This document shows, piece after piece, positions 1 to 49,410 of a stretch of 49,410 bases of DNA (the first letter of the stretch is position 1; every line of letters begins with the position of its first letter). The DNA is from a virus: positions 1 to 49,410 of IMG/VR virus record IMGVR_UViG_3300050175_000017; one strand, given 5' to 3'. Under the pieces are notes generated by a model. That model saw only the letters and a list, made by a program, of their open reading frames with translations. It did no database searches and had not been told where the DNA came from. Made by a program: the position numbers and the translations under genes.

Positions 1-1
1 G

Positions 2-163
2 CACTTTCGGCAGCAGGTGCGAGCCATACTCGCCGAGAGATGGTGCATCGGCTACGACGAGTCGCTACCTGCAGACACGATAGCGGCGCGCGATTGGTCG
101 GCGCGTCGTGCTCGCGAGTTCGAGCTACTGCCGCGCCCGTGGAGGCAGGTCGGGCGATGGTGA
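2..163 (+). CDS. C-terminal end of an unknown protein (5' cut by window)
   Basis: The frame is open from the first bases and ends at TGA 161-163. About 53 residues are seen, rich in Arg, Trp and Glu, with no recognisable motif. Composition and codon choice match the genes after it. The next gene starts 2 bases after this stop. Only the tail end is present, so no function is offered. Confidence 0.55.
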   Translation, partial: HFRQQVRAILAERWCIGYDESLPADTIAARDWSARRAREFELLPRPWRQVGRW

Positions 164-164
164 T

Positions 165-347
165 ATGCGACGGCGCTCGCGACACATCGAGCGGCTGTGC
201 GTGCAGTGCGGCGTGCGCTATCCGAAGTCGGGCGCGCTACCGCTCGGCGCCGAGGTGCACTTGCTGCCCGAGGGCAAGTTCGTGATCACGTGCTCGCCGC
301 GCTGTCGCAAGGCTGCAGGGCTTCGCTCGCGAAGGTCGCGCTCATGA
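165..347 (+). CDS. small zinc-ribbon-like protein
   Basis: 60 aa. A Cys-x2-Cys pair at residues 12-15 and a Cys-x3-Cys pair at 43-47 are separated by a short beta-rich stretch, the layout of a small zinc ribbon; the protein is Arg-rich at both ends, so nucleic-acid contact is plausible. The ATG at 165 was chosen because it lies 2 bases after the preceding stop and just before the first Cys pair. Its stop overlaps the next start (ATGA). No family is recognised. Confidence 0.6.
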   Translation: MRRRSRHIERLCVQCGVRYPKSGALPLGAEVHLLPEGKFVITCSPRCRKAAGLRSRRSRS

Positions 348-616
348 CCGGCACGACGCTCGCGACCGCAAGCTGCACGGCGTCGCTCGTCTCGCTGCTC
401 GTGCTGCCGTGGAGCCGCGGCAGCGCGGCATGGCTGCTGCTGATCGCGCTTTGCTTGTCGCTGCTCGGCATCACGCTGCAGCTCCTCGCAGAGCGTCGCG
501 AGGCAGCCGAGAGCAAGCGGCGCGCGCGGCTCGGCACTTGCGACACCGTGCCGATTCCAGCGCACGACGACGAGAACACAGGGACGAAGATATGGCAGAA
601 AGACAACGAGAGATGA
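344..616 (+). CDS. small membrane protein, two TM segments
   Basis: 90 aa. Two hydrophobic stretches lie at about residues 5-20 and 28-47, followed by a charged Arg/Glu-rich tail with a hydrophilic Asp/Glu/Asn end. It starts at the ATGA overlap with the zinc-ribbon gene, so it is probably translationally coupled. Location would be the inner membrane with a cytoplasmic tail. Function unknown; a holin-like or superinfection role cannot be told from sequence. Confidence 0.6.
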   Translation: MTGTTLATASCTASLVSLLVLPWSRGSAAWLLLIALCLSLLGITLQLLAERREAAESKRRARLGTCDTVPIPAHDDENTGTKIWQKDNER

Positions 617-819
617 CCCGGTATCGCAAGGCGCTCTGGTACGTCGCGGGCTTGTGCATGGGCCTTGCGCGTCGAGGCGCACCGCTCGCGAACGCCTTCG
701 ACATCGGCGTGACTCCGAGCGCGGCAGAGATGGCAGAGCATGCCGAGGTGCAAGTGTACATCCTGCGCGGCTACGCTCGCGGCACGGGCGGCAGCAGCGA
801 GCCGAAGGTGTGGCAATGA
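613..819 (+). CDS. hypothetical small protein
   Basis: 68 aa from the ATG that overlaps the previous stop (ATGA at 613-616); an in-frame ATG at 592 would give 75 aa. The N-terminus carries a short hydrophobic stretch (about residues 7-17) that could be a signal anchor, and the rest is soluble. No family recognised. Its stop overlaps the next ATG at 816. Confidence 0.5.
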   Translation: MTRYRKALWYVAGLCMGLARRGAPLANAFDIGVTPSAAEMAEHAEVQVYILRGYARGTGGSSEPKVWQ

Positions 820-908
820 TTCGCGCCCTCGTGCTCGCCGCAGCGGTCGGCGTTGCCCTCGGTTACGCGGTCTACGGGCTCGCGCACTTGCTCGCGGAGG
901 GCTGGTGA
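816..908 (+). CDS. tiny single-pass membrane peptide
   Basis: 30 aa, almost wholly one hydrophobic helix (Ala/Val/Leu/Gly-rich, residues 2-26). It is kept as a gene because it sits exactly between two ATGA-type overlaps (816-819 and 905-910) in a strictly packed operon. Function unknown. A similar pair of tiny membrane peptides occurs at 48445-48608. Confidence 0.5.
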   Translation: MIRALVLAAAVGVALGYAVYGLAHLLAEGW

Positions 909-988
909 TGCAGCCATGGACCGAGGGTTTCTGCGTCGGCTATGCGGTCGGCGTCGCGGTGATCGTTCTGCTCGCGTGGTGCGTCTAG
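908..988 (+). CDS. tiny single-pass membrane peptide
   Basis: 26 aa. The start ATG overlaps the preceding TGA by one base. Residues 8-26 form one hydrophobic helix ending in Trp-Cys-Val. It has no known family, and support comes only from packing between overlapping genes and from hydrophobicity. Confidence 0.45.
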   Translation: MQPWTEGFCVGYAVGVAVIVLLAWCV

Positions 989-1377
989 TGCAGTGCTTTC
1001 TCGCGGTGCGCACGATCAACGAGTCGAACAATCGCGACTCCTGGCGCAAGCGCGCACGACGCGTCAAAGCGCAGCGCCTCGCAGCGCGGCAACGCGTCGC
1101 AGCGTGCATCGTCGGCGTGCACCTGCCGCTCGTCGTCACGCTCACCCGAGTCGGCGCGCGCAAGCTCGATAGCGATGGCGTGCCTAGTGCGCTCAAGGCG
1201 ATCCGAGACGGCGTCGCAGACGCGCTCGGCGTCGACGACGGGCGCGACGATCTCGTGCAGTGGCGATACGCGCAGCAGTTCGGACCGCGGCAAGTCCACG
1301 GCGTGCAGATCGAGATCACACAGGGAGAGCCATGCGCGACCGAGACGACGACGACGAAAGGCAACGCGAGCAGATAG
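988..1377 (+). CDS. RusA-like Holliday junction resolvase
   Basis: 129 aa, close to the usual RusA length of about 120. From residue 52 there is a Thr-Arg-(hydrophobic)-Gly block, then Leu-Asp61-Ser-Asp63, a Lys-Ala-Ile-Arg-Asp-Gly helix and a Leu-Gly-Val-Asp83-Asp84-Gly turn. These match the Asp-x-Asp and downstream Asp metal ligands of RusA. Phage RusA proteins cut four-way junctions during recombination or before packaging. The GTG at 988 overlaps the previous TAG (TAGTG); in-frame GTGs at 976 and 979 are alternatives. The early-operon position fits a DNA metabolism role. The family call is from motif pattern only. Confidence 0.75.
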   Translation: MQCFLAVRTINESNNRDSWRKRARRVKAQRLAARQRVAACIVGVHLPLVVTLTRVGARKLDSDGVPSALKAIRDGVADALGVDDGRDDLVQWRYAQQFGPRQVHGVQIEITQGEPCATETTTTKGNASR

Positions 1378-1493
1378 CCGCAGAGCAGACCCGACGCGCC
1401 CTGCAGCGGTTCGCCCATCGTAAGCGCCTCGCGCAGTGGTTCGAGCGCTGGCAGCAAGGTCGCGCCATGAACGCGCCGAAGGTGCAAGCATGA
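1332..1493 (+). CDS. small charged hypothetical protein
   Basis: 53 aa starting inside the end of the RusA-like gene (46-base overlap). An AGGGAGAG Shine-Dalgarno-like stretch lies just before ATG 1332 and supports this start. The protein opens with an Asp/Arg run and is then helical and Arg/Gln-rich, with no cysteines or hydrophobic core. Its stop overlaps the next ATG at 1490. Function unknown. Confidence 0.5.
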   Translation: MRDRDDDDERQREQIAAEQTRRALQRFAHRKRLAQWFERWQQGRAMNAPKVQA

Positions 1494-2071
1494 GGCGTCG
1501 ACGACGTCGTGCGCATCCCTCGCAGCTCTCGCTCGACTTCGAGGCGCTCGCGCCGTCGTCGCACGGCATCACCCTAACCGTCCGAGGGATCACGCTGCCG
1601 GTGATTCAATGGGCTGTACAGCTAGGCGTCTCGACGCAGACGATCTATGCGCGCATCGATCACGGTTGGTCGCCCGACGCGTGCGTCTCGCGCTTCCTTC
1701 CATCCCCAGCTGCTCGAAAATCTCGCGCGCCTCACGGCTGCCCGACTGCACTCGCATGGGACACGCTCGAATACAAAGACGACGATCGCGCTTGGTACGT
1801 CACGGCCGTTCACCCCGACGGCCTCGAGGTGCAGCAGGTCGCAGAGCTGCAGGGAGTGAGCCCGTCGCAGGTAAACAAGATCGTTCACCGCGTGCGGGAG
1901 AAAGTGCGTTGCATGCTCTCGGTAGCCGAGCGCGTCGACGACGGACAGCTCGACGTGATATGTCTGCACCTGCGCGGCAGGTCGGTCGAAGAGTACCGAA
2001 AGGCGGCAGCGAGGAGCGAGCGCGCTTTAAGGCAATGGGCGAAAGCCCTTCGAGAGCAGAGAGCCTATTGA
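1490..2071 (+). CDS. regulator with two HTH segments, sigma-region-4-like C-terminal part
   Basis: 193 aa. After an Arg-rich N-terminus, residues about 37-62 form a first HTH ending in the Gly-Trp-Ser block often seen in phage DNA-binding proteins. Residues about 111-140 (Val-Ala-Glu-Leu-x-Gly-Val-Ser then Val-x-x-Ile ... Arg-Glu-Lys-Val-Arg) resemble the sigma-70 region 4 HTH that reads -35 boxes. It ends the left operon and the gene-free repeat region follows, so control of nearby promoters is plausible. The gene at 48608 has the same two-part design. No promoter-core (region 2) homology is seen, so it is not a full sigma factor. Confidence 0.65.
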   Translation: MRRRRRRAHPSQLSLDFEALAPSSHGITLTVRGITLPVIQWAVQLGVSTQTIYARIDHGWSPDACVSRFLPSPAARKSRAPHGCPTALAWDTLEYKDDDRAWYVTAVHPDGLEVQQVAELQGVSPSQVNKIVHRVREKVRCMLSVAERVDDGQLDVICLHLRGRSVEEYRKAAARSERALRQWAKALREQRAY

Positions 2072-2231
2072 CGTCGCCGAGGTCGTGGGTGGGTTGCTGG
2101 GCGTGCGTCACGCTGGGGGATTCATAAGGGGGCACGACGGCGGTTCGTGTCAATCCCATGTTCGGGTCCTTTACGTGCGTTACGCTCTCGACGCCCGAAC
2201 CATGCGAGTCAAAACCGTGTCGAAACTCGCG

Positions 2232-2244
2232 CACGTGTCACGTG
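2232..2244. promoter_or_regulatory. paired CACGTG palindromes
   Basis: CACGTG occurs at 2232-2237 and again at 2239-2244, one base apart, giving a near-symmetric 13-base site. Symmetry of this kind is typical of dimeric regulator sites. No binding protein can be assigned; the HTH proteins in this window are candidates. Confidence 0.35.
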
Positions 2245-2397
2245 GTACTGTGCACGAGTCGATGCCGAGTCCCTATCCTCGCGGCGTCGACGCTCGGCTC
2301 TCTCTCGCGTGATGGCGCGGTCGACGAGAGCCGAGCCCTAATGGTTGCGACGGCAACCCTTCGGCGGTTCCGAGCGGTTCTTGAGCGTTTCCGAGAA

Positions 2398-2419
2398 CCG
2401 GCCATTTGCCGGCCATTTG
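2398..2419. repeat. two tandem 11-base repeats (CCGGCCATTTG)
   Basis: Two exact head-to-tail copies of CCGGCCATTTG. They directly follow a looser series of GCGGTTCCGA-like units (2363-2396) with the same 10-11-base spacing and precede the four-copy array at 2436, so three repeat families share one helical-turn period. Confidence 0.75.
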
Positions 2420-2435
2420 CAGACCCCACTCGCCG

Positions 2436-2479
2436 CCTAAACGCGGCCTAAACGCGGCCTAAACGCGGCCTAAACGCGG
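2436..2479. repeat. four tandem 11-base repeats (CCTAAACGCGG)
   Basis: Four perfect copies of CCTAAACGCGG at 2436, 2447, 2458 and 2469. Perfect identity and one-turn spacing suggest a protein-binding array (iteron-like or operator-like) rather than chance. The unit contains TAAACGCG, which is also present once in inverted orientation at 2482-2489. Confidence 0.85.
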
Positions 2480-2489
2480 CGCGCGTTTA
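2471..2489. repeat. inverted repeat TAAACGCG / CGCGTTTA
   Basis: A perfect 8-base inverted repeat with a 3-base spacer. The left arm is part of the fourth tandem unit. It could form a hairpin or be a symmetric binding site terminating the array. Confidence 0.7.
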
Positions 2490-2617
2490 TGACCTGTGCA
2501 CAGTGCTGTGTTGCGTGCGGCATGCTGCAGGGAGTGCGCGCGCGCGCTTAGCACTCGCCACAATGCACGAAGCACGCAGCACGAGCTACACTCGCGGGCC
2601 ACGAAGGGGCGCAGGGG

Positions 2618-3868
2618 ATGGCAGAGCAGACGACAGCAGACGCGAGCGGCGAGGCGGCGGTTTACTACCCGATCGCGAAGCTCAAACCGTGGGCCGACAA
2701 CCCGCGCGACAACGCCGAGAACGTCGCGCGCGTGGCCCGCTCGATCTCGCGGTTCGGGTTCTCGGCGCCCGTCGTCGCACGCAAGGCAGACAGCGAGATC
2801 ATAGCCGGTCACACGCGCGTGCTCGCAGCCGAGTCGCTCGGGCTCGCCGAGGTGCCGGTGCGGTTTCTCGACATCTCGACGCACGACGCGCACGCGCTCG
2901 CCCTGGCGGACAATCGCTTGAACGAGCTAGCGCCTTGGCGCACCGACGAGCTGCTTGCGCAACTGAACGAGATCGGGCTGCCTGATGCCGAGGTCGCAGG
3001 TTGGTCGAGCGAAGACCTCGACAAGCTCGCGGCAGACCTCGTCGGCAGCGAGCCCGACGACGCGGGCAGCGTCGACGAAGACGAAGCGCCCGAGCCACCT
3101 GCAGACCCGGTTACGAGACCGGGCGACGTGTGGCAGCTCGGCAAGCATCGGCTTGTTTGCGGCGACTGCCGCGATGCGCTTGCGCCTCTTTTCGTCGGCG
3201 ACCTCGCGACGCTGATGGTTACCGATCCGCCTTACGGCGTCGACTATGGTGCCAAGAATGCACGACTGAACGCATCAGACGGAGGCAGCCGAATCGAAAC
3301 GACTATCGAAGACGACGACGCGTCGATCGACTATGTTTTCGATCTTTGGGTCGGCGCCTTCAAAGCATCCCGGCCGCTGCTTGCTGCCGGCGCTTCTTAC
3401 TACGTCACGTCGGCAGCGGGCGCTTTTCAGTGGCACATGTGGAAGGCTCTCGAAGAGAGCGGGTTCCCGATGAAGCACGAGCTAGTTTGGAAAAAGAACG
3501 CGATGGTATTCGGCGGCTGCGACTACCACTATCAGCACGAGCCGATCCTTTACGGTTGGATCAAGGGCTCGCACAAGCGCGTCGCCGACCGCTCGCAGAC
3601 ATCGGTGTGGGAGATCGATCGGCCTAGCTCGTCGAAGCTGCACCCGACCATGAAGCCCGTCGAACTGTACGCGCGGGCGATGCGCAATAGCAGCGACCGA
3701 GGCGACATCGCGGTCGAGCCTTTCGCGGGCAGCGGAACGGCATACGCTGCAGCCGAGCAAGTTGGGCGGGTTGTCTATGGGTCGGAGATCTCGCCCGCCT
3801 ACTGCGACGTGATCGTCGAGCGCTGGCAGAACCTCACGGGCGGCAAGGCTACGCGCGTGCAGCCATGA
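2618..3868 (+). CDS. ParB-domain / DNA methyltransferase fusion
   Basis: 416 aa. Residues about 15-110 form a ParB/Srx-like N-terminal domain with the Gly-His-Thr-Arg box (GxxR). Residues about 165-410 form an S-adenosylmethionine-dependent DNA methyltransferase: catalytic DPPY at 203-206 comes before the cofactor-binding FAGSGT at 369-374, the motif order of the beta class (N6-adenine or N4-cytosine). Such fusions are common next to phage terminase genes and are thought to modify phage DNA against restriction. Target site unknown. It is the first gene after the repeat region; its stop overlaps the next start (ATGA). Confidence 0.93.
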   Translation: MAEQTTADASGEAAVYYPIAKLKPWADNPRDNAENVARVARSISRFGFSAPVVARKADSEIIAGHTRVLAAESLGLAEVPVRFLDISTHDAHALALADNRLNELAPWRTDELLAQLNEIGLPDAEVAGWSSEDLDKLAADLVGSEPDDAGSVDEDEAPEPPADPVTRPGDVWQLGKHRLVCGDCRDALAPLFVGDLATLMVTDPPYGVDYGAKNARLNASDGGSRIETTIEDDDASIDYVFDLWVGAFKASRPLLAAGASYYVTSAAGAFQWHMWKALEESGFPMKHELVWKKNAMVFGGCDYHYQHEPILYGWIKGSHKRVADRSQTSVWEIDRPSSSKLHPTMKPVELYARAMRNSSDRGDIAVEPFAGSGTAYAAAEQVGRVVYGSEISPAYCDVIVERWQNLTGGKATRVQP

Positions 3869-4197
3869 AAGCCCGCGTGGTCATCGAGAGCCCGTTCGCT
3901 GCGCCGACCGCCGCGGGCGTCGAGGTGCACCGGCTCTATGCTCGCCGCTGCATGCTCGACTCGCTCTCGCGAGGCGAAGCGCCGTTCCTCGGGCACCTGC
4001 TGTATACGCAAGTGCTCGACGACAACATACCCAACGAGCGGCAGCGCGGCATCGCCGCGCATCTCGCCTGGATTGCAGCCGCGCACCGGCTCGTGTTTTA
4101 CCTCGACTACGGCATGAGCCCGGGCATGTTGAAGGCGAAAGAGGCTGCGCCCATGGTCGTGCCGCACGAGTTCAGGCGCATAGGGCAGAACCCGTGA
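3865..4197 (+). CDS. DUF7768/DUF4406-type (deoxyribosyltransferase-fold) protein
   Basis: 110 aa. The opening Ile-Glu-Ser-Pro-Phe block, the Ala-Arg-Arg-x-Met-x-Asp-Ser helix, Glu-Ala-Pro-Phe, His-Leu-Leu-Tyr-Thr-Gln and the later Tyr-x-Asp-(Leu/Tyr)-Gly-Met-Ser-x-Gly-Met turn match small phage proteins with the nucleoside 2-deoxyribosyltransferase-like fold. Their biochemical role in phages is not settled; nucleotide metabolism or modification is an inference. It starts by ATGA overlap with the methyltransferase gene. Confidence 0.8.
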   Translation: MKARVVIESPFAAPTAAGVEVHRLYARRCMLDSLSRGEAPFLGHLLYTQVLDDNIPNERQRGIAAHLAWIAAAHRLVFYLDYGMSPGMLKAKEAAPMVVPHEFRRIGQNP

Positions 4198-4262
4198 TGG
4201 GCGGTCGCGCCGACTAGCTGCCGTGTACACGCCGCACAAGTCCATGTCACACTGCGCATGTC

Positions 4263-4517
4263 ATGGAACACGAAGCACAACAGAAAGAACGCTTCCCACA
4301 AGTCGCCGACCTCGCGCACTCGATCTCGCTAGTCGTCGGCTCTCGCGACTTTCGGGTGAGCATCGACCGCGCGCTCGACCGCGTCATCGTAAGTCACGAT
4401 GGTGAGTCGCTCGCGTTCGCCCCTATCGCAGCGTGGCGATTGATCAACGGCGACCGCGACGAGCGACGGTACATTCGTTGGCTCTTCGAGAGCCCGGCGC
4501 AGGTGCGGGCGTCGTGA
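4263..4517 (+). CDS. hypothetical protein upstream of terminase
   Basis: 84 aa, mixed alpha/beta, with a Trp-Arg-Leu-Ile ... Trp-Leu-Phe-Glu ending. It has no cysteines, signal or membrane segment. The next gene (terminase small subunit) begins at a GTGA overlap with its stop, supporting expression as a unit. Not recognised. Confidence 0.6.
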   Translation: MEHEAQQKERFPQVADLAHSISLVVGSRDFRVSIDRALDRVIVSHDGESLAFAPIAAWRLINGDRDERRYIRWLFESPAQVRAS

Positions 4518-4951
4518 GAGGTCTTCGCGCCTGCAAGCTCACGCCCGAGTCGCGTAAGCGCATGCTCGACCTCGTGCGCGGCGGCGTGCTGCTGAAACAC
4601 GCCGCGCCCGCCTGCGGCGTCGCGTGGTCGACCGTCGAGCGATGGTTGACGCTTGGCAATCGCTTTCTCGACGAAGACCCGCGCGCCAGGCCCGCCCATC
4701 GCAAATACGCCGAGTTCGTGAAAGAGCACGCCGAGGCGGAAGCGTCGCACGCGTCTTCGCTGCAGCTCATGCACACGAAGGCCTGTCGCAAGGGCAACGT
4801 CGCCGCAATCCAGTGGCAGCTAGAGCGCCGCTATCCGCAGGACTTCAGCCCGGCGAAACGGCTAGAGCTATCGGGCCCCGAAGGCGAACCGCTCGGCGTG
4901 CAGCTGCGCGCAGCTATCGAACGCAAGCGCGCGAAGGGCGATGCAGGGTAG
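4514..4951 (+). CDS. terS: terminase small subunit
   Basis: 145 aa. Residues about 14-45 form the N-terminal HTH usual for small terminase subunits (an Ala-Cys-Gly-Val-x-x-Ser-Thr-Val-x-x-Trp recognition helix), then a charged helical middle and a C-terminal tail. Small subunits bind the packaging site and regulate the large subunit. The GTG start overlaps the preceding stop (GTGA) and the end overlaps the large-subunit gene by 11 bases. The call rests on the HTH plus position directly before TerL. Confidence 0.8.
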   Translation: MRGLRACKLTPESRKRMLDLVRGGVLLKHAAPACGVAWSTVERWLTLGNRFLDEDPRARPAHRKYAEFVKEHAEAEASHASSLQLMHTKACRKGNVAAIQWQLERRYPQDFSPAKRLELSGPEGEPLGVQLRAAIERKRAKGDAG

Positions 4952-6515
4952 CGCGGCAGAGTCGGTAAGCGCCGAAGAGCTGCTCGACGTGCTCGACGAC
5001 TTCGAGTCGCTCGCGTCGATCGTTCAGATCACGCAGAAGCAAGGCGCGCCGATGTATTTCTCGCCCGACCGTTGGTTCGACGAACAGCGCCTGTTTCAAG
5101 AACGCCGCACCGGGCTTGATATCGTATTGAAAGGCAGACAGATCGGGTTCTCGACCTTCGAGATGGTGCGCGACCTGCAGTTCGCTTTGACGCACCCTGG
5201 CACGCAGACCTTGATCGTCGGGCAGGAGACCGACCTGGCGAACAAGCTCTTCTTACAGCTGCGAACGATGTGGCTCTCGCTGCGCGAACAGGGCGGCATG
5301 CCCTCGACGCGATACGACAACATCCGCGAGCTTTACTTCGACGGGCTGCAGTCTTCGATACGCGTCGTCGAGGCAGGAGCCTCGAGAGAGGCGGCGCGAA
5401 AGAAGGGGCGGTCGGGCACCATCCATCGGCTGCACGCAACCGAGGTCGCTTTTTGGTCGTACCCTGCCGAGGCGATGTCGGGGCTCATGAATGCCGTTCC
5501 ATCGACGGGCGAGATCGTGATCGAGTCGACGCCGAATGGTGCCTTCGGGATGTTCTACCAACTGTGCAAGCAAGCGCAGAGCGGCGCGGGGCGGTTCCGG
5601 TTCCATTTCTATCCGTGGCACATGCACGCCGAGTATAGGTCGCCGCTCGTGCCTCGGTTCAACCCTGCGCCGCGGGACGCTATCGAGCGCTCACTGCGCG
5701 ACGAGGGCTGCGACGACGAGCAGATACAGTGGTGGCGCGAGCAGTGCGACGACCCTGCGAAAGGCGTCGAGACTGCCAGCGAAGAGTATCCGCGAGATCC
5801 CGAGTCGTGCTTTCGCACCGCGGGCTCGCCGTACATTGACCCGCGACACATCGAGCGGCATCGACGCGACACGCGCGAGCCCGTGGTCGTTCTGCCGATG
5901 CTCGGCGTCGACGTCGAGGTCTTCGAGATGCCGCGCCCCGGTGTCGAGTACGTGGTCGGCGGCGACGTTGCCGAGGGCATCGGCGAAGACAACTCCGCAG
6001 CGACCGTCGAGCGGACGGACACTGGCGCGGTCGTGGCCTACGCATCGTCGGGCAGCATCGAGCCTGGCGAGTTCGGCTTGTTTCTCGGCGAGCTAGGCTC
6101 GTTCTACAATGGCGCGATGGTCGCACCCGAGCGCAACAATCACGGCGCAGCAACGCTATGGGCACTCATGAACACGCCATCGGCGCAGAGCGGCCAGGTG
6201 TACAACGATGCTCGAATCTACAGGCACGCCGACGGCAAGCCGGGCTGGCACACGACGAAGGTCACACGCCCGATCTTGTTCGACGACCTCGCCTCGCGCG
6301 TGCGTGCCGACGACGACCTGCAGTGCCCATCCCGGCGGCTGCTGTCGGAGGCGGCAACGCTCGTGAAGGGCTCAGACGGCAAGCCGCGCGCAGCGAACAA
6401 GGGCAACGCCGACGGCTGCAAGGATGACGGCTTCGTGTCGTGGGCAATCTGCGGGCAGGTGCGGCAGCGACGTCGCGCGGGCCGTCTGCAGTCGTTCCAC
6501 ATCGACGACCTGTAG
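4941..6515 (+). CDS. terL: terminase large subunit (packaging ATPase/nuclease)
   Basis: 524 aa, a usual TerL length. The N-terminal ATPase has a Walker A variant Lys-Gly-Arg-Gln-Ile-Gly-Phe-Ser-Thr at 64-72, a Walker B region with Glu168 in His-Ala-Thr-Glu-Val-Ala, and the coupling motif Glu-Ser-Thr-Pro-Asn-Gly at 195-200. The C-terminal RNase H-like nuclease begins with Gly-Gly-Asp342-Val-Ala-Glu-Gly. The enzyme pumps DNA into the prohead and cuts it. ATG 4941 lies within the small-subunit gene, as is common. Confidence 0.95.
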   Translation: MQGSAAESVSAEELLDVLDDFESLASIVQITQKQGAPMYFSPDRWFDEQRLFQERRTGLDIVLKGRQIGFSTFEMVRDLQFALTHPGTQTLIVGQETDLANKLFLQLRTMWLSLREQGGMPSTRYDNIRELYFDGLQSSIRVVEAGASREAARKKGRSGTIHRLHATEVAFWSYPAEAMSGLMNAVPSTGEIVIESTPNGAFGMFYQLCKQAQSGAGRFRFHFYPWHMHAEYRSPLVPRFNPAPRDAIERSLRDEGCDDEQIQWWREQCDDPAKGVETASEEYPRDPESCFRTAGSPYIDPRHIERHRRDTREPVVVLPMLGVDVEVFEMPRPGVEYVVGGDVAEGIGEDNSAATVERTDTGAVVAYASSGSIEPGEFGLFLGELGSFYNGAMVAPERNNHGAATLWALMNTPSAQSGQVYNDARIYRHADGKPGWHTTKVTRPILFDDLASRVRADDDLQCPSRRLLSEAATLVKGSDGKPRAANKGNADGCKDDGFVSWAICGQVRQRRRAGRLQSFHIDDL

Positions 6516-6559
6516 CTCGCGCACGACGCGGCTCGACAACGTGTGAAAGTGACGACGAC

Positions 6560-8116
6560 ATGCCGACGACCGACAGCCTAAAACAAGCGCTAGAGCAGCC
6601 GCGCGACGACTACAAACTCGAATGCGAGTTCGCGCAGTTCTTGCTCGACTCATATACAGGGCGCGGCGGTTACGAGGGCAGAGTGCGGCAGCCGCCCGCG
6701 TCCTATTGGGGCGAGGCAGCCGAGACCTATGCGCGTTACACGCTGCTATACACGCACGACCGCAACACGGATCAGAGCTACCTCGACCGATACGAGCGCG
6801 AAGACTGGCCGAAGTTTCGCAGGCGCGTGCAGGTCGCGCATTACCTTAACTACGTCGCGCCCATCGCGAACCTTTACGTCAGCTATCTGATCCGCAAGCC
6901 GCATAGCCGAAGCAACGTGCCCGAAAGACTGCACGCATGGATCGACGAGACGCGGTTCGACGACGGCGCGCGTCTGCGTGCGACGCGTGCGCTCGTGCTC
7001 GGGTGGTTTCCCGTCGTCGTCGACATGCCGCGCGCAGACCCGACCGCAGCGACGCGGCAGCAATCGGGTGAGCTTCTGCCCTATGCGACCGAGCTTCTGC
7101 CGTGTCACTTGCTCGACTATCAGGTCGACGACGACGGCGTGTTCGTTTGGGCAAAGACGAGGATCACGACGAGCGAGCGCGAGAGCTGGGCATCGAAACC
7201 GAAGCGCGTCGACCGGTACACGATCTGGACTGCGACCGGCTTCGAGTACTACGAGGTGCACGAAGAGCAAGGCGTCGTCGCGCAAGACTCAGGCGACCAC
7301 GCGTTCGGCGTCGTGCCCGTGGTGATCTATCGGTCGGGCGTGACCGTTGACTCCTCGCTGAAATCAGAGAGCGCACTGGCGGCTATCTGCATCGAGGCGC
7401 GCCGACTGTTCAATCTGATATCAGAGATCGACGAGCACATGCGCGCGCAGGTGTTCGCCATCCTCATGATCCCGACGCGCGAGGGCAAGCCGCCCGGCAT
7501 CGTCGGCAACAAGAACGCGCTTGCGTTTGACCCCGACGCGCGGCATCCGCCCGAGTACCTCGCGCCGCCGTCGAGCGTTGCGGCGACATACGAGAAACGA
7601 ATCAGCGAGACGGTCAAAGAGATCTATCGCATGGCGCGCGTCGAGTACACGCGCGCATCGGGCGCAGGGCAGAGCGCCGAAAGCCGTAAGACCGAGTTCG
7701 AGCAGACGAACCTAGCGATCGCCGACCTCGCCGACTCGCTCGCCGACGCAGAGCGCGAGGAGCTGATCCTCGTCGGGCGCGGGCTCGGCATTCCCGAAGA
7801 CCAACTGCGGGAGATGACGGTCACGGCTGCCGACAGCTTCGACACCGAAGAGCTAAACCAAGAACTCGAACGCTTGACGCAGCTCGTGACGGTTCGCGAG
7901 TTCGGGCGCAGGTTCAAGTCGGAGCTATTGAAGCGCGTCGCGGCGCGCGTGCTGCCGAACCTGTCTGCCGACAGCCTGCAAGAGATAGAAGAGCAGATCG
8001 AGGCGCAGGTCGTCGACGACGAGCGCGACGCGATGTTGCTCGACGAGGCTGCCGACGCAGTCGCAGACGACGAGGCAGACGACGACGAGGTGCCGCCCGG
8101 TGAGGCTGCCGAGTGA
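6560..8116 (+). CDS. portal protein
   Basis: 518 aa from ATG 6560, 44 bases after TerL. It sits where a portal is expected, between TerL and the Mu-F-like gene, and has portal-like features: a Tyr/Arg-rich N-terminal region, a central beta-rich wing, the long helical stretch around residues 300-420, and a very acidic Asp/Glu C-terminus. It resembles DUF4055-type portals, which form the dodecameric DNA channel at the head vertex. Family identity is inferred from position and pattern. Confidence 0.85.
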   Translation: MPTTDSLKQALEQPRDDYKLECEFAQFLLDSYTGRGGYEGRVRQPPASYWGEAAETYARYTLLYTHDRNTDQSYLDRYEREDWPKFRRRVQVAHYLNYVAPIANLYVSYLIRKPHSRSNVPERLHAWIDETRFDDGARLRATRALVLGWFPVVVDMPRADPTAATRQQSGELLPYATELLPCHLLDYQVDDDGVFVWAKTRITTSERESWASKPKRVDRYTIWTATGFEYYEVHEEQGVVAQDSGDHAFGVVPVVIYRSGVTVDSSLKSESALAAICIEARRLFNLISEIDEHMRAQVFAILMIPTREGKPPGIVGNKNALAFDPDARHPPEYLAPPSSVAATYEKRISETVKEIYRMARVEYTRASGAGQSAESRKTEFEQTNLAIADLADSLADAEREELILVGRGLGIPEDQLREMTVTAADSFDTEELNQELERLTQLVTVREFGRRFKSELLKRVAARVLPNLSADSLQEIEEQIEAQVVDDERDAMLLDEAADAVADDEADDDEVPPGEAAE

Positions 8117-9372
8117 GTGAGAAAGAAGAGCTACGCGCATACGAGCGCGCGATCGCCGAGCACCTGCGCGACCTGGCAGGCGTCGACTCTGCGCTCGCAG
8201 CGGTCTATCGCAAGGTCTCGGTGCGCGTATCGGTCGAGGTCGCAAAGCTCGGCGACGATGTGACCGTGTTCAAGCTCGACACGATGATCCAAGCCGAGCT
8301 AGCGAAGACCCGCGACGCTCGCGCCAGGGCAATCAAGGGCGCTGCAGACGCGGCAGAGCGCGCGGGCGTCGAGATGGGCGCATCGGTCGACGAGCGCGCC
8401 TTCACGGCCACGCAGCTCGACGGCACTGCCGACACGACGAGGGCTGCGAGCGAGCGCATCGCGAAACGCGTGAAGGTGCCGAACCGGACGAAGCTCTCGA
8501 AGAACATCCGGAAATGGGATCGCGACCTCGGCGGCAAGGTCGCACGCGAGGTGAAAGACTCGATCCGACAGCAACGCGGCATCCTCTCGGCGGCTGAGAA
8601 GATCCGTAAGGTCGACACGATCACCGACAAGCTGCCGCAGTACCTGCAAGAACTCGAAGACGCTGCGCGCATCGGCGACGGGCAGCGCGTCAAAGACCTA
8701 TCCAAGCGCTACCTAAAAGACGCGCGAGAGAAGCTCGGCAAGGTCACAGCCGAGGGCAAGCGCGTCGGCTCGAAGTTCTCGTTGCGTGGCCCGACGCAGC
8801 GGTTCGTGCGCTCGATGCGCAAGGCGGGCCCCGAAGACATCGACGGCATCGTCGCGCAATACATCGAGGAGCGTGCGCTATGGCGCGCGCGCGTCATCGC
8901 CCGTACTGAGACCGTGCAAGCGTTTCGGCGCTCGTATGCCGAGCACGCGTCGAAGCGCCCGGGCGTTGTCGGCATCCGGTGGACGCTCTCGAACCGCCAC
9001 CCCATCGCCGACGAATGCGACGTGTACGCGTCGCAGAACCTGCACGGGCTCGGGCCTGGCGGCTACCCCGTCGACCGACTGCCGAGGTCGCACCCTAACT
9101 GCATTTGCCACACGGCAGCGATCATCGACGACGCGCACTTCAGACGCGACACGCCCGCAGGTGCGAAAGAGCCGCGCCCATGGGTCGACAAGCGCAGTCC
9201 GAACGGGCTCGGGTGGCTCAAGAATAATCCGAAGGCTGCCGCCGAGATACTCGGGCCGACCCGACACGCGATGCTTAAGCGCGGCGTCAACGTGCTGCAG
9301 CCTGACGGCACGCCCAAGAAGGTGAGCACGCTTCTGCGAGGCGCAGGCAAGGGCAAGAGCGGCAAGCGCTAG
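8113..9372 (+). CDS. head morphogenesis protein, Mu gpF / SPP1 gp7-like
   Basis: 419 aa from a GTG that overlaps the portal stop (GTGA). The C-terminal half carries the family block: Arg-Ala-Arg-Val-Ile-Ala-Arg-Thr-Glu-Thr near residue 258, Trp-Thr-Leu then Asp-Glu-Cys-Asp, and His-Pro-Asn-Cys-Ile-Cys-His at 327-333. The N-terminal half is long and helical. Minor head proteins of this family bind the portal and are needed for correct head assembly or DNA ejection. Confidence 0.88.
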   Translation: MSEKEELRAYERAIAEHLRDLAGVDSALAAVYRKVSVRVSVEVAKLGDDVTVFKLDTMIQAELAKTRDARARAIKGAADAAERAGVEMGASVDERAFTATQLDGTADTTRAASERIAKRVKVPNRTKLSKNIRKWDRDLGGKVAREVKDSIRQQRGILSAAEKIRKVDTITDKLPQYLQELEDAARIGDGQRVKDLSKRYLKDAREKLGKVTAEGKRVGSKFSLRGPTQRFVRSMRKAGPEDIDGIVAQYIEERALWRARVIARTETVQAFRRSYAEHASKRPGVVGIRWTLSNRHPIADECDVYASQNLHGLGPGGYPVDRLPRSHPNCICHTAAIIDDAHFRRDTPAGAKEPRPWVDKRSPNGLGWLKNNPKAAAEILGPTRHAMLKRGVNVLQPDGTPKKVSTLLRGAGKGKSGKR

Positions 9373-9443
9373 CCGCCTTGCCCCTTGCTCGGCCACCCAA
9401 TTTTGAGCACTCAGGGGACGACCCTATTTTGGCACTACTGCTC

Positions 9444-9563
9444 ATGGCGCAGGAGCGGCTATTGAAGCTCCAGATGACCGACCGGGACTGCCGCGAGTAC
9501 AGGGACGCGCTCTCGTACGTGACCCGCGCGGTGTCCAGGATGCGGGACCGGGAGGCAGGATGA
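9444..9563 (+). CDS. short helical protein in foreign-looking insert
   Basis: 39 aa, a single charged helix. ATG 9444 is preferred over a TTG at 9378 that would add 22 residues. It overlaps the next gene (ATGA at 9560). Codon use differs from the surroundings (AGG, CTC, GAC mixed, fewer GCG/CGC). It probably entered with the next two genes. Not recognised. Confidence 0.45.
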
Positions 9564-9772
9564 GAAGAGAGGAGACCAAGATGATGCAGAAGTTTAGAAA
9601 GAAGCCAGTCGTGATTGAGGCGGAGCGCGCCTCTGAGCGGACAGAAATCGTGACGCTCGAGGGCACTATGGTGGCGAGCCCCGGCGACTGGATAATCACC
9701 GGGGTGAAGGGCGAGAGGTACCCGTGCAAGCCGGACATCTTCGCTGCCACGTATGAAGCAGTAGAAGAGTAG
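9560..9772 (+). CDS. conserved small phage protein (PGDYG-like family)
   Basis: 70 aa. The [10 protein letters not shown] opening and the Gly-Asp-Trp-Ile-Ile-x-Gly-Val-Lys-Gly-Glu plus Tyr-Pro-Cys-Lys-Pro-Asp-Ile-Phe ending are hallmarks of a small protein found in very many unrelated phages; its function is unknown. An in-frame ATG at 9581 is an alternative start with a good AGAGGAG before it. Codon use (AGA/AGG, AAG, TTT) is unlike the neighbours and points to transfer. Confidence 0.88.
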
Positions 9773-9789
9773 AGAGGCCAGAAACCAAG

Positions 9790-10110
9790 ATGACAGGCAA
9801 GACTGTTGAGAACTCTGACTTCAATGGTGCAGAGAAGAACGTTCGGGACATCCAGAAGTTTGGCAATGGCGACTTGTTCCTGTTGATCGCCAAGGCGTAC
9901 TCCAAGGAAGAGCAGTGGATGAAGTCCACGAAGGCGATGGAGATCAAGGGGGCGGGTCAACATGTTCCGGGCTCCGCATCGCCCTTGTCTCGCGCTGAAG
10001 CGCAAGCAGGCTGTCCGTGGTCACATCGACGGCTCTCGCGAGCGCCGCGAGCAGATCCGTTTGCTTATCGACAACCTTGCGCAGCGCCGCGACCTCGGCC
10101 CGCAGGTTGA
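9790..10110 (+). CDS. truncated conserved phage protein fused to out-of-frame tail
   Basis: The first ~54 residues (Lys-Thr-Val-Glu-Asn-Ser-Asp-Phe-Asn-Gly-Ala, Asn-Val-Arg-Asp-Ile, Phe-Gly-Asn-Gly-Asp, Trp-Met-Lys-Ser-Thr-Lys-Ala) resemble a small protein seen in many phages, which in my recall continues for a further beta-rich half. Here the resemblance stops near base 9951, at the edge of the minus-strand cassette. The remaining ~52 residues are Arg/Pro-rich and are the shadow of the opposite-strand gene 9944-10132. Probably a broken gene at an insertion boundary. Confidence 0.6.
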   Translation: MTGKTVENSDFNGAEKNVRDIQKFGNGDLFLLIAKAYSKEEQWMKSTKAMEIKGAGQHVPGSASPLSRAEAQAGCPWSHRRLSRAPRADPFAYRQPCAAPRPRPAG

Positions 10111-10132
10111 ATATGTCGTGCTGATAGCTCAC
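9944..10132 (-). CDS. small coiled-coil protein, last gene of minus cassette
   Basis: 62 aa from a GTG overlapping the preceding stop (GTGA). Residues 8-50 are a heptad-like helix (Leu/Val/Ala at regular spacing), suggesting a coiled coil; the end is Pro-rich. It lies antisense to the broken gene 9790-10110. Phages often have similar short coiled-coil proteins near structural genes; no function can be given. Confidence 0.55.
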   Translation of the reverse strand: MSYQHDIFNLRAEVAALRKVVDKQTDLLAALARAVDVTTDSLLALQRETRAMRSPEHVDPPP

Positions 10133-10359
10133 GCGAGCGCCTCGACAATCGCTTTCGCTTGCCGCAGCGCGGTCGCGCGGTCGCGATGATGGACTCGAAA
10201 CCAGTCGCTCGGACCGACCTCGAGTTTCGGCTCTCCTCGCCAGCCGCAGACAGTCACATAGTGACCGCCGTCGGCACGCACGGCGTCAACGTTGCTGTGT
10301 AGAAAGACTGCCCGGGCTGCCGCCCGCACGCCTCGAATGCCGACGAGTTCGGATGTCAC
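10129..10359 (-). CDS. small alpha/beta protein, paralogue of the gene upstream
   Basis: 76 aa. The N-terminal helix (Val-Arg-Ala-Ala-Ala-Arg-Ala-Val), a Gly-x-Tyr-Val/Phe-Val strand, a Trp-Phe-x-Val strand and the ending Arg-x-Ala-Lys-Ala-Ile-Val-x-Ala-Leu-Ala parallel the C-terminal ~75 residues of the neighbouring gene 10356-10721. The two probably arose by duplication. GTG start by overlap with that gene's stop. Unknown function. Confidence 0.6.
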   Translation of the reverse strand: MTSELVGIRGVRAAARAVFLHSNVDAVRADGGHYVTVCGWRGEPKLEVGPSDWFRVHHRDRATALRQAKAIVEALA

Positions 10360-10721
10360 GCGAGCGCCACGATCGCGCGCTTTGCTCGGGCGAAAGCATC
10401 GCCGCGTTTCTCGGCGACGACGTAGACGATCTCTCGTTCGGGCCATGCTCGCGATGAGCCAAACGCTTTGACGAAGTAGGCGCCCGAGCCTTTCGTTACT
10501 GTCACGCCGCTGTAATCGGGCCACACGGCAGCGGCTGCCTTACGCACGTCGCCGACCTTCACTGCCGCCGCGTGCACTGCCGACGCTGCAGCGACCGCAG
10601 GCTGCCTGATGCGCGCAGCCTTGTTCGGCTTCGATACCGTGCGCGGCAAGTCGTCGCGCTTTGTCGTGGTGCGCTTCGTGGCCCGCTTTGCCGGTGCTTT
10701 GGTCGTCTTCTTAGCTGCCAT
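10356..10721 (-). CDS. Lys-rich N-terminal tail plus small alpha/beta domain
   Basis: 121 aa. Residues 1-45 are a Lys/Arg/Ala/Thr-rich basic tail like those of histone-like DNA-binding proteins. Residues about 48-121 repeat the small domain of the downstream gene. A clear AGGGAGA precedes ATG 10721. A DNA-associated role is suggested by the tail only. It overlaps the triple-HTH gene end by 11 bases. Confidence 0.6.
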   Translation of the reverse strand: MAAKKTTKAPAKRATKRTTTKRDDLPRTVSKPNKAARIRQPAVAAASAVHAAAVKVGDVRKAAAAVWPDYSGVTVTKGSGAYFVKAFGSSRAWPEREIVYVVAEKRGDAFARAKRAIVALA

Positions 10722-11142
10722 TCTCGATCTCCCTGTTTCTGGCTTCTCTCTGCAATCGCACGATAGCGATTGAACATCGCAAATGTGTCGCGATCGATCG
10801 GTCGCAGTGCGACCAATCGACACGGTCCCAACAATCGATCCGCGGCGAGTGAACGCCGAGCCTGCCCCCTAGCGAAAAATGACCGAGGTCGCGTCGCTTC
10901 TGCCAGACCGTCTTCGCATCGCACCCTAGTCGCGCCGCGATCTTCCTATCGATCAGACTCCAGTCAACGGACCGCCACTGATCATCCGATACGCGCATGT
11001 ACTTTCGCGGCTTCCACAAGCCGAGGCGTCTCCTTTCTTTGCCCACCGTGTGGGGCGCGCAGCCGATGTCCATCGCGATCGCGCGATCGCTCCGAGACCA
11101 ATCGACATCAATCCCGGCGAACGATACAGGCTTAGGAGGCAT
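10711..11142 (-). CDS. protein with three tandem HTH repeats
   Basis: 143 aa. Three copies of one motif, Val-Asp-Trp-Ser-x-x-Asp-Arg-x-Ile-Ala-x-x-(Leu/Ile)-(Gly)-Cys followed by Thr-Val and Arg-Arg-x-Leu-Gly, lie at residues about 13-41, 59-87 and 108-134; the third is the most decayed. Each has the shape of a simple helix-turn-helix. The gene overlaps the upstream MazG-like gene by 11 bases. Probably a sequence-specific DNA-binding protein contacting several half-sites; target unknown. Confidence 0.75.
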   Translation of the reverse strand: MPPKPVSFAGIDVDWSRSDRAIAMDIGCAPHTVGKERRRLGLWKPRKYMRVSDDQWRSVDWSLIDRKIAARLGCDAKTVWQKRRDLGHFSLGGRLGVHSPRIDCWDRVDWSHCDRSIATHLRCSIAIVRLQREARNREIENGS

Positions 11143-11653
11143 GTCTCGCTCGCATCGCTTCGAGCGCCTTGACGCAGCTCGCAGTCGCTTCGAGTAGCTC
11201 GCGGTATGCGCCCGCGTGGTCGCCCGCTGCGAACGCTTGCCAAGCCTCGGCAAGCTCTTCGGCGATCACGTGCGCATAGGTCAACGTGCCCGCCTGGCGC
11301 GCCGTCTCATAAGCGCGTCGTGCGTCGCTCTCGCTGCCGAACACGGGCTCGCCTGCGTCGAAGGCGGGCATGGTCAAGCCTGCGCCGTGCGCGGCGTCCT
11401 GCCGCGACCTCTCTCGGTCGACGGCTGTGTAGATCTCGCGCCGCACGTTCGAGCGCGCCGACTCGCGGTCGAGCACGTCGAGCAGCTTGTTGCCGATGAG
11501 CTTCTGCGCTTCGTGGAACATGCGTTGCCCGATGGGCGGCCCATCAATCGCGACCTCGAGGTCGCGCAGCTCTTCGGCAGAGTCGCGCACCTCGGCGAAC
11601 GCATCGCGCCTGCCTCGCATGTACTCGGCGGATCTGTCTGCTGTCTTCGTCAC
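11132..11653 (-). CDS. MazG-like / all-alpha NTP pyrophosphohydrolase-like protein
   Basis: 173 aa from a GTG overlapping the previous stop (GTGA). The second half has the pattern of phage MazG-like proteins: Glu-Arg-x-Arg-Gln-Asp, later Gly-Thr-Leu-Thr-x-x-His-Val-Ile-Ala-Glu-Glu-Leu-Ala-Glu-Ala, then a Glu-Leu-Leu-Glu-Ala helix, giving the Glu-x-x-Glu metal-binding pairs. Such enzymes hydrolyse (d)NTPs or signalling nucleotides to monophosphates. The N-terminal ~60 residues are helical and not recognised. A degraded family member is possible since the usual Trp-Gly after Gln-Asp is replaced. Confidence 0.55.
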   Translation of the reverse strand: MTKTADRSAEYMRGRRDAFAEVRDSAEELRDLEVAIDGPPIGQRMFHEAQKLIGNKLLDVLDRESARSNVRREIYTAVDRERSRQDAAHGAGLTMPAFDAGEPVFGSESDARRAYETARQAGTLTYAHVIAEELAEAWQAFAAGDHAGAYRELLEATASCVKALEAMRARHAS

Positions 11654-11883
11654 CGGTTGCCTCCGCGCCCGCGCCCTTTGTCGGGCCATTCACTCGCGGG
11701 CACTCTGCCCTCGCTCATTTGTTCGAGCGCGACGCGATGCACCTGCGCGGGCCGTGCGATCCCGTGTCGCCATTCACTGAGCGACCGGCGCGAGACGAGC
11801 AGCGTCGCGGCGAGTTCTTTCACGCCGAGGTTTCGCTCTGCCATCCACACTCGCAATTTCGTCGCCGCGTCAAGCTCGACCAT
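11650..11883 (-). CDS. Cro/XRE-like HTH regulator
   Basis: 77 aa. Residues about 8-45 form an HTH (Lys-Leu-Arg-Val-Trp-Met, Gly-Val-Lys-Glu-Leu-Ala-x-x-Leu-x-Val-Ser-Arg-Arg-Ser-Leu-Ser-x-Trp-Arg). It is the first gene of the minus-strand cassette and faces the nested inverted repeat at 11905-11936, its probable operator. ATG 11883 was chosen over upstream in-frame codons because it leaves that repeat outside the gene. It likely regulates the cassette, and perhaps the divergent scaffold/capsid operon. Confidence 0.75.
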   Translation of the reverse strand: MVELDAATKLRVWMAERNLGVKELAATLLVSRRSLSEWRHGIARPAQVHRVALEQMSEGRVPASEWPDKGRGRGGNR

Positions 11884-12073
11884 GGCCCGAGCATACACGC
11901 ACGCGGGCACTTACGCACGTAAGCGACCAAGTGCCCCGGTGCGCGCTGCAGGTCGCGAGTGATACCGGTCCAAACTGGAATCAGCGGCTCGCGAGCACTT
12001 CGCCCTCGCGACCAAGCCGCGCAGACACGAGGCGATGCGAACCGGGCAGGCCCGGGCAAAAGGCACAAGCAAC
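11884..12073. promoter_or_regulatory. divergent intergenic region between cassette and head genes
   Basis: 190 bases between the XRE-like gene (minus) and the scaffold gene (plus). It must hold the cassette promoter and may hold a head-gene promoter. The nested inverted repeats at 11905-11936 dominate it. Nothing else clear is seen. Confidence 0.5.
11905..11936. promoter_or_regulatory. nested inverted repeats, likely operator
   Basis: The outer arms GGGCACTT (11905-11912) and AAGTGCCC (11929-11936) are a perfect 8-base inverted repeat with a 16-base spacer. Inside it, CTTACG-CA-CGTAAG (11910-11923) is a second perfect inverted repeat sharing two bases with the outer left arm. It lies 22 bases upstream of the XRE-like start, as expected for an autoregulatory operator. 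Confidence 0.65.
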
Positions 12074-12796
12074 ATGAGCACACTACACATGCGCACTCTG
12101 CGCGAAGAGAGCGGCGACGGCAGCGATGGCGCATCGGGCGACACCTCGGGCGAGGTGAAGTCGGCGGCGCAGTTCACGCAAGCAGACCTCGATCGGATTG
12201 TCGGCGAGCGCATCGGCAAGGCGCGCTCGGAGATGACGAAGCTCGCGCAGGAGCACAAGGCCACGCAAGAGGCGCTCGCCGCTCGCGAGACCGAGTTGCA
12301 AACCATCCGCGACGACGTCGAGTTGAACGGCAAGTCGGAGCTAGAGCGGCTGCAGCATCAGATCGAAAAGCTCACGAGCGGCGCAAAGAAGACCGAACAC
12401 GAATGGTCGCAGCGCCTGGCAACTGCCGAGCGAGCTGCGAGCGATGCGAGCGAGAAGCACATCTCGTATCTGCGACGCACGCAAGTCTCGTCGGCGCTCG
12501 TCGCTGCCGAGGTCGTGCCCGCTGCGCTCGACGATGCGCTCGGCTCGTTCGTTGCCGCTGCAGACATCGAGAGCGACGACGCAGGCAACATCACGAGCAT
12601 CATCGTCGGGGGAAAGCCCTTCACCTCGGCGGCTGATGCCGCGAAGCACTTCCTTTCAGAGAAACCGCATTTTGCGAAAGCCGCGGCAGGCGGCTCGGGC
12701 ACGAAGCGTCGGGCAGGTCTGCCCGGCGACAACGGCACCGCGCCTGCAAGCCCGGCACAAATGATCTCGATGGGCCGCTCGACGCGGCCCGATTGA
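12074..12796 (+). CDS. scaffold protein
   Basis: 240 aa, directly before the capsid gene. Features fit a phage scaffold: acidic/Gly-rich start, long charged helical coiled coil (about residues 40-135), then a Val-Ser-Ser-Ala-Leu region with a Gly-Gly-Lys-Pro-Phe block and a basic, disordered C-terminus with Lys-Arg-Arg. Scaffolds guide capsid assembly and then leave. ATG 12074 chosen; an in-frame ATG at 12089 is possible. Assignment by position and composition. Confidence 0.75.
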   Translation: MSTLHMRTLREESGDGSDGASGDTSGEVKSAAQFTQADLDRIVGERIGKARSEMTKLAQEHKATQEALAARETELQTIRDDVELNGKSELERLQHQIEKLTSGAKKTEHEWSQRLATAERAASDASEKHISYLRRTQVSSALVAAEVVPAALDDALGSFVAAADIESDDAGNITSIIVGGKPFTSAADAAKHFLSEKPHFAKAAAGGSGTKRRAGLPGDNGTAPASPAQMISMGRSTRPD

Positions 12797-12838
12797 AACG
12801 CGGCTCTCTCGTGTGAGCGGGCGGCATAGGAGAAACGA

Positions 12839-14104
12839 ATGGCACTGTCACTGTATGACTCCGCAAAGCTCACGCGTAACCCGCTCACGCGCGGCGTGAT
12901 GCTCGCAATCGCGACCACGAACGAGCTAATCTCGCTCTTTCCATGGAAGCCCGTTGCGGGCACGAGCTTCGACTACAATCGCGAAAAGTCGATCACCGAC
13001 GTGGGCTTCGTGTCTGCGACTCACACATCGATCACCGAAGGCGGTGCGCAGTTCGACCGCGTGACCGTGCCCATGCGTCTCATCGAGCACGACGTCGACG
13101 TGTACAACTACGTCACGAATCAGACCGACCCGAACGGCGACCAGAAGAGCATTCAGATCGCGCAGCAGCTTAAGGCCACCGGTCGCACGCTGCAGGGCAA
13201 GATGTTTACGGGCGCGTTCGCCTCCGGCTTCGTGGTGACCGGCACCCTGGCAGGCCCTGCGGTCACTGCCGCCGTGCCGAGCGCGCACACAGACTCAGTC
13301 GTGCAGGGGCCCGGCTCTCTGCGCTACACGCACGTCGGCACGCTTTGGCAGTATCGCGCGCCTGGCGATCGCGACTACGGGCCCACGGTTGCTGTCGCGG
13401 CCGATTCAACGGTCGTGCTCGTGTCTGACAACCCGAGCCGGTTCGTCGCCGTGACCATCGTAGTCGCGTCTGCCACTGCAGACGAGACAATGGAGATCAC
13501 GTTCTCGACGTCGACCGAGGAGCCGGACGGCCTAAACAAGATCCTCGCGAACACCTCGCAGGTGCGCAGCTCGATCGGCGTGAACGGCGACGCGCTCTCG
13601 TTCGCGATTCTCGATCAGATGATCTACGACCTCGTGAAGGTGCGCGACAACCGCGTCTTTGTCATGAACGGGTCGCTGAAGCGCAAATACATGGAGCTGG
13701 TGCGCGGCGCATCGGGCGGCATGACGCCCGAGCAGACCGCGATCCCATCCTTCGGCGCGGGCGGCGCGTTTGAAGATCAGATGGTGCCGAGCTACCAGGG
13801 CATCCCGATCCTGCAGGTCGACGACATCCCGAACACCGAAGCGAAGGGCTCCGCGACCGACCTGTCGAGCTGCTATCTGATCTCGCTCGGCGAAGAGGGC
13901 TTTCACGGCGGCGTGCAGAGCACGGGCGACGTCGCCGACGCAGACCTCGATCCGTACATGGCGCGGCTCATGGGGATCAAGCTGTACGACCTCGGGCAGC
14001 GCGAGACGAAGGGCGCCGACGGCACTCGCATCGAATGGATGGGCGCATATGCGCTCGGCTCGAAGCTCGCCGCAGCCCGCTCGACCGAGATCATCACCGC
14101 CTGA
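12839..14104 (+). CDS. major capsid protein
   Basis: 421 aa preceded by a strong AGGAGA at ideal spacing. Phe-Pro-Trp-Lys-Pro with Phe-Asp-Tyr-Asn-Arg, a Glu-His-Asp-Val-Asp-Val block and an Asn-(Asp)-Asp ... helix pattern fit an HK97-fold coat protein whose central insertion (residues about 125-220) is beta-rich. Its position after the scaffold and before connectors supports the call. Residues about 265-310 and the last 60 would form the A-domain and E-loop partner regions, an inference. Confidence 0.85.
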   Translation: MALSLYDSAKLTRNPLTRGVMLAIATTNELISLFPWKPVAGTSFDYNREKSITDVGFVSATHTSITEGGAQFDRVTVPMRLIEHDVDVYNYVTNQTDPNGDQKSIQIAQQLKATGRTLQGKMFTGAFASGFVVTGTLAGPAVTAAVPSAHTDSVVQGPGSLRYTHVGTLWQYRAPGDRDYGPTVAVAADSTVVLVSDNPSRFVAVTIVVASATADETMEITFSTSTEEPDGLNKILANTSQVRSSIGVNGDALSFAILDQMIYDLVKVRDNRVFVMNGSLKRKYMELVRGASGGMTPEQTAIPSFGAGGAFEDQMVPSYQGIPILQVDDIPNTEAKGSATDLSSCYLISLGEEGFHGGVQSTGDVADADLDPYMARLMGIKLYDLGQRETKGADGTRIEWMGAYALGSKLAAARSTEIITA

Positions 14105-14110
14105 TTTGTA

Positions 14111-14152
14111 GCCGCTGCGCTCGTGCAACCTCTCGTGTGCGAGCGTGGCGGC
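14111..14152 (+). terminator. hairpin just after capsid gene
   Basis: Arms at 14111-14123 and 14140-14152 pair over 13 positions apart from one 2-base internal mismatch, with a 16-base loop. There is no T-run after it, so it may be a partial terminator or an RNA-stabilising hairpin that raises capsid mRNA over the downstream genes. Confidence 0.5.
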
Positions 14153-14185
14153 AGTACCATTTCGCGAACACGATTGGAGCGCGCC

Positions 14186-14713
14186 TTGACCGATGTCTCT
14201 CTCTCGAACCTGCCTTGCGAGGCGGGCACTGTGCCCGGGCACTGGCGCGTCGCCTTTCGCGAGCCCGTCAATGACTCGTTCGCGGGCTGCACCTTCGTCG
14301 AGGGCGTCTCGGTCGGCACCATCACCGGCCCGCGGCTGCGCCGACTCGTCGCCCTGATGGGCGCATCGATACGCGCAGTGCTGCGCGTCGACGGCGCCGC
14401 GCCTATGTTGATCGGCGACGCCGACGCATTCAGAGAAAACCATCGCGAGACGCTCGTGCCCGAGCCGCCTGCGCCCGAGCCTGCGCCGCCCGCGCCTGTC
14501 GCTGCGCCTGCGCCGCCCGACGAGCCCGCTGCGCCGCCGCCTGCAGTGCAAGCCGCGCCCGAGCCCGTGTTCGAGGATATCGAGGCTGTCGCGGCGCCCG
14601 AGCCCGAGCCCGAGCCCGCGAAGGTCGAGCCGACCGCCGAGCCGGTGCCCGACGAGACGACCTCGGTTATCCGCGGCATGAAGCAAAAGCGCCGCACGAG
14701 TAGGTCGAAATGA
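14186..14713 (+). CDS. hypothetical head/connector protein with Pro-Ala-rich tail
   Basis: 175 aa from TTG 14186, chosen because GGAG lies 7-8 bases upstream and no good ATG exists. Residues 1-80 form a compact alpha/beta domain; residues about 90-160 are almost only Pro, Ala, Glu and Val (linker or disordered), ending in a basic segment. Position after the capsid suggests a head decoration or completion role; no family recognised. Confidence 0.6.
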   Translation: MTDVSLSNLPCEAGTVPGHWRVAFREPVNDSFAGCTFVEGVSVGTITGPRLRRLVALMGASIRAVLRVDGAAPMLIGDADAFRENHRETLVPEPPAPEPAPPAPVAAPAPPDEPAAPPPAVQAAPEPVFEDIEAVAAPEPEPEPAKVEPTAEPVPDETTSVIRGMKQKRRTSRSK

Positions 14714-15123
14714 TCTCCGCGGTGTTCGATACAGATGATCTTGTCGCGGCGATTCAGTCGCTCTCGTCGAACCTCGGCAGAGCGGTGAGTCGCGGCATGA
14801 ACGCGACGACCGTGCGCATCGCACGCAACGCGAAGATCCTTGGCGGGCAGCGCTTCCAAGATCAGACGGGCGCACTGCGCAACTCGATCGAAAGCGAGCC
14901 GCCGACGGGCAGCCTGCGCGCGGGCACGTTGACCGGATGGGTCGGCATGGCTGCCTCGCATAACTTCCATTTTTACGGGCTCTCGCAAGAGTACGGCACG
15001 CGAAACGGCGTCACTGAAAAGCGGTTCATGCGCGACGCAATGGACGCCGAGACGGGCGACCTCATCGAAGATGCAATGGCGCAGGCGTTTCGCGACGCAG
15101 GGTTCGAGGTAACTCGGTCATGA
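14710..15123 (+). CDS. HK97 gp10-like head-tail joining / neck protein
   Basis: 137 aa, ATGA overlap with the previous gene. The pattern (N-terminal helix with Asn-Ala-Thr-Thr-Val-Arg-Ile-Ala, Gln-Thr-Gly-Ala-Leu-Arg-Asn-Ser-Ile, then Phe-Tyr-x-x-x-Ser-Gln-Glu-Tyr-Gly-Thr-Arg and a Pro-less Phe-Met-Arg-Asp-Ala segment) is typical of the HK97 gp10 family that sits between head and tail. It overlaps the next gene by ATGA. Confidence 0.75.
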   Translation: MISAVFDTDDLVAAIQSLSSNLGRAVSRGMNATTVRIARNAKILGGQRFQDQTGALRNSIESEPPTGSLRAGTLTGWVGMAASHNFHFYGLSQEYGTRNGVTEKRFMRDAMDAETGDLIEDAMAQAFRDAGFEVTRS

Positions 15124-15512
15124 CCGTTCTCGACGTCAACACGATCGCAACGGACGCAGACCTCGCGAACGAGATCGGCGGCGCCGACAAGCTCGATCGC
15201 GCAATGAAGCGCGAGGCAGACCGCGACGCGAAGCGCGTGCGCGCGCTCGAAGACGTCGTCGAGGCGCTGCAGAACCGCTCGCCGCCCGTGTTCGAGGAGG
15301 ACCTGCTTGACCCGACCGAGCTGCGCCGGGCCGTCGTCGCACGTGCCCTGCACTTGATCTGTCGCAGTGCGAGCGCCGTGCCTGGCGACACGTGGCACAT
15401 GCTGCGCGACGAGTATCGCCGCGAATACGATCGCTACGTCAAGACGCAGTTCTCGCTCGAAAGCGAGCTACGCGCGCCGAGCGGATTCACGATTGACTTG
15501 GAGCGGCGTTGA
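15120..15512 (+). CDS. probable head-tail connector protein
   Basis: 130 aa, mostly helical. An Asp/Arg/Glu-rich first half precedes Leu-Leu-Asp-Pro-Thr-Glu-Leu-Arg-Arg-Ala-Val and a Tyr/Arg-rich helix ending in a short beta segment. Helical adaptors of this size lie in the same place in Mu-like and other myoviruses. Family not firmly recognised. Confidence 0.55.
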   Translation: MTVLDVNTIATDADLANEIGGADKLDRAMKREADRDAKRVRALEDVVEALQNRSPPVFEEDLLDPTELRRAVVARALHLICRSASAVPGDTWHMLRDEYRREYDRYVKTQFSLESELRAPSGFTIDLERR

Positions 15513-16219
15513 CCGCGCCCGACATCGAGCGGCTCGACAACCCGCTTACGAGCGCGGTTCTCGCACTCGGCGCTGCAGCTGCGAACGCCGAACTCGCGCG
15601 CCGGATGGAGCTGCTCGGCGACGTGAACCCGAGCGAGCTTGCTGTGTGCACAACGCTCAACCATCCGGTGAAGCTCTCGATGCTAGGCGGCGCGCTCTCG
15701 CTGCCAGTGCTCTCTTGCTACGCGCGGCAGACGCGGCGCAAGCGCGTGACCTTCGGGCACGTAGATCAGCTCGTGACGCTGCGCCTGCATTACGTCAGTA
15801 GCGCGACCGCGCACGAGCGGCTGAACGACCGTTGGCCTTCGCTCAACATCGTGTGGCGCGCAGTGTCAGACGCGCTCTTCGACGGCTATAGCTCCGCCTA
15901 CCAGGACGGCGCGCAGGTGCTCTGCGATGCGGGCGTCGTTTGGGTCACGCCCGACGCAACCATGATGGAGGGCTACGCGCTCGGCGGCGATTTCGCGTTT
16001 CCGCAATGGGAAGCGGACTTCGTGTTTCAATGGCGCCCGCAAGACGAGGCGGCCGATTCCGACCTCGTATGTTTTCCGATGCTCGGCGTCGATGCGCAGA
16101 TCGGCGAGTTCGACGGCGACCTCGGCACCTGTCACCAAGTCGACATCAGGGCGAACACGGCGCTCGGCGACGAGGTCGACTGCGCCACCCCGTACGACGA
16201 AGAGAGCGAGTTACCATGA
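15509..16219 (+). CDS. probable tail terminator/completion protein
   Basis: 236 aa from a TTG overlapping the previous TGA. Mixed alpha/beta with several Trp and a Gly-Asp-Phe-Ala-Phe-Pro-Gln-Trp-Glu-Ala-Asp-Phe strand region. It lies where Mu-like phages encode their tail completion protein (gp37 position), but homology is not evident, so the role is inferred from order only. Confidence 0.5.
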   Translation: MTAPDIERLDNPLTSAVLALGAAAANAELARRMELLGDVNPSELAVCTTLNHPVKLSMLGGALSLPVLSCYARQTRRKRVTFGHVDQLVTLRLHYVSSATAHERLNDRWPSLNIVWRAVSDALFDGYSSAYQDGAQVLCDAGVVWVTPDATMMEGYALGGDFAFPQWEADFVFQWRPQDEAADSDLVCFPMLGVDAQIGEFDGDLGTCHQVDIRANTALGDEVDCATPYDEESELP

Positions 16220-17328
16220 CGGTACCGGCAACGAGAGTAAGCGCGCGCGGCGAGTTCAGGCACACGACCGAGCACGAAGAGCTGCAAGCAAGTTTCGACG
16301 ACGCCCTCGACGTCGACGTTCTCGACACGAGCGAGACTGCGGGCGCGGGCGCTGTGAACCACGACGCGGCGACTGCGCATCTCGCGTGCATCGTCTCGAC
16401 GGGCGCGAGCGACCGGGCGATCGTGCGCTCGCACGCGCGCCCTCGACCTGCTGCGGGTTCGTGGCGACTCACTCGGGTATGCGCCCGCTTCGTCGGCGAG
16501 GTCGTCTCGCAGAGCAAGCGCGTCGGCATCGGCGATGACGACGACGGGGCGTTCTTTGAACTCGAAGGCGAGACGCTTTACGCCGTGCGACGCAGCTCGG
16601 TCTCGGGTTCGCCCGTCGAGGTGCCCATTGCTGCGGCGCAATGGAACGGCGACACGACCTCGGTCGTGCTCACGAACGAGCACGTCTTCGAGATTCGCGA
16701 CGCGTGGCCCACTGGCGACCTGCAGTTCTTTGTCGACGGGCTGCTCGTGCACACGATGTCGGTCGACGGCAGCATCGACGCGCCTGCGTGGAAGCGCTCG
16801 CGCCTGCCCTTGCTACTCGAATGCGCCAACGCGGGCGTGACGACTGCGGGCGGCTCTCTCGAGGTCTCGCACGCGTCGATCGTTGTCGGGCAGCGCGCCG
16901 CCTCGACGAGCACGCACACGGTCGAGGCACGCAACGCAGCGGTGCCGACGTCGCAGACCTCGCTCGTCGCGATTCAACCGCGCTCGACGTTCGGCTCGGT
17001 CGACAATCACGGCACGCTGTCTGCGCAGCGCGTGAGCGTCTACACCGACAGCGAGTGCCTCGTCGAGGTGCTGCTCGGCGCGACGCTCGGCGGCGTGCTC
17101 GCCGACCACGCAGCGGAGTCGCGAGCGCAGTCGAGCACCGCGCCCGGCAGCATCACGGGCGGGCGTGTTGTCGCTGCGATCCCGGTGTCTGGTTTCGCGA
17201 GCATCACCATCGACGACGAAGTGCGCCGCCTGGCAGACGGCACGCAGCAAACATTGACCGTTGCCGCGACGGCCATCGCGGGCACCGCCACGGTCGCAGC
17301 CGCGCTCACTTGGAGGGAAACACCGTGA
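16216..17328 (+). CDS. unknown virion protein, beta-rich
   Basis: 370 aa. The sequence is Ser/Thr/Val/Ala-rich, with alternating strands and a middle segment (residues about 130-230: Gly-Asp-Asp-Asp-Asp-Gly-Ala-Phe-Phe-Glu-Leu, later Gly-Leu-Leu-Val-His) reminiscent of a concanavalin-like jelly roll. Mu has nothing comparable between its completion protein and gp38. It could be a decoration or neck-fibre protein. ATG 16216 overlaps the previous stop. Confidence 0.55.
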   Translation: MTVPATRVSARGEFRHTTEHEELQASFDDALDVDVLDTSETAGAGAVNHDAATAHLACIVSTGASDRAIVRSHARPRPAAGSWRLTRVCARFVGEVVSQSKRVGIGDDDDGAFFELEGETLYAVRRSSVSGSPVEVPIAAAQWNGDTTSVVLTNEHVFEIRDAWPTGDLQFFVDGLLVHTMSVDGSIDAPAWKRSRLPLLLECANAGVTTAGGSLEVSHASIVVGQRAASTSTHTVEARNAAVPTSQTSLVAIQPRSTFGSVDNHGTLSAQRVSVYTDSECLVEVLLGATLGGVLADHAAESRAQSSTAPGSITGGRVVAAIPVSGFASITIDDEVRRLADGTQQTLTVAATAIAGTATVAAALTWRETP

Positions 17329-17582
17329 CCGAGAAACGACAACTATTGAAAGTGTGCGCAGTCGACGGGCGGATGATGCCGCACCCTGGCGGCGCGGGCA
17401 GGTACGTCGGCATGCGCGACGCAATGCCCAAGCAAGCCGCCGACGTCGAGGTGCCAGGCGGGCGGCGCTACGTTCGCATTCCGTTCGAGGAGCTGCCTAC
17501 GAGTTCGTTTCTGCGCCGCGCTCTCGCCCGTGGGGACATCGCGCTTTACACGGGCGACACTGACGACGGAGCGAGCGAATGA
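17325..17582 (+). CDS. DUF2635-like protein before sheath gene
   Basis: 85 aa from GTG 17325 with a strong GGAGGG upstream. A Leu-Lys-Val-x-Ala-Val-Asp-Gly-Arg opening, a middle Val-Pro-Gly ... Tyr-Val-Arg-Ile-Pro, and Phe-Leu-Arg-Arg-Ala-Leu-Ala-Arg-Gly-Asp-Ile fit the short DUF2635 proteins (Mu gp38 position) that precede the sheath gene. Function of the family is unknown. Its stop overlaps the sheath start (ATGA). Confidence 0.65.
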   Translation: MTEKRQLLKVCAVDGRMMPHPGGAGRYVGMRDAMPKQAADVEVPGGRRYVRIPFEELPTSSFLRRALARGDIALYTGDTDDGASE

Positions 17583-19048
17583 CCATCAAGAGCATTATCC
17601 CGAACTCGAACAAGGTGCCGGGGCAGTACACGCGAGTTAGCCTCGGCGTCGGCCCGCGAGTCGGCGGCGCGGGCGCAAACGACGTCGTGCTGTTCGGCAA
17701 CAAAACCTCGGCGGGCACGATGTCGGTCGAGACCGAATACGAGGTGTTCGACGAAGACGAGGTGCGCGGGCTCGCAGGAGACGGCGCCGAACTCTTTTGG
17801 ATGTTCAAGTTCGCGCGCGCCGCGAACCCGGGCGCGTCGCTTTTCATCATCGCGGTAACCGAGAGCGCGGGCGCAGCAGCGACCGGCACGATCACGCTCG
17901 CGGGCACTGCCACCTCGGCAGGCACGATCGGCGTTACCGTGATGGGCGAGGAGATCGAGATCCCGTTCGCCGACGGCGACACCGCAACGGCTGCCGCGGC
18001 GGTCGTCAATACGTACATCGGTTACGAGGGCGACTGGCCTGTTACCTCGGGCGCAGCCGCTGCAGTCGTCACGCTCACGGCGCGAAACCTCGGGCCGCGC
18101 GGCAACTTCCTACGCTTCCGCGTGCGCATCATCGACGGCACCGGCCTAACAGTCGCCGCCTCGTCGACGTACCTCGCAGGCGGCGCGACGAGCGACGACC
18201 CGCAGAACGCGATCGACGTGATGGATGGCGTGCGTCGGCGGTTCCTGGTCGCGCCGTACAGTGACGCGACGCAGCTCGCGAAGTTCAAGTCTCACATCGA
18301 CGCGCAAGACGAGCCGCTGATCGGAAACCGTAAGGTCTTCGTGTCGGGCTCGCTCGACACGGTCGCGAACACGACGACACTCGCGATCGGTCTGAACTTC
18401 ACGCGCGGTCAAGTCGCGTGGCTCTACAACTCCGACGTGCCGCCCTCGTGCCTCGCAAGCTCGATCGCAGCGTATCGCGCGGGCGAAGAGCAGAACGATG
18501 CGGCGACCAACTTCGACGGCAAGAACGTCGCCGGCATGATCCCGCACTGGGCATCGAGCGAGCGCCCGAGCGCGAGCGAGCTTGACTCGGCACTGAACAA
18601 CGGCGTAACGCCGTTCGCCTCGACCCGCTCGGGCGAGGTGTTTATCGTCCGGTCGGTCACGACCAAGTCGCAAGACCCGAACGCGAAACCTGACTTCCGC
18701 GTGCTCGACACGCACAAGGTCGCGGTGCCCGATTTTATCGCCGAGGATATCGAGCTGCAGATCGGCGACACGTTCTCGGGATTCAAGGCGTCGCAGGATC
18801 CGCCCGAAGGGCAGACGCCGCCCGTCGGCGTGGTTACGCCCGCGATGGTCAAGGATCTCGTCTATGCGCGCTTGCGCTTTCACGAGACCGAGAACGGGCT
18901 GCTCGACTCGGGCAGCGTCGACGCGAACATCGACGGGCTCGTCTTCGAGCTGAGCAAGGTTGCCGATGGTCGGTTCAACGGCGTGGTCCCGCTCGACGTG
19001 ATCGAGCTGGCGCATCAGTTCGCGTCTGACATCAGGCAGATCGGGTGA
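17579..19048 (+). CDS. tail sheath protein, Mu gpL-like
   Basis: 489 aa, normal for Mu-type sheaths. N-terminal Pro-Gly-Gln-Tyr-Thr-Arg-Val then Val-Leu-Phe-Gly-Asn-Lys; the C-terminal part has the Val-Val-Thr-Pro-Ala-Met-Val-Lys-Asp region and the final Gly-Val-Val-Pro-Leu-Asp-Val-Ile-Glu-Leu-Ala-His-Gln-Phe typical of gpL. Sheath subunits form the contractile outer tube. It is followed 8 bases later by the tube gene. Confidence 0.9.
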   Translation: MTIKSIIPNSNKVPGQYTRVSLGVGPRVGGAGANDVVLFGNKTSAGTMSVETEYEVFDEDEVRGLAGDGAELFWMFKFARAANPGASLFIIAVTESAGAAATGTITLAGTATSAGTIGVTVMGEEIEIPFADGDTATAAAAVVNTYIGYEGDWPVTSGAAAAVVTLTARNLGPRGNFLRFRVRIIDGTGLTVAASSTYLAGGATSDDPQNAIDVMDGVRRRFLVAPYSDATQLAKFKSHIDAQDEPLIGNRKVFVSGSLDTVANTTTLAIGLNFTRGQVAWLYNSDVPPSCLASSIAAYRAGEEQNDAATNFDGKNVAGMIPHWASSERPSASELDSALNNGVTPFASTRSGEVFIVRSVTTKSQDPNAKPDFRVLDTHKVAVPDFIAEDIELQIGDTFSGFKASQDPPEGQTPPVGVVTPAMVKDLVYARLRFHETENGLLDSGSVDANIDGLVFELSKVADGRFNGVVPLDVIELAHQFASDIRQIG

Positions 19049-19056
19049 TTTGAGAC

Positions 19057-19440
19057 ATGGCAAGTCTGAACAACTACGAGGGTCCGTCCGAGATCTACGT
19101 GCAGGGGCGCCTCCTAGCGGAGGCGGTCAAAGCGTCATTCTCGGTCAAGGCAAACAACAATCCGGTGGTGACCATGCGCAAGGGTCTAGCCGGCAAGTCC
19201 GACGGCGCGCGCTCTTCGGAGGGCACGATCGAGACGGCGATCCCGCGCGCGGGCTACGAGTACGACTTCGTCGAGAAAGTGATCGGCGGCGCGTACATTC
19301 GTGTCGTCGTGAAGTCGGGCGGGCAGCGTCACACGTTCGATTGCTGGGTCGAGAGCGTCGACCTATCGAACGCGACCGACACGCCCGCAGCGAAGACGAT
19401 CACCGTCATGGGCGGACCGCCCGACTCGGTCGGGGGCTGA
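19057..19440 (+). CDS. tail tube protein, Mu gpM-like
   Basis: 127 aa, the usual length for Mu gpM-type inner tube proteins. Beta-rich with Val-Thr-Met-Arg-Lys-Gly-Leu-Ala-Gly and Gly-Ala-Arg-Ser-Ser-Glu-Gly blocks. It forms the inner channel of the tail. Its stop overlaps the next start (TGATG at 19438-19442). Confidence 0.85.
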   Translation: MASLNNYEGPSEIYVQGRLLAEAVKASFSVKANNNPVVTMRKGLAGKSDGARSSEGTIETAIPRAGYEYDFVEKVIGGAYIRVVVKSGGQRHTFDCWVESVDLSNATDTPAAKTITVMGGPPDSVGG

Positions 19441-20020
19441 TGCCGAAGTTCTCCGATGCATCGGTTCGCGAGGCGCTCTCGGGCCGTCTCGCGATCCGTT
19501 GCTATCCGTTCCCTGGCGCCGAAGACGTCGACGTCGGCGTGCGCATGCTGCGAGATCAAGAACTCGACGCAGCGCGCACGGCGGCGCAGGACTTCGTCAA
19601 AAAGCACAAGGTCGAGCTTGTGATCGATCCCGAGTTCTTTGACCGGGCGATCAAGCGAGAGATCATCTCGCGTGCTTTCTATGACGCCGCCTCGCCCGAC
19701 GAGCCTTTCTTCTCATCGCAGAACGAGGTCGCCGCGCTCGACGCGACGCTCGTCGCTGCGTGCTTCGAGCTTTACACGCGGCATCAAGTGACCGTTGACC
19801 CTTACGCGCACTGTGACGCCGAGGAGGTCGACGAACTGTTAGAGCTGCTAAAAAAATCAGAGACGAGCGCGGAGACTTGGAGGTTATTCGATGCGCCTAC
19901 TCTGTGGAGCTTTGTTCTTTCTTTGGGATCAAGGCTTCGCGAGATGTCAGCGCAACACAGCTCCGATATTGGGTCGAGTGCCGAGCCCGCTGGAATGAAA
20001 TGAAAAATGGATCGCGCTGA
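19440..20020 (+). CDS. tail assembly chaperone with likely -1 programmed frameshift
   Basis: In the zero frame it is 187 aa, ending at 20003. At 19850-19856 lies A AAA AAA, a perfect -1 slippery heptamer in phase, in codons Leu137-Lys-Lys. A -1 slip continues for 54 codons to TGA 20018-20020, which overlaps the tape-measure ATG exactly; the product would be 193 aa. The -1 tail is Arg/Glu/Trp-rich and looks more protein-like than the zero-frame tail. Frameshifted chaperones before the tape measure are general in tailed phages; they bind the tape measure while the tail forms. Confidence 0.75.
19850..19856 (+). promoter_or_regulatory. -1 ribosomal slippery heptamer A AAA AAA
   Basis: The last base of a CTA codon plus two AAA codons gives the canonical X-XXY-YYZ form. 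Seven A in a row is rare in this high-GC sequence, and it is placed in the gene type where frameshifting is expected. A homopolymer sequencing error that joins the frames is the alternative. Confidence 0.7.
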
Positions 20021-22008
20021 TGACCATCGACGCCAAAGCACGAATCCAGGTCGAGGGCGGTTCCGAAGCTCTGAAAGAGATCACCGGGGTAGCGCGAGCG
20101 ACGCGGGCTGCAGGTGCGCAAAGCAAGCGCACAAGCACAGAGCAGCAGCGCGCCTCGCGTGAGGCAGCGAAGGCAGCCGAGCGGCAAGCGCGCGAGGCTA
20201 CGCGCGCAGCGAAGGCAGCAGCGACCGCCGAAGAGCGAGCGGTAAAGCAGAAGCTCGCGGCGATCGCGAAAGCCGAGGCGACCCGGCTGCGCAAGTTTGA
20301 ACAAGATCAACGCGCGATGACCCGCGCGGCAAAGAAAGCCGCGGCAGAGCAACAGCGCGCGACCGAGCAGAGTGCGAAGGCGCAAGAGAAAGCCGCGCGC
20401 GATAGCGTCGGGCGTCGCCGCAGACTCATCGGCGGCACTGCGACAGCCGTTGCGGCGGGCGGCGTAGCTGCGGCAGCGTTCGCACGCGGCGTCGTCGGCC
20501 AAGGCTCGGTCGCAGATCGGATCCGCGATGCGAACGCATTCAAAACATCGTTAATCACTGGCGCGGGGCAGGCGGGTTTGACGCCCGAGCGACGCGACGA
20601 GATCGAGGCGTCACTGCTGCAGACTGCGACGACGAGCGGCAAGACTCCGTTGGAGTTCGCTGCAGGACTTGAGACGGCGCAGGGTACGTTCAACGCCTTC
20701 GAGCTGTTCGCCGATAAGATGAAAGAGATCGCGCCGACAGCGAAGGCGGCAGGCACAACGATCCCGCAGATGATCGAGGCAATCGGGTTCGTCAAACAGG
20801 CATTCGGGCTCACGGGCGACGAAATGGTCGAGGCCATGAACCTCATGGTTGCAGCGTCATCGAAAGGAGCGATCAACGTCAAAGACTTCGCGAACGCGTT
20901 CGCCCCGGTCGCGGGCTTGTTCGCGTCATCATCAAACATGAAGGGCCTTGAAGGCGCGCGAGAGTTCTTTGCGACCGCGCAGTCGATCGGCACGCTGGGC
21001 GCAGGGGCTGAAATCAGCGCGACGATGATGAATGCCTTCATGGCTGCGATCTCTGACGTCGACACGAGAAAGGGGCTCGTGACGGCTATCGGGCTAACCG
21101 AGACCGACACGCCCTCCGAGATCATAACAAAAATGGCGACTAGCGCCGAGTTCGCCAAGCCCGAAGTCCGACAGAAGCTGTTTCCGGAGCGGCTTTCTAG
21201 CCGAGCGGTAACCGCGGTTTTGAACGCATACGCCGACGTCGAATCCGGCCGCACCGACGTCGACGCCCGCACGATCCTTGGCGTCACAGCCGAAGAGGGC
21301 CGACAGAAAACGCGCGAGATTACCGGCGAGCTTGAACGCTCTGGCGTTCTCGAAGCCGAGCGCGAAGCAGTTCGCGCGCAGGTTGAAGTTTCAAAGAATC
21401 TCGCCGATTACAACGCGCAGATCTTGATGGTTCTCAAGGCGTCGAACGACCTCGAGAGCGCGTTCGGCTCGCTCGCAGTCTGGGCGAACGTCATCGCAGC
21501 CATGGGCACGACCGCGGCGATCGGAAAGGTTCTGCTTGGCGGCGCAGGCGGCGCGGCAGCGGCGGGCGCAACGACTGCCGCAGCGGGCGCAGCGGGCGCG
21601 ACAGGTGGCGCGGCGATGTTTGCCGCGTCGGCGGCAGGTACGGCGGCGCTATGGGCCGGAGCCGGGCTAGCTGCAGGTGCGGGCGGCTACTACGGGACCA
21701 AGGCGCTCGGCGGCGATACCGCGGGCGCGAAGCTCGGCTCGTTGCTCTTCGAGATGTTCGGCGATGACCTGCCGAACCGCTCGACGCAGCCCGTCGACAT
21801 TTCGGCGATCACCGGCAATCCCGAAGACGCGCCGAGCGGCCCGAGCTTCGCGCAAGTCGTGCGCGATCAGAAGCTCGCACGCGAGCAACTCGCAGAGCAG
21901 AAGCGCGCGACCGCTGTCTTGACGAAGGTCGCCGACAAGCTCGAACCCAAAGCGCCGTTTAGCATGACCGACACGGTCGCTCGCAACGGCGAATCGCGGA
22001 GCCGATGA
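20020..22008 (+). CDS. tail tape measure protein
   Basis: 662 aa. Residues about 20-130 are a long Ala/Lys/Arg/Glu coiled coil. Hydrophobic segments follow around residues 135-155 and in the Gly/Ala-rich stretch around 490-570. The C-terminus is charged. This layout and the position after the chaperone identify the tape measure, which sets tail length and is released into the host; at about 0.15 nm per residue the tail would be near 100 nm (inference). It starts by TGATG overlap with the -1 frame chaperone. Confidence 0.88.
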   Translation: MTIDAKARIQVEGGSEALKEITGVARATRAAGAQSKRTSTEQQRASREAAKAAERQAREATRAAKAAATAEERAVKQKLAAIAKAEATRLRKFEQDQRAMTRAAKKAAAEQQRATEQSAKAQEKAARDSVGRRRRLIGGTATAVAAGGVAAAAFARGVVGQGSVADRIRDANAFKTSLITGAGQAGLTPERRDEIEASLLQTATTSGKTPLEFAAGLETAQGTFNAFELFADKMKEIAPTAKAAGTTIPQMIEAIGFVKQAFGLTGDEMVEAMNLMVAASSKGAINVKDFANAFAPVAGLFASSSNMKGLEGAREFFATAQSIGTLGAGAEISATMMNAFMAAISDVDTRKGLVTAIGLTETDTPSEIITKMATSAEFAKPEVRQKLFPERLSSRAVTAVLNAYADVESGRTDVDARTILGVTAEEGRQKTREITGELERSGVLEAEREAVRAQVEVSKNLADYNAQILMVLKASNDLESAFGSLAVWANVIAAMGTTAAIGKVLLGGAGGAAAAGATTAAAGAAGATGGAAMFAASAAGTAALWAGAGLAAGAGGYYGTKALGGDTAGAKLGSLLFEMFGDDLPNRSTQPVDISAITGNPEDAPSGPSFAQVVRDQKLAREQLAEQKRATAVLTKVADKLEPKAPFSMTDTVARNGESRSR

Positions 22009-22009
22009 C

Positions 22010-22945
22010 ATGCCGCAGAATGACTTTTGGACCGAGAACCTGCAGCCCGCGTCGCTCGACGGCATCGTCTTCGAGATCGCCGAGCGACGCGTCACGACCG
22101 GTCGTGCGCTCGCGCGCTACCGATACCCGTATCGGGACGGGCAAGGCGTCGAGGATCTCGGGCGCAGCGTGTACGTTTGGAATCTGGAGGTCCCGCTCTA
22201 TCGCAGCGTCGGGCTCGCGCAGTATCCGGGCACGCTCGACGACCTGATCCGCCTCGTCGAAGACGCCGACAAAAAGGCAGAGGTCGAGTACGTCGACCCG
22301 GAGTGGGGCCCGTTTCGCGTCAAGATACCCGAGAACGGGTTCGAGTGGTCGACCACGGGCGAGACGCGAGACGGCGGCATGCTGTCGCTCACGCTCGAAG
22401 AGATCTCGTTCGATCAAAGCGTCACGCAGAACCTCGAGAGCCCGCGCCTCGCAGGTCGAGCCAATGCGGCGTTTCTTGCGGGCAACATCGACAACAATCT
22501 GCAGAACCTCGACGCCCCCGACATCCCTTCGGACATCGACCCGAACGAGGGCTTCTCTCTGACCGACACTTGGAACGCGGTGCAGAATGGACTCGACACC
22601 GCAGCGCTTGCAGCCGACGACGTCGCAGCGAAGATCGACGAGGTCACGTTGATCTCGCAGAAGATCCTAAACTTCAGTGCGGGCGACGAGCTAGAGCGGT
22701 TCTCACTCTACAACTCAACCGTAGACTTTATCGCAGCCGCGAAGGATGTCGGCGACGACAGCGGCGACGCGCCGCCAGGCGAAACGCTTGTCGAGCGCAC
22801 GCTTACCGCCACGCTGTCGTCGTTTCAGATCGCGCAGTGGCTCTACGGCGACTCCTTTCGAGCGTCTGAAATCGAGTTCAACAACCCGACGCCGAACCCG
22901 CTCGCGTATCCGATCGGCACTACGATCAAGGTGTTTGAGGCATGA
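22010..22945 (+). CDS. tail/baseplate protein, Mu gpN-like (DNA circularisation N-terminal type)
   Basis: 311 aa. The N-terminal ~140 residues have the Mu gpN pattern: Tyr-Arg-Tyr-Pro-Tyr-Arg-Asp-Gly, Leu-Gly-Arg then Asn-Leu-Glu-Val, Leu-Asp-Asp-Leu-Ile, and Trp-Gly-Pro-Phe-Arg-Val. The C-terminal ~50 residues (Gln-Ile-Ala, Tyr-Gly-Asp, Asn-Pro ending Gly-Thr-Thr-Ile-Lys-Val) look like a degraded LysM-type module. It links tail tube and baseplate hub. Confidence 0.8.
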   Translation: MPQNDFWTENLQPASLDGIVFEIAERRVTTGRALARYRYPYRDGQGVEDLGRSVYVWNLEVPLYRSVGLAQYPGTLDDLIRLVEDADKKAEVEYVDPEWGPFRVKIPENGFEWSTTGETRDGGMLSLTLEEISFDQSVTQNLESPRLAGRANAAFLAGNIDNNLQNLDAPDIPSDIDPNEGFSLTDTWNAVQNGLDTAALAADDVAAKIDEVTLISQKILNFSAGDELERFSLYNSTVDFIAAAKDVGDDSGDAPPGETLVERTLTATLSSFQIAQWLYGDSFRASEIEFNNPTPNPLAYPIGTTIKVFEA

Positions 22946-24309
22946 CCGCGACGCGCTTCGACTTCGCTGCGATCGAGGTCGACGACCTATACCTCGAAGA
23001 CTGGACGTCCTATCGGTTCGACTCGGACATCTTCACGCCCGCCGATGCGTTCTCGTTGTCGATCGGCATCGGCACGAGCAACTCGCAAACACTCAAGTCG
23101 AACTTGGCGCGGCTGCGCGACAAGCTGCGGCCTGGCGCAGAGATCAAGTTCTGGGTGGGCTACGGTAGCAAGCGCGCGCTTCAAGGCACCGGCATCGTCG
23201 ACTCACGAGAGATCACAAACGACGGTTCGGGAACGAGCTTCAGCATCGAGGGGCGAGACCGCGCCGCGCTGATGTTCTCCGCGGCAGACCTGTCGCTCTA
23301 CTCTGCCGACGACACGCTCGTCGACCTCTGCAAGCGCGCTACCGCAGAGTGGTCCATCGACGTGTTCGCAGACCCATCGTCAATGCGTGAGCTGCGCACG
23401 GGCGAGGCGAGCGCAGGTGCGAGCGCGCGGGCGCTGCGCAAGAAAGCCGCGGAGCTTGGCATCCCGGGCCGGCGCTATTCAAAGAACCTCGTCGACGCAG
23501 TCGCGAAAGGCACGCTCGACGCGAGCGACCTCGGCATCTCGCAGAGCGCGAAGGATCGATCGGGCGGAGGCATCACGCCGCTAGAGATCTACGCACTCAA
23601 GGTCAAGGATGCTCGCGTGCAGTCGGGCGAAACCGTGTGGGACTTCCTCGACCGACACGCGCGGCGTCTCGGCGTGCTCATGCGCATGAGCCCCGACGGC
23701 AATCTGAACTTGCTCGCTCTCGACTACGGGCAGGAGCCGGCCTACATGCTGCGGCGCACGCTCGACGCGAAGACGCGAGGCGCGCCCTCGTCGGGTCTCT
23801 CGCAGAATCAAAACAACATCCTCGCGGGCGGCGAGCGCTACGACACGTCGAGCCTTTACAAGCAGGTCGTGGTGCACTGCCGAGTGCGCGATCCCGAGGA
23901 TGGGCCGCTCTTTCTGAACAGTCCGAGCCCGACTGCGATCAAGCCAAAGGCCCGACCGCGCAAGCCGACGACGCGCATCGCACGCGACGCGGCCGACGAT
24001 GCGTTGCCGTTCGAGCGCACGCTGCGCGTGCAGGACGACAACATCCGAACCGCCGACGAGGCAGTGCGCCGCGCCTATCGCGAGCTTGCCAAGTCGCGAA
24101 TGGGCGCCCGCGTGCTCGACTACACCGTGCGCGGGCACGGCAGCGACGGGCTCGTGTTCGCGACCGACACCGTAGCGATCGTGCAGGACGACCTCGTCGG
24201 CGTGAACGGCCCCTACTACGTTGTATCGCGCTCGTTCATTCGAGACGAGAACGGCCCGCGCACGAGTCTAAAGCTCGTGCCGCTCGGCTCGATTGTGATC
24301 GGCGAGTGA
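22942..24309 (+). CDS. baseplate hub protein, Mu gpP / gp27-like
   Basis: 455 aa. An N-terminal beta domain (Phe-Asp-Ser-Asp then Phe-Trp-Val-Gly-Tyr-Gly) is followed by Glu-Gly-Arg-Asp-Arg-Ala-Ala-Leu-Met, Gly-Glu-Thr-Val-Trp-Asp-Phe-Leu ... Arg-x-Leu-Gly-Val-Leu-Met-Arg, and an Asp-Gly-Asn-Leu strand, the order seen in Mu gpP and P2 gpD-type hub proteins. A Pro/Lys-Arg-rich loop sits near residue 335. It caps the tube and holds the spike. ATGA overlap with the gpN-like gene. Confidence 0.82.
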   Translation: MTATRFDFAAIEVDDLYLEDWTSYRFDSDIFTPADAFSLSIGIGTSNSQTLKSNLARLRDKLRPGAEIKFWVGYGSKRALQGTGIVDSREITNDGSGTSFSIEGRDRAALMFSAADLSLYSADDTLVDLCKRATAEWSIDVFADPSSMRELRTGEASAGASARALRKKAAELGIPGRRYSKNLVDAVAKGTLDASDLGISQSAKDRSGGGITPLEIYALKVKDARVQSGETVWDFLDRHARRLGVLMRMSPDGNLNLLALDYGQEPAYMLRRTLDAKTRGAPSSGLSQNQNNILAGGERYDTSSLYKQVVVHCRVRDPEDGPLFLNSPSPTAIKPKARPRKPTTRIARDAADDALPFERTLRVQDDNIRTADEAVRRAYRELAKSRMGARVLDYTVRGHGSDGLVFATDTVAIVQDDLVGVNGPYYVVSRSFIRDENGPRTSLKLVPLGSIVIGE

Positions 24310-24313
24310 GACC

Positions 24314-24871
24314 ATGGCGCTAGATCGATTCATGGAGATGATCTCGGGCGTGCTTAGCTTCGCGCGCATCAAGTCGACGAGCGTCGAAGACGAGTCGAAG
24401 ACCGTGTTCGCGAAGGTCGAGGCGAACGAGGGCGAAGACACGACGCCCGACGACGAGTTCTTTGGTCACGCTGCCGTGCAGTATCGCCCGCCCGCGCCAT
24501 CGACCGAGGGCGAGTGCGAGGTCGTGTTCGCCCGCCTCGGCGACGAGAAAGTCGTGATCGCCTCGCGTGACAAGCGCTGGCAGGTCGAGCTTGCAGACGG
24601 CGAAGTCGTGTTGCGTGCGTTCGGCGCGAGCGCAGCTTACGTGCACTTGAAACCAGACGGTTCGCTCTCGATCAACGGCGGCGGGCTTATCGAGATGGAC
24701 TCGGGCGGCGACGTCACGATCAACGGCGTGACCATCACGGCAGCGGGCGACGTGTCTGCGCCTGGCGAGGTTACCGCGCAGGACGGATCGCCTGCGACCT
24801 CGGTCGGCCTAAGCACGCACCTGCACCCGACCGCAGTCGGCCCGACGTCGCCGCCAACCCCGGGCACCTGA
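24314..24871 (+). CDS. baseplate spike, Mu gp45-like
   Basis: 185 aa. A short helical start and an OB-like beta region are followed by a Gly/Asp-rich repeat section (residues about 110-160, short strands of a triple-stranded beta-helix). The tip has Ser-Thr-His169-Leu-His171-Pro, the HxH pair that binds an iron ion at the apex of Mu gp45 and P2 gpV, and a Pro/Thr/Gly-rich end. Trimers pierce the outer membrane. It lies directly after the hub gene, as in Mu. Confidence 0.85.
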   Translation: MALDRFMEMISGVLSFARIKSTSVEDESKTVFAKVEANEGEDTTPDDEFFGHAAVQYRPPAPSTEGECEVVFARLGDEKVVIASRDKRWQVELADGEVVLRAFGASAAYVHLKPDGSLSINGGGLIEMDSGGDVTINGVTITAAGDVSAPGEVTAQDGSPATSVGLSTHLHPTAVGPTSPPTPGT

Positions 24872-25311
24872 TGCCGCTCGCTTTCGGCACACTGCAGAGC
24901 GAACTAGAAACGCTCTTCGCCTCGCCGCCTGCGACGATCGCAGACTGCGCGCAAGGCTGGGCCGATGCCGTCGAGAGCTATGCGACCGGGATCATCCCTG
25001 CGTCGACGACGGTCACGAGCGCAGCGGCAACGCTCTCGACGGCGCTCGCAGCCGCGTTCGCGCTGCCCGCAGCGGCGCCCGCGATGGACACGGCGTTTAC
25101 CGCGTTCTCGGTCGCTGTCGGTGCCGGCATGGCCGGCTATACGCCGACGCCGCCCGTGGCTGCGCTCGGCATCCCGACCCTGATCGCGCCGCCGTACCCA
25201 ACGACGCACGCTGCGGCTGCGACCGAGTTCGCGACGTTGATCGACACCTGGATGCGCACTGGGTTCTCGACCCTGATCGCCGCGCCCTTTACCGTGGTGC
25301 CTTGGAGCTAG
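24871..25311 (+). CDS. hypothetical Ala-rich baseplate-region protein
   Basis: 146 aa, strongly Ala/Thr/Pro-rich with amphipathic helices and no charge clusters. It starts at a TGATG overlap with the spike gene and lies between the gp45- and gp46-like genes, a place empty in Mu. A role as a baseplate or spike accessory is inferred only from position. Confidence 0.55.
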   Translation: MPLAFGTLQSELETLFASPPATIADCAQGWADAVESYATGIIPASTTVTSAAATLSTALAAAFALPAAAPAMDTAFTAFSVAVGAGMAGYTPTPPVAALGIPTLIAPPYPTTHAAAATEFATLIDTWMRTGFSTLIAAPFTVVPWS

Positions 25312-25359
25312 CGAATAGCTGCAAGGCGTCGCGCGCAGACGCTCGGATAGGATGGCATC

Positions 25360-25728
25360 GTGACAGCCAAAGCACGCAGACGGCTCGACCCTGTAACCCG
25401 CGACTACGTCGTCGAGGCGGGCGGCGTCGCGAGCGACGTCGGAATCAACACGCAGATCTTGATCGCGCTCGGCATGAAGCGCGGCAGCTGCATCGTCTAC
25501 CCGACGCTCGGCTCGCGCCTTCACACGATAGGGCGCGCCGATTCCGCCGGGCTGCGCCTGGCGGAATTCTACGCGCGCGAGGCGCTGGAAAACATCCGAG
25601 CGCGGGTCAAGGATCTGTCGGTCGCGGCAACGCTCTCTCGGCGCAAGTCGAACGCGATCGACCTCGCCATCGACTACCGGCTCGGCAACGAGACGCAGCG
25701 CGTCGTGTATACGGCGGCGGCGGGATGA
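25360..25728 (+). CDS. baseplate wedge protein, Mu gp46 / P2 gpW (gp25-like)
   Basis: 122 aa from GTG 25360. Asp-Val-Gly-Ile then Pro-Thr-Leu-Gly-Ser-Arg-Leu, a helix with Ala-Arg-Glu-Ala-Leu and an Ile-Asp-Tyr-Arg-Leu strand fit the gp25-like family in size and order. These proteins join the baseplate wedges to sheath and tube. The gene precedes the gp47-like gene, as in Mu. Confidence 0.78.
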   Translation: MTAKARRRLDPVTRDYVVEAGGVASDVGINTQILIALGMKRGSCIVYPTLGSRLHTIGRADSAGLRLAEFYAREALENIRARVKDLSVAATLSRRKSNAIDLAIDYRLGNETQRVVYTAAAG

Positions 25729-25729
25729 C

Positions 25730-27589
25730 ATGCTGAATATCTATCCGATCGCGACGCTGCTACTCGAAGGCAAGCAGAAGCTGCGGAGCTTGCTCACGAG
25801 CGTCGGCACCGAGACGGGCAGCGACTTCGGTCTGATACTCGACGTCGCCGCGCGCATGCTGCAAGGCGCGCAGGTTGCGGCGGCGCATATCGTCGACCAA
25901 TCGCTAACCTCGACCGCCGACGCGTCGACGTTAGAGCGGCTGCAGGAGCTGCACGCCATCGACCTGCAGAAAGATGCGACGACGGCGCGCGGTCTCTTGA
26001 TCTTCGAGGGGCAGCTGCTCGGCGTGCCCGTGCCCGCCGATAGCGTGGTGCCTGCAGGTACAGAGATCACCTTCGCTGCGAGCGAGACGCCCGACGGCGT
26101 CGAGCGAACGTATACGCTTCTGCAAGACGTGACCTTCGGCAACGCCGTGCCATGGGTGACCGCGACGCTCGACCTCTCAGGCACGAACTCCTGGCGCGCG
26201 CGAATCTCGGGCGTCGCGCGCGGTCTCGTCGAGGCGGGCCAGTGCATCGCAGGCCCTGCGGCGATTCGCCGATGGGATCCTTACTCGGGCGTGGTCGAGT
26301 TTTACTCGTCGCCGCCGTGGTTCAATCCGTGGTCGGCTGTCCCGCCCTATCCCACCGTGAGCATGAGCGCGAGCGTCGGGCGCGTCGTCGAGGCAGAGTG
26401 CACGGTCGCAGGCAAGGTCGGCAATATGGGCGGCGTTGCATCGACCTCGGTTGACCTCGGCGTGGTGACCATCGCGCAGATGGGCGGCGGCGCAGACGAA
26501 GACCCTGCGATCGATCCCGAAGACGAGCGAAACCGACGCATGCTAGACGACGAGATCGCGAGCGGCGCAGGGCTCGGCAACATGCAGCACGTGCGCGAGC
26601 TTGTTCTCTCGTGCCCCGACATCGCGCTCGACGACGCGGTCGTGTATCGAGGGATTCGCGGCCCGAGCACGATCGACGTGGTCGCCATCGGAAAGAGCCA
26701 GCGCGTCGAGCTTGCCGGTGCGCCGCTCGTTCGCACGGAGCACGTCGACGGCTGGCTGAATGGTCGGCTCATCGGCGACGTGCAGGCGCGCCGCCTGCGC
26801 GACTACCTGCTAGGCGAGGGCGAGTACTCGGAGCGGCTCGTTTCGTTCTTCGACGACATCGAGGTGCACCAACTTGACTACGACCGCACCGGGCAGGACG
26901 CGGTGTTCGACCAATTCAAGTCCACGGACTGGGCGCGCAGCGTCTGCGACGTCGAGATCGTCGTCGAGCCGCAGTCGGGCTTCGGTGTCGACTCGGGCGC
27001 AGACATCAGCGACACGCACGACACCACGGCAGAGTACTCGAACGACAAGATCTACGCGCAGCCCGGGTTCGCGCTCGACGCGCGCATCGAGGTCGGGCAC
27101 CGCGTCGTGGTCGATGCGATGGATCCGCTCACGTCAGACTCGCGGCGCGGTTACGTGAGCTACGTGGGCACGGTGCAAAGCATCGCCGCAGACCGCAGCT
27201 TCGCGGCACTCGACATCGACACGACACCGGTCGCGCAGATCATGCGATGGCGAACGGCGGGCCCTCTCACGCAGCCGATCATCACTGCGGCATTCGACTA
27301 CTTCGACGACCTCGGGCCGGGGTCTTACCTCGTCGCGCCGAAGGATCCCGGCTACACGCGCTCGTTCCCGTGGACCCCGGCAATCAACATCGCGCCCGAC
27401 CCGGGCGTCTCGGTCGACCGGTGGCCGACCGAGGGTCGCGACTGGCGCAGCGGCTATCGGATCTCCGAACTCGTCGAACGCATCAAAGCGATCGAGGGCG
27501 TGCGGTCCGTTGCGATCGACGTCAACGACTTCGACCCGTTGCCGCTGCGGCGTCTGTGGTTCCGAGGTGTAACGGTGCGCTATGCCTGA
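25730..27589 (+). CDS. baseplate J-like protein 1 (Mu gp47-like)
   Basis: 619 aa, longer than typical gp47 (about 360). It has the N-terminal helices (Asp-Phe-Gly-Leu-Ile-Leu-Asp), Pro-Ala-Asp-Ser-Val-Val-Pro-Ala-Gly-Thr, Gly-Lys-Val-Gly-Asn-Met-Gly and the Asp-Glu-Arg-Asn-Arg-Arg-Met block of the J family. About 250 further residues follow, with extra beta domains. It builds the outer baseplate wedges. It overlaps the next J-like gene by 8 bases. Confidence 0.82.
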   Translation: MLNIYPIATLLLEGKQKLRSLLTSVGTETGSDFGLILDVAARMLQGAQVAAAHIVDQSLTSTADASTLERLQELHAIDLQKDATTARGLLIFEGQLLGVPVPADSVVPAGTEITFAASETPDGVERTYTLLQDVTFGNAVPWVTATLDLSGTNSWRARISGVARGLVEAGQCIAGPAAIRRWDPYSGVVEFYSSPPWFNPWSAVPPYPTVSMSASVGRVVEAECTVAGKVGNMGGVASTSVDLGVVTIAQMGGGADEDPAIDPEDERNRRMLDDEIASGAGLGNMQHVRELVLSCPDIALDDAVVYRGIRGPSTIDVVAIGKSQRVELAGAPLVRTEHVDGWLNGRLIGDVQARRLRDYLLGEGEYSERLVSFFDDIEVHQLDYDRTGQDAVFDQFKSTDWARSVCDVEIVVEPQSGFGVDSGADISDTHDTTAEYSNDKIYAQPGFALDARIEVGHRVVVDAMDPLTSDSRRGYVSYVGTVQSIAADRSFAALDIDTTPVAQIMRWRTAGPLTQPIITAAFDYFDDLGPGSYLVAPKDPGYTRSFPWTPAINIAPDPGVSVDRWPTEGRDWRSGYRISELVERIKAIEGVRSVAIDVNDFDPLPLRRLWFRGVTVRYA

Positions 27590-29186
27590 TTTTCCATCGT
27601 ACACGCGCGACGAGCTTGTCGTGCGCGCTCGCAACCTGATTCGCCTGCGACTGCCGAGCGCCGACCTCGACGACGGCACCGACTATGACGTATGGGCGCG
27701 CATGCTCGGCACGCTCGCGTTTGGCCTGCAGCGTCAAGGCTCGACGCTGCTGCGACTCATCGACCCGACGCGAGCGTTTGGCGCAGTGCTGCGCGAGTTC
27801 GCCGACTCGTTCGGCATCGGTCGCGAGCTTGCGACGAGCACGGGCGCGGTCGCAGCGACCGGCAAGGTGATGATCGTCTCGACGACGGGCACGCAGACGC
27901 AGCTCGCGGGCTCGGTTCTCGTGCACGCAGACGGCACCGAATACACGCTCGACGCCGACGCAGACACGAGCGCGACCGACACCGACACATTCAAAGCGGG
28001 ATGGCGCAGCACTCGGCAGCGCATCGTGCAGGGCAAGGCCTTGGTCGCAGACCCGTTCGGTCTGCAGTTGCCCGACGTCGTCTATGAACACGTGCCGACG
28101 GGCGAGCTTGTCGCGGTTCATGGGAACGTCGACAACGCCGACAACGAGATCGGCGAGCTTTACTTTCCGCTGGCAGTCGACCCGCAGTTCTTGGACGTGT
28201 TCGCGCAAGAGTTCTCGGTCGTCGCGGCAGTTACGTGCTCGACGCCCGGCACCATCGGGAACAAGGATCCCGGCGACGTGCTCACCATCGTGAGCCCGGC
28301 GGGCACCATCGTCGCGACTGCGCGTATCGCAGAGATGTCGGGCGGGCTCGAAGCGATGACCGAGGCAGAGCAGCAAGCGGGTTTTCGCGACCTGCTGCAA
28401 GAGCGGCTCTCGCCGATGCCGCTCGAAGAGATACGCGCGCTCGCGCTCGCCGCGCCAGGCATCACGAAGATCGTCGACGCGACCGTCTTCCCGTCGCTCG
28501 GCACGTACACGATCTATCCGTATCAAGAGGGCACGCCGTTCGTGACCGAGGAGCGCGCCGCCGAGGTCGCAGCCTACGTCGACGCGAGGATCGCGATACC
28601 CGAGCGCGTCGTCGGCGCTACGCTCACGTTTCGCACCGACCTTTACGAGGCGATCGAGGTGCGCGTGCAGGAGTCGTCGGCGCCCGACTGGCGGCTACCT
28701 GCGGGCGCTGCCTTCGATGTCGCAGCGGGCTCGACGACGACGCGCATCAATACCGTGCTCGACACGACCGACACAATCATGATCGGCGATCGGGTGATCG
28801 TCTCGGGCCGGTTCGCGGCGGGCACGCCTTCGCCGTACATCGTGCAGCGCGAGGTCGCGGCGACGAACGCGGCTTACATCGACTTGACCGAGGCGGTGCC
28901 CTCGCCGCCCGACGCAGCGGTCTCGTTCATTACGCCCGGCGGGCCGGCAGCGCAGCGCGTGATCGACGCGGTGCTCGAACACTACGACGAGCAGCGGGCC
29001 GACTCGTCGCTCGACGCGTACTCGTATCCCGAGCGCGCGAGCACGAGTCACACGCAAGGCATCATCGCGAAGGTGGGCGCAGTCGTCGACGTGCTCGACG
29101 TGGCGCTAAACGACGACGCGCAGGGCACCTCGACGTCGGGCGAGGTCGCGGTGTTCACGGCGATACAGATCAAGATGTGGAGCTAA
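27582..29186 (+). CDS. baseplate J-like protein 2
   Basis: 534 aa. A second gpJ-type protein: Asp-Gly-Thr-Asp-Tyr-Asp-Val-Trp, Gly-Ser-Val-Leu-Val-His-Ala-Asp-Gly-Thr-Glu-Tyr, Gly-Thr-Ile-Gly-Asn and Glu-Gln-Gln-Ala-Gly-Phe-Arg-Asp-Leu-Leu match the family order. It is not a close copy of the first. Two J-like wedge proteins in tandem recall contractile injection systems and some jumbo baseplates, which use two different wedge partners. Confidence 0.8.
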   Translation: MPDFPSYTRDELVVRARNLIRLRLPSADLDDGTDYDVWARMLGTLAFGLQRQGSTLLRLIDPTRAFGAVLREFADSFGIGRELATSTGAVAATGKVMIVSTTGTQTQLAGSVLVHADGTEYTLDADADTSATDTDTFKAGWRSTRQRIVQGKALVADPFGLQLPDVVYEHVPTGELVAVHGNVDNADNEIGELYFPLAVDPQFLDVFAQEFSVVAAVTCSTPGTIGNKDPGDVLTIVSPAGTIVATARIAEMSGGLEAMTEAEQQAGFRDLLQERLSPMPLEEIRALALAAPGITKIVDATVFPSLGTYTIYPYQEGTPFVTEERAAEVAAYVDARIAIPERVVGATLTFRTDLYEAIEVRVQESSAPDWRLPAGAAFDVAAGSTTTRINTVLDTTDTIMIGDRVIVSGRFAAGTPSPYIVQREVAATNAAYIDLTEAVPSPPDAAVSFITPGGPAAQRVIDAVLEHYDEQRADSSLDAYSYPERASTSHTQGIIAKVGAVVDVLDVALNDDAQGTSTSGEVAVFTAIQIKMWS

Positions 29187-29190
29187 TGCG

Positions 29191-31530
29191 ATGTCAGACT
29201 TCGGGCAGCTCGACGAACAAGGACAGCTCGACCTCTTGCGCAGTCTGCAGGGTGAGGGCGCATATACCGAAGAGACCGGCACGGCACGGGATGCCGAGTT
29301 GTCGGGCGTCGCGAGGATCGCGTACCTCGCAAGCGAGACGCTTGTCGCTGCGGCGCGAAACATGCTGCCGAGCAAGTCGGTCGAGCTGCTCGACGGCTAC
29401 GAGCTACTGCACGCAGCGCCCTCGAACGAGCAGCTTACAGACACGCAGCGTCAATCGCGACTGAAGGCGTTTCTGCGCGCGCTGCCGCGCTTGCTTGCGC
29501 ATCGCCTCGACAACGCGGCGGCGTCTCTGACCGGTGTCACTACGGGCACGACCGTCTCGCATGACGGCACGACCCAAACGGACGGCGGCGCGAGCGTTGT
29601 CGGTGCGTTCGGCGTGACTCGACTTGAGCCAAGCGCGACTGCGCAGGACGCGGTCGCGCTTGACACGATCATGCGTCGCGGCTCCGCGGCTCGCAGCATC
29701 GTCGGCGACACCGCGACGCGCGCGGCAGACTACTCGGGCGTGACGCCGATCGATCGCTCGATTCTCGAAGACGTGCCGGTCGGCGCCACGCACACGACAG
29801 CGCCCATCGTGCGCCCGTTCGATTACTACGTCGGCAGCACGGTTCGCCAGGCGCAGTGGCGCGAGCTGCAAGCGATGCTGTGTTGGAAAGCCGGCTACGG
29901 CGACCTCGTGCCGACGTACCTCGATCAGACCGACCAAGGCGGCACGCTTTACGAGCAGGGCTCGGTCGCAACTGCGGCGACGGTGTCGCTCGACACGGTC
30001 GACGATTGGTCGGAGCGCTGGCTGCAGGTCTGGGGCGTCGTGAGCGCGACCGACATCACGCCCGCGAGCTACGACCTCGCCTCGCTGCCCGACACTGATC
30101 TTGTGTGGACGTCGCTTTGTAAGACCGGCACAACGGGCGCGCCGTACACGCAGACGCTTACGACCCTGGCGGGCGGCAGCTCGCTGTGCACCGTGCAGGT
30201 CAACGGCAGCGGAGACCTCGAACTCTCGAACACGAGCGGCGCGACGCGTTACTACAGGCTGTTCGTTCGCGCGTCGCCGAAGTACTCGCTCACAGAAACG
30301 CCCGGCTCGGTCATTCGTTCGCCGTGGCTCGACTTGGAGTTCGCGACGAGCGCGACGATGTCGCAGCTATGGAAAGCCGCGACCATTCGAGACCAGACGC
30401 TCGCGAACGCAGCGGAGGGCGGGCAGCGTCGAGTGTTCAGCACGGGCACCCTCTCGAGGGTCGCGACCGACGAGACGCAGTTCGTCGTGCTCGACTCGTC
30501 TCTCGATTGGCGCGAGCGCGTGTTGCTCGTCGCGCCGTTGACCTCGGATAGCGCAAGCGCGAACCCATCGCCGCAGACGACGGGCGTCGACACGCGCGTC
30601 GGCACGAGCGAGAACAATGTGCCGCGCATGTTCAACACGTACACGGGCGCGGCAATCGGCTCGGCGACTGCGCAGCCCTATCAGCACGCCGACCGGTTCG
30701 CGGGCCCTAACGTTTGGTTGTTTGCCGACTCCGCGACGGGCGACCTCGTCGCCGAAATGAAGTCGACCGACAGCACCGACGCGCGCGCGTGCGCCATGTT
30801 TATGGTGCTCGCGAGCGAGCGCACCGACGGCGATGTCGAGCCCGTGCCGATCGATGGGGCGAGCTTGACTGCCTACGACTTGAACACGCTGCAGGACATC
30901 GGTTGTTGGGCGCAGGGCAAGCAGGGCAACGCACCGCGGCAGCTCGCAGCCGACGTGCCTGGCAGTGCGATCACTGCAGCGCCGCTCGGCGTCATCTCGG
31001 CGTCGGGCGGCATGCCCTATGCGCCAAGCGTGTTCGAGGTGCGCGAGCGCATCGGGCGCGCCGACGACGCGACCTTCGAGCAGCGGCAACCGGTGCGCTC
31101 GCAGCGCAAGATCGTCGGCTCGATACTCGTCGAAGACGGCGCGATAGAGCCCGTCGACGAGCTTGCGAATCTCTTCGACGAGGGCACAGAGCTATGGGAC
31201 GTGCGCGATCGGTTCGTGTGGATCGAGGCGCGCGCATCATTCACGACCGACATCAGGATCGGCGGCATCTCTGACAATAGCGCCGATAAGAAGTGCGCCC
31301 TGCTCTACACGGGCCCGCACGACACGGGGGACTTTGTGATGACCCTGGCGCCGGGTCTTACGATCTTTCTGAATTGGTCGCGCCTGCAGCTCGGCGCCGA
31401 GGGTATCTATTCCACGTTCTCTTTCGAGAACGTCTTCGGCTCTGATTATTACGTCAACTATGCGATCGAGTTGTCGGGCCACCTCGGCCTCGCCGATCGC
31501 AGGCTCTGGGGCGAGAACCCTGCGCCGTAG
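29191..31530 (+). CDS. baseplate/tail protein with gp48-like (DUF2313) start and long beta C-terminal region
   Basis: 779 aa. Residues about 45-110 (Leu-Leu-Asp-Gly-Tyr-Glu-Leu ... Thr-Gln-Arg-Gln-Ser-Arg-Leu-Lys-Ala-Phe) recall the DUF2313 / Mu gp48 baseplate protein that follows gpJ. The other ~650 residues are beta-rich with many Thr/Ser/Gly and no recognised catalytic motif. The whole could be the baseplate adaptor carrying its own receptor-binding or fibre-docking part. Confidence 0.6.
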   Translation: MSDFGQLDEQGQLDLLRSLQGEGAYTEETGTARDAELSGVARIAYLASETLVAAARNMLPSKSVELLDGYELLHAAPSNEQLTDTQRQSRLKAFLRALPRLLAHRLDNAAASLTGVTTGTTVSHDGTTQTDGGASVVGAFGVTRLEPSATAQDAVALDTIMRRGSAARSIVGDTATRAADYSGVTPIDRSILEDVPVGATHTTAPIVRPFDYYVGSTVRQAQWRELQAMLCWKAGYGDLVPTYLDQTDQGGTLYEQGSVATAATVSLDTVDDWSERWLQVWGVVSATDITPASYDLASLPDTDLVWTSLCKTGTTGAPYTQTLTTLAGGSSLCTVQVNGSGDLELSNTSGATRYYRLFVRASPKYSLTETPGSVIRSPWLDLEFATSATMSQLWKAATIRDQTLANAAEGGQRRVFSTGTLSRVATDETQFVVLDSSLDWRERVLLVAPLTSDSASANPSPQTTGVDTRVGTSENNVPRMFNTYTGAAIGSATAQPYQHADRFAGPNVWLFADSATGDLVAEMKSTDSTDARACAMFMVLASERTDGDVEPVPIDGASLTAYDLNTLQDIGCWAQGKQGNAPRQLAADVPGSAITAAPLGVISASGGMPYAPSVFEVRERIGRADDATFEQRQPVRSQRKIVGSILVEDGAIEPVDELANLFDEGTELWDVRDRFVWIEARASFTTDIRIGGISDNSADKKCALLYTGPHDTGDFVMTLAPGLTIFLNWSRLQLGAEGIYSTFSFENVFGSDYYVNYAIELSGHLGLADRRLWGENPAP

Positions 31531-31589
31531 CTACTCGGCACGCACGCCGCTCGTCGTCGCACACTTGAACCGTACCGAAGGATCACGAC

Positions 31590-31928
31590 ATGTCATCGCG
31601 CAGAGAACCCGAACTCGCTTACCGTGGTTCGATTTTCCGAACCGTGCCGAACGTCAGTGCGACGATCGCAGTGACCGGCGCATCCGCGACCGAGCCCGCT
31701 GCGACCGCGCTCGAACCCTACCAGGGTACGTATATTTGGATCGCGGCAGTCGGCGCAGACATCACGCTCAAGCGCGGCACGCACACGGTCGTTGTCGGCA
31801 TCGGGCTCACGATCAAAGATGGCGAGCGCGAGGAGTTCTACGTTTCGCCAGGCGACGATCACGCGCTGTCGCATATCGGCTCGGCAGCGGGCACGATCGT
31901 CGTGCTGTCTGATTCCGAGGCGGGATGA
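31590..31928 (+). CDS. small beta-rich tail protein
   Basis: 112 aa with alternating strands (Gly-Thr-Tyr-Ile-Trp-Ile-Ala, Gly-Ile-Gly-Leu-Thr-Ile), no signal or membrane part. A GGAT precedes the start. It lies within the fibre/adhesin block; stop and next start overlap (ATGA). Probably a virion or fibre accessory protein, inferred from position. Confidence 0.55.
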   Translation: MSSRREPELAYRGSIFRTVPNVSATIAVTGASATEPAATALEPYQGTYIWIAAVGADITLKRGTHTVVVGIGLTIKDGEREEFYVSPGDDHALSHIGSAAGTIVVLSDSEAG

Positions 31929-32740
31929 CCCGACGCGGCACACGGCGAGGCTTGCGGTCGCAGCGCAGACGCGGTGCGCCTGCATTCTCGCCGCTCGACA
32001 TTCCCGAGCTTGCGTACTGGTGGCGCGCAGATCTCGGCGTCACTGTGACCGGCTCGGGCGTCTCTGCGTGGACGTGCCAAAAGACGGGCGTCGATCTCGT
32101 GCAGGCAACCGACTCGAAGCGCCCGCCGTTGAATGCAAGCGTCGCCGCGCTGAACGGCAAGCCCGCGCTAGAGTTTCGCCAGGCATCATCGCAAGAGTTG
32201 CTCGCAGACAACGGCGCGACGGCGTGGCGGTTCCTGCACGACGGAACCGGCATGCGCGTCACGCTGCCGTGGGTGCAGCGCGAGACCGTCAACGGCAGTT
32301 TCGGGTATATGTGGTCGACGAGCGACAACCTTACCGGCAGCACCGGGTCGCTGCACTTCTACATCGATAACCCCGACTTTTCGATCATCGGTGCAACGCG
32401 AGGCAGCGCCCCGGTCTTGATCAATAGTCCGGTGCAAGTCCTGCCAGCCGGCACATATCGAGACACCTACCATGTTTCCGAGATGTCTTATTCGGAGAGC
32501 GCCTCGCCTCGATGGCGCAACATTCTAGACTTCGCCGATCTTGCGAGCGGCACGACTGCGAGCGCGCCCTCGTCTGGCGATCCTAACAGCGCATTCCGCC
32601 TCGGCGCGGGCACGCAGCTCGGGCCCACGGCTTTTCAGTGGGCCGACATGGACGTCCCCGAACTCATGATCTTTACTGACGTGCTCACGACCGAGCAAGA
32701 GACGACGCTGCAGGCTTACCTCGATGGGCGGTATACATGA
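31925..32740 (+). CDS. tail adhesin with concanavalin/LamG-like domain
   Basis: 271 aa. After an Arg-rich start (residues 1-20), Leu-Ala-Tyr-Trp-Trp-Arg-Ala-Asp-Leu-Gly-Val-Thr-Val-Thr-Gly-Ser begins a domain with Asn-Gly-Lys-Pro-Ala-Leu-Glu-Phe and ends Gln-Ala-Tyr-Leu-Asp-Gly-Arg-Tyr, typical of LamG/concanavalin-like jelly rolls in virion proteins. Likely binds host glycan. The same module reappears at 34640-35381 and in 35391-36116. Confidence 0.65.
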   Translation: MTRRGTRRGLRSQRRRGAPAFSPLDIPELAYWWRADLGVTVTGSGVSAWTCQKTGVDLVQATDSKRPPLNASVAALNGKPALEFRQASSQELLADNGATAWRFLHDGTGMRVTLPWVQRETVNGSFGYMWSTSDNLTGSTGSLHFYIDNPDFSIIGATRGSAPVLINSPVQVLPAGTYRDTYHVSEMSYSESASPRWRNILDFADLASGTTASAPSSGDPNSAFRLGAGTQLGPTAFQWADMDVPELMIFTDVLTTEQETTLQAYLDGRYT

Positions 32741-32943
32741 CGCGCGGCCTACGACGCAGCGGGCGACCCGACGAGCAGCCGCAGTCGCGCCTCGTGATTC
32801 GAGCGGGCGCGAACATCGAGATCGTTTCGGTTACGACCGAGGCTGTCGCTCGCATTGTCGGCGACCGCGTCATCGTAACGGGCGGTCTGTGGAGCGAGGC
32901 GACCGTCGCTGATGCGGTGACCGCAACCGAGGTGCAGCCATGA
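32737..32943 (+). CDS. small tail-region protein
   Basis: 68 aa, Arg-rich start then two to three beta strands (Ile-Glu-Ile-Val-Ser-Val-Thr, Arg-Val-Ile-Val-Thr-Gly-Gly). Overlaps both neighbours by ATGA. Its short beta profile suggests a fibre-associated or docking peptide. Not recognised. Confidence 0.5.
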   Translation: MTRGLRRSGRPDEQPQSRLVIRAGANIEIVSVTTEAVARIVGDRVIVTGGLWSEATVADAVTATEVQP

Positions 32944-35381
32944 CCGAAGTCGACGTGCGCGTTATCGCGACGCCAGGCCCGAACTACGTCAAGCTATGGG
33001 AGCAGCCCGACGTGTACCGCGACGGGCTCAACCCGACCGGCATCGATAACGCGCCCGGAATCAACGCGGTACTCGCGGCAGCGAGCTACGGCGACGTGGT
33101 CCTGCTCGGGCCATACGAGTACGGGATCAAGTCGCCGCTCCTGTTCGATCAGGCGACGAACACCTCGGCATTCGCCTTCGAGCTTCGCGGTGAGAACACG
33201 ACCGCAGTGAACGTCGCGCCGAGCGCGATCGTGTGGCGCGGCGGCATCGAGCCCGACATCAATCTGATCGATCTGAACGCGGGCCGGATTGTGATTACAG
33301 GCGTGCACCTGTATCTCGCAGCGGGCGGGCACGAACTGCAGAACCTCGTGCAGTACGGCGACGTGAATCGCAAGGGCACGGCGCAGGCTGCGAGCGCGTC
33401 GAGCGTCACGCTGCGCGCTGCTGACACGATGGTCGATGCCGGCTACGTCGGTTATCGGGTTACGATCACGGGCGGCACCGCGTCGGGCTCGGAGTCTATC
33501 GTCACGGCCTACGATGCAGCGACCCGCGTTGCGACGATCGACGCGTGGACGAGCGGCACGCCCGACGCGACCTCGACGTATCGCATCGAGTCGCCGCCGA
33601 AGGCGAAGTCGTGGTGCAAGTTCAAAGACGTTGTATTCGGCGTTGGCGCGAAGCTCTCGCACGTGGATTTCGCAGACCCGCGCGGCGGCAGTAACCTCGA
33701 GAATACGATGTTCGATCGCTGCCGCTTCGACGGCGCGGACAACACCTACGCGATGGTTCACATCGGGCCGCAGGGGCAGCCCTACTCGACCGTGTTTTAC
33801 TCGTGCGCGATGTTCGGCGGATCAGACACTGCGCCGAACTGTCGCGGGATTTACGTGCGTGGCAGCTCGGTCAGTGTGTGGTGTTATGGCTGTGATTTTC
33901 AGCAGCTCGCGAACGCCGTGCAGATCGAGGAGCCCGTCGACTTCACGATCTTGGGCGGGCAGTTCGAACACTGCGGGCGCATCATCGATGCGGTCGTCGG
34001 CGCAGCGGGCACCACGATCACGGTCGAGGGCGCGCGTATCGAGTCAACATCCTGGCCACTCGCAGCAACGAACCCGACGCGCGCAGCCGGCAACGATGTT
34101 TGGGCATATGCGAACCTGCGCGGCTCGATCGCGTTTCGCGGGTGCACGATAGGCGCGGGCTCGGGCTCCGGCACACTTGAGCCGGGCGTCATCGGCTACG
34201 GGCGTGCGGCTAACGTGCTCCTCGAAGGCTGCACGCTGCCGAATGGCGAGATCGTGCGCGAGACTGGCGACGCGCTTGCCGAGGGCGGCGGCATCCACGT
34301 TCGCGGCTGCTCGGTCGCAGACTTCGACTCGTCGGCGCTCGCGCACGAGGCGCCGAGGTTTCGCGGTCGGTTCAACGCCGACGGCTTCGTCGAGATCGGC
34401 GGCGCCGACACGACTGCGACCGTGCGCCTGCCGAACGCCGAGCGAGATACGCGCTACGACGTGAGGCTCTCGCTTCACTCTGCGAGCGCGGGCGCGGCTG
34501 TCGGCTCCGACGCGCTGCCGCAGGTCACTGCGCGCACAGTCGACACATTCACGATCACGGGCATCGCGCCAGGCATCACGGCAGGACCGACCCGCGAGTC
34601 GGTTGTGTTCGGCTACGCGATCGAGCAGAAAGCCGACGACTTCGCCGCGCTCACAGACGAAGACTCGTTGCTTTGGCTGTGGGATGCAGCCGCAGGCGTG
34701 ACCGGGTCGCCGACCGTCACGTCGTGGGTTGATCAAGTCGCAGGCGAAGACCTCGTCTCGTCGACCGGTGCGCCGACGTTCAATGCTGCCGATGCCAATC
34801 TGAACGAGCAGCCGTCGATCACGTTCGCAGTCGGCGACAGGTTGATCTCTAGTTCGCCCGCGTCGACGTATACACGGCTGAACGACGGCAGCACCAACTA
34901 CACGATCGCTGTCGTGTTCTATTCGCCGACGTCGGGATCTTCGACGCATTATGTGCTCGGCACGAAGAGCGGGCCGAACGAGATCGGACCGCACGACGAG
35001 GGCGCGGCGCTGAATCTGAACCCGGGATCGGGCAGCAGCGCGTGGAACGTTAGCAACGGCGTTGCGTCGACTGCGGTCATCGCACCGTCGCCCGGTGTTG
35101 CCGTAGGTGCGGACCACGTCATCGCGCGAGCGCGGCGCACGGTCGCCGGAGTGAGTGGCGAAGGGGAGGCGATCTCAAAACAGTCGACGCAATGGATCGC
35201 GCCCGTGTCATACACTGCGCCGCCTGGCGACCCGGCCGACCCTTTCCTGATTCAAGGTTTCAAGGTCGCGGGTTCGTGGTCGGTCGCGCTCGTCGCAGTG
35301 TTCGAGCGCGACCTGCCGAACGCGACGATCGAGCGCATGATCGCCACCTATCTTCGACCTCGCTTCGGCGACGCATTCTAA
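32940..35381 (+). CDS. tailspike: beta-helix with C-terminal concanavalin-like module
   Basis: 813 aa. The N-terminal section has the pectate-lyase-3-like Pro-Gly-Ile-Asn-Ala-Val-Leu-Ala-Ala-Ala-x-Tyr-Gly-Asp-Val-Val start, followed by about 400 residues of short turns with Gly/Asn/Cys ladders (Phe-Asp-Arg-Cys-Arg-Phe-Asp-Gly, Tyr-Gly-Cys-Asp-Phe) fitting a right-handed beta-helix. From about residue 568 a module beginning Leu-Trp-Leu-Trp-Asp-Ala-Ala-Ala-Gly-Val-Thr-Gly-Ser matches the LamG-like domain of neighbours. Likely the receptor-binding or polysaccharide-degrading spike. Confidence 0.75.
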   Translation: MTEVDVRVIATPGPNYVKLWEQPDVYRDGLNPTGIDNAPGINAVLAAASYGDVVLLGPYEYGIKSPLLFDQATNTSAFAFELRGENTTAVNVAPSAIVWRGGIEPDINLIDLNAGRIVITGVHLYLAAGGHELQNLVQYGDVNRKGTAQAASASSVTLRAADTMVDAGYVGYRVTITGGTASGSESIVTAYDAATRVATIDAWTSGTPDATSTYRIESPPKAKSWCKFKDVVFGVGAKLSHVDFADPRGGSNLENTMFDRCRFDGADNTYAMVHIGPQGQPYSTVFYSCAMFGGSDTAPNCRGIYVRGSSVSVWCYGCDFQQLANAVQIEEPVDFTILGGQFEHCGRIIDAVVGAAGTTITVEGARIESTSWPLAATNPTRAAGNDVWAYANLRGSIAFRGCTIGAGSGSGTLEPGVIGYGRAANVLLEGCTLPNGEIVRETGDALAEGGGIHVRGCSVADFDSSALAHEAPRFRGRFNADGFVEIGGADTTATVRLPNAERDTRYDVRLSLHSASAGAAVGSDALPQVTARTVDTFTITGIAPGITAGPTRESVVFGYAIEQKADDFAALTDEDSLLWLWDAAAGVTGSPTVTSWVDQVAGEDLVSSTGAPTFNAADANLNEQPSITFAVGDRLISSSPASTYTRLNDGSTNYTIAVVFYSPTSGSSTHYVLGTKSGPNEIGPHDEGAALNLNPGSGSSAWNVSNGVASTAVIAPSPGVAVGADHVIARARRTVAGVSGEGEAISKQSTQWIAPVSYTAPPGDPADPFLIQGFKVAGSWSVALVAVFERDLPNATIERMIATYLRPRFGDAF

Positions 35382-35390
35382 GGCTCAGCA

Positions 35391-36116
35391 ATGGACTACG
35401 TAAGACGATCTCTGCCGTCGACCTCGGGCACCGTGATCCCCATGCAAGATCCCGACAGCCTGCCGAACGTGCTGCGCGATTACCGCGCCGACACCGGGGT
35501 TACGGGCTCGCCAGTCTCGGCATGGGCGCCGCGAATCGGCTCGGGCATACTGACCGCAGCGGGCGTCGAGCAGCCCACGTTCAACGCGGCTGATGCCGGA
35601 TTCAATAATGAGCCGACGCTGAGCTTCGACGGCCTCAACAACTTTATGTCGCTGGCAGGCGAGGTGATTCCGGTAGCGCCGTGGACTCTGTTTGTCGTCA
35701 TCGACAACGACAACATGTCGAACAAGTATCTGCTGCACCAATCTTTTGCGACCGGCGATAACTATGTTCGGATGAATGGATCGCTCGGCTCGCCTGCAGA
35801 CACGTTCGGCGTCGAATCTACGGGCAGCGCTCTCGTCGGAACGGATGCGTCATCGCCAAGCCTATTGACCTTGACCTACGACGGCTCGGGCAACGTGCAA
35901 GTGTACCAAAACGGTGGCTTGATCGGCACAGCCTCGAACACAGACAACGCGATCACACCGGGCGACAACTTTCAGCTCGCAGGGATTGTCGGCGGCGCAT
36001 CTTCGAATCGTGCGCAGTTCGACATCGCGCACATGACAGTGTGCAATGTCGTCTCGGCGCCCGCCGACATTGCGAACGTCGCCGCGTGGTATGACGACAG
36101 GTATGGGCCGTTTTGA
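35391..36116 (+). CDS. tail adhesin, concanavalin/LamG-like
   Basis: 241 aa. From residue ~25: Leu-Arg-Asp-Tyr-Arg-Ala-Asp-Thr-Gly-Val-Thr-Gly-Ser-Pro-Val-Ser-Ala-Trp, then Pro-Thr-Phe-Asn-Ala-Ala-Asp-Ala and Pro-Thr-Leu-Ser-Phe-Asp-Gly; later Leu-Thr-Tyr-Asp-Gly-Ser-Gly-Asn and the closing Ala-Ala-Trp-Tyr-Asp-Asp-Arg-Tyr. Closely related to the spike C-terminus, so probably a duplicated glycan-binding module made as a separate protein. Confidence 0.65.
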   Translation: MDYVRRSLPSTSGTVIPMQDPDSLPNVLRDYRADTGVTGSPVSAWAPRIGSGILTAAGVEQPTFNAADAGFNNEPTLSFDGLNNFMSLAGEVIPVAPWTLFVVIDNDNMSNKYLLHQSFATGDNYVRMNGSLGSPADTFGVESTGSALVGTDASSPSLLTLTYDGSGNVQVYQNGGLIGTASNTDNAITPGDNFQLAGIVGGASSNRAQFDIAHMTVCNVVSAPADIANVAAWYDDRYGPF

Positions 36117-36325
36117 TGCATGACGCGACAGCATGGCTGAACGACGTCGCCGGGTTTGCTGGCGCCGCGCTCGCCGCGCTCGTCGCCCTCGTTCATCTAC
36201 TCGACTGGCTCGACACGATCTTCCCGAAGCTGCTGCCCTACACATCGTGGCTCACCGACCCGCTCGGCACCATGACGGGCGGCAGGCGCGAGCGGTATGC
36301 GAAACGGGGGAAGATCGAGGAGTGA
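36116..36325 (+). CDS. small membrane protein of lysis cassette
   Basis: 69 aa. ATG 36116 overlaps the preceding TGA. One strongly hydrophobic segment at residues about 12-32 and a possible second weaker one near 38-50, with a basic tail. It opens the lysis cassette, so a holin or holin partner is likely, but class cannot be fixed. Confidence 0.55.
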   Translation: MHDATAWLNDVAGFAGAALAALVALVHLLDWLDTIFPKLLPYTSWLTDPLGTMTGGRRERYAKRGKIEE

Positions 36326-36326
36326 G

Positions 36327-37061
36327 ATGTGGCAGAAGTTCAAGGGCGCCATCGGCGTCGCCTGGCCGTGGGTTGTCGCGGCGATTGTCGCAGTTGCAAC
36401 GATGGGCGCTGTGCGCCGCTTTGGCGCTGCGCGAGCGGCGAGCAAGAGATACCACGACGAGATGCGAGCGCGCGACCTTGCGCGGCTGCACGCGTCGCAG
36501 AAACGCGCAGGCGCGCAGCGCGACGCGTTGCTTGTGTTCGCCGACGAGGTCGAAGCGAGGGCACGCGAACACGAGGCGCATGACGCGACACTTGAGCGAG
36601 AGCTTGCCTCGCTTCGCGAGCGCGTCGCAGGCATGAACGAGCAGGAGTTGCGCGCCGAGGCGCAGAAGCAAGCCGCGCGCTATCGCTCGCGGTTTAGCCG
36701 CCTGACACCGCTCGTCGCTCTGCTGTTCTGCGCAGCGCCCGTGCATGCAGACGACGTGTGCCTGCCTCGCGCCGACGTCGAGACGATGGTCGTCGCGACA
36801 GCCGAGGCGAGCGAGCGCCTCGACGTACTCGCCGCCAAGTGCGAGCAGTGGCGATACAGCGCGACCGTGCTGCGAGCGACCGTGGCAGCCGCTCGCACGG
36901 CAGAGACGGCGGCAACGCTGCGTGCAGACGCAGCGCGCGACGCGCAGCGCGCCCTCGAGGTCGAGTGCGACAAGGCGCAGCGAGCGACGAAGGTGCGAGC
37001 ATTCGGCGCGGCACTGGCGGCAGTCGCCTCGGTCGTGCTCGTCGCATGGGCGGTGCGGTGA
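36327..37061 (+). CDS. spanin-like protein with internal signal-like segment
   Basis: 244 aa. TM anchor at about 12-29, then a long charged coiled coil (about 40-120), as in i-spanins (Rz). In the middle, residues 126-141 form a second hydrophobic stretch ending Cys-Ala-Ala-Pro-Val-His-Ala before Asp-Asp, exactly like a signal peptide cleavage region; a further coiled coil and a C-terminal TM (about 225-243) follow. It looks like two lysis proteins fused in frame. An internal ATG at 36633 could make the second half separately. Confidence 0.5.
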   Translation: MWQKFKGAIGVAWPWVVAAIVAVATMGAVRRFGAARAASKRYHDEMRARDLARLHASQKRAGAQRDALLVFADEVEARAREHEAHDATLERELASLRERVAGMNEQELRAEAQKQAARYRSRFSRLTPLVALLFCAAPVHADDVCLPRADVETMVVATAEASERLDVLAAKCEQWRYSATVLRATVAAARTAETAATLRADAARDAQRALEVECDKAQRATKVRAFGAALAAVASVVLVAWAVR

Positions 37062-37462
37062 TGGAAGATCTTTCAGACACGCGCACGCGCATCTCGAAGC
37101 TCGAACGCAGCCAAAGCGGGCTGCGCGCGAGCGTCGACGCGCTTCACAACACGGTGCGTGACAACGCGCTGAACCAACGGAATCGCGATGAGCGATTCTT
37201 TCGCGAGGTGCGTGCGCTACGCGAGGAGCTGCACGACGATCTTAAAACGGTGCACAAGGTCAACGAGCTGCAGCGCGGCGCGTCTGTCGGGCGCGAGCTG
37301 CGCTTGCGCGAGCACTCTGTGCAGATCGAATCGATACAGCTGCAGATCGACAAGCGCGCAGAGCGCAGACACCAGATCTTCAACGTGATACTTGGCGCGC
37401 TCGGCTCGCTCGCGCTGCTCGTGCTCGGGTGGATGATGAAGGACTTCGACCCATGGTGGTAA
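37061..37462 (+). CDS. XhlA-like coiled-coil membrane protein
   Basis: 133 aa. Residues 1-100 are a long charged coiled coil; residues about 108-126 are a C-terminal TM helix followed by Lys-Asp-Phe-Asp-Pro-Trp-Trp. This matches the XhlA/haemolysin layout found in phage lysis cassettes, where the protein works with holin and endolysin. TGATG overlap with the previous gene and 10-base overlap with the endolysin gene. Confidence 0.65.
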   Translation: MEDLSDTRTRISKLERSQSGLRASVDALHNTVRDNALNQRNRDERFFREVRALREELHDDLKTVHKVNELQRGASVGRELRLREHSVQIESIQLQIDKRAERRHQIFNVILGALGSLALLVLGWMMKDFDPWW

Positions 37463-37911
37463 CGCACCCCTATTGCGACCCGGACACGCCGTGGATGTCG
37501 CCTGCATGGGGCGAGCTATTCGACGGCGTGCGCGAGCTGCCGGGCAAGCGCGACGCAGCGCGCGTGATCGAGTACCTGCGCACCTGCACGCGTCGGCGTT
37601 TCCCGATGCGCGACTCGACGCCATGGTGCAGTGCTTTCGTCTGTTGGTGCGTCGAGCAAGTCGGCATCGAGAGCACGCGCGACCCTGCTGCGCGATCGTG
37701 GCTCACGTGGGGTCGAGCTGCGCTGCCGCGCGTCGGTGCCGTCGTCATTTTCCCGCGCCCGCCGCTGCCGTGGTCCGGCCACGTCGGCTTCGTCTCGCAC
37801 GTGGACGGCGGCGCGATCGGCGTGCTCGGCGGCAATCAAAGCAATGCCGTCTCGATCGTGCGTCGTCGACGCAGCGACGCGCTCGGCTACCGGTGGCCCA
37901 TCGACATGTGA
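37453..37911 (+). CDS. endolysin, NlpC/P60-CHAP-type (TIGR02594-like)
   Basis: 152 aa. Trp58-Cys59-Ser-Ala-Phe-Val gives the catalytic Cys, Gly-His110-Val-Gly-Phe-Val the catalytic His, and Leu-Gly-Gly-Asn-Gln-Ser-Asn the family end block. It cleaves peptide bonds in peptidoglycan at lysis. There is no signal peptide, so release depends on the holin. ATG 37453 lies in the end of the XhlA-like gene; a GTG/ATG farther upstream would only add 8 residues. It is the last gene of the long plus-strand late operon. Confidence 0.88.
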   Translation: MVVTHPYCDPDTPWMSPAWGELFDGVRELPGKRDAARVIEYLRTCTRRRFPMRDSTPWCSAFVCWCVEQVGIESTRDPAARSWLTWGRAALPRVGAVVIFPRPPLPWSGHVGFVSHVDGGAIGVLGGNQSNAVSIVRRRRSDALGYRWPIDM

Positions 37912-38025
37912 TCGAGGCGCCTGGCAGCCCGACAGCGCCCTTGCCCGGCTCGGGCGCACGCGCAGGCGCGCGGCAGCTCGGGCGCCCGTGAGCAGCTGCC
38001 CAGGCCGGTTCGCGGGCCGGAAACG

Positions 38026-38055
38026 ACGGCGGGCGACATCGCTGCCGCCCGCCGT
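38026..38055. terminator. bidirectional terminator hairpin between convergent operons
   Basis: ACGGCGGGC (38026-38034) and GCCCGCCGT (38047-38055) form a perfect 9-bp GC stem with a 12-base loop in the only gap between the plus-strand late operon and the minus-strand block. No U-tract is present, which is common at high G+C. The rest of 37912-38077 holds nothing else. Confidence 0.65.
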
Positions 38056-38077
38056 GCTGCCTACCCTGTGACCGGTC

Positions 38078-38293
38078 TCACCCTTCGGCTGATAGCACGA
38101 ACGCGCGCTCGTCGAATCGGCGCGCGAGCAGCAGCCAGCGCAGCAGCTCGCCGCGCGTATGCTCGACGCAGAGGTCGAGCCACGCGTCGGGCTCGTCGCT
38201 GATCTGCACGCAGCGCAGCCCGCGCGCATAGCGCTCGTCTGCGTCGACCTCGCGCCCGCAGATCTCGCATGCTGCCTGTTCTCGGCGGCTCAC
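38078..38293 (-). CDS. small zinc-finger-like protein
   Basis: 71 aa, GTG start overlapping the previous stop. Cys9-x2-Cys12, Cys28, and Cys42-x2-His45 could bind zinc in a treble-clef-like fold. The C-terminal helix is Arg/Leu-rich. It is the last gene of the minus-strand block. Function unknown. Confidence 0.6.
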   Translation of the reverse strand: MSRREQAACEICGREVDADERYARGLRCVQISDEPDAWLDLCVEHTRGELLRWLLLARRFDERAFVLSAEG

Positions 38294-38622
38294 GACTGCA
38301 CCTCGGCGTCGTCGTCGTCGACCCATGCCTGCAGCCGCGAGCGCATGTCGACCGCCGACGCTGCGGGCGGCTCGACGTCGACGTCGCTCTCGTGCTCGAC
38401 GAGCAGCCATGCCCGGGCCTGCTCGATGAGCCACGCGCGCACCTCGTCGGGCGCGAGCGCGGTGCCCTCGGCGCGGGCCGTCTCGACCTCGGCTGCGACG
38501 CACTCGCCGATGTCGAGCGAGCGCGCTGCGACGTCTTCGACCTCGACGCCCGCGAAGTACTCGACGACGCCCGCAGCTGCTGCCAGGCTGCGCGTCGGCA
38601 GAGCGTCGCGCGTGCCGATCAT
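38290..38622 (-). CDS. acidic hypothetical protein
   Basis: 110 aa from the ATG overlapping the preceding stop (ATGA). Helical, with Val-Arg-Ala-Trp-Leu-Ile-Glu-Gln-Ala-Arg-Ala-Trp and a very acidic Asp-rich end. The Arg-Ala-Trp helix resembles part of the protein at 40069-40359, perhaps a distant paralogue. Small acidic phage proteins can be DNA mimics; that is only a possibility. Confidence 0.6.
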   Translation of the reverse strand: MIGTRDALPTRSLAAAAGVVEYFAGVEVEDVAARSLDIGECVAAEVETARAEGTALAPDEVRAWLIEQARAWLLVEHESDVDVEPPAASAVDMRSRLQAWVDDDDAEVQS

Positions 38623-39269
38623 GAGGGCACCCGAGAGAGCCAGATCAGCCGAGGGTCTTCGCGCGCAATTTCGAGCGCGTCGTCGATCGAGATGTCTTCG
38701 AGCGCGCCCTCGATCGGGTCTGCAAATTTGTTGATCTGCCATCCGCCCGCGACCGCGTCTTCGAGCGTCGCCGAGCGGCTCCAGTCGCAACCGTGGGGCC
38801 CGTGGCGCATCGTGTAGATCGCGAAGGCGTCGGCGGCGTTGTCAGGCGCGATGACGTAGTCGTCGATCGTCTGACGATACGCTGCCTCGCACGCGCTCGC
38901 GAGCCACGCAGCGCCCTCGATGCCGAGGTCGGCGGCGAGCGCCTGCGAATCCTCTCTCGTGAATGTGGCGACGTGGTCGCAGAGCGGCGAGAGATGCTTG
39001 CCGCAGGCGCGCAGCATCTGCAGTGCATACGCGCGCCCGAGCGCATCGACGTCGCGCACGATGACGCTGCACGCGTCGACGACGATCACGCCGTCGGCGA
39101 CTACGATCGTAGTCGTCTCTGCGTCGTAGTCTTGCACGACCTCGATTGCAGGCGCGCGCGGCTCACCCTGCGGCGCGAGCCGCTCCATGACCTCGGCAGG
39201 CGACATGCGCGCGAAGTCGTGCACCGTCGGCGGCGCCGTGCTCGTCGTCGTCTTTGCTTTCGTATTCAT
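38619..39269 (-). CDS. hypothetical alpha/beta protein
   Basis: 216 aa with a good AGGGAGAG before ATG 39269, pointing to its own translation start. After a disordered Thr/Lys start, residues about 45-75 are beta (Ile-Val-Val-Ala-Asp-Gly-Val-Ile-Val-Val-Asp) and the rest is helical and acidic. No motif recognised. Confidence 0.6.
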   Translation of the reverse strand: MNTKAKTTTSTAPPTVHDFARMSPAEVMERLAPQGEPRAPAIEVVQDYDAETTTIVVADGVIVVDACSVIVRDVDALGRAYALQMLRACGKHLSPLCDHVATFTREDSQALAADLGIEGAAWLASACEAAYRQTIDDYVIAPDNAADAFAIYTMRHGPHGCDWSRSATLEDAVAGGWQINKFADPIEGALEDISIDDALEIAREDPRLIWLSRVPS

Positions 39270-39315
39270 CTCATCTCTCCCTGTGTGTTTGGTGTCCGTT
39301 TACTTGGTCTGCCAA

Positions 39316-40053
39316 TCAACCGCCGAGCACGCCGACCTTGATGCCCATCGCCCGCAACTTCGCTGCGTCGTCGTCGGTGTTCGCGACGCTGCCGGGCAGC
39401 ACGTGCATAGTGCGGCTATCCCAGATCGTGCAGCGCCACTGTCCCGGGTAGTCGGCGTCGAGGGCGTCATCCCACTTGAGGCTGCGCAAGAAAGGCCCGT
39501 CGGGATGATCGAGCACCTCGACGATGGTGCACGGAGCGCCGTTCGGTCGCGCGTTGTGATAGCTTGCGCGCTTGCGCGGGTTGTACCGCGAATGGCTTTC
39601 GGTGTCGTTCGCGAAGCTCTCGAAGTCTGCGAGCGCCTTGCGCTGCTCCGGGGTTAGCCGAAGATGCTCTGCGCTCGGTAGTGCGTTCTTCTCGCGCCAT
39701 GCCTGCGCTACGTCGCCCGCTTCGAGCAGGGAAACGATGCGCCACGCGGGCAGGTCGAAGCCCGCCGGCACCTCGTCGTATTCTGCGGGCTCGACGGGCT
39801 CGTCGGGCTCGACGGGCGGCAGCGCTGCGACCGCTGCCGCGGCAGCGTCGCCGAGGTCGATGCCCGCCCGGCAGGCGTACTCTTGCAGTGCGTCGATGAC
39901 CGTCTGCGGCAGGCGCACGGTCGCGCTCGCCGGCTTGCGCGGCCTGCCCGGACCGCGCTTCGCAACCGGTGCGGGCTCGACGGGCTCGACGGGCTCGGGC
40001 GCGTCGGCAGCGGGCGACTGATGGCGATCGTCCACGACGCGGACGCTTGGCAC
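39316..40053 (-). CDS. AT-hook / ribbon-helix-helix-like DNA-binding protein
   Basis: 245 aa from GTG 40053. Residues 32-41 contain an AT-hook (Lys-Arg-Gly-Pro-Gly-Arg-Pro-Arg-Lys-Pro). Residues about 44-78 (Ala-Thr-Val-Arg-Leu-Pro, Val-Ile-Asp-Ala-Leu, Gly-Ile-Asp-Leu-Gly) fit a ribbon-helix-helix, followed by an acidic Pro/Glu linker and a C-terminal alpha/beta domain of ~130 residues with many Trp. An AT-hook in a high-GC genome suggests recognition of rare AT-rich sites or host-DNA targeting. Effector domain not recognised. Confidence 0.6.
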   Translation of the reverse strand: MPSVRVVDDRHQSPAADAPEPVEPVEPAPVAKRGPGRPRKPASATVRLPQTVIDALQEYACRAGIDLGDAAAAAVAALPPVEPDEPVEPAEYDEVPAGFDLPAWRIVSLLEAGDVAQAWREKNALPSAEHLRLTPEQRKALADFESFANDTESHSRYNPRKRASYHNARPNGAPCTIVEVLDHPDGPFLRSLKWDDALDADYPGQWRCTIWDSRTMHVLPGSVANTDDDAAKLRAMGIKVGVLGG

Positions 40054-40068
40054 CTCGCCGGCCCGGAG

Positions 40069-40359
40069 CTATCCGCGGTGCTCCTCGCACCGTAGCCACG
40101 CGGCGCAGATCTGCGCAAGGTCGTGGTCGGCAGCATCGTCGTCGGGGTCGTGCTGCTGCACGTACTCGAGCGCGCGCGCGAGCCACCACGCTCGCAGCTC
40201 TGCCGCGTCGAGCGCGCAGCCGTCGAGCAGCGCATCGCGCATCTCGACGGCGAGCACGGCGTCGAGGTCGAAGTCGCGCAGCGCCTCCCGCTGGTGGTAG
40301 CAGGCGAGCACGCTCACGAGCGTCTCGCCGTCTGCGTCATAGTACTCGGCGGGGCTCAC
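40069..40359 (-). CDS. acidic helical protein
   Basis: 96 aa from GTG 40359. Helical and acidic, with Arg-Ala-Trp-Trp-Leu-Ala-Arg and a His-Asp-Pro-Asp-Asp-Asp-Asp run, then Cys/Trp-containing end. It shares its Arg-Ala-Trp helix and acidic tail with the protein at 38290-38622. Function unknown. Confidence 0.55.
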   Translation of the reverse strand: MSPAEYYDADGETLVSVLACYHQREALRDFDLDAVLAVEMRDALLDGCALDAAELRAWWLARALEYVQQHDPDDDAADHDLAQICAAWLRCEEHRG

Positions 40360-40458
40360 GGCAGCGCCTCACAGCGCGCGCGAGCCGCCCGAGCAGCTCG
40401 CGCGCGCGCTCGCTCGTCGAGAGCGCTGCGAGCGCTCCTAGCGTGCTTCTCGGAGCGT
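40360..40458. other. short gap, no gene
   Basis: About 100 bases of Arg-codon-like GC sequence between two minus-strand genes; no clear promoter, terminator or peptide. Confidence 0.4.
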
Positions 40459-40725
40459 TTAGCGCCCGTCATCGTAGCTCGTGCGCTCGACGCTGCTGTC
40501 ACAATCATTGTCCGGTGACTCTAGAGCCGCATCCATTTCCTCTTCGAGAGCACTGATTCGGTCCTTTTCTTCCAGAGCCGAGATTGATGCGCGTAGCCTT
40601 CTCGCGACGGCCTTCACATCAAGACCGAGTTCGCGCACGACGGTGCGTGCATCATCATCAGAAAGCGATTCGCCATCGAGAGATTCTCGCAGTAGGGCGA
40701 GTGGCTTGCGTTTTTTCTCACTCAT
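40459..40725 (-). CDS. small HTH-like charged protein
   Basis: 88 aa. A Lys-rich start is followed by Leu-Ser-Asp-Asp-Asp-Ala-Arg-Thr-Val-Val-Arg-Glu-Leu-Gly-Leu-Asp-Val-Lys-Ala-Val-Ala-Arg, a helix-turn-helix-like spacing, then a coiled coil and an acidic tail. Base composition is slightly more AT-rich than its neighbours, possibly later arrival. Could be a regulator; not recognised. Confidence 0.55.
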   Translation of the reverse strand: MSEKKRKPLALLRESLDGESLSDDDARTVVRELGLDVKAVARRLRASISALEEKDRISALEEEMDAALESPDNDCDSSVERTSYDDGR

Positions 40726-40741
40726 GACTGGGCCTCATCTC

Positions 40742-41197
40742 CTACTTACTTACCGGGACGCTAGGCACGAGCCCGCCGGGCTGCCGGTCGAGCACGCGCA
40801 GCTCGGTCGATGCGTTGCGATCATCGATCGTCGTCTCGCCGCCTCGACGCTCGACCTCGCACGTGTAGCGCTCTGCGAGCTGCACGAGCAGCCGAGCCTG
40901 CGGCGTGCTCGCGACGGGCGCTGCGACGCCGCTCGCGCGCCGCCACTCGCCGATGCGCTCGACGATGGCGTCGACCTCGCGCGCCTGCGCGGGCGCCAGC
41001 CTCGCCACGTCGAGCGCCTCGCGCACTGCAGCGCGCGCCCGCGCCTGCATCTGCCCCATCGTCGCGCGTAGCGCCGCGCTCGCGGCTGCCGCCGCCGATG
41101 CCAGCTTTGCGCCCTGCGACGCTGATGTCCTGACAGGGGAATCCGCCGCAGATGAGGTCAACGCGTCGAAGTTTAGCTGCTCCCACTGTGCGGACAT
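40742..41197 (-). CDS. alternative-frame protein overlapping cytosine methyltransferase
   Basis: 151 aa from ATG 41197, preceded by GAAAGG. Residues ~20-25 read Asp-Ser-Pro-Val-Arg-Thr-Ser, encoded by the very bases that encode the methyltransferase catalytic motif Gly-Phe-Pro-Cys-Gln-Asp-Ile in the other frame. Beyond it, the long Ala/Arg/Glu helical region (including Val-Arg-Glu-Ala-Leu-Asp-Val-Ala and Ile-Gly-Glu-Trp-Arg-Arg) looks like a real protein. Phage proteins with a Ser-Pro-x-Arg-Thr-Ser start are common in my memory. It may replace the methyltransferase C-terminal half by overprinting or be joined to it by a frameshift. Confidence 0.6.
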
Positions 41198-41351
41198 CTT
41201 CGAACCTTTCAGCGCCTGGCCAGTGTCGCTCGAGCACTGCGCGACAAAATGGATCGCGCTCGACTTGCCAGACAGTAGTGCCGAGCCCGGCCCGTTCAAG
41301 CCCCAGCTCGAGCCCGCCGATGCCTGAAAAGAGCGAGCCGATCGCCATCAT
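40821..41351 (-). CDS. cytosine-5 DNA methyltransferase, N-terminal half only
   Basis: 176 aa open frame, but resemblance to C5 methyltransferases covers only the first ~88 residues: motif I [13 protein letters not shown], motif II-like Val-Glu-Arg-Asp-Pro-Phe-Cys, and motif IV Gly-Gly-Phe-Pro-Cys73-Gln-Asp-Ile-Ser-Val-Ala-Gly. The usual Glu-Asn-Val (VI), target recognition domain and motifs VIII-X are missing; after Gly-Ile-Gly-Gly-Gly the frame becomes Arg/Ala-rich shadow sequence. Either a decayed enzyme or the first part of a frameshifted product. ATG 41351 follows the previous stop by one base. Confidence 0.7.
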
Positions 41352-41352
41352 A

Positions 41353-41619
41353 TCAGTTCAGCTCTGCGCGCTCTGCGACGCAGCGCGGGCACTGGCATCG
41401 CAGCTCGCTCTCGTCTCGACGCTCGCGACGCTTCGCGCGCTGCTCGTGCAGCTCGAGCGCGCGAATCATTGCATCTGCAATCGCCGACGCTTGCGCGGGC
41501 GTGAGCGTGACGCCCATCTCCTCGCCATCGTCTGCCGTCATCACGAGCTCTGCGCACGACAAGCCGCGCTCGTCTGCGACGGCGTTCGCTTCGAGGTCTA
41601 TGACGCGCCGCCGCTTCAC
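41353..41619 (-). CDS. hypothetical protein with C-terminal Cys cluster
   Basis: 88 aa from a GTG that overlaps the SbcC stop (GTGA). It has [15 protein letters not shown] as a helix, then an Arg/Glu coil ending Cys-Gln-Cys-Pro-Arg-Cys, a possible metal site. Coupled to SbcCD, so possibly a recombination accessory. Not recognised. Confidence 0.55.
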
Positions 41620-44030
41620 GCTTTGACCTCGATGCGCCCGGCAGCGATCTCGATGCGCGCGTCGCAAAGCTCGCGCACGCCCGCGTCGTGCGAGACAACG
41701 AGCGTGCACGCTGCGCCGACAGCCTCGGCAGCACGCCGCAGCATCGCGACGTACGCTCGCCCGTTCTCGGCGTCGAGTGCTGCGCCGCTCTCGTCGCGCA
41801 CGAGGGTCGGCGCAGTGACGCCGCGCCGCCTGCAGGCCACGACCGTAAGCGCCAAGGCGAGCGCCTCGCCAACGATCACGCACTCGCCGCCCGAGTAAGT
41901 CTCGGCGAGATCGTCGCGCCCGCCGACCGTGTCGAGCACGCGCACGTCGAGCCCTTCGAGCGTGCGCTTGCCGTCGGCGCTCGACCGATCGGTGCGCACC
42001 TCGATTGTGAATCGCGAGCCGTGGCAGGTATGCAATAGGTCGTTCGCGAGCGTGTTTATCTCGGGCACCGCTGCGTCGATCTCCATGGCCTGCAGCCCGT
42101 CACGCCCGAGGTCGTCGCCGAGCTTGCCCCAATCGTCACGCTCTGCGCACGCGCTCTGCACCTCGGCGTCGAGCTGCGCTGCGCGAGCGACGTCGCGTTC
42201 GGCGTTGTCGCGCTCGCCTCGCAGCCGCCCTTCGGCAACGCCTAGCCGTGCGAGTTCGCGCTCTGCGCGTTCGAGCGGCGCTCGAACGTTCGCGACGTCG
42301 ATGCTGCCGTCGACCTGCACGTCGGGCGCGCTGTCTAGCTCGTCGCGTCTGCGCTGCTCGTGCGCGACCGCCTCGAGGATGCGCTCGTCGAGCTGCTCGA
42401 TCCGTCCTGCGTCGGCAGACAGTTCGGCGAACCGCGATGCGTCGGCGTTGCAAGCGCGCAGCCGCTCGCCTGCGGCGTCGAGGATCTCGGCGGCGTCTCG
42501 CTCTGCCGCGTCTCGCGATTGAACGAGCACGACCTGCCCGACCTTCGTCTCTTCGAGCGCCGCGCACTGGCGCACGAGCGCCTCGCATCGTTCGAGCAGC
42601 ACTTGCAAGTCGGCGTTCGCCCGTTCGACCTCGCCCGCCCGCGCTGCGAGCAACTGCAGCCGCTCGCACTCGACGCGCGCGACCTCGCTCTGCGTCTGCG
42701 TCTGCTCGATGCGCCCGCCTATCTGCGCGATGCCTGCGACCCGCGCGACGCCCGCGTCGATCTCTTCGTCGTCACGCTGCAGCGTTGCGCCTGCGATGGC
42801 GTCGCTCGCGTCTGCGCCGCTTGCGATACAGTCGAGCGATGCGCGCAGCGCGCGAATCCTTCGGTCGAGCGCGGTCGTCGTGAGCACGACAAGCTCGCCG
42901 CGCTCGGCTTCGAGCTGCACGAGCGCCTCGCGGGCTCGGTCGCGCAGGTCGCGCGCGCCCGGCAGCGCGTGCGCCGCCTCGGCGATCTCGTCGGCTTGCG
43001 ACAGCCTGCGCCGCGCTCGCACGAGGTCTTTGTCGATCTCGAACATCGCCTCGCGCGCAGCGCGCAGCCTGCCCTCGGTCTCGCGCGCCTCGGCGTTCGC
43101 CTGCGCGAGGCGGGCCCGCGCCGCCGCGACCTCGGTCGTAGCGTCTGCGACGCGCTGCCGCAGATAGGGCAGCCGCCCGTGCGCTGCCTCGGCAGGCGCG
43201 AAGAGCCGCTCGTGTCGCTCGACAAGCTCGCGCCGCCGCTCGCGCGCTGTCGTGAGCGCGCGCGTCGCCTGGCGATGGTTGTCGGCTGCGACGCGGTGCG
43301 CTGCGCGCAGCCGCTCTCGCTCTCGCATGTCGGCGGCTGCCTCTTGCGCCCTCGCGAGAGCCATGCGCGCGCCGTCGACCGCGACCTGCGCCGAGGCTTT
43401 CGCGTGCTCGATGTGTCCGAGCTGCTCGTCGAGCGCCGCGACGTCGTGCTCGGCTACCTCGGCACGAACGGCTCGCAGCCTGTCCGATTGATTGCCCGCG
43501 CTTGTGCGCCGCTCACGAGCCCGCGCCGCTAGCTCCTCGAGGCGCTCGCAGCCGAGCATGCGCAGGAGCAACGCTTTGCGCTGGCTTGCCGCGAGGTCGA
43601 GCATCCCGCGCCGACCCTGCGCCGCGAAGCTCGACGCGTACAGTAGCTCGCTCGGCACGAGGTGCTCGGCGCGCCACGTATCGAAGTCGCGCACCTTCCC
43701 GGTGCTCACGACCGCCGAGCCGTCGGCCCGCTCGACGAGCGACTCGGACTTGCCGGTGTTCGGGTCGAACACGTGCCGGAGCCGATACACCTCGCCATCC
43801 TCGACGACGAGGTCGAGGCTCGCGTGCGGCGACGTCGCCAGGCCGCTCACGCGACCACGCGTCGGGCACGTGCGATAGACGCCGCCCGCGAGCAACTCCA
43901 GTAGCGTGGACTTTCCTGCGCCGTTCGCGCCGCAGACAGCGACGAGCTTGCCCTGCAGCTCGCGCAGGTCGAGCGAGTGTTCGCCCTTGAATGGCCCGAT
44001 ATCTCGGACCGCGATGCTGTGAAATTTCAT
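41616..44030 (-). CDS. sbcC: SbcC/Rad50-like ATPase
   Basis: 804 aa (cellular SbcC is about 1050). Walker A Gly-Ala-Asn-Gly-Ala-Gly-Lys-Ser-Thr at 34-42; ABC signature Ser-Gly-Gly-Glu at 713-716; Walker B Leu-Val-Arg-Asp746-Glu747 with Ser-Gly-Ala-Ala-Leu-Asp; H-loop His781. Between them lie two long coiled-coil arms. No Cys-x2-Cys zinc hook is seen at the centre. With SbcD it forms a nuclease that opens hairpins and blocked ends and, in phages, supports recombination-dependent replication. It starts by ATGA overlap with sbcD. Confidence 0.9.
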   Translation of the reverse strand: MKFHSIAVRDIGPFKGEHSLDLRELQGKLVAVCGANGAGKSTLLELLAGGVYRTCPTRGRVSGLATSPHASLDLVVEDGEVYRLRHVFDPNTGKSESLVERADGSAVVSTGKVRDFDTWRAEHLVPSELLYASSFAAQGRRGMLDLAASQRKALLLRMLGCERLEELAARARERRTSAGNQSDRLRAVRAEVAEHDVAALDEQLGHIEHAKASAQVAVDGARMALARAQEAAADMRERERLRAAHRVAADNHRQATRALTTARERRRELVERHERLFAPAEAAHGRLPYLRQRVADATTEVAAARARLAQANAEARETEGRLRAAREAMFEIDKDLVRARRRLSQADEIAEAAHALPGARDLRDRAREALVQLEAERGELVVLTTTALDRRIRALRASLDCIASGADASDAIAGATLQRDDEEIDAGVARVAGIAQIGGRIEQTQTQSEVARVECERLQLLAARAGEVERANADLQVLLERCEALVRQCAALEETKVGQVVLVQSRDAAERDAAEILDAAGERLRACNADASRFAELSADAGRIEQLDERILEAVAHEQRRRDELDSAPDVQVDGSIDVANVRAPLERAERELARLGVAEGRLRGERDNAERDVARAAQLDAEVQSACAERDDWGKLGDDLGRDGLQAMEIDAAVPEINTLANDLLHTCHGSRFTIEVRTDRSSADGKRTLEGLDVRVLDTVGGRDDLAETYSGGECVIVGEALALALTVVACRRRGVTAPTLVRDESGAALDAENGRAYVAMLRRAAEAVGAACTLVVSHDAGVRELCDARIEIAAGRIEVKA

Positions 44031-45193
44031 GTGGTGGTATCCCCCTGCAGATCCCGCGCTTTGGATAGCAGCTCGCGCGCACGTTGCACAGTGAACGTGT
44101 CACCCCGCACTTGCCACAATGCACGCAGCTTGTCTTCGAGCGTGCGCGCCGCCGCGATCTCTGGCGCCCGGGCTTGCGCCGTCGTCTGCACGACCGCCTC
44201 GACCTTCACGACTGCCGCACCTCGACGCACGAGATTCTCGCGTGCGTGCTCGGCTGCGAGCGCAGCGACCGAGCGCTCGTCGGCGGCGACTGAATAGCGC
44301 AGACGGATCTCGGCGCCGCTCACATCTTCGGGCAGCTCGTCGCGCCATTCGAGCTGCTCGTCGCACCACTCGCCGTCGACGAGGTGCATCGCCGCGCACG
44401 GCGTCTCGATGATCTCCCACGTCGGCACGCAGTCGGCGTCGAAGTCGATCAACGCGAAGCCCTTCGGCTCGACCTCGCCGAACGCGGTGCGCCGAGGCGA
44501 ACCCGGATAGACGACCGGGCGCTCGTCGTGCGTCCACGACTGCCCCTTGTGTATGTGCCCGAGCGCGACGAGGTCTGCGCCGGTCGCTGCGAGTTCGTCG
44601 AATCCGATCTCGAAGTCGCAGCCGACGAGCGGCTGCCCGGTCGACGTGGTCGAGCCGCGTACCATGGCGTGCGCGAGCAGTATGCGAGGCACGTCGGCGT
44701 GCGCGAGCTCGCCCATCTCGTGACCGAGCCCGCGCAGCACGTCGCGCAGCGCGTCGCCTGCAGCCGCCTCGGCAGTCGCTCGCGTGCCTGCCATCGTGAG
44801 CACGCCCGACCTCGAGGGCCACGCAAGCGCACCGACGACGCAGCCGCCGACCTCGTGCACGCCGCACTGCTCCTCGACGATGATCTCGAACAGCGTGTCG
44901 AGCGCCCGCAGCGCGGCGAGTTCTTTGTCGCGGTCGTGGTTTCCTTTCACGACGACGACGGGCGCAATCTGCGCGAGCCGCTGAAACCACATGAACACCG
45001 CGAGCCGCTCTTCGGCGGTCGAGCGCCGCTCGAACACATCGCCGCCGTGCAGTATCAGGTCGCAGTCGCGCTCGGCGATCTGCTCTGCGATCCAATCGTG
45101 CACGGCGCAGCACTCGACGAACCGCCCGCCTGGCGAGCTATCGAAGTGCGAATCGGAGATCAACGCGACGCGCGGGCCCTTGCGCATGTTCAC
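44027..45193 (-). CDS. sbcD: SbcD/Mre11-like nuclease
   Basis: 388 aa from a GTG overlapping the previous stop (GTGA); an ATG at 45187 is a close alternative. All metallophosphoesterase motifs are present: Asp14-x-His16, Gly-Gly-Asp52, Gly-Asn-His86-Asp87, His175 in Leu-Ala-His-Ala-Met, and Gly-His213-Ile-His215. It has the capping region and a C-terminal helical tail (about 325-388) for SbcC contact. Manganese-dependent nuclease partner of the adjacent SbcC. Confidence 0.92.
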   Translation of the reverse strand: MNMRKGPRVALISDSHFDSSPGGRFVECCAVHDWIAEQIAERDCDLILHGGDVFERRSTAEERLAVFMWFQRLAQIAPVVVVKGNHDRDKELAALRALDTLFEIIVEEQCGVHEVGGCVVGALAWPSRSGVLTMAGTRATAEAAAGDALRDVLRGLGHEMGELAHADVPRILLAHAMVRGSTTSTGQPLVGCDFEIGFDELAATGADLVALGHIHKGQSWTHDERPVVYPGSPRRTAFGEVEPKGFALIDFDADCVPTWEIIETPCAAMHLVDGEWCDEQLEWRDELPEDVSGAEIRLRYSVAADERSVAALAAEHARENLVRRGAAVVKVEAVVQTTAQARAPEIAAARTLEDKLRALWQVRGDTFTVQRARELLSKARDLQGDTTT

Positions 45194-45468
45194 GAGGCAC
45201 CGCCCTTCGAGCCTTCGCGAATCATACGATCCCAAATGTCGCCGACCGACTCGCCGAGATCCGCATCGCGCCCGCGCTCGATGGCCCGGCGCAGGGCATC
45301 GGCCTCGGCTTCGATTATCGCGAGCGACAACTGCAGCGTGCATACGTGGCGCGGCTCGTTGTCGCGCCACTGCGCGATCAGGTTTGCCGCGACGCCCAAG
45401 CGACCCATCGGCGTCATTCGAGCGAGCTGCTGCTCGAACGCGGCGAGCGCATCGTCGACCGCAGTCAT
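45190..45468 (-). CDS. small helical protein upstream of sbcD
   Basis: 92 aa, nearly all helical with heptad-like Leu/Ala/Ile spacing and no cysteine cluster. It overlaps both neighbours by four bases (ATGA and GTGA), so it is made with the recombination genes. Unknown function. Confidence 0.6.
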   Translation of the reverse strand: MTAVDDALAAFEQQLARMTPMGRLGVAANLIAQWRDNEPRHVCTLQLSLAIIEAEADALRRAIERGRDADLGESVGDIWDRMIREGSKGGAS

Positions 45469-46490
45469 CGCGCACCTGCAGCGCGACGATCGATCTCGTT
45501 CTCGATGGCGGCGATCATGCGCTCGTCGGCGTCGCGCGAGTTGCTCGTGCCTTCGTCGAGCGCAGCCGACAGCGAGTTTGCCGCGTCGAGTAGCTCGCCG
45601 TTGGCAGCCTGCGCGAGCGTCGTGCCCGAAGGCAGTGCGTTCGGCGGCGCCTCGAAGCGCCCGACCGGCGGCGTCTCGTCGTCGTACGTCGAGCCCACGG
45701 GCGGCGGCGGTGTGTGCGCCATGAGGGCAGCGGGCGGCGCGGCGCTCGCGCCAAGGACTGGCGCGCCGCTATTGCCGAAGAGCGCGCTGCGCCCTTGCAT
45801 CATCGATCGCGCGGTCATCATTGCGAACTCGCGCCGCAGCACCGGGTCGCGCGTCTCGCCCGTGAACATCAGGCGCGCGACCACGAACGGTTTCTGCAGC
45901 TCGTCGGTCGAGTAACCGGTGCGCACGCCGAGCGAGCGCACGGCCCGGAGCTGCGCCTTGGTCTCGGCGTGCGATTGAATGTGCAATCGCATCTCTTGAA
46001 TCTGCAAGCCTGCGCGCCCGGCCCGCCCCTTCGACGCAGCACGCGCGTTCAACGCGTCGACCTGCGCGCTGCCCTCGCGCAAGTCCATCTCCTTTTCAGC
46101 GACGATAGTCTGCCGCGTGCCGTCGAACGCGACGTAGAAACCGACCGCGCGCCAGCGACAATAATGCGGATGCGAGCCGTCATCGAGGCGCCCGCTCGCC
46201 ATGGGATCCCACGATATGCCGGCAGCCGCGGCGATCTTCTGCAGGGTGCTCTTTCCGAGCCCATAGTTACCGTTGCCGGTCGAGTAGCAATCGCTGCCGG
46301 CCCACACACGAGCGAACGAGACGGCGCAGCCTTCGGGCAGTGTGCCGACCGTCGGCGACGGTGCGACTAGGTTCGCCTCGCCGCTCGTCGCAGCCCACTG
46401 CATGCGCCCGCCCGTGTCCTTCGGGTCGCTATACGTGCCGTCGAGTCGGTCGGCGGCTTTCTTTGCTAGCTTGTTCTGTTGCTCTGACAT
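45465..46490 (-). CDS. candidate recombination protein (possible ssDNA-annealing/mediator)
   Basis: 341 aa with a strong GGAGAGAG before ATG 46490. Features: Leu-Gly-Lys-Ser-Thr-Leu-Gln-Lys-Ile-Ala-Ala-Ala-Ala-Gly-Ile, His-Pro-His-Tyr-Cys-Arg-Trp-Arg-Ala-Val-Gly-Phe, Glu-Lys-Glu-Met-Asp-Leu-Arg, His-Ala-Glu-Thr-Lys-Ala-Gln-Leu-Arg-Ala, then a Pro-rich linker and acidic helical tail, as in many ssDNA-associated proteins. The repeated early Ile-Ala-x-Ala-Ala-Gly and central beta/alpha pattern recalls RecT/Erf-type proteins in outline only. Leading the SbcCD operon supports a recombination role; family not identified. Confidence 0.5.
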   Translation of the reverse strand: MSEQQNKLAKKAADRLDGTYSDPKDTGGRMQWAATSGEANLVAPSPTVGTLPEGCAVSFARVWAGSDCYSTGNGNYGLGKSTLQKIAAAAGISWDPMASGRLDDGSHPHYCRWRAVGFYVAFDGTRQTIVAEKEMDLREGSAQVDALNARAASKGRAGRAGLQIQEMRLHIQSHAETKAQLRAVRSLGVRTGYSTDELQKPFVVARLMFTGETRDPVLRREFAMMTARSMMQGRSALFGNSGAPVLGASAAPPAALMAHTPPPPVGSTYDDETPPVGRFEAPPNALPSGTTLAQAANGELLDAANSLSAALDEGTSNSRDADERMIAAIENEIDRRAAGAR

Positions 46491-46513
46491 TTCTCTCTCC
46501 TTTGTTGGTTTGT

Positions 46514-46711
46514 TTAGTCGTTGTGTTCGCGCAGTCGCGAGAGCGCGACACGCCGCGCCCATCCTTCGGACATTGCGATCGCGACCGTGCGACCGGTGCG
46601 CAGCTCTGCGACGCGCCAGCCTGCCGCAGTGCGCTCGATGCGCAGCCATTTACCCTCGACGACGAGCGTCCAACTGCGCCCGCTCGTCGCGCCCTCGCTG
46701 TAAGATTTCAC
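46514..46711 (-). CDS. small beta-rich protein, first gene of minus block
   Basis: 65 aa from GTG 46711 with a GGTG-like site upstream. Two or three strands (Trp-Thr-Leu-Val-Val-Glu-Gly, Trp-Leu-Arg-Ile-Glu-Arg, Trp-Arg-Val-Ala-Glu-Leu) and a basic helical end. A longer version starting at 46810 is possible but would cover the operator-like site, so the shorter form is preferred. Unknown function. Confidence 0.5.
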   Translation of the reverse strand: MKSYSEGATSGRSWTLVVEGKWLRIERTAAGWRVAELRTGRTVAIAMSEGWARRVALSRLREHND

Positions 46712-46834
46712 GGTCGCACCTGTCTGGTAACGCGCTGCGCCTGCAGCCCCCTGCGCGCTGCCGACTGTACAGCGATTGAATAGCAATGTGTAGCCGATGA
46801 GTGCATCCAATGCACAGTTTGCTATGGTCGCGCC
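46712..46834. promoter_or_regulatory. divergent promoter region between minus block and Cro-like gene
   Basis: The more AT-rich 120 bases between divergent genes, with AT-rich stretches such as TTGAATAGCAAT. It probably carries promoters for both directions. It includes the inverted repeat at 46801-46815. Confidence 0.5.
46801..46815. promoter_or_regulatory. inverted repeat GTGCAT-CCA-ATGCAC, likely operator
   Basis: Perfect 6-base arms with a 3-base spacer, 20 bases upstream of the Cro-like gene and in the divergent promoter region. It has the size and place of an operator for that regulator. Confidence 0.6.
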
Positions 46835-47059
46835 ATGGTTGAACGGATCACGCCGCTGCGCAGGTGGCTAAAGCGCAGGCAACGGTCGCTCGCAAGCGTC
46901 GCAAGGGATGCCGAGGTCAGCTACGGCACGGCTCACAAGGCGGTGCGCGGGCTGGCGGTCTCGGTCGAAAGCGCGCTCAAGTTGTCGGCTGCGACGGGCG
47001 GCGAGATCAAGGCCAGGGATCTGTGCGAGATGCCGGGCAACATCGCGCGCCGCGTCTGA
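46835..47059 (+). CDS. Cro/XRE-like HTH regulator
   Basis: 74 aa. Residues about 8-50 form an HTH: Leu-Arg-Arg-Trp-Leu-Lys, then Leu-Ala-Ser-Val-Ala-Arg-Asp-Ala-Glu-Val-Ser-Tyr-Gly-Thr-Ala-His-Lys-Ala-Val. Single-domain proteins of this size act as dimeric repressors or Cro proteins. The operator-like repeat upstream supports autoregulation and control of the divergent recombination block. Confidence 0.78.
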   Translation: MVERITPLRRWLKRRQRSLASVARDAEVSYGTAHKAVRGLAVSVESALKLSAATGGEIKARDLCEMPGNIARRV

Positions 47060-47086
47060 ACGTGTCGACGTCGGGGGGCGTCTCGA

Positions 47087-47341
47087 ATGGTAAAACCGGG
47101 GGGCGTATTTAGCCGCTGTCCACTTGTGCGGCTGCACAATCTTCTGCGCGTGCTCGACGACGACGAGAGCGTCTCGTTCTCGCTTGGCGCGCCGCTCGGA
47201 CCGTTGCCCTCGGCGGCATGGGTCGACGAGGTCGGCGCGCATCGCGTCTGCGCACCGACGCGACCCGAGTCATGCGATGACACTGCAGAGATGTTGTACG
47301 GGCTCATCGTCGACGAGGTAAGAGCAACATGGAATCCATGA
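47087..47341 (+). CDS. hypothetical protein between regulators
   Basis: 84 aa. Val-Lys-Pro-Gly-Gly-Val start, Leu-Leu-Arg-Val-Leu-Asp-Asp-Asp-Glu-Ser in the middle and a helical end; no motif. It overlaps the next gene by 13 bases. Unknown function. Confidence 0.5.
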   Translation: MVKPGGVFSRCPLVRLHNLLRVLDDDESVSFSLGAPLGPLPSAAWVDEVGAHRVCAPTRPESCDDTAEMLYGLIVDEVRATWNP

Positions 47342-48429
47342 CGTTTCAGCGCGCAGTGGGGCACGTGCTAGATCGGCTGCGACACGAGCACGGGCTTACC
47401 CGCACCGAAGTCGCGCGGCGTGCGAGCGTGAGTCGCACGACTTACGCACGGCAAGAGGCGGGCGCGCAAGTCGCCTCGCTGGAAACACTCGAAGCGATCG
47501 CGCTCGCCTTCGAGGTGCCGCTCTCGCGGCTCATAAGTGCAGCCGAAGACTTGCAGCATTGCGGCGAGCCCGCCGACCGCGCTATGACCGCCGACGCAGG
47601 CGGCGCGGGGTCGACTGCATGCTCGCAGCCGACGCGCAGTGCATTCCCTGTGTCACAGCGCAGCCCCGCGCCGCCCGCACCTGTCGACCTCCGCCTCGGT
47701 CGCTGGCAAGACGTGCTCGCAGACGTCGGTAGTGTGGACGCATTGATCGTGGATGCGCCGTACAGTGCTCGCACGCACGTCGCCTATCGTTCGATGCCGA
47801 GCGTCGGGCGCGAGGCGATAACTTATAGCGCCTGGGATTCCGATGACGTCGATCGCTTCGTGGCCTACTGGGCGCCGCGCACGCGTGGATGGTTTGCAAC
47901 CCTTACGGATCACAATCTCGCGCCTGCATGGGAAGCCGCGCTCACCCTTGCGGGTCGATATGTGTTCGCGCCGCTCGCGTGCATGGAGCCGGGATCGCGC
48001 GTGCGGCTAAGCGGCGATGGGCCTGCGCAGTGGTCCGTTCAGCTTATCGTTTCTCGCCCGAAAAACCGCACGATGCAAAAATGGGGGGCGCTGCCCGGAG
48101 GCTATGTCGTGGAGGCTCGCGACGGATGGCGAGGCGTCACGGGTGGGCGCAGCGGCGTGATGGGCGGCAAGCCGCTCTCGCTGATGCGCGCGCTCGTGCG
48201 CGACTATTCGCGCCCTGGCGATCTCATCTGCGACCCGTGTGCGGGGGGCGGTACGACGCTGCTCGCTGCGGCGATCGAGGGCAGGCGCGCAGTCGGCGCG
48301 GAGGTCGACCCTGCGCATTTTGAGATCGCGCAGAAGCGATTCGCGCGCGGCTACACGCCCGACTTGTTCACGCAGCAACCCGGCGCAGAGCGACCGGTCG
48401 AGCAGATCTCGCTCGACATCGAAGATTGA
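47329..48429 (+). CDS. XRE HTH - DNA methyltransferase fusion
   Basis: 366 aa. Residues about 8-70 are an XRE helix-turn-helix (Leu-Thr-Arg-Thr-Glu-Val-Ala-Arg-Arg-Ala-Ser-Val-Ser-Arg-Thr-Thr-Tyr-Ala-Arg-Gln-Glu). After a Pro/Ala linker, a beta-class methyltransferase follows: Val-Asp142-Ala-Pro-Tyr145 (DPPY-type, with Ala for Pro) and, later, Cys-Asp-Pro-Cys-Ala-Gly-Gly-Gly-Thr (301-309) for cofactor binding. The C-terminus may hold target contacts. ATG 47329 (47338 also possible). An HTH could let the enzyme regulate its own promoter, as known for some C5 methyltransferases, or aim it at a site. Confidence 0.85.
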   Translation: MESMTFQRAVGHVLDRLRHEHGLTRTEVARRASVSRTTYARQEAGAQVASLETLEAIALAFEVPLSRLISAAEDLQHCGEPADRAMTADAGGAGSTACSQPTRSAFPVSQRSPAPPAPVDLRLGRWQDVLADVGSVDALIVDAPYSARTHVAYRSMPSVGREAITYSAWDSDDVDRFVAYWAPRTRGWFATLTDHNLAPAWEAALTLAGRYVFAPLACMEPGSRVRLSGDGPAQWSVQLIVSRPKNRTMQKWGALPGGYVVEARDGWRGVTGGRSGVMGGKPLSLMRALVRDYSRPGDLICDPCAGGGTTLLAAAIEGRRAVGAEVDPAHFEIAQKRFARGYTPDLFTQQPGAERPVEQISLDIED

Positions 48430-48444
48430 ACACAGGGGGAAACG

Positions 48445-48522
48445 ATGGACTATCCAAGTGCGTTAGTTTTTTTTGTCGGCGTCGGCGTGCTCGTCGCGCT
48501 CACGTTTCGGGGTGAGCCGTGA
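48445..48522 (+). CDS. tiny single-pass membrane peptide
   Basis: 25 aa with an ideal AGGGGGAAACG before ATG 48445. One hydrophobic helix (Leu-Val-Phe-Phe-Val-Gly-Val-Gly-Val-Leu-Val-Ala-Leu), basic end. Its stop overlaps the next GTG. Counterpart of the 816-988 pair. Confidence 0.5.
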   Translation: MDYPSALVFFVGVGVLVALTFRGEP

Positions 48523-48608
48523 ACGGCGGCGAGCGCCTCGCGGCGATTCTCTTGGTCGGCAGCGTCGCCTACCTGGCGGCAGCGGCGTTATGGGCGCTGC
48601 TCTCGTAA
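48519..48608 (+). CDS. tiny single-pass membrane peptide
   Basis: 29 aa from GTG 48519 overlapping the previous stop (GTGA). Residues 7-28 form one hydrophobic helix. Its TAA overlaps the following ATG (TAATG). Confidence 0.45.
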   Translation: MNGGERLAAILLVGSVAYLAAAALWALLS

Positions 48609-49081
48609 TGGCGCGGGCGCGGTCGTACCGTCTGAACGGTCGCGACGTCACGCTGCGCGACCTGGCAGAGATCACCGGGCAGCCGCTCGAACGCCTGCGC
48701 GCCCGCGCCAAAGCGGGCTGGTCGGTCGAGCGCATCGTGCAAGCTGCGCGCGGCGAGCGGCCCATCGCGCCCGACGACGAGCGCCTCGCGTGCGAGCTTG
48801 CGCAGCTCGGCGGCGACGAGCCGCTGCAGTACGTCGAGGCGCTCGTTTGGGTTCTCGCGCGTCGTGGATGGGCGCCCGAGCGCATCTCGGCAGCGCTGCG
48901 CGCAGCGGCGCAGAACGAGAGAGAGACGCGCGGGATCTCGCAGACGCACACTCTGCAAGAGATCGGCGATCGATGGGGCATGACCCGCGAGGGCATACGC
49001 AAGCTCGAAGAACTAGCGATCCGCAAACTGCGCAACAACGCGAGAGCGCGCGCGGCATGGGACGAAGGGGAGGATCAATGA
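48608..49081 (+). CDS. regulator with two HTH segments, sigma-region-4-like C-terminal part
   Basis: 157 aa. A first HTH at about 13-45 (Val-Thr-Leu-Arg-Asp-Leu-Ala-Glu-Ile-Thr-Gly, ending Gly-Trp-Ser-Val-Glu-Arg) and a second at about 118-146 (Thr-Leu-Gln-Glu-Ile-Gly-Asp-Arg-Trp-Gly-Met-Thr-Arg-Glu-Gly-Ile-Arg-Lys-Leu-Glu) that resembles sigma-70 region 4. Same architecture as the protein at 1490-2071. Likely a transcription regulator of early or late genes. Confidence 0.68.
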   Translation: MARARSYRLNGRDVTLRDLAEITGQPLERLRARAKAGWSVERIVQAARGERPIAPDDERLACELAQLGGDEPLQYVEALVWVLARRGWAPERISAALRAAAQNERETRGISQTHTLQEIGDRWGMTREGIRKLEELAIRKLRNNARARAAWDEGEDQ

Positions 49082-49410
49082 AGGCATCGAGAACACTGAC
49101 GGCGGCGGCGCTATGCGCGGCGCTATGCAGCTCGGCGAGCGCCCGCGAGTACCCGGACCGAACACGCCCGACGCGACCTGCGCCTGCGCGCTTTCGCAAG
49201 CCCGCTGCAGCGTGGTCGATGCACGTCGAGACGCTGTCGCGCGTGATGGTTGCCGAGTCGCACAACCCGCACGATTGGCGCGCGATCGCTTGGGTGCTCG
49301 AACATCGTCGACGCAACATCGGCGCGCGCTCGCCCGGGTCTGTGATCCGATACTCGGCAACGCTGCGCCGGCTCACGCCGCGCGCTCGCGTCATCCACGG
49401 CCCGCTGCGC
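49078..49410 (+). CDS. secreted protein, 3' end cut by window
   Basis: At least 111 aa. Residues 1-22 are a clear signal peptide (Lys-Ala-Ser-Arg then Leu-Thr-Ala-Ala-Ala-Leu-Cys-Ala-Ala-Leu, cut after Ser-Ala-Ser-Ala). After a Pro/Arg-rich linker, Leu-Ser-Arg-Val-Met-Val-Ala-Glu-Ser ... Ala-Ile-Ala-Trp-Val-Leu-Glu-His-Arg starts a domain like the small cell-wall hydrolase or transglycosylase-like proteins of environmental phages (Met-Ala-Glu-Ser ... Ala-Ile-Ala-Trp). ATGA overlap with the previous gene. Function inferred weakly. Confidence 0.55.
   Translation, partial: MKASRTLTAAALCAALCSSASAREYPDRTRPTRPAPARFRKPAAAWSMHVETLSRVMVAESHNPHDWRAIAWVLEHRRRNIGARSPGSVIRYSATLRRLTPRARVIHGPLR

Follow-up and report, generated by a model that had tools for sequence, protein, structure and literature searches.

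The window, the complete 49,410-nt stretch of viral DNA analysed here, very probably carries the 5′ end of a phage C5-methyltransferase (dcm) gene of the dual-frame kind, a remnant fused at about codon 88 to a small helical gene unrelated to it. We observed the truncation and the junction in the window itself, and dual coding, together with its map, in the relatives. A hidden second protein in the methyltransferase gene is a widespread phage arrangement, and the odd second reading of the window is a leftover of it.

Long same-strand nested genes are thought to be rare in bacteria and phages. The one described here lies within the gene of a common enzyme and occurs in hundreds of phage and bacterial contigs; Pfam and NCBIfam models gave no match to either of two kinds of nested protein in the examples tested. 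Because single-frame annotation drops the other frame, many phage methyltransferases have probably been recorded without their target-recognition subunit. The nested methyltransferase pair lends itself to clean tests of dual coding and of the way in which an enzyme can become split through a frame change.

The methyltransferase fragment and its junction

The fragment occupies positions 41091–41351 of the minus strand (codons 1 to ~87, motifs I–IV) and is recognized by PF00145, by phrog_363 and by 80 viral loci with 51–76% identity to its first 87 residues. It begins a 176-aa ORF (40821–41351, minus strand) that continues after ~41090 as a non-homologous tail without a coding profile in this frame. 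The ORF matches PF00145 over profile positions 1–85 only (E = 2e-21) and phrog_363 over positions 53–139 of 327 (E = 1e-32). Both motif I (FSGIGG) and motif IV (GFPCQDI, 41124–41144, minus strand), with the catalytic Cys73 in GFPCQ, are present, and a six-frame search of the whole contig (E ≤ 10) found no further PF00145 piece, bearing out the first-pass annotation of an enzyme that keeps motifs I–IV and loses the later ones. Homology to the relatives stops at AGIGG, at about codon 88, and the approximate junction falls in a GGCGGCGGC run (41082–41094, minus strand) where the relatives go on with GxxSGLW/F; relatives that do not run into a contig edge are at least 231 aa long. Given this end of homology, the length of the relatives and the lack of a second PF00145 piece, the window enzyme is truncated and no single indel restores it. 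Judged by its sequence, the alpha chain of the window is a dead fragment without motif VI, VIII, IX or X. Its closest relatives (L003, L005, L012 and L019) are of the dual-frame type. Elsewhere in the window, a methyltransferase-like gene at 2618–3868 is a ParB–methyltransferase fusion (phrog_498), and an HTH protein at 47329–48429 has a methyltransferase C-terminal stretch (phrog_67).

The second frame, said to run for 151 codons from an ATG inside the fragment, does so: the +1-frame ORF, a nested-gene start joined to a helical part, extends on the minus strand from ATG 41197 to a stop at 40742 (40742–41197, 151 aa). This ATG lies 18 codons before motif IV, where the relatives place their nested start, and 7 bases ahead of it is a Shine–Dalgarno-like AAAGG (41205–41209, minus strand); in the relatives, such starts are enriched at the same distance from motif IV. 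The phage may use ATG 41197, as this one AAAGG and its position suggest. The +1 frame is also open for 34 codons upstream, from a TTG, and the helical part, marked by its codon-position signal (40742–41061, minus strand), has an alternative start, ATG 41059, without a Shine–Dalgarno site.

Upstream of ~41090, in the dcm part, GC3 is low by the standard of this genome. After ~41090, GC by codon position is.79/.57/.87 in the +1 frame, which resembles the genes of this phage, versus.90/.81/.60 in the dcm frame, which does not. Because the coding signal from ~41090 to 40760 sits in the +1 frame, we read the locus as a dcm fragment plus an unrelated helical gene and not as a frameshifted enzyme. 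The earlier impression that a long helical second half looks real agrees with this profile and with a single-sequence AF2 model of the 151-aa ORF, mostly helix at low confidence (pLDDT 60); folds of this ORF and of the beta alignment (pLDDT 52) were judged too uncertain for a fold search. It is exceedingly improbable that the two frames make one protein by frameshift, as had been offered, or that an indel broke a full-length enzyme: two open frames do overlap at the locus, but motifs VI, VIII, IX and X occur in no frame of the contig, and the +1 part past the junction resembles no methyltransferase; a fused product without activity is conceivable.

The +1 ORF of the window matched neither phrog_1008 nor phrog_16143. 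Viral pattern scans, phage tblastn and the sister phage contig L083 yielded no relatives of the helical part, and PDB sequence searches returned nothing meaningful. The target-recognition region (TRD) and motif IX that relatives encode in +1 are absent from the window copy, which has the unrelated helical part instead. On the simplest reading, an acquired dcm 5′ piece would have been joined to a resident helical gene at about codon 88. As the helical part has no known relative, the junction could instead be an assembly chimera of two phages. The source is a metagenome contig, the sister phage has no dcm, the junction lies within the GGCGGCGGC run and base composition differs across it; the +1 frame is nonetheless open across the junction and an operon-like gene order goes on either side, neither of which weighs strongly, and we consider a chimera unlikely on balance. 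Window and sister phage share a block of SbcC-like and SbcD-like genes and a phrog_13782 protein (window 41616–46649; L083:1–5516), downstream of which L083 has a ParB-like gene.

Dual coding in intact relatives

On comparative evidence, the +1 frame of the relatives of the window dcm is a real nested gene, translated from a start just ahead of motif IV. The upstream part of these genes served as control; because the genes are related, and the pairs among them not independent, the numbers below are effect sizes, not exact probabilities.

First, the +1 frame avoids stops. In 78 genes, with expectations from synonymous shuffling, motifs I–IV contain 203 stops in +1 against 203.2 expected, the stretch from motif IV to near VIII contains 7 against 91.8, and the surroundings of motif VIII contain 1 against 47.7. 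Depletion sets in ~20 codons before motif IV and has no comparable counterpart in the +2 frame.

Second, starts preceded by a Shine–Dalgarno sequence are enriched in the same place, at −30 to −12 codons (19 versus 7.2) and −12 to 0 codons (24 versus 17.1) from motif IV; among the other bins, only that at 0 to 25 codons shows an excess, with the longer Shine–Dalgarno match only (15 versus 6.4). A conserved ATG near motif VIII, itself enriched, was considered as the main nested start and rejected, because stop depletion and Shine–Dalgarno enrichment begin near motif IV.

Third, the phase of substitution, at first that of frame 0, is that of +1 across the TRD and motif IX and reverts at motif X. 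The shares at frame-0 positions 1/2/3 are.22/.15/.64 in motifs I–IV,.50/.19/.31 in the TRD,.52/.21/.27 in motif IX and.23/.14/.63 at motif X; the TRD and motif IX are coded mainly in +1. Divergence at fourfold sites follows the same map, with.58 before motif IV,.35 at V–VI,.16 in the TRD,.024 in motif IX and.49 at motif X.

Fourth, six synonymous positions at motif IX hardly vary or do not vary at all among 96 genes, whose contigs span 32–68% GC and which were chosen by a frame-0 EP[DE]VGRVA with motif X downstream in frame 0. Pro CCC, Val GTG, Arg NGA, the second Val GTG and Ala GCT are each found in 96/96 and Gly GGT in 95/96, against backgrounds of.29,.27,.47,.27,.19 and.14, respectively; they are frozen because the +1 frame reads LNPxWVEWLMG.

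Our initial view of the +1 frame as a meaningless shadow was ruled out by the frozen codons, the phase switch and the stop depletion. That it is pure shadow everywhere, left open by codon usage and without a nested protein, is very unlikely: the residues read over motif IV do follow from that motif, unselected, but the three signals just named and the Shine–Dalgarno enrichment recur in the relatives, also in genes below 50% GC. The N-terminus of the nested protein shows stop avoidance but no amino-acid selection before motifs V–VI.

Where viral dcm genes are intact, their long +1 ORFs match phrog_1008 (E = 4e-34), and at 150 viral sites beta lies in +1 with alpha open to motif X. Most relatives have motif X in frame 0, whereas the +1 frame carries PTPT repeats and LNPTWVEWLMGFPxGWT and then stops. 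In the Mycobacterium phage TiroTheta9 (gp78/gp77) and the Arthrobacter phage RedFox (gp42/gp43), frame 0 ends a short way past motif VIII, and the annotated +1 gene supplies PTP repeats, then LNAAFSEWMMG or LSARFTEWMMG, which resembles motif IX, and then motif X.

The second-frame residues over motif IV were taken in the first-pass annotation for a Ser-Pro-x-Arg-Thr-Ser (SPxRTS) start common among poorly described phage proteins. The codon reading itself is right: GGA TTC CCC TGT CAG GAC ATC, read one step on as GAT TCC CCT GTC AGG ACA TC. (41143–41123, minus strand), gives DSPVRTS, the forced +1 reading of GFPCQDI. Among 71 dcm relatives picked by N-terminal similarity, SP appears in the +1 reading of motif IV in 31 and SPx[R/K]T in 22, and in intact relatives the +1 reading over GFPCQD shifts with codon usage, which by itself accounts for the motif. 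Motif IV codons of relatives are not frozen, and divergence at their fourfold sites is as high as upstream (.599 versus.559 in the same pairs); the seven residues therefore have no selection of their own, which rules out SPxRTS as a selected motif. The predicted overlap with motif IV does hold among the matches listed: in a DNA scan of viral contigs, 67 of 119 DSP[VA]-type matches lie on GFPCQ. The others listed are mainly DSPASTSA (Ser-Thr) tail proteins, which come in because the degenerate codon of the scan also permits Ser, or short or startless frames, and the Arg-type ones listed off GFPCQ are short, startless or deep within another frame. In the nested protein SPxRTS forms the N-terminal stretch; it is translated, but its residues are set by the catalytic motif that the other frame encodes.

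The proposal that this protein class arose by overprinting of a methyltransferase stands in part. The first half of the nested protein does overlie the methyltransferase in the relatives, but in the main family (family 1) the second half is no new protein: it consists of the enzyme's own TRD and motif IX, like the second chain of split methyltransferases. The window has in its place an unrelated gene, attached at about codon 88.

A second nested family and bacterial loci

A second dcm clade (viral contigs L406–L493) has another nested +1 protein, of ~150 aa, with a SPKACxGILRR site (SPKACAGILRR) within its end, YYLSPKACxGILRRAExRGKxLPxxLxxAL; examples are the nested ORFs at L410:7662-8084 and L411:10608-11051, both on the plus strand. 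From about motif IV to 20 codons past the site there are 7 stops in +1 against about 213 expected, with numbers near or above expectation outside this stretch. Fourfold divergence falls to.05 at the site, on which the search pattern was selected, so that the flanks are the fair evidence. Starts with a Shine–Dalgarno match of at least 5 bases are in excess in the 12 codons before motif IV (22 versus 5.3) and again at 50 to 75 codons (22 versus 10.6). Three of these proteins matched phrog_16143 only, with no Pfam or NCBIfam match. The host enzymes mostly retain their own motif IX (65/85) and motif X (70/85) in frame 0, and the second nested protein should therefore be a separate one. The two families align over the part overlying motifs IV–VIII (hhalign probability 97%), as should be the case for frames read from homologous DNA. 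It is an evenly balanced possibility, from these sequence patterns, that nested +1 proteins starting at motif IV come in at least two kinds in phage C5-methyltransferase genes, one a target-recognition half and the other a separate undescribed protein (such as a specificity modifier or regulator), and that in the window an unrelated domain has taken over a nested start of this sort.

In GTDB genomes, a scan with the nested alignment found 355 relatives. Among the best 80, the nested frame lies in +1 in 69, with alpha open to motif X in 63 of these, and 2 are single-frame. Our script recognized no motif I–motif IV pair in another 9; on inspection each of these has an overlapping alpha-frame ORF, and 3 of them run off a contig edge. 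Homologues of the second frame far from any methyltransferase, which would have spoken against an origin within that gene, were not seen: none of these best 80 of 355 loci is a free-standing copy.

Frame usage is labile. In the dcm genes of L379 (~2490–3330) and L060 (~5210–6000) the frame switches immediately ahead of motif IX: the PTPT repeats are in +1, but motifs IX and X are in frame 0. The nested +1 ORF of L030 (505–1927, plus strand) and L416 extends to a canonical motif IX (RRLTPxECERLQGxPDGWT), with motif X of L030 in frame 0. At L020:607-1909 (plus strand), the dcm has GFPSQ, the catalytic Cys being replaced by Ser; its frame 0 ends in LNPRFVEWLMGFPIGWTEL, and motif X is found in the +2 frame.

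Likeness to split methyltransferases

The small gene of M.EcoHK31I sits inside the large gene in another frame, and M.AquI is a methyltransferase split between motif VIII and the TRD. M.EcoHK31I consists of two polypeptides, the large chain with motifs I–VIII and X, and motif IX in the small chain only (PMC3404938), and has been termed naturally split (PMC3439449). Intact relatives of the window dcm have this same layout, with motifs I–VIII and X in one frame and IX in the second. They differ in that the M.EcoHK31I TRD is predicted in the large chain (PMC3404938), whereas their stretch between motifs VIII and IX is mainly coded in +1; the window copy differs further, lacking everything after motif IV. 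TiroTheta9 and RedFox are closer to M.AquI: one gene has motifs I–VIII, and TRD, IX and X belong to the gene that follows, which is mostly downstream and not nested over motif IV.

In the intact relatives a single DNA stretch gives two proteins: alpha, in frame 0, with motifs I–VIII and X, and nested beta, in +1, which begins a little ahead of motif IV with a ribosome-binding site of its own and carries the target-recognition region and motif IX. Alpha and beta presumably assemble into one enzyme, by analogy with M.EcoHK31I. In the window, deletion or recombination at about codon 88 would have joined the dcm 5′ part to the helical gene, and the surviving nested start signals share the frame of the foreign helical part, whose translation they may now drive. 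The 151-aa ORF might then be a functional new fusion of nested-gene start and helical domain, kept by selection, which is possible if doubtful. The junction is in frame, a Shine–Dalgarno-like site and ATG stand at the expected place, and the ORF is intact with a native codon profile past the junction; but frame agreement has a one-in-three chance, the ORF is without relatives, and selection cannot be tested on a single copy.

phrog_1008 and phrog_16143, both labelled DNA methyltransferase, match the +1 proteins of families 1 and 2, respectively; the label stems from annotation, and these chains are without catalytic motifs. A protein hidden in another frame of a phage methylase gene is also found in ShiLan, as an out-of-frame HNH endonuclease (PMC11855218); that is a homing insertion, whereas here the nested frame overlies the enzyme's own conserved motifs.
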